From contig NZ_JABCQG010000001.1 in NCBI RefSeq assembly GCF_015244565.1, forward strand, positions 186,001 to 250,000: a stretch of 64,000 bases of DNA, written 5' to 3'. How positions within the stretch are numbered: position 1 is the first letter of the stretch; every line of letters starts with the position of its first letter. Source of the DNA: Gluconobacter vitians. GTDB lineage: Bacteria; Pseudomonadota; Alphaproteobacteria; Acetobacterales; Acetobacteraceae. The position numbers were made by a program, and so were the translations under genes. This document shows, piece by piece, positions 1 to 64,000 of this stretch. Under the pieces are notes generated by a model. That model saw only the letters and a program-made list of their open reading frames with translations. It was not told the origin of the DNA and made no database searches.

Positions 1-781
1 AGGATGTGCCGCGGGCGATGGCGGCACCGTTGATCGCGCCGACCAGATGGCCGAGCAGGGTGCTGGAGACGCGCGGGTCGTAGATGACGCTGTAGGTGCC
101 GGTGCGGGGGCGGCCGGGATTGATGCGGGCCAGAACGCGCTCGGCGGCTTCGCGACCGATGACGGTCGGGTTTTCGAGGTCTTCGAGATGCACGGCGCTG
201 CGATAGGCGTAGTCGCGCTGCATCGTGGCACCTTCGCCGGCGAGGACGCTGGCGCTGGTGGAATGTCCGGTGCGGCTGTAGGCGCCAAAGAAGCCTGCGG
301 AGGTCCCAAGCATGACCGAGGTGCGGCCGTGACCGGCGGAGGCGCCGTTGGTGTTGGTGATGCCTTCAAAGGACAGGGCGGTGTCCTCGGCTTCGCGGGC
401 GCGGGCGAGGAGGTCGTCCATGCTCGGGGCGGAGCTGCATTCGAGGTCCAGCCCGGCGGCGTCGAAACGGCCCTGAAGGGCGGCTTCGGCGAGGCCGGCA
501 TACTGGTCTTCGGGGACCACGAGGGCCATGGCGCAGGCCTGTTCGGCCAGACGGTCGAATTCGGCTTCGTTCAGAACGCTTGTCGAAACCGTGGCTGCCC
601 GTTTGCCGCGGAAGACGCGCAGGCCGAGGGCGACGCTCTCGGAGCGCTCGATGCCTTCGGGGACGCCCTTGCGGACGAGCGCGGATTCGGACTCGTCGCG
701 GACGAGGATGGCGTCCGCGTGATCTGCGCCGTGGCGGCGGGCTGCGGCGAGGAGGGCTTCGACGGGCGTGGTGGTGGTCAT
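1..781 (-). CDS. pmbA: TldE/PmbA-family metalloprotease subunit (partial)
   Basis: This is the N-terminal 260 residues of a TldE/PmbA protein; the gene runs off the left edge of the window. In this family PmbA pairs with TldD in a cytoplasmic metalloprotease that degrades unfolded peptides and matures some modified peptides; TldE itself is generally regarded as the non-catalytic partner. The visible part contains the family features ERSES followed by GLRVFRGKRAATVSTS, and the later PEDQYAGLAE stretch. The ATG overlaps the stop codon of the upstream M16 peptidase gene by four bases (ATGA), so the two are probably translated together. The family call is firm; TldE rather than TldD is chosen from the N-terminal wording, because the region carrying the TldD metal motif is not in view. 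Confidence 0.87.
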   Translation of the reverse strand, partial: MTTTTPVEALLAAARRHGADHADAILVRDESESALVRKGVPEGIERSESVALGLRVFRGKRAATVSTSVLNEAEFDRLAEQACAMALVVPEDQYAGLAEAALQGRFDAAGLDLECSSAPSMDDLLARAREAEDTALSFEGITNTNGASAGHGRTSVMLGTSAGFFGAYSRTGHSTSASVLAGEGATMQRDYAYRSAVHLEDLENPTVIGREAAERVLARINPGRPRTGTYSVIYDPRVSSTLLGHLVGAINGAAIARGTS

Positions 782-2043
782 GCGGCGAGCCTTGCTGTGA
801 TGTCCTCGAGCGAGGGCATATTGCCCACGGGGCCGATGGCGGTGAAAGTCGGCGTGCCGGAGAAAATGGTGCGGGCGACGCGCAGGATGTCGGCTTCCGT
901 CACGGCGTCGATCTTGCCGACCGTCTCGGCCGTGGGGACGGGGCGGTTATGGACCTGGATCTGGCGGGCGAGCTGTTCGCAGCGGCTGCCGGTGCTTTCC
1001 AGGGACATGAGGAGCGAGGATTTGAGCTGGGCGCGGGCGCGGGACAGCTCTTCCGCGCTCAGGCCGTCCTGCAGGCGCTTGAGTTCGTCGATCATGACGG
1101 GGACGAGCTCGGCAGTTTGTTCCTCGCCCGTGCCGGCATAGAGGCCGAACAGGCCGCTGTCGCTGAAGGGGGAGGCGAAGGAATAGACGCTGTAGACCAG
1201 ACCCCGGCGCTCGCGGATTTCCTGGAACAGGCGCGAGGACATGCCGCCGCCGAGCAGCGTCGAGAGGATCATGACCGCGTAGTGGTCGGGGTGCATGTAG
1301 CTGACCGACGGGAAGCCCATGACAAGGTGGGCCTGATCCAGTTCTCGGGTCGTACGCAGTTCGCCACCTTCATACGCGGCTGCGCGGGGGCGGGGCGTCT
1401 GATGGGTGGGGAGGTCGCGGAAGTGGTCTTTCACCAGATCAACGACCTGCTGGTGATGCAGGTTTCCGGCGGCGGCGATCGTGATGTTGTGGGTCGTGTA
1501 GTGCTCGCGCATGTAGGACATGAGCGTGTCGCGCGTCATGTTCGAGACGAGTTCTTCCGAGCCCAGTGTGGGGCGGCCCATAGGCTGTTCGGGGAAGGCG
1601 CGTTCCTGGAACTGGTCGAAGATGATGTCGTCCGGGGTATCGTTGGCCTGACCGATTTCCTGAAGGATCACGCCGCGTTCGCGCTCGATTTCGGCGTCCA
1701 GAAACGTGCTGTGGGTCAGGATGTCGCCGATGATGTCCACGCCGAGTGCGAGGTCGTTCTTCAGCAGTTTGACGTAATAGGCTGTGGTTTCGCGGGCGGT
1801 GTAGGCGTTGATGTAGCCGCCGACATTCTCGATCTCCTCGGCGATGCGGGAGGCGGAGCGGCGCTCGGTGCCCTTGAAGGCCATGTGTTCGAGGAAGTGG
1901 GAGACGCCGTTATTGTCGGCGGTCTCGTCGCGCGTGCCGATGGAGACATAGGCTCCGAAGGAGACGGTTTCGACGCGGTCCATCCGTTCGGTGATGATGG
2001 TCAGGCCGTTATCGAGTCTGGTGACTTCAATCGTATCGGGCAT
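778..2043 (-). CDS. M16 family zinc peptidase (processing peptidase-like)
   Basis: A 421-residue single-unit M16B peptidase, the class related to the mitochondrial processing peptidase beta subunit. The inverted zinc motif HFLEH is at residues 49-53, and the distal glutamate falls at residue 129 in VILQEI, the usual 76-residue spacing, so the active site appears intact. I start at the ATG before PDTIEVTRL, because longer in-frame starts would run into thrC and add arginine-rich sequence foreign to the family. It lies 59 bp behind thrC, a common alphaproteobacterial pairing, and overlaps pmbA by ATGA. A substrate cannot be named; family members are thought to degrade peptides or process exported proteins. 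Confidence 0.93.
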   Translation of the reverse strand: MPDTIEVTRLDNGLTIITERMDRVETVSFGAYVSIGTRDETADNNGVSHFLEHMAFKGTERRSASRIAEEIENVGGYINAYTARETTAYYVKLLKNDLALGVDIIGDILTHSTFLDAEIERERGVILQEIGQANDTPDDIIFDQFQERAFPEQPMGRPTLGSEELVSNMTRDTLMSYMREHYTTHNITIAAAGNLHHQQVVDLVKDHFRDLPTHQTPRPRAAAYEGGELRTTRELDQAHLVMGFPSVSYMHPDHYAVMILSTLLGGGMSSRLFQEIRERRGLVYSVYSFASPFSDSGLFGLYAGTGEEQTAELVPVMIDELKRLQDGLSAEELSRARAQLKSSLLMSLESTGSRCEQLARQIQVHNRPVPTAETVGKIDAVTEADILRVARTIFSGTPTFTAIGPVGNMPSLEDITARLAA

Positions 2044-2068
2044 GAGGTTCCGTATTGTCGAAGAAAGG

Positions 2069-2092
2069 CAGGCTCCCCGGCCGGGGAGCCTG
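2069..2092 (-). terminator. Perfect 24-bp inverted repeat between thrC and the M16 gene
   Basis: A completely self-complementary GC-rich hairpin sits just after the thrC stop. On the minus strand it is followed by CCTTTCTTCG, a poor U-tract. It could be a weak terminator or an intercistronic stabiliser between thrC and the peptidase gene. Confidence 0.5.
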
Positions 2093-2102
2093 TGTTGGAC
2101 GA

Positions 2103-3503
2103 TCAGCCGCGCTTGATATGGGCGCGGACGGCGTCCTGAAGGCCGGCAATCTGGCTGTCCATGCACTCGTAGCGCTCGGTGCGCTCGAACAGGTCGGACA
2201 GGTGCGGCGGGAGTTTGGGGTGGATGCCGGTGGCGGCGATGACAGCATCCGGGAATTTGGCCGGGTGGGCCGTGGCGGCCGCGACCATGGGGATGCCGGG
2301 TTCCTGGAAACGCTTGCCGACGGCGAGGCCGATCGCGCTGTGCGGGTCCGCGAGATAGAGGCTCTCATTGTAGAACAGGCGCATGGCTTCGCTGGTCTGT
2401 TCGTCGGTGAGGGTCATGCCCTCAAACACCTCTTTCATGCGGGTCCAGGCATCGTGCGGGACGGCCATGCGGCCGGTTTCACGGAACTCGCGCATGATGG
2501 CGGCGCAGCGGGTGGAGTTGCGGTCCAGCAGTTCGAACAGCAGGCGCTCGAAGTTGGATGAGACCTGGATGTCCATCGAGGGCGACAGGCTGGGTTCGAC
2601 CGTCCGCACGCTCATGTCGTTGTCGATGACGAAACGGGTGAGGATGTCGTTGCGGTTGGAGCCGATGCAGAGCTTCTTGATGGGCAGGCCCATCTGCTTG
2701 GCGGCCCAGGCGGCGAGGACATTGCCGAAATTGCCGGTCGGGACCGAGAAGGAGACTTCGCGGTCCGGCGCGCCGAGGGCGAGGGCCGCGCGGACGTAAT
2801 ACGGGATCTGGGCGGCAATGCGGGCCCAGTTGATCGAATTGACGGCCGAGAGCGAGACTTCGTCACGGAAGGTGTGGTCGGCGAACATCGCCTTGACCAG
2901 ATCCTGACAGGTGTCGAAATCGCCTTCGACGGCGATGTTGAGGATGTTGTCGTCCTGAACGGTCGTCATCTGGCGGCGCTGGACGTCAGACGTGCGGCCC
3001 CTGGGGTGCAGGATGACGACGGAGAGGCGTTCGCGGCCGCGGCAGGCCTCGATGGCGGCCGAGCCGGTGTCGCCGGAGGTGGCGCCGACGATCGTGACAT
3101 GGCGGTTGCGTTGGGTCAGGACGTGGTCGAACAGGCGGCCGAGCATCTGCATCGCCATGTCCTTGAAGGCGAGCGTCGGGCCGTGGAACAGTTCGAGGGA
3201 GTACAGATCCTGCTCGACCTCGACCAGCGGAACGACGGCCGCGTGATCGAAATCCGCATAGGCGTCACGGGTCATGTCGCGCAGGGTGTCGACGTCGATC
3301 GAGCCTTCGGTGAAGAGGGCGATGACTTCGGCGGCGAGGTCCGGATAGGAGAGCGTGCGCCACTCGCGCAGGGTCTGCGGGCTGATCTTGGGCCAGCTCT
3401 CCGGCATGTAGAGACCGCCATCTCCCGCAAGACCTGCGAGAAGGATGTCAGAGAAGTTCGGGGCGTCGGCGGTCAGCTCGCCGCGGGTCGATCGGTAGCG
3501 CAT
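2103..3503 (-). CDS. thrC: Threonine synthase
   Basis: Threonine synthase (466 residues) converts O-phosphohomoserine to threonine with pyridoxal phosphate, the last step of the threonine branch of aspartate metabolism in the cytoplasm. The PLP lysine is K114 within LAFKDMAMQ, and the phosphate-binding SGDTGSAA stretch and the later PTGNFGN loop are present. The length and the N-terminal MRYRSTRGE opening fit the alphaproteobacterial type. It follows the yellow-like secreted protein gene by 23 bp and precedes the M16 peptidase. Threonine and M16 genes are often neighbours in this class, but a functional link is not established. Confidence 0.97.
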   Translation of the reverse strand: MRYRSTRGELTADAPNFSDILLAGLAGDGGLYMPESWPKISPQTLREWRTLSYPDLAAEVIALFTEGSIDVDTLRDMTRDAYADFDHAAVVPLVEVEQDLYSLELFHGPTLAFKDMAMQMLGRLFDHVLTQRNRHVTIVGATSGDTGSAAIEACRGRERLSVVILHPRGRTSDVQRRQMTTVQDDNILNIAVEGDFDTCQDLVKAMFADHTFRDEVSLSAVNSINWARIAAQIPYYVRAALALGAPDREVSFSVPTGNFGNVLAAWAAKQMGLPIKKLCIGSNRNDILTRFVIDNDMSVRTVEPSLSPSMDIQVSSNFERLLFELLDRNSTRCAAIMREFRETGRMAVPHDAWTRMKEVFEGMTLTDEQTSEAMRLFYNESLYLADPHSAIGLAVGKRFQEPGIPMVAAATAHPAKFPDAVIAATGIHPKLPPHLSDLFERTERYECMDSQIAGLQDAVRAHIKRG

Positions 3504-3526
3504 GGGAAAATTTATATCATGTCCTG

Positions 3527-4510
3527 TCAGGGCAAGGCGATGCGAAGAATGTGCGTTGCGTTATCTTCCGTGACCAGAACGGCCATCTGATGGCCTTCGG
3601 GGATGGAAGGTGCGCCCGCGTGAAAGAGACGCGGGTCCTTGAGGATCCGCAGGGGGATGCGGTCGCTGCCGAATTTCAGGATGCTGCCGACGGTGATGTC
3701 GGACAGGTAGAATGTGTCATCCGGGGTCAGGGCCGCGCCGCCGAGGCTCGGGGTCGTGCGCCATTCCGTAATGCCGTCGAGCTGTTCGACCGGGGTGAAG
3801 TCCGTGTCGGTCAGCAGGGCCGTGTCGATGCGGGACATGGGGCCGCAGGCGGGCTGGTAGAAGAGCCACTGGCCTTTGGCATCCAGCATCAGGAAGCGGA
3901 CATTGCCACCGGCCATCGGGCGCCCGTCCGGCCCCATCTGGGGTTGCCCGGCGCGCAGGAGCGGGTGGCGGCCGGTCAGGGACGGATCGAAGGGCAGGAA
4001 GCGGGTGGCCTTGCCGGTCTGAAGATTGGCAACGACGAGAGCGGGTTTGCCTTCGTCAGCCAGATAGGCATGGGTATCGTGGACCTGCAGAGCGACCAGA
4101 TTGCTGCCGGTAATGGCGGCACCGGTGAGTGGTGTGCGGGATTGGACTGAACCGTCCATCGACATGCGGATCAGAGTAGGCTGATCGCCAGCCGTGAGGC
4201 CCCATAACGTGTCTCCCGAGAGCGTCAGGGTAACGAGACGCTCGGTCGGAAGGTTGGGACCGGGGAGGGGGGATGTTGTATTAGTGTCGGTGATCCGGAC
4301 GGGGTGCCCGTCAGTGTCGAGGGCGAAAAAGGTTCCGTTCGGGCCGGCAAGCAGTGTCGAGGGCTGAAGAGCGGGGAGGGCTGCGTCAGCCGTGATGGAG
4401 GCGGGAACGGGCGCGTCCTGCCAGGGATGATCCGCTCTGGCGGGGGTGACTGTGAAAGCCAGTGCCGCCAGGCCTGCGGTGGCGGCGACATGCAGAAGAC
4501 GGGTTCTCAT
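3527..4510 (-). CDS. Secreted yellow/major-royal-jelly-like beta-propeller protein
   Basis: A 327-residue protein with a clear Sec signal peptide (MRTRLLHVAATAGLAALAFT, likely cleavage after ARA), so it is probably periplasmic or secreted. The rest reads as a propeller of the yellow/major royal jelly (MRJP) type: repeated strand-turn units such as LLAGPNGTFFALDTDG, a central MLDAKGQWLFYQP followed by MSRIDTALL, and a late TPDDTFYLSD unit. This resembles the MRJP wording in which a surface-sugar or ligand-binding propeller is built from 'displayed product' repeats. Ligand and reaction are unknown; a lactonase-like role is only a guess. It is the first gene of a probable unit with thrC. Confidence 0.72.
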   Translation of the reverse strand: MRTRLLHVAATAGLAALAFTVTPARADHPWQDAPVPASITADAALPALQPSTLLAGPNGTFFALDTDGHPVRITDTNTTSPLPGPNLPTERLVTLTLSGDTLWGLTAGDQPTLIRMSMDGSVQSRTPLTGAAITGSNLVALQVHDTHAYLADEGKPALVVANLQTGKATRFLPFDPSLTGRHPLLRAGQPQMGPDGRPMAGGNVRFLMLDAKGQWLFYQPACGPMSRIDTALLTDTDFTPVEQLDGITEWRTTPSLGGAALTPDDTFYLSDITVGSILKFGSDRIPLRILKDPRLFHAGAPSIPEGHQMAVLVTEDNATHILRIALP

Positions 4511-4574
4511 GCCACTGACATTGCCCCGCCAGTCGTGTTTGGCAAGTCAGAAGTGGACCGGAAGCGCCAATCTC

Positions 4575-4892
4575 TCAGCTCGGAGATTTGGTTTTTGGCT
4601 CGCTCATGCCGGCCTCGGCGGTCAGGCGTTCGGCAGGACGGGGAGCAGGTTTGGGATTTGAGAGCCAGGGCGAGAGTTCATGCTCGACCGGAAAAAGGAC
4701 GGCGGCGTGCATGAGAAGAGCAGCTTCGATGGTCAGGCACTCGATTGACCAGCGATTATCGGGCATGCGGGAGATATAATGACCGGAAGCAGTCCGCCGG
4801 ACTTCGATGGGGAACGTACGGGTCGTCATTCCCTGTCGGACCGTCGCGTACACCAGACCCGGAACCGGGCCGGTTCTCTGTTCAAGATGCAT
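4575..4892 (-). CDS. Small conserved-looking hypothetical protein
   Basis: A 105-residue soluble protein that I do not recognise. Its middle (FPIEVRRTASGHYISRMPDN) reads like a beta-rich domain, followed by a predicted helix (IECLTIEAALLMHAAVLF) and a proline-rich, probably disordered tail. There is no signal peptide or membrane segment. The ATG is preceded by AGAGG at fair spacing. It ends 64 bp before the start of the secreted yellow-like gene, so the two could share a transcript. Coding quality is ordinary for the region; the opposite strand reading is less convincing. Confidence 0.55.
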   Translation of the reverse strand: MHLEQRTGPVPGLVYATVRQGMTTRTFPIEVRRTASGHYISRMPDNRWSIECLTIEAALLMHAAVLFPVEHELSPWLSNPKPAPRPAERLTAEAGMSEPKTKSPS

Positions 4893-5007
4893 CGTCTCAA
4901 AACCTCTGACACTGACTTGGATTTGTCATTTTGACCAAAGAACTGTGAAAACTTCGTTAACACATGTCTAGGTGGATTTTCCGGGAATTTCGGAGCACGA
5001 AGAGTTG

Positions 5008-6687
5008 ATGAGACCTCTGTTTTCATATGACCCCACCGAACCCGCCTTTGCCGCCTTCAGTGCCGGGGATCTCGCGGGGGCGGAGGCCGGGTTCCGGGCT
5101 ATTCTGGCCGGGCAGCCGGGACAGCCGGATGCCCTGCATGGGATGGCCTGTCTGGCGCGGGCCCGTGGACAGGATGCCACGGCGATCGCACTGGTCGGGC
5201 GGGCCTTGCAGAAAAGCGGCATTTCTCCTGATCGGAAGGCCCGGATGCACATCACGCTGGGGCTTGCGCTTCTGGCGCAGGGCTATGCTGAAGCGGCGCG
5301 CGCAGCCCTGAATGTTGCCGTGATTTTGCAGCCCTCGGACCCGCGTGCCCATGCCGCTCTGGGAGACGCTTTTGTAGCGCTGGGGCGGCGGGGTGAGGCG
5401 CGGGAGGCGCTGCGGAAAGCGGCGGATCTGCTGGCGGATGACAGTTTTGTGAGGACGCGGCTCGGATCGCTTTTTCTGGATGACAGGCTGTGGGAGCAGG
5501 CTGTCGGGCAGTTCCGGCAGGTCGTGAATCGTAGGCCACAGGACGGTGCGGCACTGGCCAATCTGGGGGCGGCGCTTTTTGCGGGCAATGCGTTCGGGGA
5601 GGCGCGGCATGTTCTGCTGCAGGCCTGTGAGTTTGGGGCTCGGACGGCGGAGACACTGAACAGTCTGGGGCTCGTGGAAATGGCGCTGGGCGAGCTTGAT
5701 GCAGCCTGCGCGACGTTACGGGAGGCGCTGGAGCTTCGGCCTCTGGACGGGCGGATTGCCAACAGTCTGGGCACGGTTCTGATGGAAGTCGGGCGGCTGG
5801 AGGAGGCAGAGGCGCTTTTTCAGGCGATCATCACGCGTGAGACGGGCGAGGAAGCGGCGCGGGCGCGGTTCAACCGGGCGACCATTCTGCTGGGGCAGGG
5901 TCGGTTTGCGGAAGGGTGGCGGGATTTTGAGAGCCGCCGGGTGTTGCTGGAAATCACGTCTGCGGTTCCGCAATGGGATGGATCGGCGGGAGCGGAGCCG
6001 GTGGCTGTTCTCGGGGAGCAGGGGCTGGGGGATGAGGTCCAGTTTCTGCGCTTTCTGACAGAAGCGGCGAAGCGGCGGCCGTTGCGGCTCCGGTTCCGGA
6101 CGGCGGCGCTGGCGGGATTGATGCCGGAACTGGATCAGGGGTGGATTCTGCCTGCTGATGGGCCGGTTGCGGCTGAGGTCAGTCTGTTGAGTTTGCCGCG
6201 GGTTCTGGGGATGGAGGATGAACCGTCTGTTCAGCCTTATCTGACGGTGCCGGAACGGGCGCAAGCCGGGCGGATCGGGATCTGCTGGTCCGGGAATCCG
6301 TCCTATCGGTTTGATCGCAGGCGGTCGGTTCCGGTGGAGTGTCTGGACGTGTTGCGGCAGGTTTCCGGTGTGCGGTTTGTCGCGCTTCAGCGGGGTGATG
6401 TGCCGGACTGGATGGAACGGGTTCCGCTTGAGACGCCGCTGGATCTGGCGCGGGAAGTGGGGCGGTGCGCGCTGGTGATCAGCGTGGATACGCTGGTGGC
6501 GCATATGGCGGGTGCGCTGGGGCGGCCTTTGTGGCTGCTCAACCGTGAAGGCGGTGACTGGCGATGGAAAGATGTGGACTGGTACAGGGATGTCCGGCAG
6601 TTCCGGCCGCCCTCCGGTGCGGCGGTTGCCGCGGGGTGGGAGGCCGTGCTGCGGGATGTTGCGGAGGCGCTCAGCTCGCGGGTGTAG
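5008..6687 (+). CDS. TPR protein with C-terminal glycosyltransferase-like domain
   Basis: A 559-residue protein. The first two thirds is a run of tetratricopeptide repeats with the usual A-G-Y/F-A spacing (for example LALLAQGYAEAARAALNVAV and AHAALGDAFVALGRRGEARE). The last third resembles the nucleotide-binding half of family 9 or 41 type glycosyltransferases: IGICWSGNPSY, then LVISVDTLVAHMAGALGRP and LWLLNREGGDWRW. Such proteins are common in Acetobacteraceae near surface or flagellar glycosylation genes, but the substrate is unknown. I use the ATG at MRPLFSYD; a GTG 36 bases upstream (MDFPGIS) is also open. The stop overlaps the end of glnD by 17 bases on the other strand (convergent). Confidence 0.8.
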   Translation: MRPLFSYDPTEPAFAAFSAGDLAGAEAGFRAILAGQPGQPDALHGMACLARARGQDATAIALVGRALQKSGISPDRKARMHITLGLALLAQGYAEAARAALNVAVILQPSDPRAHAALGDAFVALGRRGEAREALRKAADLLADDSFVRTRLGSLFLDDRLWEQAVGQFRQVVNRRPQDGAALANLGAALFAGNAFGEARHVLLQACEFGARTAETLNSLGLVEMALGELDAACATLREALELRPLDGRIANSLGTVLMEVGRLEEAEALFQAIITRETGEEAARARFNRATILLGQGRFAEGWRDFESRRVLLEITSAVPQWDGSAGAEPVAVLGEQGLGDEVQFLRFLTEAAKRRPLRLRFRTAALAGLMPELDQGWILPADGPVAAEVSLLSLPRVLGMEDEPSVQPYLTVPERAQAGRIGICWSGNPSYRFDRRRSVPVECLDVLRQVSGVRFVALQRGDVPDWMERVPLETPLDLAREVGRCALVISVDTLVAHMAGALGRPLWLLNREGGDWRWKDVDWYRDVRQFRPPSGAAVAAGWEAVLRDVAEALSSRV

Positions 6688-9520
6688 TGACCGGAGAGCT
6701 TGTGAGGGAGGCGAGCAGGGTTTCGCGCAGGCGGGCGAGGCGGACCGGATCGGTGATTTTCATGCCCAGCAGGTCCCGCACATAGAACACGTCCACGGCG
6801 CGCATGCCGTAGGTCGTGATATGGGCCGACGAAATCTGGAGTGACGCGCTGCTGAGGGCGGATGTGACGTCGTGCAGCAGTCCGGGACGGTCGCGGCCAT
6901 TGACTTCGATGACGGTGTGACGGTCCGAGGCGGTGTTGTCGATGACGACACGGGGTGGGACGTGGATCGCGCGCATCCGGCGCGAGGTGCTGTGATGGCT
7001 GGCGTCCTCGATGCCCTTGCGGATGTCGAGACGTCCCGAGAGGGCCTGTTCCACGAGATGGTTCAGGCGACCGAGCTGGTGCGGTTCCTCGAAGGAGCAG
7101 CCTTCTCCGTCCTGCACCCAGAACGTGTCGAGCGCCATGCCGTCGCTGAGTGTGTGGATGCGGGCGTCCACGATGGAGGCGCCTGCCACGGCGAGGGCGC
7201 CGGCGATCTGGGAGAACAGGCCCGGATGGTCGGCGCAGAGGACGGTGAGTTCGGTGACGCCCCGTTCGGGGATGGGATAGGCCTCGACCGTGACCGGGGA
7301 GCGGTAGCGGTCTGAGTCGTGGACCATGCGGGCGTGGCGCATCTGGGTGTCGGTGTCGAAGCCGAGCCAGTAGCTCGGATAGCCGAGGTCCAGAAAGCGG
7401 TCGATGCTGCTGTCGGGTAGGGTGCCCGTAAGCCCGTCACGGGCAAGTTCGCGGGCGTGGTTGACGCGGCTGTCGCGTTCGGTGGCGGCCAGCCCGCCTT
7501 CCAGGACCTCGGCGACGCGGGAGAAGAGTTCGCGCAGGAGGGTTGCTTTCCAGGCGTTCCAGACCTTCGGGCTGACGGCGCGCATATCGGCGATGGTCAG
7601 GAGAATGAGGAGACGCAGGCGTTCGGGGGACTGGATGGTGTCGGCGAGATCGAGGATCGTGCGGGGATCGTCGATGTCGCGGGTGAAAGCGGTCTGGGAC
7701 AGCAGGAGATGGTGCAGGACCAGCCAGGAGACGGTGTCGGTTTCCTCGGGGTCGAGGCCGAGCTGCGGGCAGATCGTCAGTGCGAGGTCGGCGCCGATTT
7801 CGGAATGGTCGCCGCCGCGTCCCTTGCCGATATCGTGCAGCAGGACGGCGACGTAAAGCGCGCGGCGGGAGCGCAGGTCGCTGGCCAGCGTGTAGGCCAG
7901 GGGGATCTCGTCCGCCATGCGACCGGCTTCGATCTGGCCCATCATGCGGACGGCTTCGACGATGTGCTCATCGACCGTATAGATATGGTAGCTGTCGAAC
8001 TGCATCTGTCCGACGACGCGGGACCAGTCCGGCAGGAGGCGCCCGAGGAGGCCGGTCTCGTTCAGGATCGGGAGCCAGAAGGGGACGGCTTTGGTCTCGT
8101 CCGCGCTGGGCTCGCAGAGCAGGTCGAGGAAGATTTTTGCGGTTTCGGGATCGTCGCGCAGGGTGACGGCGTGGCGTTCGTTTCGGATGATCTGCTGCAT
8201 CGCGATGGGGTGCAGGGGCAAGTCGTGGCGGCGGCCGCAGTCGAGCAGGCGGAACATCTCGCGAGGCTGAGCTGCGAAGGTCACGGGCTCGATGGGGCAG
8301 ATGCGGCCGGCGATGGTCTGGAACTCTTCGGGGCCGGGGACGATTTTGGGTGGCTCGCCGGTGGTCTGGTCCTGAAGATGCATCAGCACGACGGGTTGCA
8401 GCACGCTGGTGAGGCGCATGACGTCGCGGGCGGTGAGAAAATAATGCCGCATGAAGCGTTCGACGCCGCGCTGGCGGCCGTGGGTTGCATAGCCCATGCG
8501 GCCACCGATGACGGGCTGGACGTCGAAGGTCAGGCGTTCCTCGGCGCGGCCGGTGATGTAGTGCAGGTGCAGGCGCACCGTCCACAGGAAGTCCCACGAG
8601 CGGCGGGCGCGGTGGGATTCGCGGTCTGTGAGCAGGCCGAAGGACGCGAAGGATGGTGTTTCGGGTGCTTCGCCGGGGGCGCCGTTGCGGTCGGGGCTTG
8701 AGACCGCGCAGCCGAGGGCGGCGCGTCCCATCCAGTTCAGGGTTTGCAGGTCGCGCAGGCCGCCGCGGCCTTCCTTGATGTTGGGCTCGACCATGTAGGG
8801 GTTGTCGCCGAAGCGGCGGTGACGCTGTTCGCGCTCGCCGATCTTGCCCATGACGAACTCGCACAGCCGGTCATTCTGAAGGTCGGCGCCGAGCGCGCAG
8901 CGCAGGTCGCGGGCCAGGCTGCGCTCACCGTGCAGGAAGCGCAGGTCGAGCAGGGCGGTGCGGATGGTGAGGTCGCTGTCGGCGTCGCGGACGCATTCGG
9001 CGATGGAGCGCGTGGCGTGGCCGACGCGCAGGCCGAGATCCCACAGGGCGTAGAGGATGAACTCGATCCGGGTGGTCATGGCCGGGGTCGGGTCGCCAGG
9101 GATCAGGAACAGGATGTCGATGTCGCTGAAAGGCGCGAGGAGGCCTGCGCCGTAGCCGCCGGTGGCGCAGAGGCAGAGGGGTTCGCCCGGGGCTTCGTGT
9201 TTCTGTGCGGCAAGATCGGCCAGGGCGCAGACCATGTCGTCGGCCTGATGAGCCAGGGCACGGGCGGCATCGACTCCCGAAATCCTGCGCTTTTCGAACC
9301 GTTCGCGGACCGTAGCGTGCCCGCTGCCCAGATGGCGGCGCAGGATGGAGAGCACGTTCTCGCGGCTGGTCAGCCCCTGTGTCGCAGCGGTCTCGAGGGC
9401 AGCCTTGAGCGGTGAGGCCGGGTCGCGCGGGGGGGAGGCGGTTCGGTCAGACAGGGGCTTATCCGTATCGTCAGCGAAGGGAAGAGGAGGAGTTTCGCCC
9501 CAGAAAGAGTTTTCTTTCAA
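6671..9520 (-). CDS. glnD: Bifunctional [protein-PII] uridylyltransferase/uridylyl-removing enzyme
   Basis: GlnD (949 residues) senses glutamine and adds or removes UMP on PII proteins, setting nitrogen assimilation. The nucleotidyltransferase motif is at about 121-135 (GGYGAGLLAPFSDID), the HD phosphohydrolase motif LLHDIGKGRGGDH at about 560, and two ACT domains at about 755-830 and 870-940 (ADHPGLFSQIAGAL; NGRDRPGLLHDVTSAL). One oddity: the usual GGYGRG reads GGYGAG here. The ATG overlaps the mutS stop by four bases. The mutS-glnD-murJ neighbourhood is typical of alphaproteobacteria. Confidence 0.97.
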   Translation of the reverse strand: MKENSFWGETPPLPFADDTDKPLSDRTASPPRDPASPLKAALETAATQGLTSRENVLSILRRHLGSGHATVRERFEKRRISGVDAARALAHQADDMVCALADLAAQKHEAPGEPLCLCATGGYGAGLLAPFSDIDILFLIPGDPTPAMTTRIEFILYALWDLGLRVGHATRSIAECVRDADSDLTIRTALLDLRFLHGERSLARDLRCALGADLQNDRLCEFVMGKIGEREQRHRRFGDNPYMVEPNIKEGRGGLRDLQTLNWMGRAALGCAVSSPDRNGAPGEAPETPSFASFGLLTDRESHRARRSWDFLWTVRLHLHYITGRAEERLTFDVQPVIGGRMGYATHGRQRGVERFMRHYFLTARDVMRLTSVLQPVVLMHLQDQTTGEPPKIVPGPEEFQTIAGRICPIEPVTFAAQPREMFRLLDCGRRHDLPLHPIAMQQIIRNERHAVTLRDDPETAKIFLDLLCEPSADETKAVPFWLPILNETGLLGRLLPDWSRVVGQMQFDSYHIYTVDEHIVEAVRMMGQIEAGRMADEIPLAYTLASDLRSRRALYVAVLLHDIGKGRGGDHSEIGADLALTICPQLGLDPEETDTVSWLVLHHLLLSQTAFTRDIDDPRTILDLADTIQSPERLRLLILLTIADMRAVSPKVWNAWKATLLRELFSRVAEVLEGGLAATERDSRVNHARELARDGLTGTLPDSSIDRFLDLGYPSYWLGFDTDTQMRHARMVHDSDRYRSPVTVEAYPIPERGVTELTVLCADHPGLFSQIAGALAVAGASIVDARIHTLSDGMALDTFWVQDGEGCSFEEPHQLGRLNHLVEQALSGRLDIRKGIEDASHHSTSRRMRAIHVPPRVVIDNTASDRHTVIEVNGRDRPGLLHDVTSALSSASLQISSAHITTYGMRAVDVFYVRDLLGMKITDPVRLARLRETLLASLTSSPVTTPAS

Positions 9521-12168
9521 GTGCCGTTTCCGGAGGCGAGGCGTTTCAGATTGTATAACGCATCCAATGCGTCGCGGGGAGAGAGATCATCGGGGTTCAG
9601 AGCCCGGATTGCGTCTTCCAGCGGGGATGGGGCGGGCGGCGTTTCTGGCGTGTGAGACGGCGGTGGTTCCGGCTCTGCGACGGCTTCGAAAAGGGGCAGT
9701 GAGGAGCGGGCTTCGGCCTGTTCGCGCTCGAACTGGGACAGGAGACGGCTGGCGCGATTGACGACGGATTGGGGGATTCCCGCCAGTTTTGCGACATGCA
9801 GGCCCCAGCTCTTGCGGGCTGCACCCGGGCGGACCTCGTGCTGGAAGATGACCTCGCCGCGCCACTCTTTCACGGCCATCGTGTAGGGGGCGAGGCGGGG
9901 GAGGAATTCGGTCAGGGCGCCGAGTTCATGGAAATGTGTTGCAAAGATTGTCCGGGAGCCAAGCTGGGTGTGCAGGGCCTCGAGCGTTGCCCATGCAATG
10001 GACAATCCGTCGAGCGTTGCGGTGCCGCGGCCGATCTCGTCCACGACGACGAGGGACTTGGGGCCGGCCTGATTGAGAATCGCGGCGGTCTCGGTCATTT
10101 CGACCATGAAGGTGGAACGGCCGCGGGCGAGGTCGTCCGCGCCGCCGACGCGGGAGAACAGGCGATCCACGACGCCGATATGGGCGGATTGGGCCGGAAC
10201 TGGGAGGCCTGCCTGCGCAAGGATGACGGCCAGTGCGGTCTGGCGCAGGAAGGTGGATTTGCCAGCCATGTTCGGGCCGGTGAGCAGCATGGCACGGTGT
10301 TCGGGCGGCAGAGCGCAGTCATTGGGGATGAAGCGGGCGTCGGCGCTTCCCGATTCGGCCAGTGCGGCTTCGACGACCGGGTGTCGGCAGGCGACGAGGC
10401 TGAACTCCGTACCGTCCGTAACGGTGGGGCGGCACCATGAGCCGCCTTCCGCGAGCAGGCCGCAGGAGCGCAGGACGTCGGCGAGGGCGAGAAACTCGGC
10501 GACTTCATCGAGGGCCGGGGTTTGCAGGATGCGGGCGCAGAGCTCGGCGAAGATGCGGCGTTCCAGTGCAGACGCCTTGTCGGCGGCTTCGAGAATGGCG
10601 CGGTCCAGGCCGGCGAGTTCTTCCGTGGAGAAGCGGGCGAGGCTGGCCGTGCCCTGACGGAAGGACAGTTCGGGGTTGTCGCGCAGTTTCGTGCCGGCAG
10701 CGGACGGGACTTCGATCACGTAGCCGAGCTGCGCGTGGTATTTGATCTTGAGGTTTGAGACGCCGAATTTTTCGGAAAGCTCGCCCTGCATGGCGGCGAT
10801 GATGCGGCGGCTTTCGTCGCGCAGGCCGCGATAGCGTTCCAGCTCCGTGTTGTAGCCGGGGGCGATGAAACCGCCATCCTCGATCCGGGCGGGCAGGGTT
10901 TCGGCGACGGCGGCCTGAAGCTGGTCCAGCAGGGTGTCGGCGCGGCCGTACAGTCCTGCGGTGAGGGTGCGGATCAGGGTGGGCGTGTTCTGGTCGCAGG
11001 CGGGCTGGAACAGGGCGGTGATGTCGTTGGCGGCGATCAGCGTGTCGCGGATGGCGGCGAGATCGCGGGGCTGGCCACGTCCGGCAGAGATGCGGCCCAG
11101 CGCGCGGGCGGGGTCTGGCGTGCGGCGCAGGATATCGCCGAGAGCGCCGGACAGGCCGGGGATGGATTGCAGCCAGAGCCAGCCGTTCTGGCGGTCCGTG
11201 ATTGCGGTGGCGTCGGTCAGGGGAGAGGCGAGCCACCGGGCGAGGAGGCGGGAGCCTGCGGCCGTGGCGGTACGGGTGACGGCGCCGAGGAGACTGTGTT
11301 TGGTTGCTCCATCGCGGGTGCGGAGGATGTCGAGGCTGGCCCGGGTGGCAGGGTCGATGCCGAGGACGCCGTCCGTGCCCTGCGGGATGGGGCGGGAGAG
11401 GCGCGGGAGCGCTCCGGCCTGACTGCGCTGGACGTAGTTCAGGGCCATGGCGCAGGCGATGGCCTGTTCGGGCGGGAAGTCTCCGAGGGCGTCGATCTGG
11501 GCGACGCCATAGGCGCGGGCAACGAGGGTTCGGGCGCTGTCGAGCGTGGGTGGAACGGCGACGGGGGCCAGTCGGGACGCGTAATCAGGGGAAATGAGAT
11601 CGGGTTCGGACAGAATCTCGGCGGCGTCGAGCCGGGCCATCAGTTCGGGAAGGGCGCTTTCGGGGACCGAGGCGGTTTCGAAGGCTCCGGTGGAGATGTC
11701 GATCCAGGCTGCGCCGATCGTTTTGGCGCGCTTTTCAGGGCTGCGGGCGATGGCGAGGAGCAGGTTGGCGCGTCCGGCTTCGAGCAGTTCGTCTTCGGTC
11801 AGGGTGCCGGGGGTGACGACGCGGACGATAGCGCGGGACAGCGGGCCTTTCTGGGGCTTTTCGCCTTTTTTCGGTGGGGCCTGCGTCTGTTCGGCGACGG
11901 CGACGCGGAAGCCGCGGCGGATCAGGCGCGACAGATAGGCCGGGGCGGCCGCGACGGGGACGCCGCACATGGGGATCGGCTCGCCCTGATGGGTGCCGCG
12001 GGCCGTGAGCGCGATGTCGAGCGCCATGGCGGCGGCCTGTGCGTCGGAGAAGAACAGCTCGTAGAAATCGCCCATGCGGAAGAACAGGAGGGCGTCGGGT
12101 TCCTGGTGTTTGAGGTCGAACCACTGGGCCATCGCGGGGCTGGCGTTTTCGGCGGTAGGCAGGGGCAT
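9517..12168 (-). CDS. mutS: DNA mismatch repair protein MutS
   Basis: MutS (883 residues from the chosen start) binds mispaired bases and starts mismatch repair with MutL. The N-terminal mismatch-recognition motif is visible as FFRMGDFYELFF, and the ATPase has Walker A TGPNMAGKSTFLRQ at about 628 and the Walker B VVVDEIGRGTATLDG. The reading frame is open far upstream into murJ, but that part is arginine-rich and not MutS-like. The ATG before PLPTAENASPAM is used; a second ATG 12 codons later (MAQWFDLK) is an alternative. It overlaps glnD by ATGA and is separated from murJ by a hairpin. Confidence 0.97.
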   Translation of the reverse strand: MPLPTAENASPAMAQWFDLKHQEPDALLFFRMGDFYELFFSDAQAAAMALDIALTARGTHQGEPIPMCGVPVAAAPAYLSRLIRRGFRVAVAEQTQAPPKKGEKPQKGPLSRAIVRVVTPGTLTEDELLEAGRANLLLAIARSPEKRAKTIGAAWIDISTGAFETASVPESALPELMARLDAAEILSEPDLISPDYASRLAPVAVPPTLDSARTLVARAYGVAQIDALGDFPPEQAIACAMALNYVQRSQAGALPRLSRPIPQGTDGVLGIDPATRASLDILRTRDGATKHSLLGAVTRTATAAGSRLLARWLASPLTDATAITDRQNGWLWLQSIPGLSGALGDILRRTPDPARALGRISAGRGQPRDLAAIRDTLIAANDITALFQPACDQNTPTLIRTLTAGLYGRADTLLDQLQAAVAETLPARIEDGGFIAPGYNTELERYRGLRDESRRIIAAMQGELSEKFGVSNLKIKYHAQLGYVIEVPSAAGTKLRDNPELSFRQGTASLARFSTEELAGLDRAILEAADKASALERRIFAELCARILQTPALDEVAEFLALADVLRSCGLLAEGGSWCRPTVTDGTEFSLVACRHPVVEAALAESGSADARFIPNDCALPPEHRAMLLTGPNMAGKSTFLRQTALAVILAQAGLPVPAQSAHIGVVDRLFSRVGGADDLARGRSTFMVEMTETAAILNQAGPKSLVVVDEIGRGTATLDGLSIAWATLEALHTQLGSRTIFATHFHELGALTEFLPRLAPYTMAVKEWRGEVIFQHEVRPGAARKSWGLHVAKLAGIPQSVVNRASRLLSQFEREQAEARSSLPLFEAVAEPEPPPSHTPETPPAPSPLEDAIRALNPDDLSPRDALDALYNLKRLASGNGT

Positions 12169-12224
12169 GAAGGTGCCGATGGGTCCGGTCTCCGGGCTGT
12201 CACTTCGGGAAGGGGATTGGAAAA

Positions 12225-12260
12225 TAACGTCTCCGTGCCGGTGTGTGAACCGGCACGGAG
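12225..12260 (-). terminator. Hairpin between murJ and mutS
   Basis: On the minus strand, 3 bases after the murJ stop, an 11-bp perfect stem (CTCCGTGCCGG and its complement, 8-base loop) is followed by ACGTTATTTTCC. This can act as an intrinsic terminator of murJ with a modest U-tract; some read-through into mutS is likely. Confidence 0.65.
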
Positions 12261-12263
12261 GGG

Positions 12264-13820
12264 TCAGCGGGCGCGTCGGCGGTTCAGGCGTGTCTGGAAA
12301 GCCACGGTGGCGTCGCGCAGGCGCACCACTTTCAGGGCGTCGAGCATCACGGCGTAGACGAGCATGCCGAAGATGATCAGCGCCGTGAGCATGCCCAGAC
12401 GCCACACGCCGTGCCAGGCGGGCAGGCCGGGGGCAACGAGCTTTTCGGCGGCCGCGACCCACAGGGCCATCATGATGCCGGCACCGGCAATGCGCAGGGC
12501 GCGGCCTTTCAGGAGCGGATCTGCGATGAAGAGGCCGCGTCGGTGCAGGATGACGGCGAGCAGCGTGCAGTTGACGAAGGCGGCGATCGTGCTGGCCAGC
12601 GGCGAGCCGATATGGCCGAGCGGACGGTAGAGCAGAAGGTTGAGGACGAGGTTCAGGGCCAGCGTGAAGAAGCCGATGCGGACGGGGGTGACGGTGTCGC
12701 CTTCGGCGAAGAAGGCCGGGGAGACGACCTTGATGAGGACGAAGGCGGGCAGGCCGAGCGCGTAGGCCTGAAGGCACTGGCCGGAGAGGATGGCGTCGCT
12801 GACGGTGAAATGGCCGTAGCCGAACAGGGCGGCCATGATCGGGGAGGCCAGGACGATCATGCCGATCATGGCCGGGAGCGTCAGGAGGAGTGTGTAGTCG
12901 ATGGCGCGGTTGAGGCTGGCATGGACGGCGGTGCGGTCATTGTTGGCGATGTGGCGGGTCAGGAGCGGCAGGAGGGCCGTGCCGGCTGCCGAGCCCAGCA
13001 CGCCGAGCGGGAGCTGGTTGATGCGGTCTGCGAAATACAGGATCGAGGGCGTGCCGACGGGGAGGTGCGTGGCGATGATGGTGTCGACGGTCAGGTTGAT
13101 CTGGGTGACGCCGGAGCCAACCAGACCGGGCCCCATGCGGCGCAGGAGCGCGCGCATGTCGGGTGAGAAGCTGGGCCATGTCAGATGCGGAGCCATGCCG
13201 GCGCGTCGGGCGGCCCAGTACAGGGCGCCGAGCTGGACGACGCCGGAGAGCGTGACACCCCAAGCGCTGACGACGGCGGTGTTGTGCCAGACCAGTGCGC
13301 CGAGAAGGATGGCGGCGATACCGATGATGTTGAAGGTGACATAGGCGGCTGCGGCTGCGGTGAACTTGCCGAGGCCGTTCAGCACGCCCGAAACGAGGGC
13401 TGCGCCGCAGATCAGCAGCATGTAGGGGAACGTGATTCGTGACAGGTGCACCGCGGTTTCAAAGCGGCTCCCGGTGAGGCCCGAGCCGATGAAACTCACG
13501 ACCAGCGGCATGAAGATTTCAGCCAGGATGGTCAGCAAAGCGAGCCAGAGCATCAGTCCGGACAGGGCCTGTCCCGCGAAGCGCAGGGCGGACTGGTGGC
13601 CCTTTGTTTCGTAACGCTCGGTGAACATCGGCACGAAGGCGGCGTTGAACGCGCCTTCGCCGAAGAGGCGCCGGAACATGTTGGGCAGGCGAAGCGCGAT
13701 CAGGTAGGCGTCCTGAACGGGGCCGGCACCAAGGAACGCGGCGAGAAGCTGGTCACGAACGAGGCCGAGGACACGCGAAAGCATGGTCCAGCTGCCGACT
13801 GTCAGGAAATTGCGAAGCAT
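12264..13820 (-). CDS. murJ: Lipid II flippase MurJ
   Basis: MurJ (518 residues) is an inner-membrane MOP-superfamily protein that moves lipid II across the membrane for peptidoglycan synthesis. The N terminus (MLRNFLTVGSWTMLSRVLGL, then VRDQLLAAFLGAG) is the classic MurJ/MviN opening, and LRLPNMFRRLFGEGAFNAAF follows. Roughly 14 hydrophobic segments span the protein. It begins the murJ-mutS-glnD series on this strand. Start, length and family agree, so the call is secure. Confidence 0.96.
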   Translation of the reverse strand: MLRNFLTVGSWTMLSRVLGLVRDQLLAAFLGAGPVQDAYLIALRLPNMFRRLFGEGAFNAAFVPMFTERYETKGHQSALRFAGQALSGLMLWLALLTILAEIFMPLVVSFIGSGLTGSRFETAVHLSRITFPYMLLICGAALVSGVLNGLGKFTAAAAAYVTFNIIGIAAILLGALVWHNTAVVSAWGVTLSGVVQLGALYWAARRAGMAPHLTWPSFSPDMRALLRRMGPGLVGSGVTQINLTVDTIIATHLPVGTPSILYFADRINQLPLGVLGSAAGTALLPLLTRHIANNDRTAVHASLNRAIDYTLLLTLPAMIGMIVLASPIMAALFGYGHFTVSDAILSGQCLQAYALGLPAFVLIKVVSPAFFAEGDTVTPVRIGFFTLALNLVLNLLLYRPLGHIGSPLASTIAAFVNCTLLAVILHRRGLFIADPLLKGRALRIAGAGIMMALWVAAAEKLVAPGLPAWHGVWRLGMLTALIIFGMLVYAVMLDALKVVRLRDATVAFQTRLNRRRAR

Positions 13821-13896
13821 TTCCTGATCCTAGCCGATCATTCAGCGCCGTGACATATCCCCCGTTACAGGAAAAGCGCAGTGTGACGGATGGGCT

Positions 13897-14142
13897 TCAG
13901 CGCAGGACCGTTTCGCGGTTGTGCAGGGTCGTTTCGGTTCTGGCGGGCTGCTGGATCGTGGGGCGGATCGCGGCAAGGCCAATGCAGAGCAGCGTGACTT
14001 CAAGCATCAGCATGGCGCTGGCCCAGAAGATGCCGGACAGGCCGAGGAAGGTCGTGACGTGATGGGCTACGGCCGGGGTCAGTGCGCCGAGGGCGGCGAC
14101 AACCAGAAGGGGCAGGATCGGGCGGAGCGGTGAGTCCTTCAT
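13897..14142 (-). CDS. Small membrane protein of unknown function
   Basis: An 81-residue protein with two hydrophobic segments (LPLLVVAALGALTPAVAHHV and IFWASAMLMLEVTLLCIGLA) and a polar C-terminal tail, so a small inner-membrane protein is likely. I do not recognise a family. The start is an ATG preceded by AGGAGA at about 6 bases, a good ribosome-binding site, which is the best evidence that it is real. It lies upstream of murJ on the same strand with a 76-bp gap. Function is unknown. Confidence 0.55.
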   Translation of the reverse strand: MKDSPLRPILPLLVVAALGALTPAVAHHVTTFLGLSGIFWASAMLMLEVTLLCIGLAAIRPTIQQPARTETTLHNRETVLR

Positions 14143-14248
14143 AAATGTCTCCTGTCACATTTCTGACTTGAACTGTGGCGGCTTTCGATACGGTTGTTCA
14201 AGGAAAAAAGACGAACTTCCCTGTCGCTGTTGCGTGATAGGGGGTGCC

Positions 14249-14638
14249 ATGACCGATTTTTCAACGATTTCCCCGCCTGTGAGTGTCGCCGAGCTTCGTC
14301 TGAGGCTGGATCGGATCCGGCGTCTGGCCTGGCTTTTAAACTCTGCCGCGCGGATTCCGGGGCTGCGGCTGAGGGCGGGGCTGGATACGCTGCTGGGGCT
14401 TCTGCCCGGAGGCGGTGCGCTGATCGGGACGGCGCTGTCGCTTTATATCGTCTGGGAAGGGCGCCGGATGGGCGTGGACCGCCAGACCGTGCAGCGGATG
14501 CTGGGCAATGTGGCGATCGAGGCCGTGGTGGGCCTCGTACCGCTGGCGGGGGATCTGTTTGATACGGTCTTCAAGGCCGATCTGCGGAATATCGCGCTGA
14601 TCGAAGCCGCGCTTGCGGGGCGGCTCGGGGGTCAGTGA
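14249..14638 (+). CDS. DUF4112 membrane protein
   Basis: A 129-residue protein of the DUF4112 family. The family signature is easy to see: a basic amphipathic start, then LLNSAARIPGLRLRAGLDTL followed by LLGLLPGGGALIGTALSLYI, and a second hydrophobic part around VAIEAVVGLVPLAGDLFDTV with FKADLRNIALIE close behind. It is probably an inner-membrane protein; no function is known for the family. The ATG before TDFSTIS has AGGGGGT just upstream; a longer in-frame start would add a cysteine-rich stretch and is unlikely. It converges with the glutathione peroxidase gene with a 7-base overlap. Confidence 0.85.
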   Translation: MTDFSTISPPVSVAELRLRLDRIRRLAWLLNSAARIPGLRLRAGLDTLLGLLPGGGALIGTALSLYIVWEGRRMGVDRQTVQRMLGNVAIEAVVGLVPLAGDLFDTVFKADLRNIALIEAALAGRLGGQ

Positions 14639-15126
14639 TCCAGCAGGACCCTCCGGACGGCTTCCTCGACGCGGTTTGAGGCGGGCTTGGCCAGTGGTGT
14701 GAACCAGTTGGCCAGATTGCCGTCGCGGTCAGTCAGGTATTTGTAGAAATTCCAGCGGGGGCGGGCGAGGAAGCCGCCTTGTTTGTCCAGCCAGCGGAAC
14801 AGCGGGGTGGTTTCGGGGCCGCGCACGTGCTGGCGGGCGGTCATGGGGAAGCTCACGCCGTAATTGCGGTGGCAGAAATTCTTGATGTCTTCGGACGAGC
14901 CGGGTTCCTGCTGGCCGAAATCATTCGACGGCACGCCGATGATCATCAGGCCTTCGGGATAGTCGCGGCCATAGCGGGACCAGAGGTGCTGGAGGTCTTC
15001 GTACTGGGGGGTGAAGCCACATTTGGATGCCGTGTTGACGATCAGCAGCGGTCGTCCGCGATAGGCCGAAAGGTCGATCGTGTCGCCGGACAGGCCGGGA
15101 AGGCTGAAATCATAGGCACAGGTCAT
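14632..15126 (-). CDS. Glutathione peroxidase family protein
   Basis: A 164-residue peroxidase of the glutathione peroxidase/BtuE family, which reduces hydrogen peroxide or lipid hydroperoxides, in bacteria often with thioredoxin. The peroxidatic cysteine is C36 in NTASKCGFTPQY (cysteine rather than selenocysteine), and the conserved GVPSNDFGQQEPGS and WNFYKYLTDRDGN regions supply the glutamine and tryptophan of the active site. There is no signal peptide, so it is cytoplasmic. I start at the ATG before TCAYDFSLPG; upstream in-frame sequence is arginine-rich and not family-like. It fits with SodC and the cytochrome c peroxidase as oxidative defence. Confidence 0.93.
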   Translation of the reverse strand: MTCAYDFSLPGLSGDTIDLSAYRGRPLLIVNTASKCGFTPQYEDLQHLWSRYGRDYPEGLMIIGVPSNDFGQQEPGSSEDIKNFCHRNYGVSFPMTARQHVRGPETTPLFRWLDKQGGFLARPRWNFYKYLTDRDGNLANWFTPLAKPASNRVEEAVRRVLLDH

Positions 15127-15283
15127 GGGGCTTCTCCCTATCAGTCGGCGGCATCCTAGCGGTTCGGGGGCGTGCAGGCGAGAGAGGAGGGGTGGACAGG
15201 ACGTGACATGACGGACAGGTTCAGGTCGTTTCGGGTTCAGTTCCGGGTGCGTCGTTCTGTTTTTGGGTGAGGAGTTTGCCTGC

Positions 15284-16489
15284 GTGATCCTGCGCGTCCT
15301 TGTCGGCATGGCCGGTCTTCTGTTTCTGGGTGCGCTTTTGTCCACCAACCGCCGGGCCATCGACTGGTCGCTCGTCGGACGGGCGCTGCTGTTGCAGATG
15401 CTGATTGCGGCGGTCGTGCTGTGGGTGCCGCCGGGTGCGCATGGGCTGCATCTGATGTCCGATGCGGTGACGAAGGTCCTGTCTTACGGGGATGTGGGCA
15501 GTGCGTTCCTGTTCGGCGGGCTGGTTGGGCCGAAGATGAACGGGCTGTTTGGCAATGACAGTTTCGTCTTTGCGCTCAAGGTTCTGCCGGAGATCGTTTA
15601 TGTCGCAGCCCTTCTGGGGCTGTTGCAGCACTGGGGCGTGTTGCAGTTCCTCTCGAAGCTGATTGGTGGTGCGCTGTCGCGGGTGCTGGGGACGACGGGG
15701 CTCGAATCGTTCTCGGCGGTGCTGACGATTTTTCTGGGACAAAGCGAGATGCCGATCGCGCTTCAGACCTGTCTGGCGGAAATGTCGGAAGGGGAGTTGG
15801 CGACGGTTCTGTGCAGCGGGACGTCCTCCATCGCGGGGTCCGTGCTGGCGGGATATGCGTCGCTGGGCGTGCCGATGGAGAACCTGCTGGCGGCGTCTTT
15901 CATGGCCATTCCGGGCGGACTGCTGTTTTCGCGCATTCTGTTTCCGGGGCCGCGCCGGTCCGATGCGCAGATTGCCGGGGCGGATCACGGGCATCACAGC
16001 ATGTTCGAAGCCATTGCGGATGGCGCGATGAATGGCGCGAAAATCGCGGTGGCTGTGGGGTCTGTGCTGATTGCGTTTGTGGGACTGATTGCGCTCGCGA
16101 ACGGACTTCTGGGGGCGGTAGGTCTGTCTCTGGCGCAGATTCTGGGAACAGTGTTTGCGCCGTTTGCCTGGCTGCTCGGGGTGCCGTGGAGCGAGTGTGT
16201 CGTGGCGGGCGGGCTGCTGGGGCAGAAGATCGCATTCAACGAGTTCGTGGCCTATGTGAACCTGTCGCCGCTGATCCATGCGCATGCTCTGTCGCAGCGG
16301 ACGATTACAATCCTGTCTTTTGCGCTGTGCGGGTTTGCGAACATCTCGACGATCGGGATTCTGATCGGGGCATTCGGTAGTGCGGAGCCGCGTCGGCGGA
16401 CGGATGTGGCGTCGCTGGCTGTTCGGGCCGTGGCGGCGGGGACGCTGTCTAATGCGATGAGTGCGGTGATCGCGGGACTTTTCGTATGA
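15284..16489 (+). CDS. Concentrative nucleoside transporter (NupC/CNT family)
   Basis: A roughly 401-residue inner-membrane transporter of the CNT family, importing nucleosides with protons or sodium. Signature stretches are GDVGSAFLFGG, FALKVLPEIVYVAALLGLLQ, FLGQSEMPIALQ, GTSSIAGSVLAGYASLGVP and GQKIAFNEFVAY near the end, all in family order. Eight or more hydrophobic helices are visible. I choose the GTG that has GAGGAG nine bases upstream; a TTG seven codons earlier is the other option, and the frame is closed 50 bases before that. It stands alone between a divergent peroxidase gene and sodC. Confidence 0.93.
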   Translation: MILRVLVGMAGLLFLGALLSTNRRAIDWSLVGRALLLQMLIAAVVLWVPPGAHGLHLMSDAVTKVLSYGDVGSAFLFGGLVGPKMNGLFGNDSFVFALKVLPEIVYVAALLGLLQHWGVLQFLSKLIGGALSRVLGTTGLESFSAVLTIFLGQSEMPIALQTCLAEMSEGELATVLCSGTSSIAGSVLAGYASLGVPMENLLAASFMAIPGGLLFSRILFPGPRRSDAQIAGADHGHHSMFEAIADGAMNGAKIAVAVGSVLIAFVGLIALANGLLGAVGLSLAQILGTVFAPFAWLLGVPWSECVVAGGLLGQKIAFNEFVAYVNLSPLIHAHALSQRTITILSFALCGFANISTIGILIGAFGSAEPRRRTDVASLAVRAVAAGTLSNAMSAVIAGLFV

Positions 16490-16586
16490 TTGCGGGGCGG
16501 CTCACGAATCTCTGATCCGAAAATATGTCAGCCCGGCGTAAGGTGAGAATAGTTATCATCTTTCTTGCTGGACTGAGAGTTTCTCC

Positions 16587-17111
16587 ATGCGTCGTTCCGG
16601 ATTTCTGACCCTTCTTCTGGCCTCTGCGATGGCTGTTCCTTCGCTGGCCAATGCTGCCGACAGTGTGACGGGGGAGCTGAAGGGGATTGATGGTTCTTCG
16701 CATGGGATCGTGAATGTGACCGAGGCGCCCAAAGGCGTTCTGCTGCGCCTTCAGGTGCAGGGGCTGACGCCGGGCTGGCACGGGATTCACTTCCATGAAA
16801 AGGGGAGCTGTGCGGCTCCAAAATTCACCAGTGCGGGCGCGCATGTTCATGCGGCAACGCCGGTGGTGCATGGTCTGCTGAATGCGGATGCGAATGATGC
16901 GGGTGATCTGCCCAATCTGTATGTCGCGGCGGACGGGACGGCGACGGTGGAGCTTTATTCCACGCTGGTGTCGCTGAAGGGGCAGGGGGAGCGTCCGGCG
17001 CTGATGGATGCGGATGGGGCGTCCGTGGTCATTCATGCCAAACCTGATGATTATCAGAGCCAGCCGATTGGTGGTTCGGGGGATCGCGTGGCCTGCGCGG
17101 TTCTGCACTGA
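16587..17111 (+). CDS. sodC: Superoxide dismutase [Cu-Zn]
   Basis: A 174-residue periplasmic Cu-Zn superoxide dismutase with a Sec signal peptide (cleavage probably after ANA, residue 23). Copper ligands are present: H68 and H70 in HGIHFHEKGSC, H86 in GAHVHA, H150 in VVIHAKPDD. The disulfide cysteines C75 and C170 and the active-site arginine R167 are there. Of the zinc ligands, H86, H95 and D107 are found, but the residue two before GDLPN, normally histidine, is D104 (NDAGDLPN). Zinc affinity may therefore differ. It is monocistronic and converges with the TylF-like gene across a short GC-rich hairpin. Confidence 0.93.
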   Translation: MRRSGFLTLLLASAMAVPSLANAADSVTGELKGIDGSSHGIVNVTEAPKGVLLRLQVQGLTPGWHGIHFHEKGSCAAPKFTSAGAHVHAATPVVHGLLNADANDAGDLPNLYVAADGTATVELYSTLVSLKGQGERPALMDADGASVVIHAKPDDYQSQPIGGSGDRVACAVLH

Positions 17112-17126
17112 GGCAGGCCCGGCTGT

Positions 17127-17834
17127 TCAGGCCGGGTGACGGATGATCATGGCCTGTGTGGTCGGGAACTCGATGATGCGTTCGGGGCGGTCTGCGAAGA
17201 AGGTGCGGAACGCCTGGGCGACGCCGGGGATGATCGAGAAATCATGGGTGAGAATGATGCCGCCGGGGACCAGACGGGGATAGAAATAGTCCAGTCCGGC
17301 CAGGGTGGCGTCATGCAAATCCACGTCCAGATGGACGAACGAAAAACGCAGGTCTTCGAGATCGGATGTGCTGCCGGGGAACAGGCCGGGGTGGAACCGG
17401 ACGTTCCGGCAACCGGTCAGTTTGCGTTTTACATGCGGCAGGGTGCCGATGAACTGGCCTTTGTGGAAGACGCCGCTTTCGCCACTGCGCACACTTTCGG
17501 GAAGGCCCTCGAAGGTGTCGAACAGGTGCAGGGTGCGGTCGTTTTTTACCGAGCAGAGCAGGGCCGCCGAGGCGCCTTCATAGACGCCGAATTCGGCAAA
17601 ATCGCCGGGTAGGGTGGTCTGGGCTGCGGCGATTTCGTGGAGGATGAAGGCTTCATCCGCGCTGAGGAGCGATCTTGTGCCGCGGATGGCGTGCCGGAGG
17701 CTGGAGAGGGTCCGCGGGTCCTTGTGGCCGGAGAGCAGTCGCATCTGCAGGGCGTTCTGCAACCCGAAGGTCAGCGCCCGGGCGATGCGGCTGCATCCGA
17801 TGATGCGGCGCAACCTCTCGTTTCTCATCCACAT
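17127..17834 (-). CDS. TylF/macrocin-O-methyltransferase-like SAM methyltransferase
   Basis: A 235-residue class I methyltransferase of the TylF family. The SAM-binding start is DFAEFGVYEGASAAL, followed by LHLFDTFEGLPES and FVHLDVDLHDATLAGLDYFY, where the aspartates bind the metal in family members, and by VPGGIILTHDFS. The acceptor is unknown; sugars of surface glycans are typical for such enzymes outside antibiotic clusters. I use the ATG of MWMRNERL, 11 bases past the gpsA stop. Two ATG codons immediately before it are in another frame and hit a stop after five codons. A longer in-frame reading would overlap gpsA and is unlikely. Confidence 0.8.
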   Translation of the reverse strand: MWMRNERLRRIIGCSRIARALTFGLQNALQMRLLSGHKDPRTLSSLRHAIRGTRSLLSADEAFILHEIAAAQTTLPGDFAEFGVYEGASAALLCSVKNDRTLHLFDTFEGLPESVRSGESGVFHKGQFIGTLPHVKRKLTGCRNVRFHPGLFPGSTSDLEDLRFSFVHLDVDLHDATLAGLDYFYPRLVPGGIILTHDFSIIPGVAQAFRTFFADRPERIIEFPTTQAMIIRHPA

Positions 17835-17844
17835 GTCATCATGG

Positions 17845-18816
17845 TTACTCCTGCGTGGGAGGGCGGTCCAGCAGAAGGTGTCGGGCTTCCTCAATCGTGA
17901 AGCCTTCGCCCAGGATGCGGGTGACGGTTTCGATGATGGGCGCGCGGACATGGTGTTTGCGGGCGAGGGCGCGCATGGCCGGGGCGGTCAGAACGCCTTC
18001 GGCGACCGTGGTGCGGGACGCCAGAATGTCTTCAAGGGAACGGCCTTCGCCGAGTTCGAGGCCGACGCTGTAATTGCGCGAGCCGCGTCCGGTGCAGGTC
18101 AGGATGAGGTCGCCCATGCCCGCGAGACCTGCGAGCGTGCTGGCGCGGCCGCCCGTGGTTTCGGCAAGGCGGCTGATCTCGGCGACGGCGCGGGTGATAA
18201 GAGCGGCGCGGGCGTTTTCGCCCAGGCCCGCGCCGATCGTAATGCCGGCGCCGATGGCAATGACGTTCTTGGCAGCGCCCGCGAGCTGGACGCCGGCTGC
18301 GTCATCGCTGGCGTAGACGCGGAAGGCGGAGGTGTTGAGAAGCGACGTGAGTTTCTGCGCGAGAGCGAGATCCGCGCAGGCCAGCGTTGCAGCGGCGGGG
18401 AGGCCTTTTGCGACTTCGATGGCGAAGTTAGGGCCGGAGAGGACGCCGGTCGGGCGGCCGGGCATGGTTTCCGCCAGAACATCGAGCGGCAGGAGGGATG
18501 TAGCCTGTTCCAGTCCCTTGCAGCAGGTCACGACGGGAACTGCGGGGTCGAGCACGGTCTGGAGGCGCGTGGAGACGTCACGGGCGGTCTGGACCGGGGT
18601 GACGAGCAGGACGACGTCTGCGCTGCGGGGGAAATCACCGGTGATGGTGACGTTGTCGGGCAGGGTGATGCCCGGCAGGCGCGGGAGGGTGCGGGTTCCG
18701 GGTGGGACCGGGTTGCGCATCCAGAGGGCCACGTCCGCGCCAGTCGCGGCCGTGGCGCAGGCCAGCGCCGTTCCCCAGGCTCCGGCGCCGATGATCGCGA
18801 TATGGGGTCTGGTCAT
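17845..18816 (-). CDS. gpsA: NAD(P)-dependent glycerol-3-phosphate dehydrogenase
   Basis: GpsA (323 residues) makes sn-glycerol 3-phosphate from dihydroxyacetone phosphate for phospholipid synthesis. The dinucleotide-binding motif opens the protein (IAIIGAGAWGTALA), the catalytic KGLEQ and KNVIAIGAGI lysines are present, and GLAGMGDLILTCTGRGSRNY is the family substrate-binding signature. It follows rlmJ by two bases and precedes the TylF-like gene, in the unit that begins with tsaD. The tsaD-gpsA linkage is common in alphaproteobacteria. Confidence 0.97.
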   Translation of the reverse strand: MTRPHIAIIGAGAWGTALACATAATGADVALWMRNPVPPGTRTLPRLPGITLPDNVTITGDFPRSADVVLLVTPVQTARDVSTRLQTVLDPAVPVVTCCKGLEQATSLLPLDVLAETMPGRPTGVLSGPNFAIEVAKGLPAAATLACADLALAQKLTSLLNTSAFRVYASDDAAGVQLAGAAKNVIAIGAGITIGAGLGENARAALITRAVAEISRLAETTGGRASTLAGLAGMGDLILTCTGRGSRNYSVGLELGEGRSLEDILASRTTVAEGVLTAPAMRALARKHHVRAPIIETVTRILGEGFTIEEARHLLLDRPPTQE

Positions 18817-18818
18817 GG

Positions 18819-19658
18819 TTATTCCTCTGCCAGCCGTTCGATGTTGATCTGGATGTCTTCGGCGTCAGGGGAACGCAGGCCGGTGGCGAGGGCTTGCAGG
18901 ATGTTGCGGGCGTCCTCCTCGAAGCCGAACGGGGCGTTGACGACCAGCAGCCCGCAGCCGTTCAGGCGGGACGGATCGACGGGCGGGCGGAGCAGGAACT
19001 CGCAGGCGAGCATGTCCCGGATGCCGGCATCCTGAAGGGCCGTGTAAAACGCGCGGACGGGTGTGCGGTGTTTGATCGGATACCAGACCGCGACGATCCC
19101 GGCGCGGAAGCGGGTGCGGATCAGCGCGATGGCATCGGCGCAGCGGGCGAAATCGTCGGGCTTCTCGAACGGCGGGTCAATGAGGACGAGGCCGCGCTTG
19201 AAGTCTTTTGGCGGCAGGAGGGCGCGAAGGGCTTCGTAGCCGTCACGGTGATGGACGGCAGCCTGCGGGTCGGCGTGGAAGAGGCGACGCAGGGGGCGGA
19301 CGTCTTCGGGGTGCAGTTCGCAGGCAATGAGTTGATCCTGCGGGCGGAGTTCGGCGCGGGCGAAAGCGGGGGAGCCGGGGTAGCGGTGCCGGTCCTGTAC
19401 GTTGGGGCGGACGGCGTCGAGATAGTCCTTAAGCGGTTCGGCGGCTGGCCGGTCCAGAAGCTGGCCGATGCCGGCGCGCCATTCGCCGGTTTTTTCAGCT
19501 TCTTCGGACGTCAGATCGTAGCGGCCGCATCCGGCATGGGTGTCGAGGACGACGAAGCCTGCGGGTTTGCGCTTGAGCGCCTTGATGAGTGCGAGAAGCA
19601 GCGCGTGCTTCATGCAGTCGGCGAAGTTTCCGGCGTGGTAGATGTGGCGGTAGTTCAA
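18819..19658 (-). CDS. rlmJ: 23S rRNA (adenine(2030)-N(6))-methyltransferase
   Basis: RlmJ (279 residues) methylates A2030 of 23S rRNA using SAM. The protein starts with the diagnostic MNYRHIYHAGNFADCMKHAL, and has VVLDTHAGCGRYDL as SAM-binding loop and GLVLIDPPFEKPDDFAR, whose DPPF is the catalytic motif of N6-adenine methyltransferases. The ATG overlaps the tsaD stop by four bases, implying coupled translation. The function is inferred from the family; length and motif order are complete. Confidence 0.95.
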   Translation of the reverse strand: MNYRHIYHAGNFADCMKHALLLALIKALKRKPAGFVVLDTHAGCGRYDLTSEEAEKTGEWRAGIGQLLDRPAAEPLKDYLDAVRPNVQDRHRYPGSPAFARAELRPQDQLIACELHPEDVRPLRRLFHADPQAAVHHRDGYEALRALLPPKDFKRGLVLIDPPFEKPDDFARCADAIALIRTRFRAGIVAVWYPIKHRTPVRAFYTALQDAGIRDMLACEFLLRPPVDPSRLNGCGLLVVNAPFGFEEDARNILQALATGLRSPDAEDIQINIERLAEE

Positions 19659-20752
19659 GAGACGTGTTCCGGGGTGGCGGGAGTGCGTTCCGACAGGGGC
19701 CAGCGAGGGCGGGCGGCGGTGTCGATTTCGTTGGGGGTTTCGCCCGCATGGAGCCGTTCAAGGGCGGCCCAGGCGACCATCACCGCGTTGTCGGTGCACA
19801 GGCGCAGGGGCGGGGCGAAGAAGGGGATGCCGTGGTTTGCGGCGACCTGTTCGAGGGCTTGGCGCAGGGTTTTGTTGGCGGCGACACCGCCTGCGACGAC
19901 CAGGGCCGTGGCGTTCGGGCTGAGGGCCAGAGCGTGTTCGGCGCGGTCGGCCATCACATCGGCAACGGCGCGCTGGAAGGAGGCTGCGACATCGGCGGCG
20001 AACTGGCGGGGCAAGGCGTCGCGGCTGCCGGTCGGGTCCTGCGTGTCGATCAACCGGCTGACGGCGGTTTTCAGGCCCGAGAACGAGAAATCGCAGCCTT
20101 CGCGGCCCTTGAGGGGGCGCGGGAGCGGGTAGGCGTCGTCGCGGCCTTCGGTGGCGAGTTTTTCCAGAGCGGGGCCGCCGGGCCAGCCGAGGCCGAGCAT
20201 TTTGGCGACCTTGTCGAAGGCTTCTCCGGCGGCGTCGTCGATTGTGCCGCCGAGGCGGACATAACGGCCGGTTTCCTCGACCGAGACGCACTGGCAATGG
20301 CCGCCCGAGACCAGCATTGTCAGGTAGGGGAAGTGCAGGTCAGCACCCAGGCTGGGGAGGCGCGGGGTGAGGATGTGGGCCTCGATGTGGTTTACGGCCA
20401 CGAAGGGGCGGTGGAGTGCCATGGCCAGTCCCTTGGCGTAGGAACTGCCGACGATCAGGCCGCCGATCAGGCCGGGGCCGGTCGTGCCTGCGAAAGTGTC
20501 GATGTCGGCCAGCGTCAGGGAGGCTTTTTTCAGGACTTCCGCCACCAGTGTGGGCAGGGCGTCCAGATGGGCGCGGGCTGCGATTTCCGGGACGACGCCG
20601 CCAAGGATGGCGTGATCGGTCTGGGACAGGACGCCTTCGGCCAGGATCGTGCCGTCATGGGCGAGGATGGCGCAGGCCGTATCGTCGCAGGAGGTTTCGA
20701 TGGCCAGAAGGGGGCGCAGGGGTGCGGACGGAGAAGTGGCGGGGGCTGACAT
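19655..20752 (-). CDS. tsaD: tRNA threonylcarbamoyladenosine transferase TsaD
   Basis: TsaD (365 residues from this start) is the catalytic subunit that transfers the threonylcarbamoyl group to A37 of ANN-decoding tRNAs. It opens with LLAIETSCDDTACAIL, carries the metal-binding HIEAH at about residue 123 and the ATP-site LVSGGHCQ and LVVAGGVAANKTLR stretches. I use the ATG of MSAPATSP; another ATG nine codons upstream (MTDSAII) lies inside a palindrome in the tsaD-hemC gap and neither has a strong ribosome site. It leads the tsaD-rlmJ-gpsA-methyltransferase unit. Confidence 0.96.
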   Translation of the reverse strand: MSAPATSPSAPLRPLLAIETSCDDTACAILAHDGTILAEGVLSQTDHAILGGVVPEIAARAHLDALPTLVAEVLKKASLTLADIDTFAGTTGPGLIGGLIVGSSYAKGLAMALHRPFVAVNHIEAHILTPRLPSLGADLHFPYLTMLVSGGHCQCVSVEETGRYVRLGGTIDDAAGEAFDKVAKMLGLGWPGGPALEKLATEGRDDAYPLPRPLKGREGCDFSFSGLKTAVSRLIDTQDPTGSRDALPRQFAADVAASFQRAVADVMADRAEHALALSPNATALVVAGGVAANKTLRQALEQVAANHGIPFFAPPLRLCTDNAVMVAWAALERLHAGETPNEIDTAARPRWPLSERTPATPEHVS

Positions 20753-20772
20753 GGGGCTTATTATGGCCGAGT

Positions 20773-20789
20773 CTGTCATATCATGACAG
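20773..20789. promoter_or_regulatory. Palindrome between divergent tsaD and hemC
   Basis: CTGTCAT-ATC-ATGACAG: two perfect 7-bp arms around a 3-base spacer, in the 67-bp gap between the two start codons. Size and symmetry fit a dimeric repressor or activator site, but no regulator can be named. It also covers the alternative upstream tsaD ATG. Confidence 0.4.
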
Positions 20790-20819
20790 TCCCGTGTGAA
20801 TGGGCTAAAGCTGCCGTTC

Positions 20820-21869
20820 ATGAATGCTCCCGTCCTGCCTTCCGAGGCGCTCCAGAGAGTCGCCGCGGAAGCCGTCCGCCGCTCCCATGCCGCTGAGCCG
20901 CCTACCGGCCGCAAGCTCCCTCTTCGTGTCGGGTCGCGGGCGTCTCCGCTGGCGCTGGTCCAGACGCGGAACTTTCTGACGCGTCTGACGCGGTTCTGCC
21001 CCGTTCTGCGTGATATGGGCGCGTTTCAGGAATACCAGATCAGCACCGAGGGCGACCGTAACTTGGTGCAGCGCCTGGCGGAAATCGGCGGCAAGGGTCT
21101 CTTTGCCAAGGAAATCCATGAGGCGCTGGCAGCCGGGCGGATCGATTTCGCGGTGCACAGTCTCAAGGATCTGGAAACCAACCTGCCGCCGGGCCTGGTG
21201 CTGGCCTGCACGCTCAAGCGTGAGGATGCGCGCGATGCGCTGATCCTGCGGGACCGGGATGTAAAGGTTGATCCGCAGCGTCCGTATGACTGTCTGCCCG
21301 AAGGGGCTCTGGTCGGCTGTGCGTCCGTGCGTCGTCAGGCGCAGATGCTGCATGTGCGGCCTGATCTGCGGTTCTGTCTGCTGCGCGGGAATGTGCAGAC
21401 GCGGCTGGACAAGCTGCGGGCCGGGGCGTGCGATGCGACGCTTCTGGCGCTGGCGGGTCTGCGGCGTCTGGGTATGGAAGACCGTGTGGATGTCGTGCTG
21501 GAGCCGGACCAGATGCTGCCGGCTTCGGGGCAGGGCATTGTGGGCGTGACGGTTCGTGAGAGCGATCTGGAACTCCGCGAACTGCTGTCCGCGATCGAGG
21601 ATCCGGAAGCGCGGGCGGTTTCGACGGCCGAGCGTGCGCTTCTGGCGGAGCTGGACGGGTCGTGCCGGACGCCGATCGGCGGTTATGCCCGGATCGAGAA
21701 CGGTGTGCTGAAGCTGAGCGGCATGATTGCGAGCGAGGACGGGACGTTCCTGCTCCGTCGTGAAATCGAGGGTGCGCCTCTTGAGGCGGCCCGGATGGGG
21801 ACCGAGCTTGCGGACGAGCTTCGCCGCGACACGCCGGCCCATATTTTTGAAGAAATGAGGCGTCCCTGA
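20820..21869 (+). CDS. hemC: Porphobilinogen deaminase (hydroxymethylbilane synthase)
   Basis: HemC (349 residues) joins four porphobilinogens into hydroxymethylbilane in haem synthesis. LPLRVGSRASPLALVQT, KEIHEALAAGRIDFAVHSLK and GNVQTRLDKL are in family order, and the dipyrromethane cofactor cysteine is in LDGSCRTPIGGYAR at about 281. The protein has an N-terminal extension of about 40 residues compared with enterobacterial HemC. I start at ATG MNAPVLPS; a GTG eight codons upstream is also open. It is directly followed by hemD. Confidence 0.95.
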   Translation: MNAPVLPSEALQRVAAEAVRRSHAAEPPTGRKLPLRVGSRASPLALVQTRNFLTRLTRFCPVLRDMGAFQEYQISTEGDRNLVQRLAEIGGKGLFAKEIHEALAAGRIDFAVHSLKDLETNLPPGLVLACTLKREDARDALILRDRDVKVDPQRPYDCLPEGALVGCASVRRQAQMLHVRPDLRFCLLRGNVQTRLDKLRAGACDATLLALAGLRRLGMEDRVDVVLEPDQMLPASGQGIVGVTVRESDLELRELLSAIEDPEARAVSTAERALLAELDGSCRTPIGGYARIENGVLKLSGMIASEDGTFLLRREIEGAPLEAARMGTELADELRRDTPAHIFEEMRRP

Positions 21870-21904
21870 CGCTTACCCGTCCTGAACCGGGACGTACTGT
21901 TCTG

Positions 21905-22552
21905 GTGACCCGGCCGGAGCCTGGACTGTCCGCTACGATGGCGGATGTCCGGGCGCTTGGCTGGGACGCTGTGGCGTGTCCGATGCTGGACATCACGACA
22001 TTTGAGCCTGTTGCGCCGGGGGCATTCCGGGCCGTGCTGGTGACGAGTGCGAATGCGCTGCCTGCGTTGCGGGACTGGCCACGGGATCGGCTTATCGTGG
22101 CCGTGGGTGCGCGGACGGCGGCGCGGGCGCGCAAGGCCGGGTTCGTGAATGTCGAGGCGGCGGACGGGGATGCGCGGGCTCTGGCGGCGTTCTGCCGGGC
22201 GCGCGGCATTATGGGCGCGGATGTGCTGCTGGCCAGTGGCGAGGGTTATGGCGTGGAGCTGGCGCGAGATCTGGGCGTGGAGCGCGTCGAGGTCTATGCG
22301 GCGGCCATGTGTGAGGCTCTGCCGGAGACGGCGCAGGATGCGCTTCGGGGCGGGCGCGTCGAGGCGGTGCTGCTGTATTCAGGGAAGACGGCCGAGGCGT
22401 TCAGGGGAGCGCTTAGGGCCGAAGAGGTGACGGCGCTGTCTGCCGTGCGGGCGCTCTGTCTGTCAGAGGCCATTGCCGCGCGCCTGAACCCGGAGGAATG
22501 GCGCGCGGTGATGTGGCCCGATCCGCTGGAGCAGCTCGGGCCAGTGTCCTGA
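21905..22552 (+). CDS. hemD: Uroporphyrinogen-III synthase
   Basis: HemD (at least 215 residues) closes and inverts ring D of hydroxymethylbilane. Family features are the opening VTRPEPGLSATMADVRALGW, AVLVTSANALPAL, GARTAARARKAGF and LLYSGKTAEAF. The sequence is divergent, as usual for HemD. The GTG used here leaves out the first beta-strand; upstream in frame the reading TRPEPGRTVL continues back to a CTG whose last bases overlap the hemC stop (CTGA), so translation may begin there. There is no ATG. It is coupled in position to hemC and converges with secB. Confidence 0.9.
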   Translation: MTRPEPGLSATMADVRALGWDAVACPMLDITTFEPVAPGAFRAVLVTSANALPALRDWPRDRLIVAVGARTAARARKAGFVNVEAADGDARALAAFCRARGIMGADVLLASGEGYGVELARDLGVERVEVYAAAMCEALPETAQDALRGGRVEAVLLYSGKTAEAFRGALRAEEVTALSAVRALCLSEAIAARLNPEEWRAVMWPDPLEQLGPVS

Positions 22553-22554
22553 AA

Positions 22555-23076
22555 TCAGGCTTCGCCGGCGGGTTCCGGGAACTGCTGGGCGCGCTTGGCC
22601 TGCCACAGGGCAACAAAGTCGATCGGCTGCAGCACGACGGGCGGGAAGCCGCCGTCACGCGTGACATCGCTGACGATGGAGCGGACATACGGGAAGATCA
22701 GGCGCGGCACTTCGACCAGCAGGATCGGCTCGATCAGCTCTTCCGGCGGGTTGTTCAGCGTCACGACAGCGGCATAGGTCAGCTCGGCGATGAACACCGT
22801 GCGGCCAGCCTGTCCACCTTCCTGTGCCGGCGGCTCAGCGGCCTCGGCGCGGACGGCCAGGGCGACTTCATAGACGGCCTGGTCTTCTTCCAGACGGTTG
22901 GCCTGGACGTCGATGTTGACGGAAATCTGCGGGGCGGAGCGCAGCGTGGTGAAGATGGCAGCGCCAGCCGGAACCTCGAAGGACAGGTCCTTCGTGTACT
23001 GCAGGTTGATGGCCAGCGGCATGGCCGGCACGTTTTCCTGGCCCAGGGCGGCGTTGTCGGTGGTGTTCTCTGACAT
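22555..23076 (-). CDS. secB: Protein-export chaperone SecB
   Basis: SecB (173 residues) holds precursor proteins unfolded and hands them to SecA for export. The core runs from INLQYTKDLSFEVP through INIDVQANRL, TYAAVVTLNNPP and LLVEVPRLIFPYVRSIVSDV to FPPVVLQPIDFVALW, a full family match. I start at the ATG of MSENTTDN. It is divergent from the Tim44-like gene, the arrangement usual in alphaproteobacteria, and its stop is two bases from the hemD stop on the other strand. Confidence 0.97.
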   Translation of the reverse strand: MSENTTDNAALGQENVPAMPLAINLQYTKDLSFEVPAGAAIFTTLRSAPQISVNIDVQANRLEEDQAVYEVALAVRAEAAEPPAQEGGQAGRTVFIAELTYAAVVTLNNPPEELIEPILLVEVPRLIFPYVRSIVSDVTRDGGFPPVVLQPIDFVALWQAKRAQQFPEPAGEA

Positions 23077-23269
23077 ACAGTCTCCGGATCCGCAGGGGCG
23101 CACCCCAGGGCGGACATCGATTGGAACGATTGCGATCCCTTGGCGGTAGCATGATGTCCGTTGCGCGCCAAGACACGGTTCTGGCGGACAGATGGTTGAG
23201 ATCGGAGGGATTGCACCCTATCTCTAGGGCAACAGATCTTTCACCGAACACTGCGAAACACAGGACGTC

Positions 23270-24073
23270 ATGTCTTCCAGCGACATCCACCTCCCCGCCG
23301 GTCTCATGGATCACGCGGGTCATCATTTCCCCTGGGACCTTGTGGTCCTGTTCGTGCTCGCCGTGGCGCTGGGGGTGAGGCTTTACCGCGTTCTTGGCCG
23401 CCGTGTCGGGATGCAGGGGGTCCGGCAGGAACGTCCCGGAGCCGGGCGTTTCGGTCCGGGCGCGAAGAATGGTGCGGCGCCGGATGCGTCCCGTCCAAGT
23501 GCTCCGCCGCCGCTGCCGGGTAAGGCATCGGGCGGACAGGGTGATGCGAACGGGGCGCTCAATGCGGCTGCGGCACCGGAAGTGGATTATGAAATTCCTG
23601 CACCTGCAACGCGGGTCGGGACGGTGCTGGGTGAAATCGCGTCCGTTTTCCCGGGATTTTCGCCTTCGGGGTTCCTGAAGGATGCCGAGGACACGTTCCG
23701 CCAGGTGGTGCCGGCGTTTGCGGTTGGTGACCGTGCGGTGCTGCAGAAGCTGCTGACCCCGGTTTCCATGGAGTCCTTTTCCGCTGCGATCGATGCGCGG
23801 GAACAGGCAGGCGAGACGCAGCGCAGTGATCTGCGTGGTGTTGAGAGCCTGTCCATTCTCGATGCGATGATCGTGTCGGCAGAGGATGGCGCGCGGACGG
23901 GCCGAATCGAGGTGAAGATTGTTTCGCGTCAGGTGAACATCCTGACGGACCGCGCGGGTGAGCCCGTGGTCGGGACCGAGGCCGTGACCGAGTTCCATGA
24001 TCTGTGGCTTTTCGAGCGTGTCGTCGGGCAGTCCGATGCGCGGTGGCGGCTGGCGGCGTCCCGTCCGGCCTGA
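23270..24073 (+). CDS. Tim44/TimA domain protein
   Basis: A 267-residue protein with one N-terminal membrane helix (DLVVLFVLAVALGVRLYRVL), a low-complexity proline/alanine/glycine linker to about residue 110, and a C-terminal Tim44-like domain (FSPSGFLKDAEDTFRQVVPAF onward, ending in FHDLWLFERVVG). Mitochondrial Tim44 links the import motor to the translocon; the bacterial form (TimA) is of uncertain function, probably at the inner membrane. Its position opposite secB and before mltA is a conserved alphaproteobacterial neighbourhood. A 38-bp gap separates it from mltA, so the two probably form an operon. Confidence 0.88.
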   Translation: MSSSDIHLPAGLMDHAGHHFPWDLVVLFVLAVALGVRLYRVLGRRVGMQGVRQERPGAGRFGPGAKNGAAPDASRPSAPPPLPGKASGGQGDANGALNAAAAPEVDYEIPAPATRVGTVLGEIASVFPGFSPSGFLKDAEDTFRQVVPAFAVGDRAVLQKLLTPVSMESFSAAIDAREQAGETQRSDLRGVESLSILDAMIVSAEDGARTGRIEVKIVSRQVNILTDRAGEPVVGTEAVTEFHDLWLFERVVGQSDARWRLAASRPA

Positions 24074-24111
24074 TCCTTTTCGTTTTCTGCTTCGAGTTTT
24101 TTACCGATCCG

Positions 24112-25254
24112 ATGAAAAAACTGCTGACCCTGGTGACGCTCGGCGTGCTTTGCGGGTGTACCCCGCAGAATGCGCCGTCTTCGTTTTCGCTCTCTCCTGT
24201 TGGTTATGACTCCCTTGCCGGGTGGGGGCAGGAGGATTTTGCCTCCCTGATGCCGCTGCTGCGGAATGAGTGCCGTCGCCTGTCGCAGTTGCCGCCCGAG
24301 ACGGTGCTCGGCGGGAGTGAGGACATCACGTATGGCCGTCATGCTGCCGACTGGGCCAATGCCTGTGTGGGGCTGGCAACAGCGACGGACGCGCGGACGT
24401 ATCTTCAGACATGGTTCCAGCCATACGAGGCGGGGACACAGGCGTTCTTTACCGGCTATTTCGAGCCGCAGATCCCGGCTTCCCTGACGCAGGGCGGGGC
24501 CTATCAGACGCCGGTCTATGGCCGTCCGCGCGATCTGGTGCGGGCGAAGGCGACCAATGGCCAGATGGTCAGCGGGCGCTGGGTCAACGGGCAGTTTGCG
24601 CCGTATTATGACCGTGCCGCGATTGATGGCGGGGCGCTGGCGGGGCAGGGGCTTGAGATTGCCTGGCTGAAAAGCCCGGTGGATCTGTTTTTCCTTCAGA
24701 TCCAGGGTTCCGGGCGGCTGATTCTGCCGGATGGCGGGCAGGTGCGTGTCAGCTATGACGGGCGCAACGGGCAGGCCTATGTGCCGCTCGGACGTGTCCT
24801 TGTGCAGGATGGTGAACTGCCTGCGGATGGAGTCAGTATGGACAGCATTCGGAACTGGCTTGAAGCGCATCCGGACCGGATGATGTCCGTCATGGAGCGC
24901 AATCCGAATTATGTGTTCTTCCGCCGTGATGACGGCAATCTGGCGCAGGGGCCGAAGGGGGCGTTCGGGATGCCGCTGACGGCCGGGCGTTCCGTGGCGG
25001 TGGACCGGTCCATGGTGCCGTTTGCCATGCCGCTCTGGGTTGAGACGACGCTGCCTTATGGTGTCGGGCAGCAGGTGAACTGGGATCATCTGGTGTTCGC
25101 GCAGGATATCGGCACGGATATCAAAGGTGCCGGGCGCGCCGATCTGTTCACGGGTTGGGGGGCTGCGGCGCAGGCCGTGGCCGGGAACCTGCATGCACAT
25201 GGGCGGATGGTGCTGTTCCTGCCGCGTCCTCCTGCGGAACCTGCCGCACAATGA
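24112..25254 (+). CDS. mltA: Membrane-bound lytic murein transglycosylase A
   Basis: MltA (380 residues) cleaves peptidoglycan glycan strands with formation of 1,6-anhydro ends. It starts with a lipoprotein signal (MKKLLTLVTLGVLCGC), so it is probably anchored to the outer membrane through C16. The catalytic domain includes FFTGYFEPQIPASLTQG, FFLQIQGSGRLILPDG and, at the C terminus, the 3D motif with its aspartates (HLVFAQDIGTDIKGAGRADL followed by FTGWG). The ATG is chosen because the lipobox follows it directly; the frame is open further upstream into the Tim44-like gene. Its stop overlaps the methyltransferase start. Confidence 0.96.
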   Translation: MKKLLTLVTLGVLCGCTPQNAPSSFSLSPVGYDSLAGWGQEDFASLMPLLRNECRRLSQLPPETVLGGSEDITYGRHAADWANACVGLATATDARTYLQTWFQPYEAGTQAFFTGYFEPQIPASLTQGGAYQTPVYGRPRDLVRAKATNGQMVSGRWVNGQFAPYYDRAAIDGGALAGQGLEIAWLKSPVDLFFLQIQGSGRLILPDGGQVRVSYDGRNGQAYVPLGRVLVQDGELPADGVSMDSIRNWLEAHPDRMMSVMERNPNYVFFRRDDGNLAQGPKGAFGMPLTAGRSVAVDRSMVPFAMPLWVETTLPYGVGQQVNWDHLVFAQDIGTDIKGAGRADLFTGWGAAAQAVAGNLHAHGRMVLFLPRPPAEPAAQ

Positions 25255-26069
25255 TCCGCAGTCGCCGGGAGAAGCTCGGTGTCCATACGCTGATCCGGGG
25301 GGACTGCACGACGGTCCTCAAGCGGATGCCGTCGCAGAGCGTGGACGTTGTGGTGACGTCGCCACCCTATAATCTGGGGGTGCCGTACCGGACCTATCAG
25401 GACCGGCTGCCCGAGGATGCGTATCTGGACTGGATGGAGGATGTCTGCACCAGTCTGTCCCGCGTCATGAAGGATGATGGATCATTCTTCCTGAATATCG
25501 CGGGGTCGTCCTCACAGCCCTGGCTGCCGTTCGAGCTGATGACGCGGCTGCGCAGGCTGTTCGTGCTTCAGAACCATATCACCTGGATCAAATCGATCTC
25601 GGTGGGTGAGATCACTTACGGGCATTTCAAGCCGTTGAATTCGGCGCGTTTCGTCAATCGTAACCATGAGCATGTGTTCCATCTGACCAAGACAGGAAAT
25701 GTGCTGGTGTCGCGGCTGGATGCGGGTGTGCCGTTTACGGACAAGAGCAATATCGTGCGGCGGCAGCACATCACGGACCGGCGATGCCGGGGCGATACGT
25801 GGTTCATTCCCTACGAGACCGTGCGCAGCCGCAAAGAGAAGTTCAGCCATCCGGGGACGTTCCCGGTGGCGCTTCCCGAGGCGTGTATCCGGCTGCATGG
25901 GTTGCGGCCGGGTGGCGTGCTGCTGGATCCGTTTATGGGATCGGGCACGACGCTGGTGGCGGCGGAGCGGATGGGCTGTGTGGGGATCGGAATTGATACC
26001 GATACGTCCTATGTAAACGTGGCGCGCAAGCGGGTGCGGGCGGCGATCGATCATGAGGACGAGGATTAA
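25251..26069 (+). CDS. Beta-class site-specific DNA methyltransferase (orphan)
   Basis: A 272-residue DNA methyltransferase. The catalytic motif IV (TSPPYNLG, SPPY at 37-40) comes near the N terminus and the SAM-binding motif I (LLDPFMGSGTTLVAAE, about 225) near the C terminus, which is the beta-class order with the target-recognition part between. SPPY occurs in N4-cytosine and in some N6-adenine enzymes, so the base cannot be fixed. No restriction endonuclease gene is nearby, so it looks like an orphan. It is not CcrM-like at the C terminus. The ATG overlaps the mltA stop (ATGA), an unusual partner; the two are presumably co-translated. A weak hairpin follows the stop. Confidence 0.92.
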   Translation: MIRSRREKLGVHTLIRGDCTTVLKRMPSQSVDVVVTSPPYNLGVPYRTYQDRLPEDAYLDWMEDVCTSLSRVMKDDGSFFLNIAGSSSQPWLPFELMTRLRRLFVLQNHITWIKSISVGEITYGHFKPLNSARFVNRNHEHVFHLTKTGNVLVSRLDAGVPFTDKSNIVRRQHITDRRCRGDTWFIPYETVRSRKEKFSHPGTFPVALPEACIRLHGLRPGGVLLDPFMGSGTTLVAAERMGCVGIGIDTDTSYVNVARKRVRAAIDHEDED

Positions 26070-26150
26070 TCGACAACACCTGTTTTCCTGACAGGTTCAA
26101 TCACTTTGACTTTGTGTATCACTTTTCCGCATTATCACGACACCGTGAGT

Positions 26151-27626
26151 ATGAGGAGAAAAGTGGTGCGTTCCAGCACGATTACAAAAGGAATTGCCGG
26201 TCTGGTGGCGCTGGGCGTTGTCGCCTGGGGCGGGACCGTCACTTATCTTGAGCATTTTGATCATGCTGGAGCACCGCAGCTGCCCGCCAGCAGCCCGACG
26301 CGTCAGGACCCGACGGCCATGGCGGCGTTCGCGGCCCTTCGGGAAGTGCGCTGCGATTACTGCCATACGCAGAACGTTGAGCTGCCGTTCTATTTCAAGC
26401 TGCCGCTCGCCAACCAGATCATGAAGCGTGATCTGGTGCAGGGGCAGCGTCATTTTGAATATGCGCCGGTTCTGACGGCCCTGCAGGACGGCAAGCCGCC
26501 TTCCGTCGAGCAGCTTTCCCGCATTGAGGAAGTCATCACGCAGAACCGGATGCCGCCGGCAGCCTATCTGCTGATGCACCCGCATGCGCATCTGGACGAG
26601 AAGCAGCGTGCGGACATCCTGAAATGGGTGCGTGAGCAGCGTGAGCGTTACTATGCGACGCCGGGCGTGGCGGCGCAGTTCCGTGGCGAGCCGATCCAGC
26701 CGATCCCCGAAAGTGTCGATGTGAACTGGAAGAAGGCCGAGCTGGGCCGGGCACTGTTCTTTGACAAGGGTCTGTCGGGTGATGGCACGCTCAACTGCGC
26801 AAGCTGCCATGGTCTGAACAAGGGTGGCGTGGACAATCTGACGACCGCGACGGGTATTGGTGGCCAGAAGGGGCCGATCAATGTGCCGACCGTCTATAAT
26901 TCCGTGTTCAGCATGGCGCAGTTCTGGAACGGCCGTGCGAAGGATCTGGCGGAACAGGCGGCAGGGCCGGTCATGAACCCGCTGGAAATGGGGTCGCATG
27001 ACTGGAACACGGTGGCCGATCATGTCCGCAGCACGCCGGGTTATGCCGAGCAGTTCAACGCGGCTTTTGGCTCCGACCAGATCGACAAGGACACGATCAC
27101 GGGGGCGATTGCGGAATATGAAAAGACGCTGATTACGCCGGACAGCCGCTTTGACCTGTATCTGAAGGGCGATGCGAAGGCGATCACGGCGCAGGAAAAG
27201 CGCGGGTATGAGCGCTTCAAGGAAATCGGCTGCTCGGGGTGCCATAGCGGCATTGCCGTGGGTGGTGACGCCTATGAGATCCTGGGGCTGGAAGGGCCGT
27301 ATTTCGAGAACCGTCACACGAAGCTGACGGCTGCGGATGAAGGCCGTATGGCTGTGACGCATCAGGAAGGCGATCGTGAGCGGTTCAAGGTTCCGAACCT
27401 GCGCAATGTCGAACTGACGGGTCCTTGGCTGCATGACGGTTCGGCGACCACGCTGGAGCAGGTCGTGCGGGAGATGGCACGCTACGAGACGCCGGATCAT
27501 GACATTGCCGATCAGGATGTCACGGATATCGTGGCGTTCCTCAAGACGCTGACGGGCAAGTATGAGGGCATTCCGCTGAAGGATGTCTCGGCTGACCAGC
27601 CGCTGCGGGCTCCGGCTTCGAACTGA
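26151..27626 (+). CDS. Membrane-anchored triheme cytochrome c peroxidase
   Basis: A 491-residue peroxidase that should reduce hydrogen peroxide in the periplasm with electrons from the respiratory chain. An uncleaved N-terminal helix (GIAGLVALGVVAWGGTVTYL) anchors it. Three haem c motifs are present: CDYCH at 68-72, CASCH at 216-220 and CSGCH at 361-365; the last two form the standard diheme peroxidase, the first an extra N-terminal haem domain as in E. coli YhjA, which uses quinol. The start is uncertain: the GAGGAG after this ATG would serve GTG codons four and five residues in. A strong terminator follows. Confidence 0.92.
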   Translation: MRRKVVRSSTITKGIAGLVALGVVAWGGTVTYLEHFDHAGAPQLPASSPTRQDPTAMAAFAALREVRCDYCHTQNVELPFYFKLPLANQIMKRDLVQGQRHFEYAPVLTALQDGKPPSVEQLSRIEEVITQNRMPPAAYLLMHPHAHLDEKQRADILKWVREQRERYYATPGVAAQFRGEPIQPIPESVDVNWKKAELGRALFFDKGLSGDGTLNCASCHGLNKGGVDNLTTATGIGGQKGPINVPTVYNSVFSMAQFWNGRAKDLAEQAAGPVMNPLEMGSHDWNTVADHVRSTPGYAEQFNAAFGSDQIDKDTITGAIAEYEKTLITPDSRFDLYLKGDAKAITAQEKRGYERFKEIGCSGCHSGIAVGGDAYEILGLEGPYFENRHTKLTAADEGRMAVTHQEGDRERFKVPNLRNVELTGPWLHDGSATTLEQVVREMARYETPDHDIADQDVTDIVAFLKTLTGKYEGIPLKDVSADQPLRAPASN

Positions 27627-27651
27627 AGTCTACGCAAGCTGCGTGAATGAA

Positions 27652-27685
27652 AAACGGCCCCGGGGTGATCCGGGGCCGTTTTTTT
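27652..27685. terminator. Bidirectional intrinsic terminator
   Basis: A perfect 10-bp stem (ACGGCCCCGG, loop GGTGAT) with a run of T on the right and a run of A on the left. It can stop both the peroxidase transcript and the convergent lipase-like transcript. Confidence 0.92.
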
Positions 27686-27706
27686 ATGGGCTGCGTCTGC
27701 GGGTGT

Positions 27707-28897
27707 TTATTGGGGAACGGGATTGCATTGCGGGGTGACGGGCTGGCCGGTCATGACGGCTGTCGTAAAAGTGGCGGAGTCCGGCAGGGAGCCGTTTACG
27801 ACCTGGCTGTGGTCCAGTCCCTTGTAGAGATGGGCCTGAACGGTTGAGCCTGCTGCGCAGGCGGCTTTGACCAGACCGAGCTGAAGGGCGGGGGGCACGT
27901 CGCGGTCTTCTGTTCCGGTGCCGGTGAAGAGGGGCTGGGCCAGCTTGAGCGTTGGGAACGCCATGGCTTTCAGGGCCGGGCTCATGGCCTTGAGGAAAGT
28001 CGGCTGGAGGCTGTTCTGCAGGGTCAGGCCGGCTTCCTGCGTCTGATGGGACAGGGAGGTCAGGCATTCATGGGCGGCGTTGCGGTAAACGGGCAGCGCT
28101 TTAGGCGTGAAGGCCTGTTCGGGACGGAAATGCGGATCACGTCCTTCCAGTCCGGCGGCAAGGTAGAAGACGTAATTGATCAGCGGGCTGTAGCCGACGC
28201 CGGGCTGTGACGCGGCTTTGAGCAGGCCACCGAGCAGTTCGGGCGTCACGTAAGGCGCGCCGGTGGCCACGGTGCCGCGGATGTCCAGTTCAAGCGCGTA
28301 GGTTGGTGCGTAGGATGCTGTGGCGACGGCCGCACCGCCTCCCTGCGACTGGCCGACGATCATGATCCGGTTTTGCAGGTTTGGGACGTTGGCGAGGGCA
28401 GCACGAACGCTGTCGAGGACGCTGTAGGCTTCGACGCGGGTGTCCAGATAGGGATGGGTGCCGGGTGTTCCGAGGCCCTGATAGTCGGTGGCGACGATGG
28501 CGAAGCCGCGCTTCATCCAGGCGGACAGATAAGTACGGTTGCGGTCGCTGTACGGGTTGAGAGAGGGCGCGCAGCTGTCATCCACGCCGACAGTGCCATG
28601 GGCCCAGGCGACGATCGGCCAGCCACCCTGCGGAGCCGGACCCGCGGGCAGGATGATTTCGGCCGTGACGGGAACGAGGCCCTTGCCGGTGATGCCGTTG
28701 GTCGAAAGATAGGTGATGCGCAGGGCGCGTCCGGCGTCCGGAAGGCCGAGGGCCTCGGCAAGTGGGGTCGAGGCGGTGATGGTTCCGGGCTTCTGGACAC
28801 CGGACGGGGCCGCGTGTGCCATAGTGGTGAGGGTGGCGGCGCAGAGGGCCGTGCCTGCAAGCAGGGGAATGAGTTTGCGCAGGGAAGGCAGGGGCAT
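27707..28897 (-). CDS. Secreted alpha/beta hydrolase (secretory lipase family)
   Basis: A 396-residue exported hydrolase with a Sec signal peptide (ending around MAHAA). It resembles the secretory lipase (LIP) family: WAHGTVGVDDSCAPSLNP forms the oxyanion-hole region, IMIVGQSQGGGAAVA contains the nucleophile serine, TGTEDRDVPP the acidic residue and YKGLDHSQVV the histidine. Substrates may be lipids or other esters; none can be named from sequence. I start at the ATG of MPLPSLRKLIP, which precedes the signal peptide; an upstream in-frame stretch is not needed. It shares a bidirectional terminator with the peroxidase gene. Confidence 0.85.
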   Translation of the reverse strand: MPLPSLRKLIPLLAGTALCAATLTTMAHAAPSGVQKPGTITASTPLAEALGLPDAGRALRITYLSTNGITGKGLVPVTAEIILPAGPAPQGGWPIVAWAHGTVGVDDSCAPSLNPYSDRNRTYLSAWMKRGFAIVATDYQGLGTPGTHPYLDTRVEAYSVLDSVRAALANVPNLQNRIMIVGQSQGGGAAVATASYAPTYALELDIRGTVATGAPYVTPELLGGLLKAASQPGVGYSPLINYVFYLAAGLEGRDPHFRPEQAFTPKALPVYRNAAHECLTSLSHQTQEAGLTLQNSLQPTFLKAMSPALKAMAFPTLKLAQPLFTGTGTEDRDVPPALQLGLVKAACAAGSTVQAHLYKGLDHSQVVNGSLPDSATFTTAVMTGQPVTPQCNPVPQ

Positions 28898-29023
28898 GGG
28901 AAATCCTTGGTCAGTCTTGCTTTGCAGGCCGGACATTCTCATGCCCGGTGCTGGCGAGACTGACGCCATGACCCTTAAGGTCAAGTGAATTTCCGATGGT
29001 GCCTGTGGTCTGATCGTTCCGGT

Positions 29024-29233
29024 TCAGTCGTTCTGGGCGAGGCGGCGGTCGGCGGCCTTGTCGATCCGGTCACGCTCTTCGGCGGTGAGGAGGCCGCGCT
29101 CGTATTCCTGTGTGGCGCGGGCCTTGGCGTTGCTGGCGCGGGCGCGGGTATCGATCGGGTAGGCGCGCTTTTCAGGGAGGCCGAAAGCGCTGTCAGGCAG
29201 TTTGTCGCGTTCTTCCTGGGAGAGATGGCTCAT
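29024..29233 (-). CDS. Small charged protein (DUF6582-like)
   Basis: A 69-residue soluble protein. The stretch LPDSAFGLPEKRAYPIDTRA matches my memory of a short family (often labelled DUF6582) with the wording LPDSAFA-P-KR-YPI, found in phage-related and stand-alone proteins. The rest is rich in Ala, Arg, Asp and Glu and probably helical. No function is known. The ATG of MSHLSQEE is preferred over a longer reading that starts at MFFRDFG. It is monocistronic, upstream of and on the same strand as the lipase-like gene. Confidence 0.68.
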   Translation of the reverse strand: MSHLSQEERDKLPDSAFGLPEKRAYPIDTRARASNAKARATQEYERGLLTAEERDRIDKAADRRLAQND

Positions 29234-29397
29234 GGTTCTGTTCTTTCTGAAATGGAACCCGGACTGTGAACGTATCAGGGCAGCGAAAGTCCCGAAATCC
29301 CGAAAGAACATTGTTCAACGCTGCCGGAAGCCGTTACATGCTCGGGGCCTGAATCCCGTTTTTTGGGAGGGGTGGTCAGACAGGAAGTGAGGACGGC

Positions 29398-29961
29398 GTG
29401 GCGAAGCGGGATCTGAGGGAGGACGAGGCGACCCTGTGGCGGATGGTGGTCCGCGACATCAAGCCGCTGCGTTCTCCGCGGGCTCCGAAACGCATGATGC
29501 CTGTGGTCAAGGCCGAGCCGCCTGCGTCCATGCCGGACATTGCGCGGTCTGCGCCTTTGCCGGCGCGACGGTCCTTTGTTCCGGCCCAGCCGAAGAAGCC
29601 TGTTTCCCGGCCGGCAGAGCTGGCCGTTGGTGTGCGGGCGCCGGGGTTGGACGATACAAGCTGGAAGCGTCTGTCACGCGGGCAGATGAAGGTCGATGCG
29701 CGGCTCGATCTGCATGGTTATGTCGTGCAGGAGGCGTTCGAGCGGCTGTATGATTTCATGCAGCGCGCACGGGTGCGGAACTGGCGCTGTGTCGAGGTCG
29801 TGACAGGACTGGGGAGCGGGCAGACCAGCGGGCTGATCCGTCGCGAACTGCCGATGTGGCTTCAGCGGGGGGATCTGCGGTCCATGGTGCTGGCCGTGGT
29901 GCATCCCCATGCGGCCAATCACGGGTCTGTTCGCATTCTGCTGAAGACCCGCCGCCGCTGA
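29398..29961 (+). CDS. Smr domain protein
   Basis: A 187-residue protein with a disordered, proline-rich N-terminal half and a C-terminal Smr domain (about 95-185): the LDLHG element reads RLDLHGYVVQEAFERLYDF, followed by VEVVTGLGSGQTSGLIRREL and HPHAANHGSVRILLKTRRR. The usual TGxG/HGxG loop is TGLGSG. Smr domains are nucleases of DNA or RNA, in bacteria including ribosome-rescue cleavage of mRNA. Translation seems to start at a GTG after GTGAGGAC. In many alphaproteobacteria this gene follows mltA directly; here about 4 kb of other genes separate them. Confidence 0.88.
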   Translation: MAKRDLREDEATLWRMVVRDIKPLRSPRAPKRMMPVVKAEPPASMPDIARSAPLPARRSFVPAQPKKPVSRPAELAVGVRAPGLDDTSWKRLSRGQMKVDARLDLHGYVVQEAFERLYDFMQRARVRNWRCVEVVTGLGSGQTSGLIRRELPMWLQRGDLRSMVLAVVHPHAANHGSVRILLKTRRR

Positions 29962-29966
29962 GCCTG

Positions 29967-31049
29967 TCAGATGTGGCGGGTTTCCTGCCCTTCGCGCCAG
30001 CGGGGCGTGTTGACGGCGAGCCAGCGGCGTAGGGCGAGCGTGGCGCCGAGATCGGGGACCGTCCGTGACAGGAACGGGGCGGCATTTTCACCCGTCGCCA
30101 GCTTGAAATGATGCATATCGGCCCAGCTTCGCACGCCGGAATCCGCGGCGGCGGCCGAGCAGGCATGGCTCCATCGTGTGACGACGTCGGATGATGTCAG
30201 CATCGGCAGGGCAATGGCCATGGCCGTGTCGGCTGCAGCGGAGACGGCCTGACAGGCGTGATAGAACGGGCCTTCGGGCGGGCGGTGCCGGGCCTGCTGA
30301 TAGGCTTCCATGAAAATGGGAATGGTCGTCGAATGCGTGTCGGTCAGGTCGCCGGTGGAATAGATGGCGCTCGTGCCTTCGGGGAGGTTGGCGAGGACGT
30401 CATCCAGCGGGCGGTCCAGCGTGTAGGGCGAGACCTGAACGGCATCGACTGTTCCGGCATGAAGCGCGGCCAGGGCCGTTGAGGAATCGACATAGCCGGG
30501 CATGGGAACGGGACGCAGGCCGAGCAGGGACAGGCCCATCAAGGCGTTCAGTTCCGGTCCGCCGACCCGCGAGACTGCGAGGCGGACAGGATGGTCATGG
30601 AAGAAGCCTGTCAGGCGGCTGCGCAGGGTTTTGTGCAGTTCCGTGCGCGCGATGACGACGGTGGTCGTGGAGGCCACGAGAACGGGGGTCCAGCGGCCGA
30701 AATCATAATGGACGCGGGAGTCGCCGGTCAGCGATGCCAGAAGTGTGGCAGCGGGCAGGACCAGGGCCGTGCTGCCGTCGGGCGCGCTGTTGGCGTCGAA
30801 CAGATTGGCAGCGCGGACGCCGTCTTGTCCGATGTCGGGGGTCAGTTCGAGAGGCGTATCCAGATCCAGCGCATGGGACAGGGCGCCATTTGCGAGTTCC
30901 GCGAACTGGCCGGGAATGGAGGCGAGCGTGCCGCCCAGAAGGAGCTGGACATCCGTCAGGGCGCCAGCGCGGGCCAGGTTTTTCAGGAGGGGAGCGGCTC
31001 CGGTCAGAGCCGCCAGCCCCTTCAGGGCTGCACGTCGGGTCAGTCTCAC
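29967..31049 (-). CDS. Exported Bug/TctC-like substrate-binding protein
   Basis: A 360-residue protein with an N-terminal export signal of twin-arginine appearance ([20 protein letters not shown]). The layout, with [52 protein letters not shown] and [20 protein letters not shown], suggests a divergent periplasmic binding protein of the Bug/TctC group that serves tripartite tricarboxylate transporters. No transporter membrane genes are nearby, so it may be an orphan sensor or binding protein; the assignment is tentative. Its ATG overlaps the hemF stop by four bases, so the two are probably cotranscribed. It converges with the Smr gene 6 bp away. Confidence 0.55.
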
Positions 31050-31963
31050 GGCCAGCGGACTTCCGGCGGCATGCTCATCAGGATAGCTTCGGTGTTGCCG
31101 CCCGTTTTGAGGCCGAACAGCGTGCCGCGGTCATGGAGCAGGTTGAATTCGACGTAGCGGCCGCGGCGGATGAGCTGGGCGTCGCGGTCGGCTTCGGTCC
31201 AGGGGGTGAACATGCGGTGGCGGACGACGGCCGGGTAGGCGTCGTGGAAGGCCATGCCGACGTCTTTGGTGAAGGCGAAGTCCAGATCGACGTCACCGGT
31301 ATAGAACTGGTCGTAGAAGATGCCACCCAGACCGCGCGGTTCGTTGCGGTGATGCAGGTGGAAGTAGCGGTCACACCATTCCTTGAAGCGGGGATAATGC
31401 TCCGGGTCGTGGCGGTTGCAGGCGTCTTCGAAGGATTTGTGGAAATAGGCGGCGTCCGACTGGGCTTCCGCGCTTTCGGGGAACATCGGGGTGATGTCGC
31501 CGCCGCCGCCGAACCAACCCTTCGTCGTGACGATCATGCGCGTGTTGAAATGCGCGGCACTGACATGCGGGTTGCAGGGATGTGCGACAAGGGACACGCC
31601 GGTGGCGAAAAAGCGCGGGTCTTCGTCGGCACCGGGGATGTTCTTGCGAAATTCGGGGGAGAACTCGCCCCAGACGGTCGAGACGTTGACGCCGACCTTC
31701 TCGAACACGCGACCGCGCATGACGGACATCACGCCGGCGCCGCCTTCGGGTCGCTCCCAGGCGGTGCGTTCGAAACGGCCGGGGGCCGTGCGGTCACGCA
31801 GGACCTGCGAACCACCTTCGGCTGCTTCGTCTTCGAGTTTTTCGTAGGACGCGCAGATGCGGTCGCGGAGGGTTTCGAACCAGGCTTTGGCGTCCTGCTT
31901 GAGGGCGTCGTGAGGCACGTCTGGACGAACGGTTTCGGCGAAACCTGGGCTGATCTGGTCCAT
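31046..31963 (-). CDS. hemF: Oxygen-dependent coproporphyrinogen-III oxidase
   Basis: HemF (305 residues) decarboxylates coproporphyrinogen III to protoporphyrinogen IX using oxygen, an aerobic haem step. Family blocks [60 protein letters not shown] and [20 protein letters not shown] are all present, as is the C-terminal [20 protein letters not shown]. The ATG is close to a divergent mtnP. The aerobic form alone is visible in this window, in keeping with a strict aerobe. Confidence 0.97.
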
Positions 31964-32250
31964 GTTTTCTTCCCCCGTCTATACAGGACAAAACTTCGTT
32001 ACGCGCAGTGTCCTAGCAAATCGTGCCGTCGCCGAACAGTTGGCGGATGCATGTCTGACGTTCATTCGTTGCGGGCATCCGTGGCGGGACGATGGCGCAA
32101 AGACGTTTTCATTTCGTAAAAACGGCCACGTTTTGTGAAAAAGTTTCTCTGAATGCTGCAACACGCGGCTTGCGGGCGGCAAGGCTTGCGTGTCGGGCCG
32201 TCTCGTGGTCCAGAACGGGCGAGCGGATCAACCAGAAATCAGGAACAGAC

Positions 32251-33141
32251 ATGTCTTCGGAACAGGAAATCCAGCCCGTCATCGGTGTGATCGGTGGCTC
32301 GGGGCTGTATGACATTGACGGACTCGAGAACAAGGAATGGCGCCGGGTGGAAACGCCCTGGGGCGAGCCTTCGGATGAACTGCTGTTCGGCACGTTCGAG
32401 GGCGTGCAGTGCGTGTTCCTGCCGCGTCACGGGCGGGGGCATCCCATTCCGCCGTCGCGTCTGAACTTCCGCGCCAATATCGATGCGCTCAAGCGGGCCG
32501 GTGTGACGGATATCCTGTCGCTTTCGGCTGTGGGGTCGCTCAAGGAAGAGCTGCCGCCGGGTCATTTCGTGCTGGTGGACCAGTTCATTGACCGCAGCTT
32601 TGCGCGTGAGAAGAGCTTCTTCGACACGGGCTGTGTGGCGCATGTCGGCATGGCGGATCCGGTTTCGGCGCGTGTGCTGGATGTGGTGCAGGGCGAGGCG
32701 GCTTCGCTTGGGATTCCGTTCACGCGGGGCGGGACGTATCTGGTGATGGAAGGTCCGCAGTTCTCAACCCGCGCCGAGAGCGAATTGTACCGGTCCTGGG
32801 GCTGTTCGGTGGTGGGCATGACGAACATGCCGGAAGCCAAGCTCGCCCGTGAAGCGGAGATGAACTACGCAACTGTTGCGATGGTCACGGATTTCGACTG
32901 CTGGCACTCCGACCATGACAGTGTGACGGTCGAGGCTGTCGTGAAGGTCATGAAGGGGAATGCGGATAATGCGCGTCGCCTGGTGAAGGCGGTCATTCCG
33001 GTGCTGGGCAGGAAGCGTCCGGTGGATGCGAGCGCCGAGCGGGCTCTGGATCATGCGATCATTACGGCGCCTGCTGCCCGTGATCCGAAGCTGATGGCCA
33101 AGCTCGATGCTGTCGCTGGGCGTGTTCTGAAGCAGGGCTGA
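32251..33141 (+). CDS. mtnP: S-methyl-5'-thioadenosine phosphorylase
   Basis: MtnP (296 residues) splits methylthioadenosine, a by-product of polyamine synthesis, into adenine and methylthioribose 1-phosphate. It begins with IGVIGGSGLYDIDGL, has the phosphate-site FLPRHGRGHPIPPSRLNFRA, the LVMEGPQFSTRAESELYR loop and VGMTNMPEAKLAREAEMNYA of the family. I use the ATG after AGGAACAG; a longer frame through the divergent hemF gap is arginine-rich and improbable. No other methionine-salvage genes are near. Confidence 0.95.
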   Translation: MSSEQEIQPVIGVIGGSGLYDIDGLENKEWRRVETPWGEPSDELLFGTFEGVQCVFLPRHGRGHPIPPSRLNFRANIDALKRAGVTDILSLSAVGSLKEELPPGHFVLVDQFIDRSFAREKSFFDTGCVAHVGMADPVSARVLDVVQGEAASLGIPFTRGGTYLVMEGPQFSTRAESELYRSWGCSVVGMTNMPEAKLAREAEMNYATVAMVTDFDCWHSDHDSVTVEAVVKVMKGNADNARRLVKAVIPVLGRKRPVDASAERALDHAIITAPAARDPKLMAKLDAVAGRVLKQG

Positions 33142-33153
33142 GGCTCTGCGGAT

Positions 33154-33180
33154 GCCGCGCCTGCGTGATGCGGGCGCGGC
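33154..33180. terminator. GC hairpin between convergent mtnP and DUF2934 gene
   Basis: A perfect 8-bp stem, GCCGCGCC with GGCGCGGC and an 11-base loop, lies 13 bases after the mtnP stop. No U-tract follows in either direction, so it may be an inefficient bidirectional terminator or a mRNA 3' end stabiliser. Confidence 0.4.
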
Positions 33181-33204
33181 TGGAACCGTGATCGGCTGAG
33201 GGGA

Positions 33205-33468
33205 TCAGTCGAAATTGTGGTTCGGATCTGCGTCGACATCAATGCCTGCACGGGCATCGTCGATTTCAACGCCGTCGAGTTCCGGCGGCGGCAGGTCCTT
33301 GACCGGGGTGCCCTGCGGGACGCCCTTGATGGCGATCAGGTCGGTCGCCTTCTCGATATAGCCTTCGGGGCCGCAGGCCGGCTTGCCGTCGGCTTCCCAC
33401 AGGAGGCGCGCTTCGTGGCGGATTGCGGCGTCGCGCTTGGGGTCGGCTTCGAGCGGATTGCTGCTCAT
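33205..33468 (-). CDS. DUF2934-like small protein
   Basis: An 87-residue acidic protein whose start (IRHEARLLWEADGKPACGPE and the following YIEKA) matches the short DUF2934 motif of a helix with LW-EGKP-G. The remainder is acidic and probably disordered (PPPELDGVEIDDARAGID). Function is unknown; DUF2934 proteins often sit with stress or desiccation genes. It starts one base behind the stop codon of the SDR gene and ends a likely three-gene unit. Confidence 0.75.
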   Translation of the reverse strand: MSSNPLEADPKRDAAIRHEARLLWEADGKPACGPEGYIEKATDLIAIKGVPQGTPVKDLPPPELDGVEIDDARAGIDVDADPNHNFD

Positions 33469-33469
33469 C

Positions 33470-34216
33470 TTAAAACTCCTGTCTGGTCGGGCGCAGGACG
33501 ATCTCGTTGATGTCCACGTCGTCAGGCTGTGAAATGGCGAAGGCGATGGCACGGGCCACTGAGTCCGCCGGGATCGCCATCTTATAGAACTCTTCCACGG
33601 TTTTGCGACTGTCTGTGTCGCCGCTTCCGGACTTGAGTTCGCTCTGGACCGCGCCGGGCTCGATGGAGGTGACGCGGAAGGTGTTGCCGGCTTCCTGTCG
33701 CAGGCCTTCGCTGATGGCGCGGACCGCGAATTTTGTGCCGGAATAGACGGTCCCGCCCGGAGCAAAGACCTTCAGACCAGCGACGGAGGACAGGTTGATG
33801 ACATGTCCGGATTTCTGTTTTTCGAACACCGGCAGGGCGGCGGCGACGCCGTAGAGCACGCCCTTGATGTTGATGTCGATCATCCGGTCCCACTCATCGA
33901 CCATCAGCTTCTGGATGGGGGCGATGGCCATGAGACCGGCGTTGTTCACCAGAACGTCCAGACGGCCGAAATCGCGGGTGACGGCGGCGACGGTGTCTTC
34001 CACCTCGGAGCGTTTTGTGACGTCGAGTGTATAGGCGCGGGCGGTCTGGCCCTGTGCCGTGAGTTCGGAGACGATCTCGTCCAGCCGGTCACGGCGGCGG
34101 GCGGCGATGGCCACTTTTGCGCCCTGAGCGGCAAGGTAACGGGCCGTGGCTTCGCCGAGTCCGGAACTGCCGCCCGTGATGAGGACGACCTTTCCGGCGA
34201 TGTTGTCCGTGGTCAT
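33470..34216 (-). CDS. SDR family oxidoreductase
   Basis: A 248-residue classical short-chain dehydrogenase/reductase. VVLITGGSSGLGEATARYLA is the dinucleotide-binding motif, LVNNAGLMA follows, and the catalytic residues are in INLSSVAG and YSGTKFAVRAISEGLR (Tyr-x-x-x-Lys). It belongs to the group often labelled NADP-dependent 3-hydroxy acid or oxidoreductase YdfG-like; AARRRDRL after the second strand suggests NADP preference. The substrate is unknown. I use the ATG of MTTDNIAG; a GTG four codons earlier would overlap the upstream hydrolase stop and is possible. Confidence 0.9.
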   Translation of the reverse strand: MTTDNIAGKVVLITGGSSGLGEATARYLAAQGAKVAIAARRRDRLDEIVSELTAQGQTARAYTLDVTKRSEVEDTVAAVTRDFGRLDVLVNNAGLMAIAPIQKLMVDEWDRMIDINIKGVLYGVAAALPVFEKQKSGHVINLSSVAGLKVFAPGGTVYSGTKFAVRAISEGLRQEAGNTFRVTSIEPGAVQSELKSGSGDTDSRKTVEEFYKMAIPADSVARAIAFAISQPDDVDINEIVLRPTRQEF

Positions 34217-34224
34217 GGTGGGGC

Positions 34225-34950
34225 TCACTTCTGTTCGAGATGAGACTTCAGGAAATCGACGCTGCGGGACCAGGCGAGGTCACGGGCATCGCGGTTGAAG
34301 CTCGGGCGCTCGGGGCAGCCGAAGCCGTGACCGGCGTCGTCATAGACGTATTCCTCGACCTCGGGGCGGGCGTCGCGGATTTTCTGGATTTCGGTGTGGG
34401 GGATGGAGGAATCCTCGCCGCCGAAATGCAGTTCGACCGGGCAGTGCGGTGCGGTTTCGACATGGTTGCCGATGCTGCCGCCATACCAGCTCACGGCTGC
34501 GTCCACGTCATGGGTACGGGTGGCGGTGAGCCAGGCGAGGAGACCGCCCCAGCAGAAGCCGATGATGCCGACTTTCTTGTGGCCAGCCTCGCGCAGAGCC
34601 TTTGCGCAGGCCGCGATGTCGGCGAGGATCTTGTCGGACGGGATCCTGCTGCGCAGTTCGAGACCCTCAGTCACGCCGGCCTGCGTGTATTCCAGAATGA
34701 CGTCGGGTTTGACGCGGTCGAAGACGGCCGGGGCCAGGACGTGGAAGCCTTCGGCTGCGAAGTCGTTGCAGACGTTGCGGATATGGGTGGTGAGGCCGAA
34801 AATTTCCTGCACGACGATGACGGCGAAGGGCGACTCCGCGGAGCCGGCTTCCCAGGCCTTGAAGCTGTGGCCATCGGATGCCGTCAGGCTGGTCATGTGA
34901 CCGTCAGCGCTGGAAGCAGGGGTTTTGTTGTCCGAGGGGCTGTGTTTCAT
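34225..34950 (-). CDS. Dienelactone hydrolase family protein
   Basis: A 241-residue alpha/beta hydrolase of the dienelactone hydrolase family. The nucleophile is a cysteine in GIIGFCWGGLLAW, the acid lies in the LHFGGEDSSIPHTEI region, and the histidine is in DDAGHGFGCPERPSFN. Family members hydrolyse cyclic esters; the true substrate here is not known. I start at the ATG of MKHSPSDN; longer readings go across the DUF4169 gene. It leads the hydrolase-SDR-DUF2934 unit and is divergent from the DUF4169 gene, 42 bp apart. Confidence 0.92.
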   Translation of the reverse strand: MKHSPSDNKTPASSADGHMTSLTASDGHSFKAWEAGSAESPFAVIVVQEIFGLTTHIRNVCNDFAAEGFHVLAPAVFDRVKPDVILEYTQAGVTEGLELRSRIPSDKILADIAACAKALREAGHKKVGIIGFCWGGLLAWLTATRTHDVDAAVSWYGGSIGNHVETAPHCPVELHFGGEDSSIPHTEIQKIRDARPEVEEYVYDDAGHGFGCPERPSFNRDARDLAWSRSVDFLKSHLEQK

Positions 34951-34992
34951 GTCTGTGTATCCAGTCTTGTAATGCCCGGAAGGCCATGAGCC

Positions 34993-35199
34993 ATGAGCGA
35001 CGTCATCAATCTCCGTCGGGAACGCAAACGCCGCAAGAGCGTAGAGGATGCGAAGGTCGCTGATGCGAACCGCCGTCTGCACGGCCGGACCAGGGGGCAG
35101 AAACTGGCTGAAACGCTTGAGAAACAGCGGATGCAGGCGCTTCTGGACGGGCGGAAACTTTCTTCCGGAGCACCTTCGGACGAAAGCGAGAATCCTTGA
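34993..35199 (+). CDS. DUF4169 family small basic protein
   Basis: A 68-residue, very basic helical protein matching DUF4169: VINLRRERKRRKSVEDAKVA followed by ANRRLHGRTRGQ and KLAETLEKQR. Function is unknown, though many alphaproteobacteria encode one. The ATG has ordinary context. Its stop codon overlaps the -35 hexamer of the groESL promoter, so the two genes are packed but not obviously cotranscribed. Confidence 0.82.
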   Translation: MSDVINLRRERKRRKSVEDAKVADANRRLHGRTRGQKLAETLEKQRMQALLDGRKLSSGAPSDESENP

Positions 35200-35224
35200 C
35201 GCAGAGGGTGGGGGCGACTATGTC
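35196..35224 (+). promoter_or_regulatory. groESL promoter
   Basis: TTGACG, a 17-base spacer and TATGTC form a good sigma-70-type promoter. The wider wording (CTTGAC ... CTATGT) also resembles alphaproteobacterial RpoH promoters, so heat-shock sigma factor use is possible. The CIRCE operator begins two bases later. Confidence 0.65.
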
Positions 35225-35225
35225 T

Positions 35226-35252
35226 TTGGCACTCTCCATAAGAGAGTGCCAA
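35226..35252 (+). promoter_or_regulatory. CIRCE operator (HrcA binding site)
   Basis: TTGGCACTC, nine bases, GAGTGCCAA: a perfect 9-bp inverted repeat with the spacing of the CIRCE element (consensus TTAGCACTC-N9-GAGTGCTAA). It overlaps the presumed transcription start of groESL and should be bound by the HrcA repressor; hrcA itself is not in the window. Confidence 0.95.
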
Positions 35253-35329
35253 AATGCACTGCAGTCATTGAGTGCAGCAACCCGGTCACGCTGCTTTGTA
35301 CAAGGGTGTGGCCATAAATGGAGCGATCC

Positions 35330-35620
35330 ATGACGAAGTTTCGTCCCCTTCATGACCGCGTGGTGGTCCGTCGCCTGACGGGCGAAGAGAAGACCGCTGG
35401 CGGCATCATCATTCCTGACACCGCCAAGGACAAGCCGACCGAAGGCGAAGTCGTTTCTGTCGGCCCGGGTGCCCGCAACGAGCAGGGTCAGGTCGTGGCT
35501 CTGGACGTCAAGGCTGGTGACAAGGTGCTGTTCGGCAAGTGGTCCGGCACCGAGGTCAAGATCGACGGCGAGGAGCTGCTGATCATGAAAGAGAGCGACA
35601 TCATGGGTGTGATCGGCTGA
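35330..35620 (+). CDS. groES: Co-chaperonin GroES
   Basis: GroES (96 residues) caps GroEL and helps fold proteins in the cytoplasm. It starts with [13 protein letters not shown], has the mobile loop [18 protein letters not shown], and ends with [14 protein letters not shown]. The ATG of MTKFRPL is used, four codons inside an upstream ATG. Codon usage is strongly biased, as expected of an abundant protein. It is controlled by the CIRCE element and promoter upstream and is followed by groEL after 50 bp. Confidence 0.98.
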
Positions 35621-35646
35621 TCAGCCGTCCCCGTTTCCTCTCGTAA

Positions 35647-37311
<1,665 letters not shown>

Positions 37312-37380
37312 TCGAAGTCCGGTCCCTTTCCTGTCCCTTCTCCGGAAGGGGCGGGGAAGGCTCCCAGATGTTGCAAAAAA

Positions 37381-37413
37381 GCCTCTGGCCTGCGGGTCAG
37401 GGGCTTTTTCTTT
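37381..37413 (+). terminator. groESL terminator
   Basis: A 10-bp stem (GCCTCTGGCC with GGTCAGGGGC, two G-U pairs) and a TTTTTC tract, 69 bases after the groEL stop. Confidence 0.85.
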
Positions 37414-37431
37414 GGCTGCTTAGTTACTAAT

Positions 37432-37487
37432 ATGCAACGATAAAACCGGGTCAGGGTATTGTGTTGCGATTTTCACACATGTTGCAT
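37432..37487. promoter_or_regulatory. Inverted ATGCAAC/GTTGCAT pair upstream of the TonB-dependent receptor
   Basis: The perfect 7-base pair ATGCAAC and GTTGCAT is 42 bases apart in the AT-rich stretch before the receptor gene; GTTGC occurs again between them and in the region just after groEL. It could hold a promoter and an operator, but no consensus Fur box is visible and no exact promoter can be fixed. Confidence 0.25.
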
Positions 37488-37588
37488 CTAAGTGAGCGTT
37501 TAGAGCATGGCTGATATGTATTTTTCGTGACAGTCACGCTTTGAGATCTTTAGAGAGACGTCATCATTCTTCTGAAGGATTTTGTTCT

Positions 37589-40570
37589 TTGCTGAACACG
37601 TCTCGTCGTCACCTGTTGCTGTGTGCATCAATTCTCGGAGTTGGAACCCTGTCGGGGACGGCATTCGCCGCATCCACGACGCAGTCCGAGCAGAGTGCCC
37701 ACAAAGCTGTGCATCACAAGACGACCGCTTCCAAAGCTGCCAAGGGTTCCACGTCCACCGCTGCTGCGCCTGCCACGGCTTCCGCTGTTGCCGTGCCGGT
37801 CACCACAACTTCATCCGGTGCAAGGCGACGCAGCCGTGCAGCTGCTCTGGAAACCCCGAGCGTTTCGGGCGGCACCGAGCGTATGGTTGTCACGGGATCG
37901 GCGCTGGCCTCCTCGAACAACCAGAACGCCAACCCCGTCCAGATCGTGACGGCAAAGCAGATCCAGCAGACGGGCGCGACGACGCTCAGCGACTTCTTCG
38001 CACGTATTCCGTCCATCGGCGGAACGGGATCGAACAACGCGGAGACCAATGGCACGGGTGGTGCGGCCTGTACCGATATCCGTAACCTCGGCTCCAACCG
38101 CGTGCTCGTCCTGATCGACGGCAAGCGCGCCACGCTGAACGGTCAGTCGAACTGTATCGATCTGAACGCCCTGCCGGTCCAGCAGATCGCCAGCGTCGAA
38201 ATCCTGAAAGACGGCGGTTCCGAGCTTTATGGTGCGGATGCCGTGTCGGGCGTCATCAACATCAAGATGCGCCATGACCTTTCGGATGGAAACATCACGA
38301 TCCGTGGTGGCATCACCGGCCATGGCGACAACGATACGGGCATGATCTCCGCCTACAAGGGCTGGAATTTCGATCATGACAAGGGCAACCTGACGCTGTT
38401 CGGCCAGTACATGACGCAGGGCGGTGTCCTGCAGCGTGACCGCGGCTGGGCCAACCCGGTGCAGCTGACGGATAACCCCGTGGGTGCGGGTGGAGAGGCC
38501 TTCGGTTCCGGTTATTCGAACTACACGCATGTCCAGAACAGTGCGACGGGTCTGAGTGCTGCTGTTGCGCCGGATGGCAAGACGGTCAGCGAGTGGGGCA
38601 CGAACAACCGTTATGATTACGGCCGTCATCAGAGCCTGCTCAACCAGCTTCAGAATGCCAGCCTTTCGGGTGATTTCCACTACGAATTCAACCGGCATGC
38701 CAACCTGTATTCCAATGTGATGTACTCGCATCGGACCAGTTCCACCTACATGGCGGCCGAGCCGTTCGACGGGTCCGTGCCTCCCAGCACCCTGCCGTCC
38801 GTTCTGACGGTGCCGGCGAATGATCCGAACAATCCGTTCGGTCAGGACGTAGATGTCACGAAGCGTCTGACGGAGCTCGGGGATCGCCGTGACGAGAACG
38901 CCACTGACACAGTCACCGCGAAGGTGGGCGTAAATGGCGAGATTGCGTATGGCTGGAATTACGACGTGTCGTATACCTATGGTTCCAACATGTCGACGGA
39001 CCATATGGAGAATGTCGGGTCCTACACGAACCTGCTGAACGCCTATGGTCTGCAGCAGACCGATCCGTCCAACGCGTCGAGCGCGCTTGTCTATAATCCG
39101 TCGGTGTGCCCGTCCTTCGGGTGCAGCAATCCGTTCGGGACGATGGGCAGCCAGGCTGCGTCCTACGTCAACTACAACACGAACACGCATTCGCATTACC
39201 AGCTTCGTGACTGGAACCTGCGCATCAACAACAACCATGTGACGACAATGCCCTGGAAGGGCGGCGGCGATCTGGGTATTGCGCTGGGCTTCGAACATCG
39301 TGGCGAGCAGCTGACCAACACGCCTGACGAACTGATCAGCAGCGGGCAGAGCCTGACCAACACGGTTCTGCCGACCAGCGGTGGCTTCGACGTGACGGAA
39401 GGTTATGCGGAAGCCAAGGCGACGCTTCTGAAGAACGTCTTCCTGGCGAAGGATCTGACGGTCGACGTGCAGGGTCGTGCGTCGGGCTACAGCACGACGT
39501 CGGATACGGCGAAGAACTGGAAGGCGTCCATCAACTGGGCTCCGACACGGGACATCCGTTTCCGCGGTACGATCGGCACGTCCTATCGTCAGCCGAACGT
39601 GTATGAACTGTATGGCGGCCAGTCGCTCAGCTACAACCTTGCCAATGATCCGTGCGATGCGGGCCAGGTTGGTACGTATGGTGCTGCTTCGGCGGCGGTT
39701 GCGGCAACCTGTGCGAAGCAGGGGATCAACACGTCCACGTTCCATCAGTCCGGTACGGGCCAGGTTCCGACGCTGGGTGGCGGCAATGCGCATCTGGCAC
39801 CTGAAATCGGACGGACCTACACGTTCGGTACGATCATCACGCCGCGCTGGATCCCGAACCTCTCCATCTCCGGTGAGTTCTGGCACTACTCGGTCAACCA
39901 CACGATCAGCGCGCTTCCGACGCAGTATATTCTGGATGGCTGCTACACGGGCACCAGCCCTTCGCTGTGCAATACGATCAACCGTCTGTCGAATGGCCAG
40001 ATCAACACGGTTTCGGCAATAAACCAGAACACGGGTGCGCTGCATGAGAGCGGCGTGGACTTCGACTTCGACTACCGCATCCGTGTGGCACGTCACGATG
40101 TCCTGTCGGTATCCAACAACTTCCAGTACCTGCTGAACTACACGCAGCAGATGGTGCCGGGTGGGTCGTTCACCAACTATACAGGTGCGCTGCTGTATGC
40201 GGGTGGTCCGAACAATCCCAGTGCGTCCTATGGTATTCCGCGCGTTCGTGACTATGCGACGTTTGGCTGGACCCATGGTGCGTTCACGGCCACCTACATG
40301 GTGCAGTTCATCGGTGGCATGCGCTGGAACGACCAGTCCGAGTTCCTGAACTCCACGACGGCTGGCCGTTACAAGACGCCGATGATGATCGAACAGGATC
40401 TGACGCTGGCCTATCGCTGGAAGAAGTGGAACTTTGAGAGCGGCATCAACAACATCACCAACAAGCGGCCCCCGTTCGTGGCCAGTGGCGTGGATAACAG
40501 CGCCGGTGCGACCTATGGCAGCTTCTATCAGGGACGTTATTTCTTCCTGCAGGCGGGTCTGAACTTCTGA
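37589..40570 (+). CDS. TonB-dependent outer membrane receptor
   Basis: A 993-residue outer membrane transporter. A signal peptide (HLLLCASILGVGTLSGTAFA) is followed by an 80-residue Thr/Ala/Lys-rich linker, then a TonB-box-like MVVTGSAL, the plug (PVQIVTAKQIQQTGATTLSD through VEILKDGGSELYGADAVSGV) and a beta-barrel with the terminal aromatic strand (QGRYFFLQAGLNF). The plug wording is of the large group of receptors that includes peptide, sugar and siderophore types; the substrate is unknown. Initiation is probably at the TTG with GAAGGA nine bases upstream; no ATG serves. No fecI/fecR, exbBD or inner-membrane transporter is nearby. Codon bias suggests strong expression. Confidence 0.93.
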   Translation: MLNTSRRHLLLCASILGVGTLSGTAFAASTTQSEQSAHKAVHHKTTASKAAKGSTSTAAAPATASAVAVPVTTTSSGARRRSRAAALETPSVSGGTERMVVTGSALASSNNQNANPVQIVTAKQIQQTGATTLSDFFARIPSIGGTGSNNAETNGTGGAACTDIRNLGSNRVLVLIDGKRATLNGQSNCIDLNALPVQQIASVEILKDGGSELYGADAVSGVINIKMRHDLSDGNITIRGGITGHGDNDTGMISAYKGWNFDHDKGNLTLFGQYMTQGGVLQRDRGWANPVQLTDNPVGAGGEAFGSGYSNYTHVQNSATGLSAAVAPDGKTVSEWGTNNRYDYGRHQSLLNQLQNASLSGDFHYEFNRHANLYSNVMYSHRTSSTYMAAEPFDGSVPPSTLPSVLTVPANDPNNPFGQDVDVTKRLTELGDRRDENATDTVTAKVGVNGEIAYGWNYDVSYTYGSNMSTDHMENVGSYTNLLNAYGLQQTDPSNASSALVYNPSVCPSFGCSNPFGTMGSQAASYVNYNTNTHSHYQLRDWNLRINNNHVTTMPWKGGGDLGIALGFEHRGEQLTNTPDELISSGQSLTNTVLPTSGGFDVTEGYAEAKATLLKNVFLAKDLTVDVQGRASGYSTTSDTAKNWKASINWAPTRDIRFRGTIGTSYRQPNVYELYGGQSLSYNLANDPCDAGQVGTYGAASAAVAATCAKQGINTSTFHQSGTGQVPTLGGGNAHLAPEIGRTYTFGTIITPRWIPNLSISGEFWHYSVNHTISALPTQYILDGCYTGTSPSLCNTINRLSNGQINTVSAINQNTGALHESGVDFDFDYRIRVARHDVLSVSNNFQYLLNYTQQMVPGGSFTNYTGALLYAGGPNNPSASYGIPRVRDYATFGWTHGAFTATYMVQFIGGMRWNDQSEFLNSTTAGRYKTPMMIEQDLTLAYRWKKWNFESGINNITNKRPPFVASGVDNSAGATYGSFYQGRYFFLQAGLNF

Positions 40571-40617
40571 TCCTGTCAGCCTGAATGACGGTCCGGACCT
40601 TTCGGGGTCCTGAAGAG

Positions 40618-40647
40618 CCCCCGGCCCGTGTGGTCGGGGGTTTTTTT
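40618..40647 (+). terminator. Terminator of the TonB-dependent receptor gene
   Basis: A 9-bp GC-rich stem (CCCCCGGCC with GGTCGGGGG), 5-base loop, then seven T. Confidence 0.93.
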
Positions 40648-40698
40648 GTGCGGTCTTTTCAGAAGCGGGTGTACGTGCAGTCTGGCGCAGCGGTTCGT

Positions 40699-43626
40699 TC
40701 AGCCCTGAAGGAGGGGTGGTCCGTTTTCCTGTTCTGCGGGGCGCAGGAAGCGGGCGATGTCTTCCAGTGCCTCGGCCAGCGGCATACGGCGGACGTCCAC
40801 GCCGTCGGGGAAGGCGGAGAGCAGGCGTGAGGGCATGCGGCGGTCCAGCATGACGAAGACGCCGCGATCGGTGCCCTGACGGATCAGGCGGCCGAAAGCC
40901 TGTCGCAGGCGCATGCGGGTGATGCGGTCGTCGTAATCGCCGGGCCGGCCTTCGGAGAGCAGGCGGCGGCGTTCGCGGTGCAGGATGTCGGGGCGGGGCC
41001 AGGGTGTCTTTTCGAACACGACCATGCGCAGGGCCTCGCCGGGGACGTCCACGCCGTCGCGCATGGCGTCCGTGCCTAGCAGGCAGCTATGGGTTTCGGT
41101 GCGGAAAACGTCCACGAGGGTCGCGTTGTCCATCGCATCGACATGCTGGGCGTAGAGCGGGAAGCCCTGCGTTTCCAGCGGTTCGTGGATGCGGCGGTGG
41201 ACTTCGCGCAGGCGGCGGATGGCCGTGAACAGGCCGAGTGCGCCGCCGCCTGCGGTTTCGAACAGGGCGCGGAAAGCGTGGGCGAGGGACGGGATTTCGC
41301 CCGAGACATCCGTGATGACATAGGCGCGTGTCTGCGTCGCGTAGTCGAACGGGCTCATGACCGAGGCACGGATCGGCGGCTTGAGAAAATGCGTGGCGCC
41401 CAGACGCAGTTCGGCTGCGTGCCAGCTTGCCTCGTTCTGCGTGTCGCCATGGCCGGTCTGGTCGCGTAGGGTGGCGGACGTCATGAGCAGGCCGTGAGCC
41501 GGTGTCTGGATCGTTGAGACGAAGGGAATGGTCGGGTCCAGCCAGTGCCGGTACAGGCCGATGTCGTGGTCGCCCTGTGTCGCGCGCGTGCGGGGGAGGC
41601 GTTCGGTACGGATGAAGTCCACGAAGGTGGGGGTGACGTCCGGTTCCGGGGGCGTCTGAAGTGCGTCCAGCATACCGATCCAGCCGGAGAGGCGGCTGAT
41701 GGCGCGGCGGTGCAGGGTGCGGATCATGGCCTCGATGCGCTGGCGGGTCGGGGCGTCCATTTCCGCGTCGTCCTCGACCTGTGCGGCGAGGCGGTCGGCC
41801 AGCATCCTGATGGGATCGCGCAGGCGGGTCAGCGCGCGGCTGAGGGTTTCGGCGGCGCTGGCGACATCCTCATTGACGGGGTGCAGGTCGCATTCCGCCG
41901 AAATATAGCCGTCGCGGCTGTCCTTGGTCTGTCGGGCGCGGAGCTGGTGGTCCAGCGCGCGGAGGAAGGCTTCGGACGGGTTTTCCGGCGCGGGCTCTTC
42001 GGGGATCAGCAGGGGTGTTTCGCCGGGCAGCGGGGGAAGGTCCGGGTCCTGTTCGGTCTGCGGGCGCAGGCGCGTGCTCCAGCCGGGGGCGGGCAGGGCG
42101 CGGGCGGCCTGAAGCGCGGCCTGAAGCGGTGTGTCGATCATGGGGAGGCGTTCGACCAGATCGTCCAGGCGGCGTTGCAGGCCACGCGCGCGGGAACGGC
42201 TGCCTTCGGCGCCGAGTAGCCAGCGGCGCAGTTCTGCGGCTTCGAGGCCGGACAGGGCTGTGGCGAAGGCGCTGTCGGCGGCATCGGGGATGTGATGGCC
42301 TTCGTCGAAAACGTAGCGCGTGGGTGTGGTGTCTTCGTCGGGCAGGCCGGGTGGGGCGAGAGCGGCCCAGGCGGCCTGCGAGAGAACGAGGGCATGGTTT
42401 GCGACGACCAGATCGGCCTGACGGGCGCGGCGGATGCCGTGTTCGACGAAGCAGGTCTGATAATGCGGGCAGGCGGCGTGGATGCATTCGCCCCGTCGGT
42501 CGGCGACGCCGAATAGTGTGCCATGGCCAAAGAGTTCGCCGAACCAGCCGGGAAGGTCTCCGCCCATGAGGTCACCATCGCGGCTGGCTTCGGCCCAGCG
42601 GGCGAGCAGGGCCATCGGAAGAAGTGCGGCGTAACCGTCAGGGCCGCGGGATGTGGCGACGTTGAGCAGGTCTTCCATGTTCAGCAGGCACAGATAGTTC
42701 TCGCGGCCTTTGCGGACGACGACCTTGTCTCTCAGGGTGGTTTCGTCCGGGTAAAGGCGGCGGAGCTCCTGTTCGATCTGGCGCTGGAGATGGCGGGTAT
42801 AGGTGCTGACCCAGACGGCGCCGTCATTCTGTTCGGCCCAGAGGCTGGCGGGGGCGATGTAGCCGAGTGTCTTACCCGTGCCGGTTCCGGCTTCGGCGAG
42901 GACGACATTGGGGGAGCCGATGCTTTCGCGCGGCTCGAAAGCGGCCGTGGCAACGGACGCGAAATCGGCCTGACCGGGGCGGATTTCGGCGTTTTCGCCA
43001 AGGATTTCGCGCAGGCGCTGGCGGGCGGCGTTGGGTGAGACGGGCTGGCTTCCGGGGGCAGGACGGGGAGCGGTTTCTTCCCAGCGGGGCAGGCGTTTCC
43101 AGATGCGAATGGCTTCGTAGGGATGGGCGCCTGTTGTGTCTCTTGGGGTACCGAGAACGTCTGTGACTTCGCCGCTCCAGGCCCAGCCGGCGCGGGTCAG
43201 GGGGACCATCACGGCGCGCAGGCGGGTGCCCTCGGGCGTTTCGGCCTTGTGCCGCAGTTCGTCGAGCAGGGTTTCGCACAGGACGGGGAGGAGGTCCGCG
43301 CCGATGGTTTCGGGGGGTTCGATGCCGAGGGCGAGGGCCAGTCCGCGCGGGGTGGGGGCGACGGTTGTCGCGGGGCGGACGAACAGGAAGAGGTCCAGCA
43401 GGTCGAACCATGGGACGGGCTGGGACAGCGGGGAGAGATCCAGCGCGCGCAGGGCGGCGGGGCCGTGGACCAGAAGCGGCGGGGGGAGCTGGGTGAGGCG
43501 CTCGCGGGTTTCTTCTGCTGTCAGGTCCAGCAGTTCGCCATCCGGGGTGAGGAGCGAGGACAGGCCGCGACGGGCGACGAGGGCCGGAGCGTCGAATGGC
43601 GAAAGAAAGGTGGGGGCGCGGGTCAT
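40699..43626 (-). CDS. ATP-dependent DNA helicase, DinG/XPD type
   Basis: A 975-residue superfamily 2 helicase. Walker A is EAGTGTGKTLGYIAP at about 251, the DEAH-type box is VFDEGHHIPD at about 441, and motif VI includes RQAFGRLIRQGTDRGVF near the end. Between the first two, four cysteines (in ENYLCLLN and in CIHAACPHYQTC) can bind the iron-sulfur cluster of the XPD/DinG group. The first 230 residues form an extension with no motif that I recognise, similar to the extended DinG-like helicases of alphaproteobacteria. Role is probably R-loop or damage-related unwinding. It faces lysS across about 210 bp. Confidence 0.92.
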   Translation of the reverse strand: MTRAPTFLSPFDAPALVARRGLSSLLTPDGELLDLTAEETRERLTQLPPPLLVHGPAALRALDLSPLSQPVPWFDLLDLFLFVRPATTVAPTPRGLALALGIEPPETIGADLLPVLCETLLDELRHKAETPEGTRLRAVMVPLTRAGWAWSGEVTDVLGTPRDTTGAHPYEAIRIWKRLPRWEETAPRPAPGSQPVSPNAARQRLREILGENAEIRPGQADFASVATAAFEPRESIGSPNVVLAEAGTGTGKTLGYIAPASLWAEQNDGAVWVSTYTRHLQRQIEQELRRLYPDETTLRDKVVVRKGRENYLCLLNMEDLLNVATSRGPDGYAALLPMALLARWAEASRDGDLMGGDLPGWFGELFGHGTLFGVADRRGECIHAACPHYQTCFVEHGIRRARQADLVVANHALVLSQAAWAALAPPGLPDEDTTPTRYVFDEGHHIPDAADSAFATALSGLEAAELRRWLLGAEGSRSRARGLQRRLDDLVERLPMIDTPLQAALQAARALPAPGWSTRLRPQTEQDPDLPPLPGETPLLIPEEPAPENPSEAFLRALDHQLRARQTKDSRDGYISAECDLHPVNEDVASAAETLSRALTRLRDPIRMLADRLAAQVEDDAEMDAPTRQRIEAMIRTLHRRAISRLSGWIGMLDALQTPPEPDVTPTFVDFIRTERLPRTRATQGDHDIGLYRHWLDPTIPFVSTIQTPAHGLLMTSATLRDQTGHGDTQNEASWHAAELRLGATHFLKPPIRASVMSPFDYATQTRAYVITDVSGEIPSLAHAFRALFETAGGGALGLFTAIRRLREVHRRIHEPLETQGFPLYAQHVDAMDNATLVDVFRTETHSCLLGTDAMRDGVDVPGEALRMVVFEKTPWPRPDILHRERRRLLSEGRPGDYDDRITRMRLRQAFGRLIRQGTDRGVFVMLDRRMPSRLLSAFPDGVDVRRMPLAEALEDIARFLRPAEQENGPPLLQG

Positions 43627-43796
43627 TGTCGCCAGTGTAGCGGGTAGGGGAAAATCCGGCGAGGATGTTTTGCGGGTTTTGCGAACGGAACGTGAAAGCT
43701 GGCTGTCTGCAAGGGCTTGGGGAGCGCGCAGAAGTCCGTGAAATATTTCGTAATGACAAGGATGTGTCTGGCTGAAATCGCAATGTGTCGTATTGC

Positions 43797-43825
43797 TTGA
43801 CCGGGGAGAAGTGTCTCCCTACCTT
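43797..43825 (+). promoter_or_regulatory. Possible lysS promoter with inverted repeat in the spacer
   Basis: TTGACC and TACCTT are 17 bases apart and the spacer holds GGGAGA-AGTG-TCTCCC, a perfect 6-bp hairpin. The -10 match is weak and lies only 11 bases before the ATG, so the transcript would be nearly leaderless. The inverted repeat could equally be an operator. Confidence 0.3.
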
Positions 43826-43836
43826 TTCCGGCAATC

Positions 43837-45468
43837 ATGCAGAAAACCAAGACACCTATCGCCCCGTCCCTCTCTCCTGACGCGCCGCTTCCGAAAGCAT
43901 GGCCGTTCGAAGAGGCGCGAAAAATCACCGCGCGCATGGATGTGCGCGCTTCTGATGCTTCGGAGCAGGCTCCGGCCCTTCTGGAAACGGGTTATGGCCC
44001 GTCGGGTCTGCCGCATATCGGCACGTTCGGCGAAGTGGCGCGCACGACCTGGGTGCGTCAGGCCTATGAGGCGCTGACGGGCCGTCCGACGCGTCTGCTC
44101 GCGTTCTCCGATGACATGGACGCGCTGCGCAAGGTGCCAACCAATGTGCCGCAGCAGGAGATGCTCGCGAAGCATCTGGGTCTGCCGCTGACGCGGGTGC
44201 CTGATCCGTTTGGCGAATATGACAGCTTTGCCGCGCATAATAACGCGCGCCTTCGCCAGTTCCTTGACAGTTTCGGTTTCGACTACGAATTCGCCTCCGC
44301 CACGGAATATTATACCAACGGCACGTTCGATGCGGCGCTGCGCCGTATGCTTGAAGTCCATGATGAAGTCGTGGCGACCATTATTCCGACGCTTGGTCCG
44401 GAGCGCCGGGCGACTTATTCGCCGGTTCTGCCGATCCATCCAGAGACCGGACAGGTCATGCAGGTTCCGATCATCAAGGTTGATCCGGATGCTGGCACGG
44501 TTGTCTGGAAGGACGAGACCGGCAAGACGTTTGAGACATCCGTGCTGGGCGGTCATGCCAAGATGCAGTGGAAGGCCGACTGGGCCATGCGCTGGTATGC
44601 GCTGGGCGTGGACTATGAAATGTCCGGCAAGGATCTGATCGACAGTGTGAAGCTGTCTTCGAAGATCTGTCGTATTCTGGGCAAAGAGCCGCCTGCGGGT
44701 CTGACCTATGAGCTGTTCCTTGATGCGCAGGGACAGAAGATCAGCAAGTCCAAGGGCAATGGCCTGTCGGTTGAGGAATGGCTGCGTTACGGCACGCCGG
44801 AAAGTCTGGCGCAGTACATGTTCCAGCAGCCGACGCGGGCCAAGCGTCTGTTCTTTGACGTCATTCCGCGTGCGACGGATGATTACCTGACGCTCGTGCA
44901 GAAGGCTGAGACGCAGGAAGGGCCGGATTTGATGGCCAATCCGGTATGGTTCATCCATGGCGGAACGATCCGTCCGGAAGACACCAGCCCGGTGTCCTAT
45001 ACGGCGCTGCTGAACCTTGCGAACGTGGCCAATGCCGACAAGCCGGAGACGCTGTGGAAGTTCCTGCGGCGCTATGATCCGACGCTGTCGCCCGAGACGC
45101 ATCCGTATGTGGACCGGCTCGTGCAGTGTGCGCTGACCTATTTCAAGGAGCAGGTTTATCCCAACAAGACCTATCGTGCGCCGACGGAGACCGAGCGCAA
45201 GGGGCTTGAGGATCTGGCGGACGAGCTGGCGAAGCTCGCGCCGGATACGGCACCGGGCGATGTGCAGGATGTCGTGTTCGAAGTTGGCAAGCGCTATTTC
45301 GCGAAGTCGGAACTGCGGTCCTGGTTCGGGTGCCTGTACGAGGTGCTGCTGGGTCAGACCGAAGGGCCGCGCTTCGGGATTTTTGCGTCGCTGTTCGGGC
45401 TGCCGGAGACGGTTGGCCTGATCCGGGATGCGCTTGCGCGGCCTGTTGAAGAGCCTGTGCAGGACTGA
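43837..45468 (+). CDS. lysS: Lysine--tRNA ligase, class I
   Basis: A 543-residue class I lysyl-tRNA synthetase, the archaeal-type enzyme that replaces the class II form in many alphaproteobacteria. The HIGH motif is SGLPHIGTFGEV (PHIG 59-62) and the KMSKS motif is QKISKSKGN at about 300. Other family blocks are YGPSG, GHAKMQWKADWAMRWYALGV and YELFLDAQG. The gene immediately precedes an MprF-like membrane protein gene, separated by 3 bases. It carries no extra domain. Confidence 0.97.
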   Translation: MQKTKTPIAPSLSPDAPLPKAWPFEEARKITARMDVRASDASEQAPALLETGYGPSGLPHIGTFGEVARTTWVRQAYEALTGRPTRLLAFSDDMDALRKVPTNVPQQEMLAKHLGLPLTRVPDPFGEYDSFAAHNNARLRQFLDSFGFDYEFASATEYYTNGTFDAALRRMLEVHDEVVATIIPTLGPERRATYSPVLPIHPETGQVMQVPIIKVDPDAGTVVWKDETGKTFETSVLGGHAKMQWKADWAMRWYALGVDYEMSGKDLIDSVKLSSKICRILGKEPPAGLTYELFLDAQGQKISKSKGNGLSVEEWLRYGTPESLAQYMFQQPTRAKRLFFDVIPRATDDYLTLVQKAETQEGPDLMANPVWFIHGGTIRPEDTSPVSYTALLNLANVANADKPETLWKFLRRYDPTLSPETHPYVDRLVQCALTYFKEQVYPNKTYRAPTETERKGLEDLADELAKLAPDTAPGDVQDVVFEVGKRYFAKSELRSWFGCLYEVLLGQTEGPRFGIFASLFGLPETVGLIRDALARPVEEPVQD

Positions 45469-45471
45469 GCC

Positions 45472-47616
45472 GTGGGCATGCCCAGGGATAACAGACCGGA
45501 CAAGGGGCCACAGGATGTTCAGGTTTCCTCCATCGTGGAGGAGGCGCAGGCATCCGTGGTCACGGGGCCGGCAGATGCGGTGCGTCCTGAAGCCGGGCAT
45601 CCGAAAGGACGGTGGCAGGTTCTGATGTCCCGTGCGCCGGCTCTGGTGGGGTTGGTTCTGCTGGTTGCGGCGGTGGTCGTGATCTGGCGGGAGCTGCGGC
45701 ATCTGTCGTTGCATGACATCACCGCCAGTCTGAGCGCCATTCCGGACTCTGCACTGCTGGCGGGTGGGGCCGCGACGCTCCTGTCCTATTTCATTCTGTC
45801 TTTCTATGACCGTCTGGCCTGTCTGCATGTGCGGGCGGACGTGTCCTACAAGCGCTCGGCCTTTGCGGCGTTCTGCTCCTATGTGCTGTCCCATAATCTG
45901 GGATGTGCGGCGATTTCGGGGGCGGCGGTGCGTTTTCGGCTCTACCGGAGCTGGGGCGTGGCGCCGGGGGCGATTGCGCAGATCATTGCGTTCTGCTCGG
46001 CGACCTATCTGCTGGGGACGATGGCGCTGATCGGCGGCATCCTGATCATCGAGCCTCATGCCGTTCCGGTGCTGTCCCATCTGCCGGAGTTCCTGCTTCG
46101 TCTGGCAGGGTTGGCGCTGTGGGGTGTGCTGCTGGCCTATGTGCTGGTGGCGCGTGTCCGGCGGCATGTGCGGATCTGGAAATACGAGATCGAACTGCCG
46201 GGACCCGGCATTGCGATCGCGCAGATTGCCGTCAGCGCGGCGGATATGGCGGCGACGGCTCTGATTGCCTACTGCGTTCTGCCTCCGCTGCCGCCCGAGG
46301 CGCATTTCGGGTTCGGGACGTTCCTTGCGATCTATCTCGCGTCCTATACGGCGGGTCTTGTGGCCAGTGTGCCGGGGGGCCTGGGCGTCTTTGACGGGGC
46401 CATGCTGCTGGCGTTGCAGGCCTATCTGCCGGCGTCGCAGATCATGGGGGCCATCCTTGTTTTCCGGCTCTTCTACTACATCATTCCGCTGCTTCTGGCG
46501 GGGCTGATGTTTGCCGGGCATGAGCTTTTCCTGCGGGGTGAGCAGGCTCTGGCGTCTGCCGGACAGGCGCCGCGGCGGGTGCGGCCCAGTCAGGTTATCC
46601 GGGAGTCGGAAGCGGATTTTTCCGTGGCCGTGGCGACGAGCGTTCAGGCCGTCGTGGGTATCCTGCTGGTGCTCTATGCGCTGGTTGCGAATTTGCCTCC
46701 TCTTGAGTCGGCTCTTGGCGCGGCGGTATCGCAGATCGCCGATCTTCTGTTGACGGTGGCGGGTGTCGGGCTGGTGGCGCTGTCCTGGGGACTGTCTCAG
46801 CGTGTGGCACTGGCCTGGAAGTTCTCGCTCGGGATGCTGGGTTCGGCGGTTCTGCTGCTGCTGCTGCGTCATGCGCCTTGGGAGGGGGTGGTGGTCATCA
46901 TTCTCGTGATGCTGCTGCTGTTGCCATTCCGGAACTGCTATTATCGTCGGGCGCATCTTCTGGTGGCGCCACTGACACCGTCCATGCTGGCACCGCTCTC
47001 GCTATGGGGGCTGGGACTGCTGGGTGTTGGCTGGGTGGCCGTGCAGCGTCATCTGGGGCCGATCTGGTGGCGGTCCATGATCTATGATGCGCATACGGCC
47101 GTGGGACGCTGGTTTCTGGGGTTTTCGGCCCTGTGCGGGTTCTATGTCCTGTGGCGCGGGATGCGCCGGACGCGGATCCGTTTCGAAGCCTGGACGGCAG
47201 AAAACGCACGTCGCTATCACAGTCTGGCCCATGCGCTCCCGCAGCTTGGAACGCGGCGCCCGACCGGTCTTCTGCTGGATGAAGCGGGGCGTGCGGCCAT
47301 TCCGTTTCTGCGAACGGGACAGTTCATCATCGGTCTGGGTGATCCGGCCGGGGCCGAGCGGAACTGTGTCGCCGCGATCTGGCGGCTGCGGGATCTGGCG
47401 TTGCAGGAAGGCTGCAAGCTCGCCTTCATACAGGTTGGCCAGTCCCTGATGGCGGTCTATAACGATCTGGGACTGACGGTCTGTCCGGACAGGACGGCCG
47501 GGACGGTGTGCTGTTTTTCCGAGGATTATCGGATGCTGCGGGCTTTTCTGAAGGGTGAGGAACGTCTGGCACGCAAGCGCCAGCCACAGGCTGCGTCAGG
47601 TCTGACAGGCTCATGA
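45472..47616 (+). CDS. MprF-like flippase/synthase-related membrane protein, C-terminally short
   Basis: A 714-residue inner-membrane protein. Residues about 50-580 are the multi-helix region of lysylphosphatidylglycerol synthases (UPF0104 part with SYVLSHNLGCAAISGAAVRF and VPGGLGVFDGAMLLAL, then a second helix block). The end is the first acyltransferase-like fold of the MprF domain (GLGDPAGAERNCVAAIWRLR and LAFIQVGQSLMAVYNDLGL). Ordinary MprF continues for roughly 150 more residues with the second, catalytic GNAT fold; here the frame stops and marC begins in a 4-base overlap. It may act only as flippase, or use a partner. GTG start with AGGA seven bases upstream; lysS lies directly before it. 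Confidence 0.86.
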   Translation: MGMPRDNRPDKGPQDVQVSSIVEEAQASVVTGPADAVRPEAGHPKGRWQVLMSRAPALVGLVLLVAAVVVIWRELRHLSLHDITASLSAIPDSALLAGGAATLLSYFILSFYDRLACLHVRADVSYKRSAFAAFCSYVLSHNLGCAAISGAAVRFRLYRSWGVAPGAIAQIIAFCSATYLLGTMALIGGILIIEPHAVPVLSHLPEFLLRLAGLALWGVLLAYVLVARVRRHVRIWKYEIELPGPGIAIAQIAVSAADMAATALIAYCVLPPLPPEAHFGFGTFLAIYLASYTAGLVASVPGGLGVFDGAMLLALQAYLPASQIMGAILVFRLFYYIIPLLLAGLMFAGHELFLRGEQALASAGQAPRRVRPSQVIRESEADFSVAVATSVQAVVGILLVLYALVANLPPLESALGAAVSQIADLLLTVAGVGLVALSWGLSQRVALAWKFSLGMLGSAVLLLLLRHAPWEGVVVIILVMLLLLPFRNCYYRRAHLLVAPLTPSMLAPLSLWGLGLLGVGWVAVQRHLGPIWWRSMIYDAHTAVGRWFLGFSALCGFYVLWRGMRRTRIRFEAWTAENARRYHSLAHALPQLGTRRPTGLLLDEAGRAAIPFLRTGQFIIGLGDPAGAERNCVAAIWRLRDLALQEGCKLAFIQVGQSLMAVYNDLGLTVCPDRTAGTVCCFSEDYRMLRAFLKGEERLARKRQPQAASGLTGS

Positions 47617-48314
47617 GCCTGGCACCCGGGCTGGGGAACACGCTCAGCAGCTGGTTGATTGCCTTTCCGGCGCTCTTTTCGATCATCAATCCGCTTGGGG
47701 CATCGCTGATTTTCGCTCAGGCGACGGAAGGGCGCGACCGCCGCGAGGTTGTCGAACTGGCCCGTCAGGTGGCGCTGAATTCGCTGGGCATCATGCTGGT
47801 GTCCATCTGGTTTGGAAGCTGGATCCTCGGGTTCTTCGGGATTTCCATCAATGCGCTGCGGATTACGGGCGGGCTTGTTGTGGCGTCGCGTGCCTGGCTG
47901 ATGTTGTTGCAGCCCGAGACCTCCGAGGCGCGCAAGGAAAAGCAGGCGCTTCAGGGTGGCCGGACGGTGACGACACCAGACCTGCGGGAGACGGCGTTCT
48001 TTCCGCTGGCCATGCCTTTCACGGTGGGGCCGGGAAGCATTTCCGTGGCCATTGCGCTCAGTTCATCCACGCCGCCGAATATGCCGACGGCGGACTATTA
48101 TGCTGGCGTGTCGGCTGCGGCAACCACGATGGCGGTCGTGGTCGCGGTCGTTTATGCCTATGCGGAGCGCGTTGTTGCGATGCTGGGTGTGACGGGGACG
48201 CGGATTGTCAGCCGTCTTGCAGCACTCATCCTGTTGGCGATCGGTGTGCAGATCATGGCATCGGGCGCGGAAGGGTTTCTGGTCGAGGCACTGAAACAGG
48301 CCAAGGCGGCCTGA
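47613..48314 (+). CDS. MarC family integral membrane protein
   Basis: A 233-residue inner-membrane protein of the MarC (UPF0056) family with about six hydrophobic helices. Characteristic stretches: LFSIINPLGASLIFAQATEG, FFGISINALRITGGLVVASR, FFPLAMPFTVGPGSISVAIA and RIVSRLAALILLAIGVQIMA. The function of the family is unsettled; an early link to multiple antibiotic resistance was not upheld. The ATG overlaps the stop of the MprF-like gene, so lysS, the MprF-like gene and marC appear to form one unit. Its stop abuts the UDG-family gene on the other strand. Confidence 0.93.
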   Translation: MSLAPGLGNTLSSWLIAFPALFSIINPLGASLIFAQATEGRDRREVVELARQVALNSLGIMLVSIWFGSWILGFFGISINALRITGGLVVASRAWLMLLQPETSEARKEKQALQGGRTVTTPDLRETAFFPLAMPFTVGPGSISVAIALSSSTPPNMPTADYYAGVSAAATTMAVVVAVVYAYAERVVAMLGVTGTRIVSRLAALILLAIGVQIMASGAEGFLVEALKQAKAA

Positions 48315-48920
48315 TCAGCGATCAGCCAGTATGGCGTGAACGCGTTCACGCAGGGCCGGGATGACCTCTTCCTGAAACCAGGGTGCTTTCTTTTCCCAGA
48401 CACCCGTGCGCCATGACGGGTGGGGCAGGGGGAAGTAGTCCGGCAGGTAATCCCGGAAGTTCCTGACGCGCTCGGTGACCGAGCCACGCCCCAGAACGTG
48501 GTTCTGCGAATAGCTTCCGACCAATAGTGTCAGACGGATATCCGGCATGAGCGACAGGACCCGACGACGCCAGATCGGCGCACATTCCGGGCGGGGCGGG
48601 TTGTCGCCTCCCTGTGGCAGGCGTCCGGGATAGCAGAGGCCCATCGGGAAGATGGCGACATGGCGTGTGTCGTAAAAGACGTCTTCAGAAATGCCGAGCC
48701 AGTTGCGCAGGCGGTTGCCGGACGGATCGTAAAAGGACTTGCCGGCAATATGGGCCTTGGTTCCAGGGGCCTGGCTGGCGATCAGGATTCTGGATGTTGC
48801 CGAAACATGGATCAGAGGCCGGGCACCGAGGGGAAGATGGGCTTCGCAGACCCGGCAGGCCCGGACTTCCCGAACAAGCGCCTCAAGACGCTCCTGGATC
48901 TGGGGGGAATGTGATGTCAT
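48315..48920 (-). CDS. Uracil-DNA glycosylase family protein
   Basis: A 201-residue protein of the uracil-DNA glycosylase superfamily, of the branch that lacks an iron-sulfur cluster. Recognisable parts are IASQAPGTKAHIAGKSFYDP, where the water-activating motif of true UDGs sits, LRNWLGISEDVFYD, and the later LPHPSWRTGVW, the counterpart of the HPSP loop. Activity on uracil in DNA is plausible but not assured for this branch. Its ATG overlaps the stop of... the downstream side of thpR: thpR is transcribed first and shares four bases with this start. The N-terminal CRVCEAHLPLG resembles the usual C-x-x-C start. Confidence 0.83.
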   Translation of the reverse strand: MTSHSPQIQERLEALVREVRACRVCEAHLPLGARPLIHVSATSRILIASQAPGTKAHIAGKSFYDPSGNRLRNWLGISEDVFYDTRHVAIFPMGLCYPGRLPQGGDNPPRPECAPIWRRRVLSLMPDIRLTLLVGSYSQNHVLGRGSVTERVRNFRDYLPDYFPLPHPSWRTGVWEKKAPWFQEEVIPALRERVHAILADR

Positions 48921-49480
48921 TCTTCCTCGGGGATCAGCGGCATGTCCGGCTGCCAGGCATATTCGGCCCGGGGAACGTAGACATGTTCACCAAGGCTGCG
49001 CAGGCTCTCGAACAATGTAACGTGTTCCACGGGCATCGGTTTGCTGCGGAACAGGTTGTGCCGCTGGACCCACTGGATGGCGTCCGCTCGCTGGCTCGGG
49101 GAAAAATGCCCCAGAGTGACGGCGGGCTGAAAGCGCCGTTTCGCGGGGAAGCATCCGGCCCGACGGAGGGCGCTCTCGACCTGGGACTGGAGTGCATCCA
49201 GTTGCGGTGTGCGCTCGACGCCGATCAGGAGACTGTCCGCATTAAGGCCTTCGCGGATGTCGGCCTGTGCGAGGGACAGTTCGAAAGGTTTCCAGGCAAG
49301 GCGGGAGAGGGCGAGATCAATCTCCTCCATCCGGTGCCTGTCGGTGACTTCTCCGATGAAACGGAGTGTGATGTGATGATTCTCGGCTGGAACCCATTGC
49401 ACGCCGGGCATGGAACCGCGCATCAGCGCCAGCGTTTCCCGGAGATCGGCAGGAAGGTCGAGTGCGACAAAAAGTCTCAA
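48917..49480 (-). CDS. thpR: RNA 2',3'-cyclic phosphodiesterase ThpR
   Basis: A 187-residue protein of the 2H phosphoesterase superfamily, related to ThpR/LigT, which opens 2',3'-cyclic phosphates. It begins with RLFVALDLPADLRETLALM. The first catalytic motif is intact (HITL, 36-39). The second, expected as PHVTL, reads PAVTL with A120 in place of the histidine. Two histidines are needed in characterised members, so activity may be lost or altered. The stop overlaps the UDG-family start by four bases; the coupled pair suggests a nucleic-acid maintenance unit. Confidence 0.88.
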   Translation of the reverse strand: MRLFVALDLPADLRETLALMRGSMPGVQWVPAENHHITLRFIGEVTDRHRMEEIDLALSRLAWKPFELSLAQADIREGLNADSLLIGVERTPQLDALQSQVESALRRAGCFPAKRRFQPAVTLGHFSPSQRADAIQWVQRHNLFRSKPMPVEHVTLFESLRSLGEHVYVPRAEYAWQPDMPLIPEEE

Positions 49481-49631
49481 GTGGCGCGTTTCCCATGAAA
49501 AAGAAGTAAGGGACGGCGGAGCATTCTTGACCCTTCCGGCAAAAACCCCACATTCAGTCCGAGTGTACGGACGGCCCTCCCGGGTTCGTCAAGCGCCCTT
49601 TTCATAAGGGCATCTCATTGGAAAAGGTGTC

Positions 49632-50402
49632 ATGGCTTTCAATTCCAACTTCAGCAGAGCCGGTGTACAGGCCGGAGCCGGCAGTCTCGACGCCGGGCTT
49701 CGCGCTTATATGTGCCGGGTCTTTAACTGGATGGCGCTTGGTCTGGTGATCACGGGACTGGTCGCCTATGGCGTGGCGCAGACATCCCTGCGCGCTCTGT
49801 TCTTCCATCTGGCCGAAATGCCGAACGGTGCCATCGTCCTGCGTCCGACCCTGCTTGGCGGGATTAGCATCTTTGCGCCGCTCGTGTTCGTGATGGTGTT
49901 GTCCTTTGGGGTCAACCGTCTGTCCCGCCCGGCTGTACAGGGGATTTTTCTGCTGTTCAGCGCCGCGATGGGTGCCAGCATGGCCAGCCTTCTGCTGAGC
50001 TATACGGGCGTTTCCGTGGCGCGGACCTTCTTTGTGACCGCCATTACATTCGCAGGAATGTCGCTGTGGGGATACACGACGGGTGCCAATCTCGCTCGAC
50101 TCGGTTCGTTCCTGTTCATGGGGCTGATCGGGATCATTCTGGCGTCTGTGGTGAACATTTTCCTGCACAGCTCTCCGCTTGCCATGCTGGTTTCAGTAAT
50201 AGGTGTGGGTCTTTTCACGCTGCTGGCAGCCTATGACACGCAGCGCATCAAGATCACGTATCAGCAGTACATGGCTTATGCTGGTCCTGAGGAAGTTGCG
50301 AAGCTCAGTGTCTATGATGCGCTGACGATGTATCTCAATTTCGTGAACCTGTTCCAGTTTCTCATCCAGTTCATGGGTGTTCGTTCAGGTAACAACGACT
50401 GA
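49632..50402 (+). CDS. Bax inhibitor-1/YccA family membrane protein
   Basis: A 256-residue inner-membrane protein of the BI-1 family, with seven hydrophobic helices. The family features YMCRVFNWMALGLVITGLVA at the start, GMSLWGYTT, LGSFLFMGLIGIILASVVN and the C-terminal YDTQRIKITYQQY are present. Homologues (YccA, YbhL) interact with FtsH or act as calcium or proton leak channels; the role here is not known. AAAAGG precedes the ATG. A terminator-like hairpin follows, so it is probably monocistronic and upstream of the cyo leader region. Confidence 0.95.
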   Translation: MAFNSNFSRAGVQAGAGSLDAGLRAYMCRVFNWMALGLVITGLVAYGVAQTSLRALFFHLAEMPNGAIVLRPTLLGGISIFAPLVFVMVLSFGVNRLSRPAVQGIFLLFSAAMGASMASLLLSYTGVSVARTFFVTAITFAGMSLWGYTTGANLARLGSFLFMGLIGIILASVVNIFLHSSPLAMLVSVIGVGLFTLLAAYDTQRIKITYQQYMAYAGPEEVAKLSVYDALTMYLNFVNLFQFLIQFMGVRSGNND

Positions 50403-50435
50403 CAATACTGTCCGGACGATACTGGGCATGATGGA

Positions 50436-50472
50436 AGGGGTGGCAGTTAATGCCGCCCCTTTCTGCTTTTTG
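50436..50472 (+). terminator. Terminator of the BI-1 family gene
   Basis: An 11-bp stem (AAGGGGTGGCA with TGCCGCCCCTT, one G-U pair) with loop GTTAA, followed by a broken T-tract (TTTCTGCTTTTT). Confidence 0.8.
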
Positions 50473-50772
50473 GACCAAAAAAGTCTTGAATTATTCTCGC
50501 GAATTCTAAATCGGTTTACATTAAAAATCGGTAATGTTCGTGTTTAATGAAAGTCGTAATTCGATCAAATGTGGCGAAAAACAGCCATTTCACCTTGGGG
50601 TCGATCTTGGAGGAGGGCTCACGAAATCCGTGATAAGCCTTGTCTTTAAGGCGATTCAGGCAGAAAAAACCTGAGGAACCGGGACAGCCGTGTCCCATGC
50701 TGAATGAATTTCAGGGTCGGATCTTTGATCCGGTTCCTGACGTCAGGATACGAACGAGAAAGGTAGCAGACT
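50473..50772 (+). promoter_or_regulatory. Upstream region of the cyo operon: AT-rich promoter part and palindrome-rich leader
   Basis: No convincing protein gene lies here. The first 100 bases are AT-rich (several TTTACA- and TTGAAT-like hexamers) and probably contain the promoter; no single one stands out. From 50656 inverted repeats follow closely: TCAGG/CCTGA (50656-50674), GGGACA-GCCG-TGTCCC (50681-50696), CGGATC-TTT-GATCCG (50718-50732) and CCTGACGTCAGG (50736-50747). In addition AGGAACCGG (50674-50682) can pair with CCGGTTCCT (50730-50738), which excludes the others. This looks like a structured 5' leader or a group of operators. Confidence 0.55.
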
Positions 50773-50853
50773 ATGGCAGCGTTCGGCGGCACTGATGTGG
50801 ACCTTATCGTGTCAAACCGTTTCCCGGCGACTACTGCAAGCCGGAACGGATGA
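50773..50853 (+). CDS. Possible 26-codon leader peptide overlapping cyoA start
   Basis: An ATG preceded by AGAAAGG opens a 26-residue reading frame (starting MAAFGGTDVD, ending TASRNG) whose TGA stop overlaps an in-frame ATG of cyoA (ATGATG). If translated it would couple ribosomes to cyoA. No run of a regulatory amino acid is visible. It may be a chance frame; the evidence is the ribosome site, the exact overlap and the structured region before it. Confidence 0.4.
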   Translation: MAAFGGTDVDLIVSNRFPATTASRNG

Positions 50854-51788
50854 TGAAAGCAGGACCGATGAAAAAACTCTGGCGATATCTCCCAGCGTTG
50901 CCGGCGCTGATGCTATCGGGTTGTACGGTTGATCTGCTTCAGCCGCGCGGCCCGGTCGCAGAAATGAACCGCGATGTCATGGTGGCGGAATTCGTCATCA
51001 TGATGCTGATCGTGGTTCCCACCTGCGCCGCGACGCTTTATTTTGCGTGGAAGTATCGTGCTTCCAACAAAGAGGCCGAATACCTCCCGACCTGGGATCA
51101 TTCGACCGCTATTGAATATGTCATCTGGGGCGTTCCCGCTCTGCTGATCGCCATCCTTGGTGCCATCAGCTGGTGGAGCACGCATGCCTATGACCCGTAC
51201 CGCCCGCTTCAGACGGCTGACAACGTCAAGCCCCTGAATGTTCAGGTGGTCTCTCTCGACTGGAAGTGGATGTTCATCTATCCGGACCTGGGGATCGCAA
51301 CGATCAACCAGCTGGATGTGCCGACGAACACGCCGCTGAACTTCCAGATCACATCTGACTCCGTCATGACGTCGTTCTTCATCCCCCGTCTGGGTTCGAT
51401 GATCTACGCCATGCCGGGTGAACAGACCCAGCTGCATCTGCTTGCAAGTGAATCCGGGGATTACCTCGGTGAGGCTTCACAGTTCAGCGGCCGTGGTTTC
51501 TCGGACATGAAGTTCCGTACTCTTGCCATGGATCCGGCTCAGTTCAATGACTGGGTTGAGAAGGTGAAGAGCGGAAGTGAAAATCTCGACGACACCACAT
51601 ACCCGAAATATGCTGCACCGCAGGAAGCTGCACCGGTACAGTATTTCGCGCATGTCCAGCCGGATCTCTTCGACGGCATCGTTGCCAAGTACAACAACGG
51701 CATGATGGTGGACAAGAAGACGGGCAAGGTCATGCACATGCAGTCTGCTTCCAACGCTGCACCGTCCGACACTGGCATGAAGGAATAA
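50850..51788 (+). CDS. cyoA: Ubiquinol oxidase bo3 subunit II
   Basis: CyoA (312 residues) is subunit II of the cytochrome bo3 ubiquinol oxidase. It is a lipoprotein (lipobox LMLSGC, C25 from this start) with two membrane helices ([20 protein letters not shown] and [20 protein letters not shown]) and a periplasmic cupredoxin fold ([40 protein letters not shown]). As in quinol oxidases it lacks the CuA ligands of cytochrome c oxidases. The start may be this ATG, the next one three bases on, or MKKLW at 50868. First gene of cyoABCD. Confidence 0.96.
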
Positions 51789-51795
51789 CCGACAG

Positions 51796-53784
51796 ATGCT
51801 CGGAAAACTCTCCTTATCAGCCATACCGTTGGATGTGCCGATTCTTGTCGGTACATTCCTTGGTGTTGCTGTCATCGGTCTCGCCGTACTGGGTGCTGTC
51901 ACCTATTACGGAAAATGGGGCTATCTCTGGCGCAACTGGTTGACGACCGTCGACCACAAGCGTCTTGCCGTAATGTACATCATCCTGGCGATCGTCATGC
52001 TGTTCCGCGGTTTTGCGGACGCCATCATGATGCGTACCCAGCTTGCGCTGGCATACAAGGGTAATCCCGGTTACCTGCCGCCGCATCACTACGACCAGAT
52101 CTTCTCCGCTCACGGCACCATCATGATCTTCTTCATGGCAATGGCGTTCATGACGGGTCTGATGAACCTGGTTGTTCCCCTTCAGATCGGTGCCCGCGAC
52201 GTTGCGTTCCCGTTCCTGAACTCGCTCAGCTTCTATATGACGCTGGTCGGTGCCCTGCTGATCAACATCTCGCTGTTCATCGGTGAGTTTGCCCAGTGCG
52301 GCTGGCTGGTTTACCCGCCTCTGTCCGAAATGCAGTTCAGCCCCGGTGTCGGCGTTGACTACTATATCTGGGCCGTTCAGATCTCCGGTGTCGGTACGCT
52401 GCTGACGGGCGTGAACTTCTTCACGACCATCGTCAAGATGCGTGCGCCTGGCATGGGCTGGATGCAGATGCCGGTCTTCACCTGGACCGCGTTCTGCACG
52501 ACCGTTCTGATCATGGTGTCCTTCCCGGTTCTGACGGTGACGCTGGCTCTGCTCAGCCTTGACCGTTACCTCGGCATGCACTTCTTCACGAACGATGCCG
52601 GCGGCAACGTCATGCTTTACCTCAGCATGATCTGGACCTGGGGCCATCCGGAAGTTTACATCCTTGTCATTCCGGCATTCGGTGTTTTCTCCGAGGTCAC
52701 TGCAACGTTCTCCCAGAAGCCGCTCTTCGGCTACAAGACGATGGTGTACGCCACGTGCTCCATCATGGTGCTCTCCTTCGTCGTGTGGGTGCATCACTTC
52801 TTCACCATGGGTGCTGGTGCCAACGTCAATACCTTCTTCGGTATCATGACGATGATCATCGCCGTCCCGACGGGTGTGAAGATCTTCAACTGGCTGTTCA
52901 CGATGTATAAGGGCCGCGTGGAATTCACGGCTCCGATGCACTGGACGCTCGGCTTCATGATCACCTTCTCCATCGGTGGTATGACCGGTGTCATGATGGC
53001 CATGCCGGCCGCTGACTGGATCCTGCATAACTCCCTGTTCCTGATCGCCCACTTCCACAACGTCATCATCGGCGGTGTGTACTTCGGCTACATTGCGGGC
53101 ATGGGTTTCTGGTTCCCGAAGGCTTTCGGCTTCAAGCTGAACGAAGCCTGGGGCAAGCGCGCTTTCTGGTGCTGGTTCGTTGGTTTCTACCTGGCCTTCA
53201 TTCCGCTTTATGTCCTCGGCCTCGAAGGCATGACGCGTCGTATGAACCACTATGACAACCCCGACTGGTATCCGTGGATGCTCGTTGCTGAAGTTGGTGC
53301 AATCGTTATCGCCTGCGGTATCGTCTGCCAGCTCACGCAGCTCTACGTTTCCATCCGTGACCGTAACCTGCCCGAGAACCTTGATCTGACGGGTGATCCG
53401 TGGAACGGCCGTACGCTGGAGTGGTCCATTTCCTCTCCGCCGCCGGCTTATAACTTCGCGGTCATTCCTGACATTCATGGTCTCGACACGTTCCACACCG
53501 AGAAGCAGCTGGGCCGTCAGGCTCACGGCAAGCCGCTGGCTCCGATCCACATGCCGAAGAACACATCTGCTGGTGTCTTCATCGGTCTGTTCAGCTTCAT
53601 CCTCGGTTTCGCTTCGATCTGGTACATCTGGTGGCTCGCTGCCATCGGCCTGATCGGTATCGTTGCAACCATGATCCTGCGCAGCGCTGACCGCGACGTC
53701 GACTACTATGTCCCGGTAAGCGAAATCGAGCACAACGAGGAAGTCTATTCCCGTCGTATCGCTGCTGCACAGGCAGCAGAGTAA
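51796..53784 (+). CDS. cyoB: Ubiquinol oxidase bo3 subunit I
   Basis: CyoB (662 residues) is the catalytic haem-copper subunit, reducing oxygen to water with proton pumping. Family regions include the low-spin haem part [20 protein letters not shown], the [20 protein letters not shown] motif with the cross-linked His-Tyr and CuB histidine, [12 protein letters not shown] with the other two CuB histidines, and [20 protein letters not shown] with the haem ligands. About 15 helices. It lies 7 bp after cyoA in the operon. Confidence 0.98.
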
Positions 53785-53802
53785 TAGGGGCGCATAAGAC
53801 TT

Positions 53803-54420
53803 ATGGCTCACGAAGCAACCATGTCGCCTCTGGCACACGCTGACGATCACCACGGGGAACACCACGAGTCCCCCAACGTGTTCGGCTTCTGGCTCTACCT
53901 GATGACGGACTGTGTCCTGTTCGGGTCGATCTTCGCTGCCTTCGCGGTCCTCCGGAACCAGTATGCCGGTGGCCCGTCGGGCAAGGAACTGTTCGACCTG
54001 ACGAACGTGGGGATCGAGACGGCTATCCTGCTGTTCTCGTCCATCACGTACGGCTTCGCCTCGCTGAACGCGCTGGCGAAGAACAAGAAGATGGTCCTGC
54101 TGTGGCTGGCCGTTACGTTCGTGCTGGGTCTTTCCTTCGTCGGTCTGGAGCTGAACGAGTTCAGCTCCATGATCGCGGAAGGCAACGGCCCTGACCGTTC
54201 CGCATTCCTCTCCGCGTTCTTCACGCTGGTTGGAACGCACGGTCTGCACGTCACCTGCGGTCTGATCTGGATGGCGGTGCTGATGGTGCAGATGATGGGT
54301 CCGCAGGATCTGTCCGAGCGTATGATGAACAAGCTGGCCTGCCTCAGCCTGTTCTGGCACTTCCTCGACATCGTCTGGATCTGTGTCTTCTCCTTCGTCT
54401 ATCTCGCAGGTGTGATGTAA
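53803..54420 (+). CDS. cyoC: Ubiquinol oxidase bo3 subunit III
   Basis: CyoC (205 residues) is the third core subunit, with five hydrophobic helices. Typical stretches are FGFWLYLMTDCVLFGSIFAA near the N terminus, LLFSSITYGFASLNA, and GTHGLHVTCGLIWMAVLMVQ near the end. The His-rich start (HADDHHGEHHESP) is common in acetic acid bacteria and may be flexible. Its stop overlaps the cyoD ATG by one base (TAATG). Confidence 0.97.
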   Translation: MAHEATMSPLAHADDHHGEHHESPNVFGFWLYLMTDCVLFGSIFAAFAVLRNQYAGGPSGKELFDLTNVGIETAILLFSSITYGFASLNALAKNKKMVLLWLAVTFVLGLSFVGLELNEFSSMIAEGNGPDRSAFLSAFFTLVGTHGLHVTCGLIWMAVLMVQMMGPQDLSERMMNKLACLSLFWHFLDIVWICVFSFVYLAGVM

Positions 54421-54755
54421 TGACCCAGGCTCCTACCACCACGATGACGGGTGACAGCCACGGCTCTTACCCGTCCTATCTGATCGGCTTTGTTCTGGCC
54501 GTGATCCTGACGGTGGCATCCTTTGCCGCTGTCATGTCCCACGCCCTGTCTCCGGGGATGGCGCTCGCAGCACTGACGGTTCTTGCCGTCGTGCAGATCG
54601 TCGTCCACCTGGTGTTCTTCCTCCACATGAACACCAGCACCGAGCAGAGCTGGAACCTGATGTGCTTCATCTTTGCTGCGGCATCGGTGATCGTCATCAT
54701 CGGCGGTACGATCTTCATCATGCATGACACCGCGATCAACATGATGTCCCGCTAA
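54420..54755 (+). CDS. cyoD: Ubiquinol oxidase bo3 subunit IV
   Basis: CyoD (111 residues) is the small subunit with three helices (YLIGFVLAVILTVASFAAVM, then MALAALTVLAVVQIVVHLVF, then FIFAAASVIVIIGGTIFIMH). It helps assemble the CuB site. It is the last gene of the operon; cyoE for haem O synthesis is not present in this position. A strong terminator follows 20 bp later. Confidence 0.96.
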   Translation: MTQAPTTTMTGDSHGSYPSYLIGFVLAVILTVASFAAVMSHALSPGMALAALTVLAVVQIVVHLVFFLHMNTSTEQSWNLMCFIFAAASVIVIIGGTIFIMHDTAINMMSR

Positions 54756-54776
54756 GGTTTCTTCTGAAATCTGAAG

Positions 54777-54814
54777 AAAGGGCTGACAGGAGAAATCCTG
54801 TCAGCCCTTTTTTT
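54777..54814 (+). terminator. cyo operon terminator
   Basis: A perfect 14-bp stem (AAGGGCTGACAGGA, loop GAAA) followed by seven T. Confidence 0.97.
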
Positions 54815-54873
54815 GTGTCCGGCTTTCCGGCCGGGACGGTCTTTGAACCAGAGGGTTCCATGGAAAAGCGGGC

Positions 54874-54905
54874 ACAAAAAAACCCGGTCTCCTAAGAGAC
54901 CGGGT
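54874..54905 (-). terminator. fdxA terminator
   Basis: On the minus strand a perfect 10-bp stem (ACCCGGTCTC with loop TTAG) is followed by TTTTTTT. It ends the helicase-S4-fdxA unit. Confidence 0.95.
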
Positions 54906-54932
54906 GAAAGATGCCGCCAAAGGAAAGCGAGG

Positions 54933-55265
54933 TCAGTCCTTATGGGGCGCCTCGGACAGCATGGCGGCCTTGCCGGGCTTGTCTTTCCATTCTTCCGCGT
55001 CCGGCATGGCGTCGATCTTGCGGGTCATGTTCGGCCACTGCGTGGAATATTTCGCGTTGATCTCGATCCACGGCGCGGCGCGATTGTCGCTGTCCGGGAC
55101 GATGGCCTCTGCCGGGCATTCCGGCTCACATACGCCGCAGTCGATGCATTCGTCAGGATTGATGACGAGGAAATTCTCACCGGCGTAGAAGCAGTCTACG
55201 GGGCAGACTTCCACGCAATCCGTGAACTTGCAGAGAATGCAGTTTTCGGTGACCACATAGGTCAT
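54933..55265 (-). CDS. fdxA: 7Fe ferredoxin (FdxA)
   Basis: A 110-residue seven-iron ferredoxin for cytoplasmic electron transfer. The first cluster region is [20 protein letters not shown] and the second is [17 protein letters not shown], which together can hold one [3Fe-4S] and one [4Fe-4S] cluster. It ends with the family's alanine-rich tail. It is the last gene of a set with the S4 protein and the Suv3-like helicase, an arrangement seen throughout alphaproteobacteria; there a carD gene often follows, here the convergent cyo operon does. Confidence 0.96.
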
Positions 55266-55357
55266 TGACGTCTCCGATCGTCTTGCTGGTCCGGCATCCG
55301 GCCGGTTTCATCCGAGCGGGATGATATGCGAAGGTTTGGCCTCAGACGCAAGCATCG

Positions 55358-55636
55358 TCAGCCGTCTTCTGTGATGGCTTCATAAAGAAGTGCGGCTTCT
55401 TTTGCCGGACCGCGGCGTTCACCAAGATCCAAGACGCGCCACACGCGCACTTCTCCGCCAGAAACGGCCGGAAAAGTCAATATGTCGCCAACGTGAAGTT
55501 TGGCGTGAGGCTTGCTGGTGGGCTGTCTGTTGATACGGATACGGCCCTTGCTGATGATGGCGGCGCAGAGCGGGCGTGTCTTGGCAACGCGGGCGTAATA
55601 CAGCCACTGATCCAGCCGCTGGTAGTCTTCACTCAT
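55358..55636 (-). CDS. S4-domain RNA-binding protein (Hsp15-like)
   Basis: A 92-residue protein with an S4 fold: RLDQWLYYARVAKTRPLCAA followed by ISKGRIRINRQPTSKPHAKL, then LHVGDILTFPA. Similar to E. coli Hsp15, which helps free nascent-chain-blocked 50S subunits. The ATG overlaps the helicase stop by four bases, so the two are coupled. The RNA target is not known. Confidence 0.92.
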   Translation of the reverse strand: MSEDYQRLDQWLYYARVAKTRPLCAAIISKGRIRINRQPTSKPHAKLHVGDILTFPAVSGGEVRVWRVLDLGERRGPAKEAALLYEAITEDG

Positions 55637-58191
55637 GGACGGACTTTTTCTCTGAGAGCTGCGAGGGCTGCAAACGGACTGTCGGTCCGGGGCGGGGGCG
55701 GGCGTCTGGCCGGAGTCTGATGGGAGGGTGTTCTGCGTCTGCGTGAGGCGCGTGTCCGGCGGTCCTTCAGGATCATCAGGGGGGAAGGTGGACCGGCATG
55801 GGCTGTTGGGAGCGTCTCGGCAGGCCGGTGGGCGATGCCCAGGCCTTTCAGTACGGATGGGAGGCTGTCGGCTTTGACGCCCAGTCTGGAGGCCAGACCG
55901 GGAGGCGCTGCGTGATCGTGGCGGAGGGCGAGCTGGTGCATCTCCGCGATACAGCGTTCCGCAATGTCGAGACGCAGGCCGGTATCGCCTGCGCGGATCC
56001 AGCCGAACTGACCCTGAATGTCGCTCCAGGGCAGGGAGACGCGGCCGGGCGCAGTGGCCCGCAATGCGGTCCCGTTATGCAGGGCATGGAGGAGGCCCAG
56101 CAGCGCCAGCGGGCGTGTCCGGAAAAGGGCCGGACAGTAGATCGAGAAACGTCCGATCTCCACACCGCTTTTGCGTAGTCTGTTTCGCAGTCCGGGCGTC
56201 AGGGCGTGGTCTTCGGGCAGGGCGTCAGTGATGCCGCCATCCTCCATGAGGCGGTGCAGGATGGCCCGGAGCTGGGGTTCGCGCTCTGCCATGGCATGGG
56301 CGCGGTAGAGGGGCTTGAGGTCTTTCTGGATGAGTCGCGCCACGAAGCCCAGAAGGCGGGTTTCGACATGCGTTTTCTGAACGGTGTCGGTGAATTCGGC
56401 CGGGAAAAGCTGGATGGCGGGACGGAGCAGGGACGGGCCGGCCGTGAGGCGGCCGAGACGGATGTCTTCCCAGAAGAGTTCGCCGTTTGTGGTGTCCAGT
56501 CTCAGAGCGGTGTCGGGCGCGTCCTGAAGCATGCGGATGCGGCGGGGGATTTCGTGCAGCAGGGCCTTGCGACCGGCGCGCAGGATGATCTGACGGTCGG
56601 GGCCTGAAGCGACGTCCGTTTCCAGTGTAAAGCCATGGATGCGGCCGATGCTGTGGCCTTCGACCAGGACTTCGCCATTGGGTTTAACGGCGGAGAGCAG
56701 GGTGCGGTCGGTGTCACTGTCGAGGCGGCGCAGCAGGGACGTGGCGCGGCGGTCCACGAAGCGGGCGGTGAGGCGTTCGTGCAGGGCGTCGGAGAGCAGG
56801 TCTTCGACTTCGCGGGCGCGTTCCTGCCACAGGGCGGAATGGCGGCTCCATTCGGTGCGGGCGGCAACGTAGGAGCAGACGCGAACGCCGGTGAGGCGGT
56901 GCATCAGCGTGTCGATATCGCCTTCGGTGCGGGCGAAGCCACGGATATGGCCTTCCATCCAGCTTGGGGGGATCGTGCCTTCCTTGACCAGATGGGTGTA
57001 CAGGCGGGCGCAGAGGCGGGTGTGGCTGTCATCGCCGAGTTTGCGGAAATCGGGGATCTGGCAGACGTCCCAGAGCAGGGCGGTGGCGCGCTTTCCGCGT
57101 GCGATCTCGCGAATGTCCGGGTCGAGCATTAGGGATTCGAGCGTGGTAACGTCCGAGGCGACACGACCTGCGGTCAGGCCACGCAACGGGGGTGGCCGGG
57201 TCAGGCTTTTGAGCAGGTTGGCGGGGTTGGTGAAGTCCAGCTCGTGGTTGCGCCAGTAGAGGCGCTGGATCGGGTCGAAGCGGTGCTGTTCGACGGCTTC
57301 GACGAGGGCGCTGGACATGGGCGGGCAGTCGGCCGTGGTGCCGAAGGTGCCGTCTTTCATGCCGCGTCCGGCGCGCCCGGCGATCTGTGCGATTTCCTGC
57401 GGGAACAGGGGGCGGGGAACGGTGCCGTCGAACTTGCTGAGCTGGGCCAGGGCGACGTGATCGACGTCCATGTTCAGGCCCATGCCAATGGCGTCGGTTG
57501 CGACGAGATAATCGACTTCGCGGTTCTGGTAGAGCTCGACCTGGGCGTTGCGGGTGCGGGGGCTGAGCTGGCCCATGATGACCGCACAGCCGCCGCGACG
57601 TCTGCGGATGACTTCGGCCAGTGCGTAGACCTCGCTCATGGAGAAGGCGACAATGGCTGAGCGCGGAGGAAGGCGGGACAGCTTCGTGTGTCCCGTGCTG
57701 GCGAGGCTGGAGAGCCGGGTGCGGATGTCGATCTCGATGCCAGGGACGAGTTTCTGAAGCAGCGGGCGGATGGTTTCGGCGCCGAGAAAGAGTGTTTCGA
57801 CGGTGCCGCGCGCGTGAAGCAGGCGGTCCGTGAAGATGTGGCCGCGGTCCGGATCAGAGGCGAGCTGGATCTCGTCGATGGCGACGAACTCGGCCTTGCG
57901 GTCCAGGGGCATGGCTTCGACGGTGCAGGAGAACCAGCGGGCTCCGGGCGGGACGATCTTTTCCTCGCCCGTGATGAGGGCGACGCTGCGCTCGCCCTTG
58001 ATTTTCACCAGGCGCTCGTAGTTCTCCCGGGCCAGCAGGCGCAGGGGGAAGCCGATGATGCCGGACGCATGGGCCATCATGCGTGTTAAGGCATAATGGG
58101 TCTTGCCGGTATTGGTGGGGCCGAGGGCAGCACGGATGCTGGCTGGCATGGTATGATAGCTGGACGAGGTTCCGTGGAATGCACCCTTCAT
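55633..58191 (-). CDS. Suv3-like superfamily 2 helicase
   Basis: An approximately 852-residue helicase of the Suv3/DEVH RNA type. Walker A is AALGPTNTGKTHYALTRMMA (GK at 29-30), the DEAD-like box is FVAIDEIQLASDP at about 107, and QIAGRAGRGMKDGTFG is motif VI. Mitochondrial Suv3 works with RNA-degrading complexes; the bacterial form probably unwinds RNA. The C-terminal 300 residues, with the low-complexity end PSHQTPARRPPPPRTD, are lineage-specific. I use the ATG of MKGAFHG; a TTG 13 codons upstream and an ATG at MPASIRA are alternatives. First gene of the helicase-S4-fdxA set. Confidence 0.93.
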   Translation of the reverse strand: MKGAFHGTSSSYHTMPASIRAALGPTNTGKTHYALTRMMAHASGIIGFPLRLLARENYERLVKIKGERSVALITGEEKIVPPGARWFSCTVEAMPLDRKAEFVAIDEIQLASDPDRGHIFTDRLLHARGTVETLFLGAETIRPLLQKLVPGIEIDIRTRLSSLASTGHTKLSRLPPRSAIVAFSMSEVYALAEVIRRRRGGCAVIMGQLSPRTRNAQVELYQNREVDYLVATDAIGMGLNMDVDHVALAQLSKFDGTVPRPLFPQEIAQIAGRAGRGMKDGTFGTTADCPPMSSALVEAVEQHRFDPIQRLYWRNHELDFTNPANLLKSLTRPPPLRGLTAGRVASDVTTLESLMLDPDIREIARGKRATALLWDVCQIPDFRKLGDDSHTRLCARLYTHLVKEGTIPPSWMEGHIRGFARTEGDIDTLMHRLTGVRVCSYVAARTEWSRHSALWQERAREVEDLLSDALHERLTARFVDRRATSLLRRLDSDTDRTLLSAVKPNGEVLVEGHSIGRIHGFTLETDVASGPDRQIILRAGRKALLHEIPRRIRMLQDAPDTALRLDTTNGELFWEDIRLGRLTAGPSLLRPAIQLFPAEFTDTVQKTHVETRLLGFVARLIQKDLKPLYRAHAMAEREPQLRAILHRLMEDGGITDALPEDHALTPGLRNRLRKSGVEIGRFSIYCPALFRTRPLALLGLLHALHNGTALRATAPGRVSLPWSDIQGQFGWIRAGDTGLRLDIAERCIAEMHQLALRHDHAAPPGLASRLGVKADSLPSVLKGLGIAHRPAETLPTAHAGPPSPLMILKDRRTRASRRRRTPSHQTPARRPPPPRTDSPFAALAALREKVRP

Positions 58192-58289
58192 GTCTGAATG
58201 GTCGGGTGCCTGCGGGGCAAAAGCAAGCATCTGAAGCCCATCCGGGTGATCTTTATCGGGTCGGGCCGGTATTTGAGGAAGAAAGTCAT

Positions 58290-59681
58290 ATGAATCCGCA
58301 TCCCCAGCTTCCGTTTGTGACCTCTGCCGAAGCGCCGTCGGCCCGTCTGGTGCATCTTGTGGCCTGTGAGGACAGCGCCGCGATTTCCGGGCTTCTGGGC
58401 GATCACGCGGCTTTTCTTGAAGGGCAGGGTTTTTCCGCGAAAGACGGCGCCTTCACGCTGTTGCCGGGTGAGGACGGCGTTGGCGCTGCGATTCTGTGTG
58501 TGGCATCCGCGCGGGTGAACGATCCGGCCGCTTTTGGAACGCTCGGGACGGCTCTGCCGGACGGGGACTGGGCGGTTGTCTTGCACGGGCTCGGGGAAGC
58601 GGCGCTGGAGAGTGCGCTGCTCGGGTTCTGCATGGGAACGTACCGGTTCAGCCTTGGTGAGACCAAGCCTCTGAAGACGCGGATGGTCGTGCCGGATGAT
58701 GCGAAGCGGCTGGTGGCGCTGTCGAAGGCGGTCTGGTTCGGGCGTGATCTCATCAACATGCCGGCCAATCTTCTGGGGCCGCGTGAACTGGCGGATATGG
58801 CCGGGGCGGCGCTGGTGCATCGTGGAGCCACTGTCAGCATTGTCGAAGGTGATGATTTGCGGAGTGCCTATCCGTGTCTGGCCGATGTCGGTGAGGGGTC
58901 GGAGCGCAAGCCGGCCATGGTTGTGGCGCGGTGGAAGGCCCGGGAAGGGGCGCCGCGCGTTTCGCTGATCGGCAAGGGCGTATGTTTCGATACGGGCGGG
59001 TACGATCTCAAGGGTGCTGCCGGCATGTTGCGCATGAAGAAGGACATGGGCGGCGCGGCGCTGATGCTGGCCGTCATGTGTGCGGCGATCGACCTTGGAC
59101 TGGATGTGGATCTGGAACTGCGTCTGGGCTGTGTCGAGAACAGCGTCTCGGGTCATGCCATGCGGCCGGGGGATGTGCTGCGGACGCGGAGTGGCAAGAC
59201 GGTCGAAATCGGCAATACGGATGCGGAAGGGCGTCTGGTGTTGTGTGATCTGATAACGGAAGCGTCTGAAAGCCGTCCGGATGCCATTCTGGATGCTGCA
59301 ACTTTGACGGGTGCTGCGCGCGTTGCACTCGGTCCGGATGTGCCGGCACTGTTCAGCAATGACGATGAACTCGCCTCACTCATTATCGAATCGGGAAAAG
59401 CGACAGCCGATGTAATGTGGAGAATGCCACTCTGGCATGGCTATGATGCATGGCTGGATAGTAAAGTGGCTGATTTCGGAAACGTGACGTCCAAACCCAT
59501 GGCCGGCGCGATTACAGCCGCACTTTATCTTCAGAAATTCGTCCCGAACGGCCAGAAATGGGCGCATATCGACACTTATGCGTGGAATGATGGTGCGCGG
59601 CCGGGTCGACCAGAGGGCGGAGAAGTGCTGGGTCTTCGGGCAATTCTGGAAACATTGTCACGGATTCATAATAATTCCTGA
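58290..59681 (+). CDS. Leucyl aminopeptidase family protein (M17)
   Basis: A 463-residue zinc aminopeptidase of family M17. The catalytic core contains LIGKGVCFDTGGYDLKGAAG, KKDMGGAALMLAVMCAAIDL and the signature NTDAEGRLVLCDLI at about 308, with metal ligands (Lys, Asp, Asp, Asp, Glu) in place. The N-terminal domain is short and divergent, as in the PepB-like branch. It releases N-terminal residues during peptide turnover. I use the ATG of MNPHPQLP, after AGGAAGAAAG. It is divergent from the Suv3-like gene. Confidence 0.94.
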   Translation: MNPHPQLPFVTSAEAPSARLVHLVACEDSAAISGLLGDHAAFLEGQGFSAKDGAFTLLPGEDGVGAAILCVASARVNDPAAFGTLGTALPDGDWAVVLHGLGEAALESALLGFCMGTYRFSLGETKPLKTRMVVPDDAKRLVALSKAVWFGRDLINMPANLLGPRELADMAGAALVHRGATVSIVEGDDLRSAYPCLADVGEGSERKPAMVVARWKAREGAPRVSLIGKGVCFDTGGYDLKGAAGMLRMKKDMGGAALMLAVMCAAIDLGLDVDLELRLGCVENSVSGHAMRPGDVLRTRSGKTVEIGNTDAEGRLVLCDLITEASESRPDAILDAATLTGAARVALGPDVPALFSNDDELASLIIESGKATADVMWRMPLWHGYDAWLDSKVADFGNVTSKPMAGAITAALYLQKFVPNGQKWAHIDTYAWNDGARPGRPEGGEVLGLRAILETLSRIHNNS

Positions 59682-59983
59682 TCTTCCACAAAGCGTTTCA
59701 TTCTGCGAACAGTCTGGCCGAGCGACAGAGTGCTGAAAGATTGGGGTGTCAAAAGCCTTCGGATGAGGCATACGCCCCTTATCGTTTCGATGCTGAGTCA
59801 TCGTTTACTGGATTGTTTTGGAACCCATATGCTTGCGTATGCGTTTCGAATCACCATCTGAGTGCCACTACGGTCTCTCCCGCAGCGGAGAGGCAGAGAC
59901 AATTTCACGTCGCCCCCGGTCCTGCCGGGTCCTGTTATGGGATCGGACAACAGACAGGGGACGGACTGCTTAGGAGAGAGATC
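59682..59983. promoter_or_regulatory. Intergenic region upstream of the MarR-like gene
   Basis: About 300 bases without a convincing gene. It contains small inverted repeats, such as CTCTCC-CGCAGC-GGAGAG at about 59876-59893 and CATA-TGCTTGCG-TATG before it, and ends with the TAGGAGAGAG ribosome site of the next gene. It probably holds a promoter and a long 5' leader; I cannot place the -10 and -35 elements with confidence. A short frame through it does not look coding. Confidence 0.35.
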
Positions 59984-60385
59984 ATGCCCCAGGCTACCAA
60001 TGATCAGATGCTCAACCTTCTGTGCGACACCATCGTTTCCATGGTCCGTCGTGACGGACCCGACCTTTCCGCCCGTCAGCTCGCCGTCTTCCTGACCTGC
60101 TATCTGCGGGACGGGGCTCACACGGTCCGTGGCCTGGCACTGGAACTCAAGGTTTCCAAGCCGGCCATCACCCGCGCACTCGACCGTCTGGGCGAGCTGG
60201 ATCTGGCACGTCGTAAGGTCGATCCGCTGGATCGCCGTTCGGTGCTGGTGCAGCGCACACTGAAGGGTTCCACCTTCCTGCGTGAAATGCGCGCCGTCAT
60301 GGCGGAAGCTTCCGGCACGCGCTCCACGCGCACGGAACGCGCTTCGGCTTCTGTCGAGCGTCTGAGCAACCGTCGCGCTGGCTGA
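59984..60385 (+). CDS. MarR-like winged-helix transcriptional regulator
   Basis: A 133-residue DNA-binding protein. DLSARQLAVFLTCYLRDGAH is the first helices; TVRGLALELKVSKPAITRAL is the recognition helix-turn-helix, and DLARRKVDPLDRRSVLVQRT the wing, which matches the MarR fold. The tail is Ser/Thr/Arg-rich. No ligand or target is known; it is not adjacent to a divergent effector gene apart from the long upstream gap. TAGGAGAGAG gives a good ribosome site. Confidence 0.85.
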   Translation: MPQATNDQMLNLLCDTIVSMVRRDGPDLSARQLAVFLTCYLRDGAHTVRGLALELKVSKPAITRALDRLGELDLARRKVDPLDRRSVLVQRTLKGSTFLREMRAVMAEASGTRSTRTERASASVERLSNRRAG

Positions 60386-60399
60386 TTTAAGCCGCTGGG

Positions 60400-61371
60400 T
60401 CACCAGCGGTCCTGCACGCGGATTCTGGCCCGCGTGCAGACATATCCTGTCCATACAAGCTGTGGCAGGAGGATCATCAGAACGGTTGTGATGATCTGAC
60501 CTGTGGCGTAAGCCGCAGCGCCCCAGAGGGCAAATCCCCAATAGATGAATGTGACGAGCGGGACGGGTAGTCCGGAGCGGATAGCCAACTGATAGAGATG
60601 GCCGCGATGGGCCTGCGCGAGCCTGTCACCAGCGCGTGCGCGACGCAGGAGCGTGAAGCTCACGTCCCACAGCACGCCTGAGAGCAGGGCGATGACGAGT
60701 ACGCCGCCTCCGGTGTTGAACCCAATCATGCCGCCCCAGGCCATGGCGAGGCCTATCGGCTGGCTGCCGACATCGCCCATGAAGATCCGGGCTTTTGGAA
60801 AATTATAGGGCAGGAAGGTCAGCAGGCAGACAGCGAGCAGCACAAAGGTTGCGGGCATGATGCCTGCGCTGGCCAGAATGAGCGCGGATATGGCCATGGT
60901 GCCTGAGGCCAGGCCGTTGATTCCGTCGATGAAATTCAGGGCATTTGTGATGAAAACGGCAGCCAGAACGAACGGGACCAGTTCGTAAAACGGGGCGCCT
61001 GTTCCAATCGCGGCGGCGATGGCGGCTACGAACTGTGCGGCGAGTTTGTATCGCGCGGGGAAAGGGCGGACGTCATCGAGCCATGAGACCGCGCCGAGCA
61101 GAATCATGCCCAGAAGCAGTCCGGTGACGGGCGGTATGACCTGCGCGGAGGCGTGGGCCGCATAGAGTGCGGGGATCAGGCAAAGGACGAAGGCGCCGAC
61201 GATGCCGATGCCGCCGCCCTTCGGGGTGGGGCGTGTATGTGAACTGCGGGCGACGGGATGGTCGAGTACGCCGGCGCGGATCATGAGCAGAATCAGGATA
61301 TTGCACAGCACAACGGCGGCAAGGCAGGGGAACGTGACGCCGCTGGTCAGGGTCTGCAAAGAAAAGGGCAT
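60400..61371 (-). CDS. WecA/WbpL-like polyprenyl-phosphate sugar-1-phosphate transferase
   Basis: A 323-residue inner-membrane glycosyltransferase family 4 protein, which puts a sugar 1-phosphate on undecaprenyl phosphate to begin a surface glycan. Family motifs: RSSHTRPTPKGGGIG, GAVSWLDDVRPFPARYKLAA, INALNFIDGINGLASG-like ITNALNFIDGINGLAS, and FPKARIFMGDVGSQPIG. About ten helices. It is divergent from the capD-like dehydratase, 45 bp apart; both presumably belong to the polysaccharide locus that continues beyond the window. Confidence 0.92.
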   Translation of the reverse strand: MPFSLQTLTSGVTFPCLAAVVLCNILILLMIRAGVLDHPVARSSHTRPTPKGGGIGIVGAFVLCLIPALYAAHASAQVIPPVTGLLLGMILLGAVSWLDDVRPFPARYKLAAQFVAAIAAAIGTGAPFYELVPFVLAAVFITNALNFIDGINGLASGTMAISALILASAGIMPATFVLLAVCLLTFLPYNFPKARIFMGDVGSQPIGLAMAWGGMIGFNTGGGVLVIALLSGVLWDVSFTLLRRARAGDRLAQAHRGHLYQLAIRSGLPVPLVTFIYWGFALWGAAAYATGQIITTVLMILLPQLVWTGYVCTRARIRVQDRW

Positions 61372-61416
61372 GGGACGACTTTATGGGAGGGAGGCTTTTG
61401 GCGCTATAAGGGGCGC

Positions 61417-63417
61417 GTGACATCTGTTCATTCTACAGGGCCCGCGTCTCCGGCCTCAATGCCCCCTTCCGGCCCGTCCTCGCGTCCGTCGATGCAGGCC
61501 CGTCGCATCGCGCTCAATGTTGCGCTCGACGGAGTCGTATCTGCGGCGGCAGCACCCGTGGCGCGCTGGCTGGCCGATCCGGCGGGCGGGTGGCTGCATC
61601 CGCTGTGGTTCATTGCCGGGGGCGGGATCACGCTGCTGGTTGGTGGGCTGCCGTTCCGGATTCCGCAGCAGTACTGGCGGTTTTCGGGTGTTGCGGATCT
61701 GTTCAACATCGCCTGTGCGTCTGTCCTGAGCGCGCTGCTGTTTGCGGGGCTGCTGCATGTGGCGGGCTATCCGCTGCCGACGCCGACCTTTCCCATCATT
61801 CATGCGCTGGTGCTGCTCGTCTTTCTGGGGGCGATCCGGATGATGTGGCGGCTGGCGGCGCGGCGTAAAAGCGTGGCGCTCAATGGGGAACGTATCCTGC
61901 TGCTTGGGGCGGATCATGAAGCCGATCTGTTCATCCGGGCCATGGAGCGGGACAGCGAAAACAACCGGCGTGTGGTGGGACTGCTGACCGGTGGGTCGCA
62001 GCAGGCCGGACGGCGGATTCATGACTGCCCGATCCTGGGGACGATCAGTGAGACGCCGGCGATCCTGGAGCGGCTGTTTGCTGCGGGAAGGCTGCCGGAT
62101 GCGCTGGTCATCACGGCCGGGGAGATCAAGGGAAAGGAACTGTCCCGCATTCTCGAAGCGGCACGGGCCTATGATATTGATGTGCAGCGCACGCCCTCGC
62201 TGACGGCATTGCAGCCGGCCGACCGGGTGGAACTTCGTCCCATCGCGATCGAGGATCTGCTGAACCGGCCACCGGTGGCGCTCGACTCGCAGGGAATGGC
62301 ACGGCTGATCTGTGGGCGGGTCATTGCCGTGACGGGGGCTGGGGGCAGTATCGGTTCCGAACTGGCGCGGCAGATCGCATCGTTCCAGCCGGCCATGCTC
62401 CTGCTGATCGAAAGCAGCGAATATGCGCTGTGGCAGATCAATCTGGATATTTCGGAACGCTTTGGCGATGTAAAACGCCATCAGATCATTGCGGATGTGC
62501 GTGACCGGCGGCGGATGGCCGAAGTGTTCGGAGCGTACCGGCCGCAGATTGTGTTTCATGCAGCGGCGCTCAAGCATGTGCCGATCGTGGAAGACAATCC
62601 GGTCGAGGGTGTGCTGACCAATGTGATTGGCACGCGGATCGTGGCGGATGAGGCCGAGCGGGCTGGGGCGCAGGCGATGGTCATGATTTCCACGGACAAG
62701 GCGGTCAATCCGTCCAGTCTGATGGGCGCGAGCAAGCGTTGTGCTGAAGTGTACGGGCAGGCGCTCGATATGCGGGCCCGCGCCGGGCAGGGCAGCATGC
62801 GCTGTGTGACTGTGCGGTTTGGCAATGTGCTGGGGTCCACGGGATCCGTTGTGCCGCTGTTTCGGCGGCAGCTTGAGCATGGGGGGCCGCTGACGGTCAC
62901 TCATCCGGACATGACGCGCTATTTCATGACGGTGCCCGAGGCGGTGGGGCTGGTGTTGCAGGCGGCGGTGCGTGGGACGCATGAGCGCGCGCAGAACGAT
63001 GCGACGGACCAGCGTCTCAGGCAGGGCGGTATTTTCGTGCTCGATATGGGTGATCCGGTGCGGATCATGGATCTGGCGTTCCAGATGATCCGTCTGGCCG
63101 GTCTGCGGCCCGAGAGCGATATCGAGATCCGCTTTACCGGTCTGCGCCCTGGCGAAAAGCTGTTCGAAGAGCTGTTTCATGGACGCGAGGCGCCGGTTCC
63201 GACCGATGCGCCCGGTCTGCGGATGGCCTCTCCCCGTACTGTCGATTTTGCCATCGCCACTGCTGCGATGGATGAGCTGGAGGCGGCCTGTCACGCGAGT
63301 GATCTGGGCGCGGTCATGGCCATCCTGTATCGGCTGGTGCCGGAATTCCTTCATAACCGTGACGGCAATACGCCGCTTGCGATGTCCCATCCCGATCCGG
63401 AGATGATAGCGCCATGA
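61417..63417 (+). CDS. CapD/WbpM-like nucleoside-diphosphate sugar 4,6-dehydratase
   Basis: A 666-residue membrane-attached dehydratase. Residues about 60-150 hold transmembrane helices, then a first nucleotide-binding region (ERILLLGADHEADLFIRAM) and the catalytic part with VIAVTGAGGSIGSELARQIA at about 306, FHAAALKHVPIVEDNPVEGV and STDKAVNPSSLMGASKR. The usual Tyr-x-x-x-Lys is Met-x-x-x-Lys, which is typical of this group (WbpM, PglF). The product would be a UDP-4-keto-6-deoxy sugar. GTG start after AAGGGG; later ATGs exist. Its stop overlaps the aminotransferase start. Confidence 0.94.
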   Translation: MTSVHSTGPASPASMPPSGPSSRPSMQARRIALNVALDGVVSAAAAPVARWLADPAGGWLHPLWFIAGGGITLLVGGLPFRIPQQYWRFSGVADLFNIACASVLSALLFAGLLHVAGYPLPTPTFPIIHALVLLVFLGAIRMMWRLAARRKSVALNGERILLLGADHEADLFIRAMERDSENNRRVVGLLTGGSQQAGRRIHDCPILGTISETPAILERLFAAGRLPDALVITAGEIKGKELSRILEAARAYDIDVQRTPSLTALQPADRVELRPIAIEDLLNRPPVALDSQGMARLICGRVIAVTGAGGSIGSELARQIASFQPAMLLLIESSEYALWQINLDISERFGDVKRHQIIADVRDRRRMAEVFGAYRPQIVFHAAALKHVPIVEDNPVEGVLTNVIGTRIVADEAERAGAQAMVMISTDKAVNPSSLMGASKRCAEVYGQALDMRARAGQGSMRCVTVRFGNVLGSTGSVVPLFRRQLEHGGPLTVTHPDMTRYFMTVPEAVGLVLQAAVRGTHERAQNDATDQRLRQGGIFVLDMGDPVRIMDLAFQMIRLAGLRPESDIEIRFTGLRPGEKLFEELFHGREAPVPTDAPGLRMASPRTVDFAIATAAMDELEAACHASDLGAVMAILYRLVPEFLHNRDGNTPLAMSHPDPEMIAP

Positions 63418-64000
63418 CAAGGCAGATTGCTTTTCTCGACCTTCCCGCCCAGCAGGCGCGGCTGAAGGGCAGTATCCAGAAACGTGTGGACGCCGTGATG
63501 GCGCATTGCCGTTTCGTGCTTGGCCCTGAAGTGCAGGAACTGGAGCAGCGTCTGGCAGAGTTTGGCGGTGCGAAACATGCGATTGGTGTGTCGTCCGGGA
63601 CGGATGCGCTGCTGATGGTGCTGATGGGCGAGGAGATCGGGCCGGGAGACGCGGTGTTTCTGCCGGCCTTTACCTATACGGCGACGGCGGAAGTTGTTCT
63701 GCTGCTGGGTGGGACGCCGGTCTTTGTGGATGTGGATCCGGAGACCTTCCAAATCAGCCTTGAGTCGTTGAAAAAGCGGCTTGAGGCCGTGCGTCAGGCC
63801 GGGGAACTGGAGCCCCGGGTTGTGATCGGCGTGGACCTGTTCGGTCAGCCCGCGCCCTGGGACGAACTGAAGGCCTGGACGGCGCAGGAAGATCTGACAC
63901 TAGTGGCCGATTGTGCGCAGTCTTTTGGTGCGACCTATCATGGCCGCCGTCTGGGCCATGAGGCGAAGGCGACGACGCTGTCCTTCTTCCCGTCCAAGCC
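63414..64000 (+). CDS. DegT/DnrJ/EryC1/StrS aminotransferase (partial)
   Basis: The first 195 residues of a PLP-dependent sugar aminotransferase; the window ends inside the gene at FFPSKP, just before the expected PLP lysine. FLDLPAQQARLKGSIQKRVD, GVSSGTDALLMVLM and DAVFLPAFTYTATAEVVLLL match the family, and VADCAQSFGA contains the conserved aspartate. It overlaps the dehydratase by four bases, so it probably aminates the 4-keto sugar made by that enzyme, as PglE does with PglF. Confidence 0.94.
   Translation, partial: MTRQIAFLDLPAQQARLKGSIQKRVDAVMAHCRFVLGPEVQELEQRLAEFGGAKHAIGVSSGTDALLMVLMGEEIGPGDAVFLPAFTYTATAEVVLLLGGTPVFVDVDPETFQISLESLKKRLEAVRQAGELEPRVVIGVDLFGQPAPWDELKAWTAQEDLTLVADCAQSFGATYHGRRLGHEAKATTLSFFPSK

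Follow-up and report, generated by a model that had tools for sequence, protein, structure and literature searches.

The cyo operon in the 64,000-nucleotide stretch of Gluconobacter vitians DNA analysed here (the window) is preceded by what looks like a conserved, structured RNA leader that lies outside Rfam, and covariation is present across its relatives, both in a group of related bacteria and in an Asaia-like group. We lean, by a little, toward reading the region as the structured 5′ leader of the cyoABCD mRNA in which a 26-codon upstream frame is translationally coupled to cyoA; the coupling, the RNA start and the regulation are parts of this reading that we infer. The frame probably governs the efficiency with which the first oxidase subunit is made. 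Acetic acid bacteria make their living by oxidizing substrates incompletely, with the bo3 quinol oxidase as one of their main electron outlets, a role that a 2013 paper cited in PMC5756330 reportedly names in its title. If the leader controls cyoA translation, it would give strain work in Gluconobacter a target and a direct means of adjusting respiratory capacity. A sequence-only reading of this DNA had proposed a post-transcriptional switch in front of cyo, made of mutually exclusive stems. Post-transcriptional control there is likely, because homologous leaders covary and a covariance model carries over from one group to the other, but a switch built on the stems listed in that reading is unsupported. 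The 26-codon frame and the structure 3′ of 50747 are features beyond it.

The cyoA start and a promoter-like element

Upstream of cyoA lies a Bax1-I family gene (Pfam), followed by a terminator-like hairpin at 50433-50463, an arrangement that makes a separate promoter for cyo probable. The named CyoA proteins closest to that of the window belong to Gluconobacter species (89–100% identity). The longest cyoA frame begins at 50850, 18 bases 5′ of the homologous start at 50868, and overlaps the stop of the upstream frame. Since genomes of the related group lack an in-frame start at the position of 50850, this is probably not the real start of cyoA, and we shifted the start by homology to 50868; the gene (Pfam COX2 / COX_ARM) is thus placed at 50868..51788 on the (+) strand.

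A promoter-like element, TTGTCT-N17-GAAAAA with the conserved spacer ATTCAGGC, is located at 50640..50669 on the (+) strand and was recognized by its recurrence upstream of cyoA in the Acetobacteraceae. In an ungapped search with a pattern close to TTGCTTT-N7-ATTCAGGCGGAATAA, 80 of 120 Acetobacteraceae upstream regions scored at least 15 of 22, compared with 34 of 2400 Markov-shuffled regions; as the consensus was drawn from the same, related sequences and the search fixes the spacing, this count serves to describe the pattern more than to test it. The 120 regions are what is left of 158 loci once identical ones are removed, with L081/L199 and L109/L204 still doubled, both without the element. 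The element is visible in printed sequences from genera whose flanks have diverged. Eleven of the 12 upstream regions of group g31 (L019, L153-L157, L159, L161, L162, L164 and L168) score below 14, and the remaining one, L021, reaches 15, at a questionable position. A sigma-70 consensus scan of 50380-50900 found no promoter. The G. oxydans promoter is given loosely as ttGnnn and nAtnnn with 16–23 bases between (PMC5756330), and the element roughly matches this description, with a poor −10 (GAAAAA). A regulon marked by the element was considered and rejected, as the pattern has one mismatch-free match in its own genome and three more at three mismatches.

Two further sequences upstream of the element were noted. 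Directly 5′ of the −35 is a perfect inverted repeat, TCACGAAATCCGTGA (50619-50633), with TCACGAACTACGTGA and TCACGGAACCCGTGA in L050 and L051, and this is a possible activator site. Farther 5′, the sequence AAATGTGGCGAAAAACAGCCATTT (50567-50590) is common to Gluconobacter and Neokomagataea, with diverged bases after it, and is a possible regulator site or second promoter.

Predicted folds of the leader and their covariation

The sequence-only reading counted four inverted repeats within 92 bases, with their arms unlisted, and these are real. We found five short repeats and a 9-base pair: CAGG/CCTG (50657-60/50670-73), GGGACA/TGTCCC (50681-86/50691-96), CTGAA/TTCAG (50700-04/50710-14), GGATC/GATCC (50719-23/50727-31), the palindrome CCTGACGTCAGG (50736-47) and the 9-base pair AGGAACCGG/CCGGTTCCT (50674-82/50730-38), which a repeat finder with a minimum length of 8 returned as the only repeat in the stretch, extended to 14 bases at 86%. 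The leftmost repeat, however, is likely promoter and not RNA. It overlaps the element seen in front of cyoA across much of the Acetobacteraceae, which puts the probable start of the transcript at about 50670-50677. CAGG/CCTG was rejected as an RNA stem on account of this overlap and of its CCTGA arm, which is CCCAA in L050 and L051. Were the RNA to begin at 50640, ensemble folding would let the CAGG/CCTG stem win (0.96), with the 9-base pair down to 0.11–0.18.

The 9-base pair cannot coexist with the CAGG/CCTG stem or the palindrome, and it overlaps the first hairpin and the third by two bases each. It had been expected to break two or three of the stems, and folding 50650-50760 alone agrees, with the leftmost stem and the palindrome forming in its place; this fold is in moderate excess over shuffles (z −2.52, 3 of 200 shuffles as good). 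The longer leader, 50590-50870 (z −3.29, 0 of 200 shuffles as good), instead forms seven of the nine pairs together with all three inner hairpins. In the ensemble of an RNA spanning 50674-50860, these seven pairs stand at 0.74–1.0, the inner hairpins at 0.87–1.0 and a further hairpin, H4, at 0.94–0.97. Since the 9-base pair and the three hairpins form together in the ensemble, we model them as one four-way junction at 50674..50738 on the (+) strand, with AGGAACC/GGTTCCT closing H1 (50681-50696), H2 (50700-50714) and H3 (50719-50731). In these folds the 9-base pair closes the three hairpins more than it competes with them, and its real competitor would be the CCTGACGTCAGG palindrome, the one true competition that the models leave in Gluconobacter. 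CCT 50736-38 is common to the two helices, and slight shifts of the RNA ends exchange one for the other: in RNA 50674-50930 the 9-base pair is down at about 0.11, the palindrome reaches 0.81 and H4 is gone, and in RNA 50670-50930 most of the 9-base pair is back at 0.87–0.96, with H4 still absent.

The structured unit is predicted to extend 3′ beyond 50747. H4 (CGTCAG/CTGATG plus CGAACG/CGTTCG), at 50741..50797 on the (+) strand, folds around the start codon of the upstream frame and its ribosome site. H5 (CCGTT..CCGGC/GCCGG..AACGG), at 50802..50863 on the (+) strand, covers the end of that frame just before cyoA, and its weaker outer pairs, CCT/AGG and TGTCA/TGATG, reach the cyoA ribosome site.

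Within the genus, a DNA match to the leader was present in 22 of 26 genomes, at 83–100% identity in 21 (its own included) and partial in the 22nd. These 22 loci reduce to just 11 distinct leaders, so covariation has little scope to show inside Gluconobacter. The closing stem, that is the 9-base pair, is invariant in the 21 genomes (10 distinct leaders), but three of its seven pairs are broken in L052, a divergent congener, and a covarying 9-base pair was rejected on these grounds. The hairpin stems of the junction are likewise constant in the 21 genomes, save for H3 in L044 and L051, and loop changes are few. Double changes occur in 4 of 61 predicted pairs, all in L052, and the covariation term is slightly unfavourable (+0.33).

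Covariation is instead found in the related group, which consists of g33, g61 and g101 (CyoA 64–68% identical) and has 16 loci with a homologous leader, or 14 leaders once L169 and L172 are dropped as duplicates. Here 94.3% of the cells pair and 16 of 43 pairs are changed on both sides. The 41 double-change cells compare with a shuffled mean of 15.1, with 0 of 500 shuffles reaching 41 and with 3–14 in slid structures, a count that is favoured by the structure having been predicted on the same alignment. The double changes fall in H1 (4 pairs), H3 (7), the inner stem of H4 (1 of 6), the H4 tip (2 of 4) and H5 (2), with none in the H4 outer stem or the outermost helix; the closing stem is not predicted in the consensus fold of this group. 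The alignment and covariation check proposed in the sequence-only reading, run here with shuffled and slid controls, was divided in its outcome: Gluconobacter is too conserved and its 9-base pair shows no covariation, but the related group covaries strongly.

The consensus of an alignment of both groups (A3, 20 rows) is weak (−12.56), and in 8 of its 25 pairs both partners have changed. The inner stem of H4 is kept in 19 of its 20 rows, in one of these minus one pair, and is broken in L052; the outer CCT/AGG of H5 can pair in all 20. The H4 3′ arm of the related group (ATCCTGAC) has a second complement in the cyoA ribosome site (CAGGAT), which makes the two helices exclusive, and one consensus fold picks the H4 outer stem and the RNAalifold model structure the ribosome-site pairing. 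The equivalent CCT in Gluconobacter (50802-50804) falls outside H4.

A covariance model was built from the 14 related leaders, from H4 to cyoA and with zero Gluconobacter sequences; its structure, from RNAalifold, holds the inner H4, H5 and the H4 3′ arm paired with the cyoA ribosome site, and not the H4 outer stem. This model matched the window at 50742-50876 with 63.4 bits and four other Gluconobacter leaders with 62–82 bits (26 sources), the next match in its own genome being at 11.8 bits. A sequence-only model gave the window 54.7 bits, from which we attribute the larger part of the score to sequence and possibly 6 to 16 bits to structure; L052, in the opposite direction, scored 19.6 bits with structure versus 22.6 without. 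The covariance model had no match among the Neokomagataea, Asaia-like or other leaders searched, and the sequence-only model had two weak Neokomagataea matches near the cyoA start (14.7 and 13.5 bits). Rfam returned no matches in the window at gathering score, and a lax search of 50400-50900 returned three, all far below gathering, the best of them, Va-907, lying 5′ of the leader (18.5 of 45 bits, E 0.0058).

The 26-codon upstream frame and possible coupling to cyoA

The upstream frame, with GAGAAAGG ahead of it, occupies 50773..50853 on the (+) strand; it begins inside H4 and stops 14 bases 5′ of the cyoA start. It is open in 19 of 20 leaders (8 of the 11 distinct Gluconobacter leaders and 12 of the 14 in the related group), compared with 7 and 5 of 20 for the +1 and +2 frames, plain counts over sequences that share kinship. 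Its length is 26 codons in 18 of the 20 and 28 in L016, with a frameshift in L163, and the distance from the first base of the stop to cyoA is 17 (Gluconobacter) or 14 (related group) in 19 of 20. The shift in L163 comes from a single base inserted into the last hairpin's loop, which is either an error or a hint that the last residues are immaterial.

The peptide, as judged from the aligned codons, is not conserved although the frame is retained. Variable sites are spread over codon positions 1/2/3 as 11/12/12 in Gluconobacter, 16/11/16 in the related group (counted without L016 and L163) and 10/5/8 in the Asaia-like leaders, and pairwise single-base codon differences are 37 synonymous and 107 non-synonymous in Gluconobacter and 138 and 186 in the related group. 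A conserved leader peptide of the attenuator or arrest type was rejected, given that the variable sites have no codon-position bias. The peptide has no Pfam match and neither a CXXC nor a RAPP motif.

With the frame held unpaired, the cyoA ribosome site was predicted to cost less to open in 18 of 20 leaders, in an uncontrolled comparison. The mean cost went from 4.0 to 1.9 kcal/mol in Gluconobacter and from 6.5 to 4.4 kcal/mol in the related group; the fall was below 2 kcal/mol in 10 of the 18, there was hardly any in L046, L051 and L016, and it was reversed in L163 and L171.

This anatomy fits translational coupling by unfolding or re-initiation. As we picture it, the promoter at about 50640-50669 would yield an RNA beginning near 50670-50677, carrying in order a multi-helix fold, a hairpin holding the ribosome site of the frame, and a hairpin at the end of the frame beside cyoA. 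Ribosomes on the frame would unfold this last hairpin, H5, and stop 14 bases 5′ of the cyoA start, and we propose that cyoA translation would thereby be coupled to translation of the frame. H4, around the ribosome site of the frame itself, would be the point where control acts. Against this reading, the outer pairs of H5 give the cyoA ribosome site little predicted cover in the window (0.14–0.47 in an RNA running to 50930, in which the inner stems stand at 0.63–1.0), and H4 is lost when the RNA reaches 50930. The sigma-70 scan, the lower score of L052 with structure, the small or reversed changes in opening cost, the L163 frameshift and the long leaders of g43, g60 and g73 also weigh on that side.

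The sequence-only reading named an attenuator, a riboswitch or a thermosensor as candidates. Intrinsic attenuation of the amino-acid leader-peptide type was rejected, because the sole terminator-like site in 50380-50900 is the hairpin at 50433-50463, 5′ of the promoter, with none after the promoter; the other two types have no Rfam match at gathering score. Attenuation through Rho, with translation of the frame shielding the leader and transcription ending before cyoA when the frame goes untranslated, would suit a leader that spans about 190 bases, holds a short frame and yielded no intrinsic terminator, and has a precedent in the Bordetella CruR frame, which acts by Rho-dependent termination (PMC9426467). 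Dense folding of the leader would in general be unfavourable to Rho loading, however, and we regard this explanation as improbable. A riboswitch or protein-binding switch formed by the four-way junction, one state having the 9-base pair and the other the palindrome, is close to the sequence-only reading and would account for the exchange of the helices that share CCT 50736-38 and for stems and loops that are conserved beyond the needs of pairing in the 21 Gluconobacter genomes; against it, the closing stem is broken in L052 and missing from the related-group prediction and no Rfam family reaches gathering score, and we give such a switch very little credence.

The leader might instead mainly stabilize the cyo message, its 5′ fold blocking attack and the frame serving as a ribosome loading site only, without any signal. 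That the peptide is not conserved speaks for this, as does a promoter-proximal hairpin: a perfect hairpin of 5–8 pairs lies 7–14 bases past the element in 50 of 89 leaders, in 28 different forms, and in this place, which is that of H1, it is found in 29 of 53 distinct starts compared with 11.8 on average in shuffles, where 100 sets gave at most 18. Stems of at least 6 pairs number 26 in the 53 starts against 4.7 in shuffles (highest, 11). The first 45 bases as a whole, however, are no more stable than shuffles (median z −0.49, n = 52), and stabilization leaves unexplained why the ribosome site of the frame sits in a hairpin and why the length of the frame is kept. A G. oxydans decay study, by term search, mentions cytochrome bo3 in its reference list only. 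We consider stabilization as the main role unlikely.

The coupled reading has partial counterparts among known systems. In Salmonella, mgtQ before mgtB is, as proposed for the cyo frame, a short frame that on being translated releases a downstream ribosome site from a stem-loop, but it has 8 codons, lies between two operon genes and needs acidic codons, whereas the cyo frame has 26 codons in a 5′ leader and a peptide that is not conserved (PMC8092293). The CruR (DUF2946) frame of Bordetella also heads an operon and exerts post-transcriptional control, as the cyo frame would; unlike the cyo frame, it encodes a conserved protein with CXXC and RAPP motifs (PMC9426467). Translationally coupled neighbouring genes resemble the leader in having a stop and a start close together and structure at the downstream ribosome site, but the first frame of the cyo leader encodes a short non-conserved peptide and is not a known gene (PMC12548453). 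The Rfam cis-regulatory elements of G. oxydans 621H are similarly long structured 5′ leaders, and none of the seven in Table 2 of that source is at cyo (PMC5756330). Two G. oxydans transcriptome papers contain cytochrome bo3 in their reference lists only, by a term search of the text available, and no description of the leader turned up in the literature on cyo with Gluconobacter, an upstream frame, an untranslated region, a leader peptide or oxygen limitation (mostly open main texts). In Asaia bogorensis, a cyo operon typical of the family is expressed less in co-culture with mammalian cells, so the amount of cyo RNA varies with conditions there (PMC4596401).

Leaders elsewhere in the Acetobacteraceae

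The leaders of the wider family could belong to one RNA control device for the main terminal oxidase, fast-changing in sequence from lineage to lineage, but retaining a promoter-proximal hairpin and a frame free in its peptide whose ribosome site is folded away, through which a cell signal would set the amount of oxidase. We hold this to be a speculative and rather unlikely extension; were it true, oxygen, acid, the supply of haem or copper, and translation capacity would be candidate signals.

Groups g43, g60 and g73, which we guess to be Acetobacter-like, have the promoter element and a leader of about 340–410 bases, with no clear upstream frame in the few examples examined. Covariation was moderate in g43 (21 cells versus 8.1, 0 of 200 shuffles) and slight in g60/g73 (5 cells versus 2.4, reached by 1 of 200 shuffles). 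The g31 leaders gave 16 cells versus 6.9 (0 of 200 shuffles), and the four Neokomagataea rows gave 2 versus 0.7, a value reached by 28 of 200 shuffles.

The Asaia-like leaders (9 rows, about 345 bases) showed double changes in 26 of 108 pairs, amounting to 47 cells compared with 16.5 in shuffles (0 of 200 as high) and 10–13 in slid structures. They have a hairpin soon after the promoter element and, together with neighbouring groups, a frame of 37–40 codons near or overlapping the cyoA start, and by comparison of the sequences their design appears analogous to that of the Gluconobacter leader. In three of them, L005, L006 and L007, the ribosome site of the upstream frame is by eye complementary to the first codons of the same frame, with GGATG/CATCC in L005 and GAGAA/TTCTC in L006.
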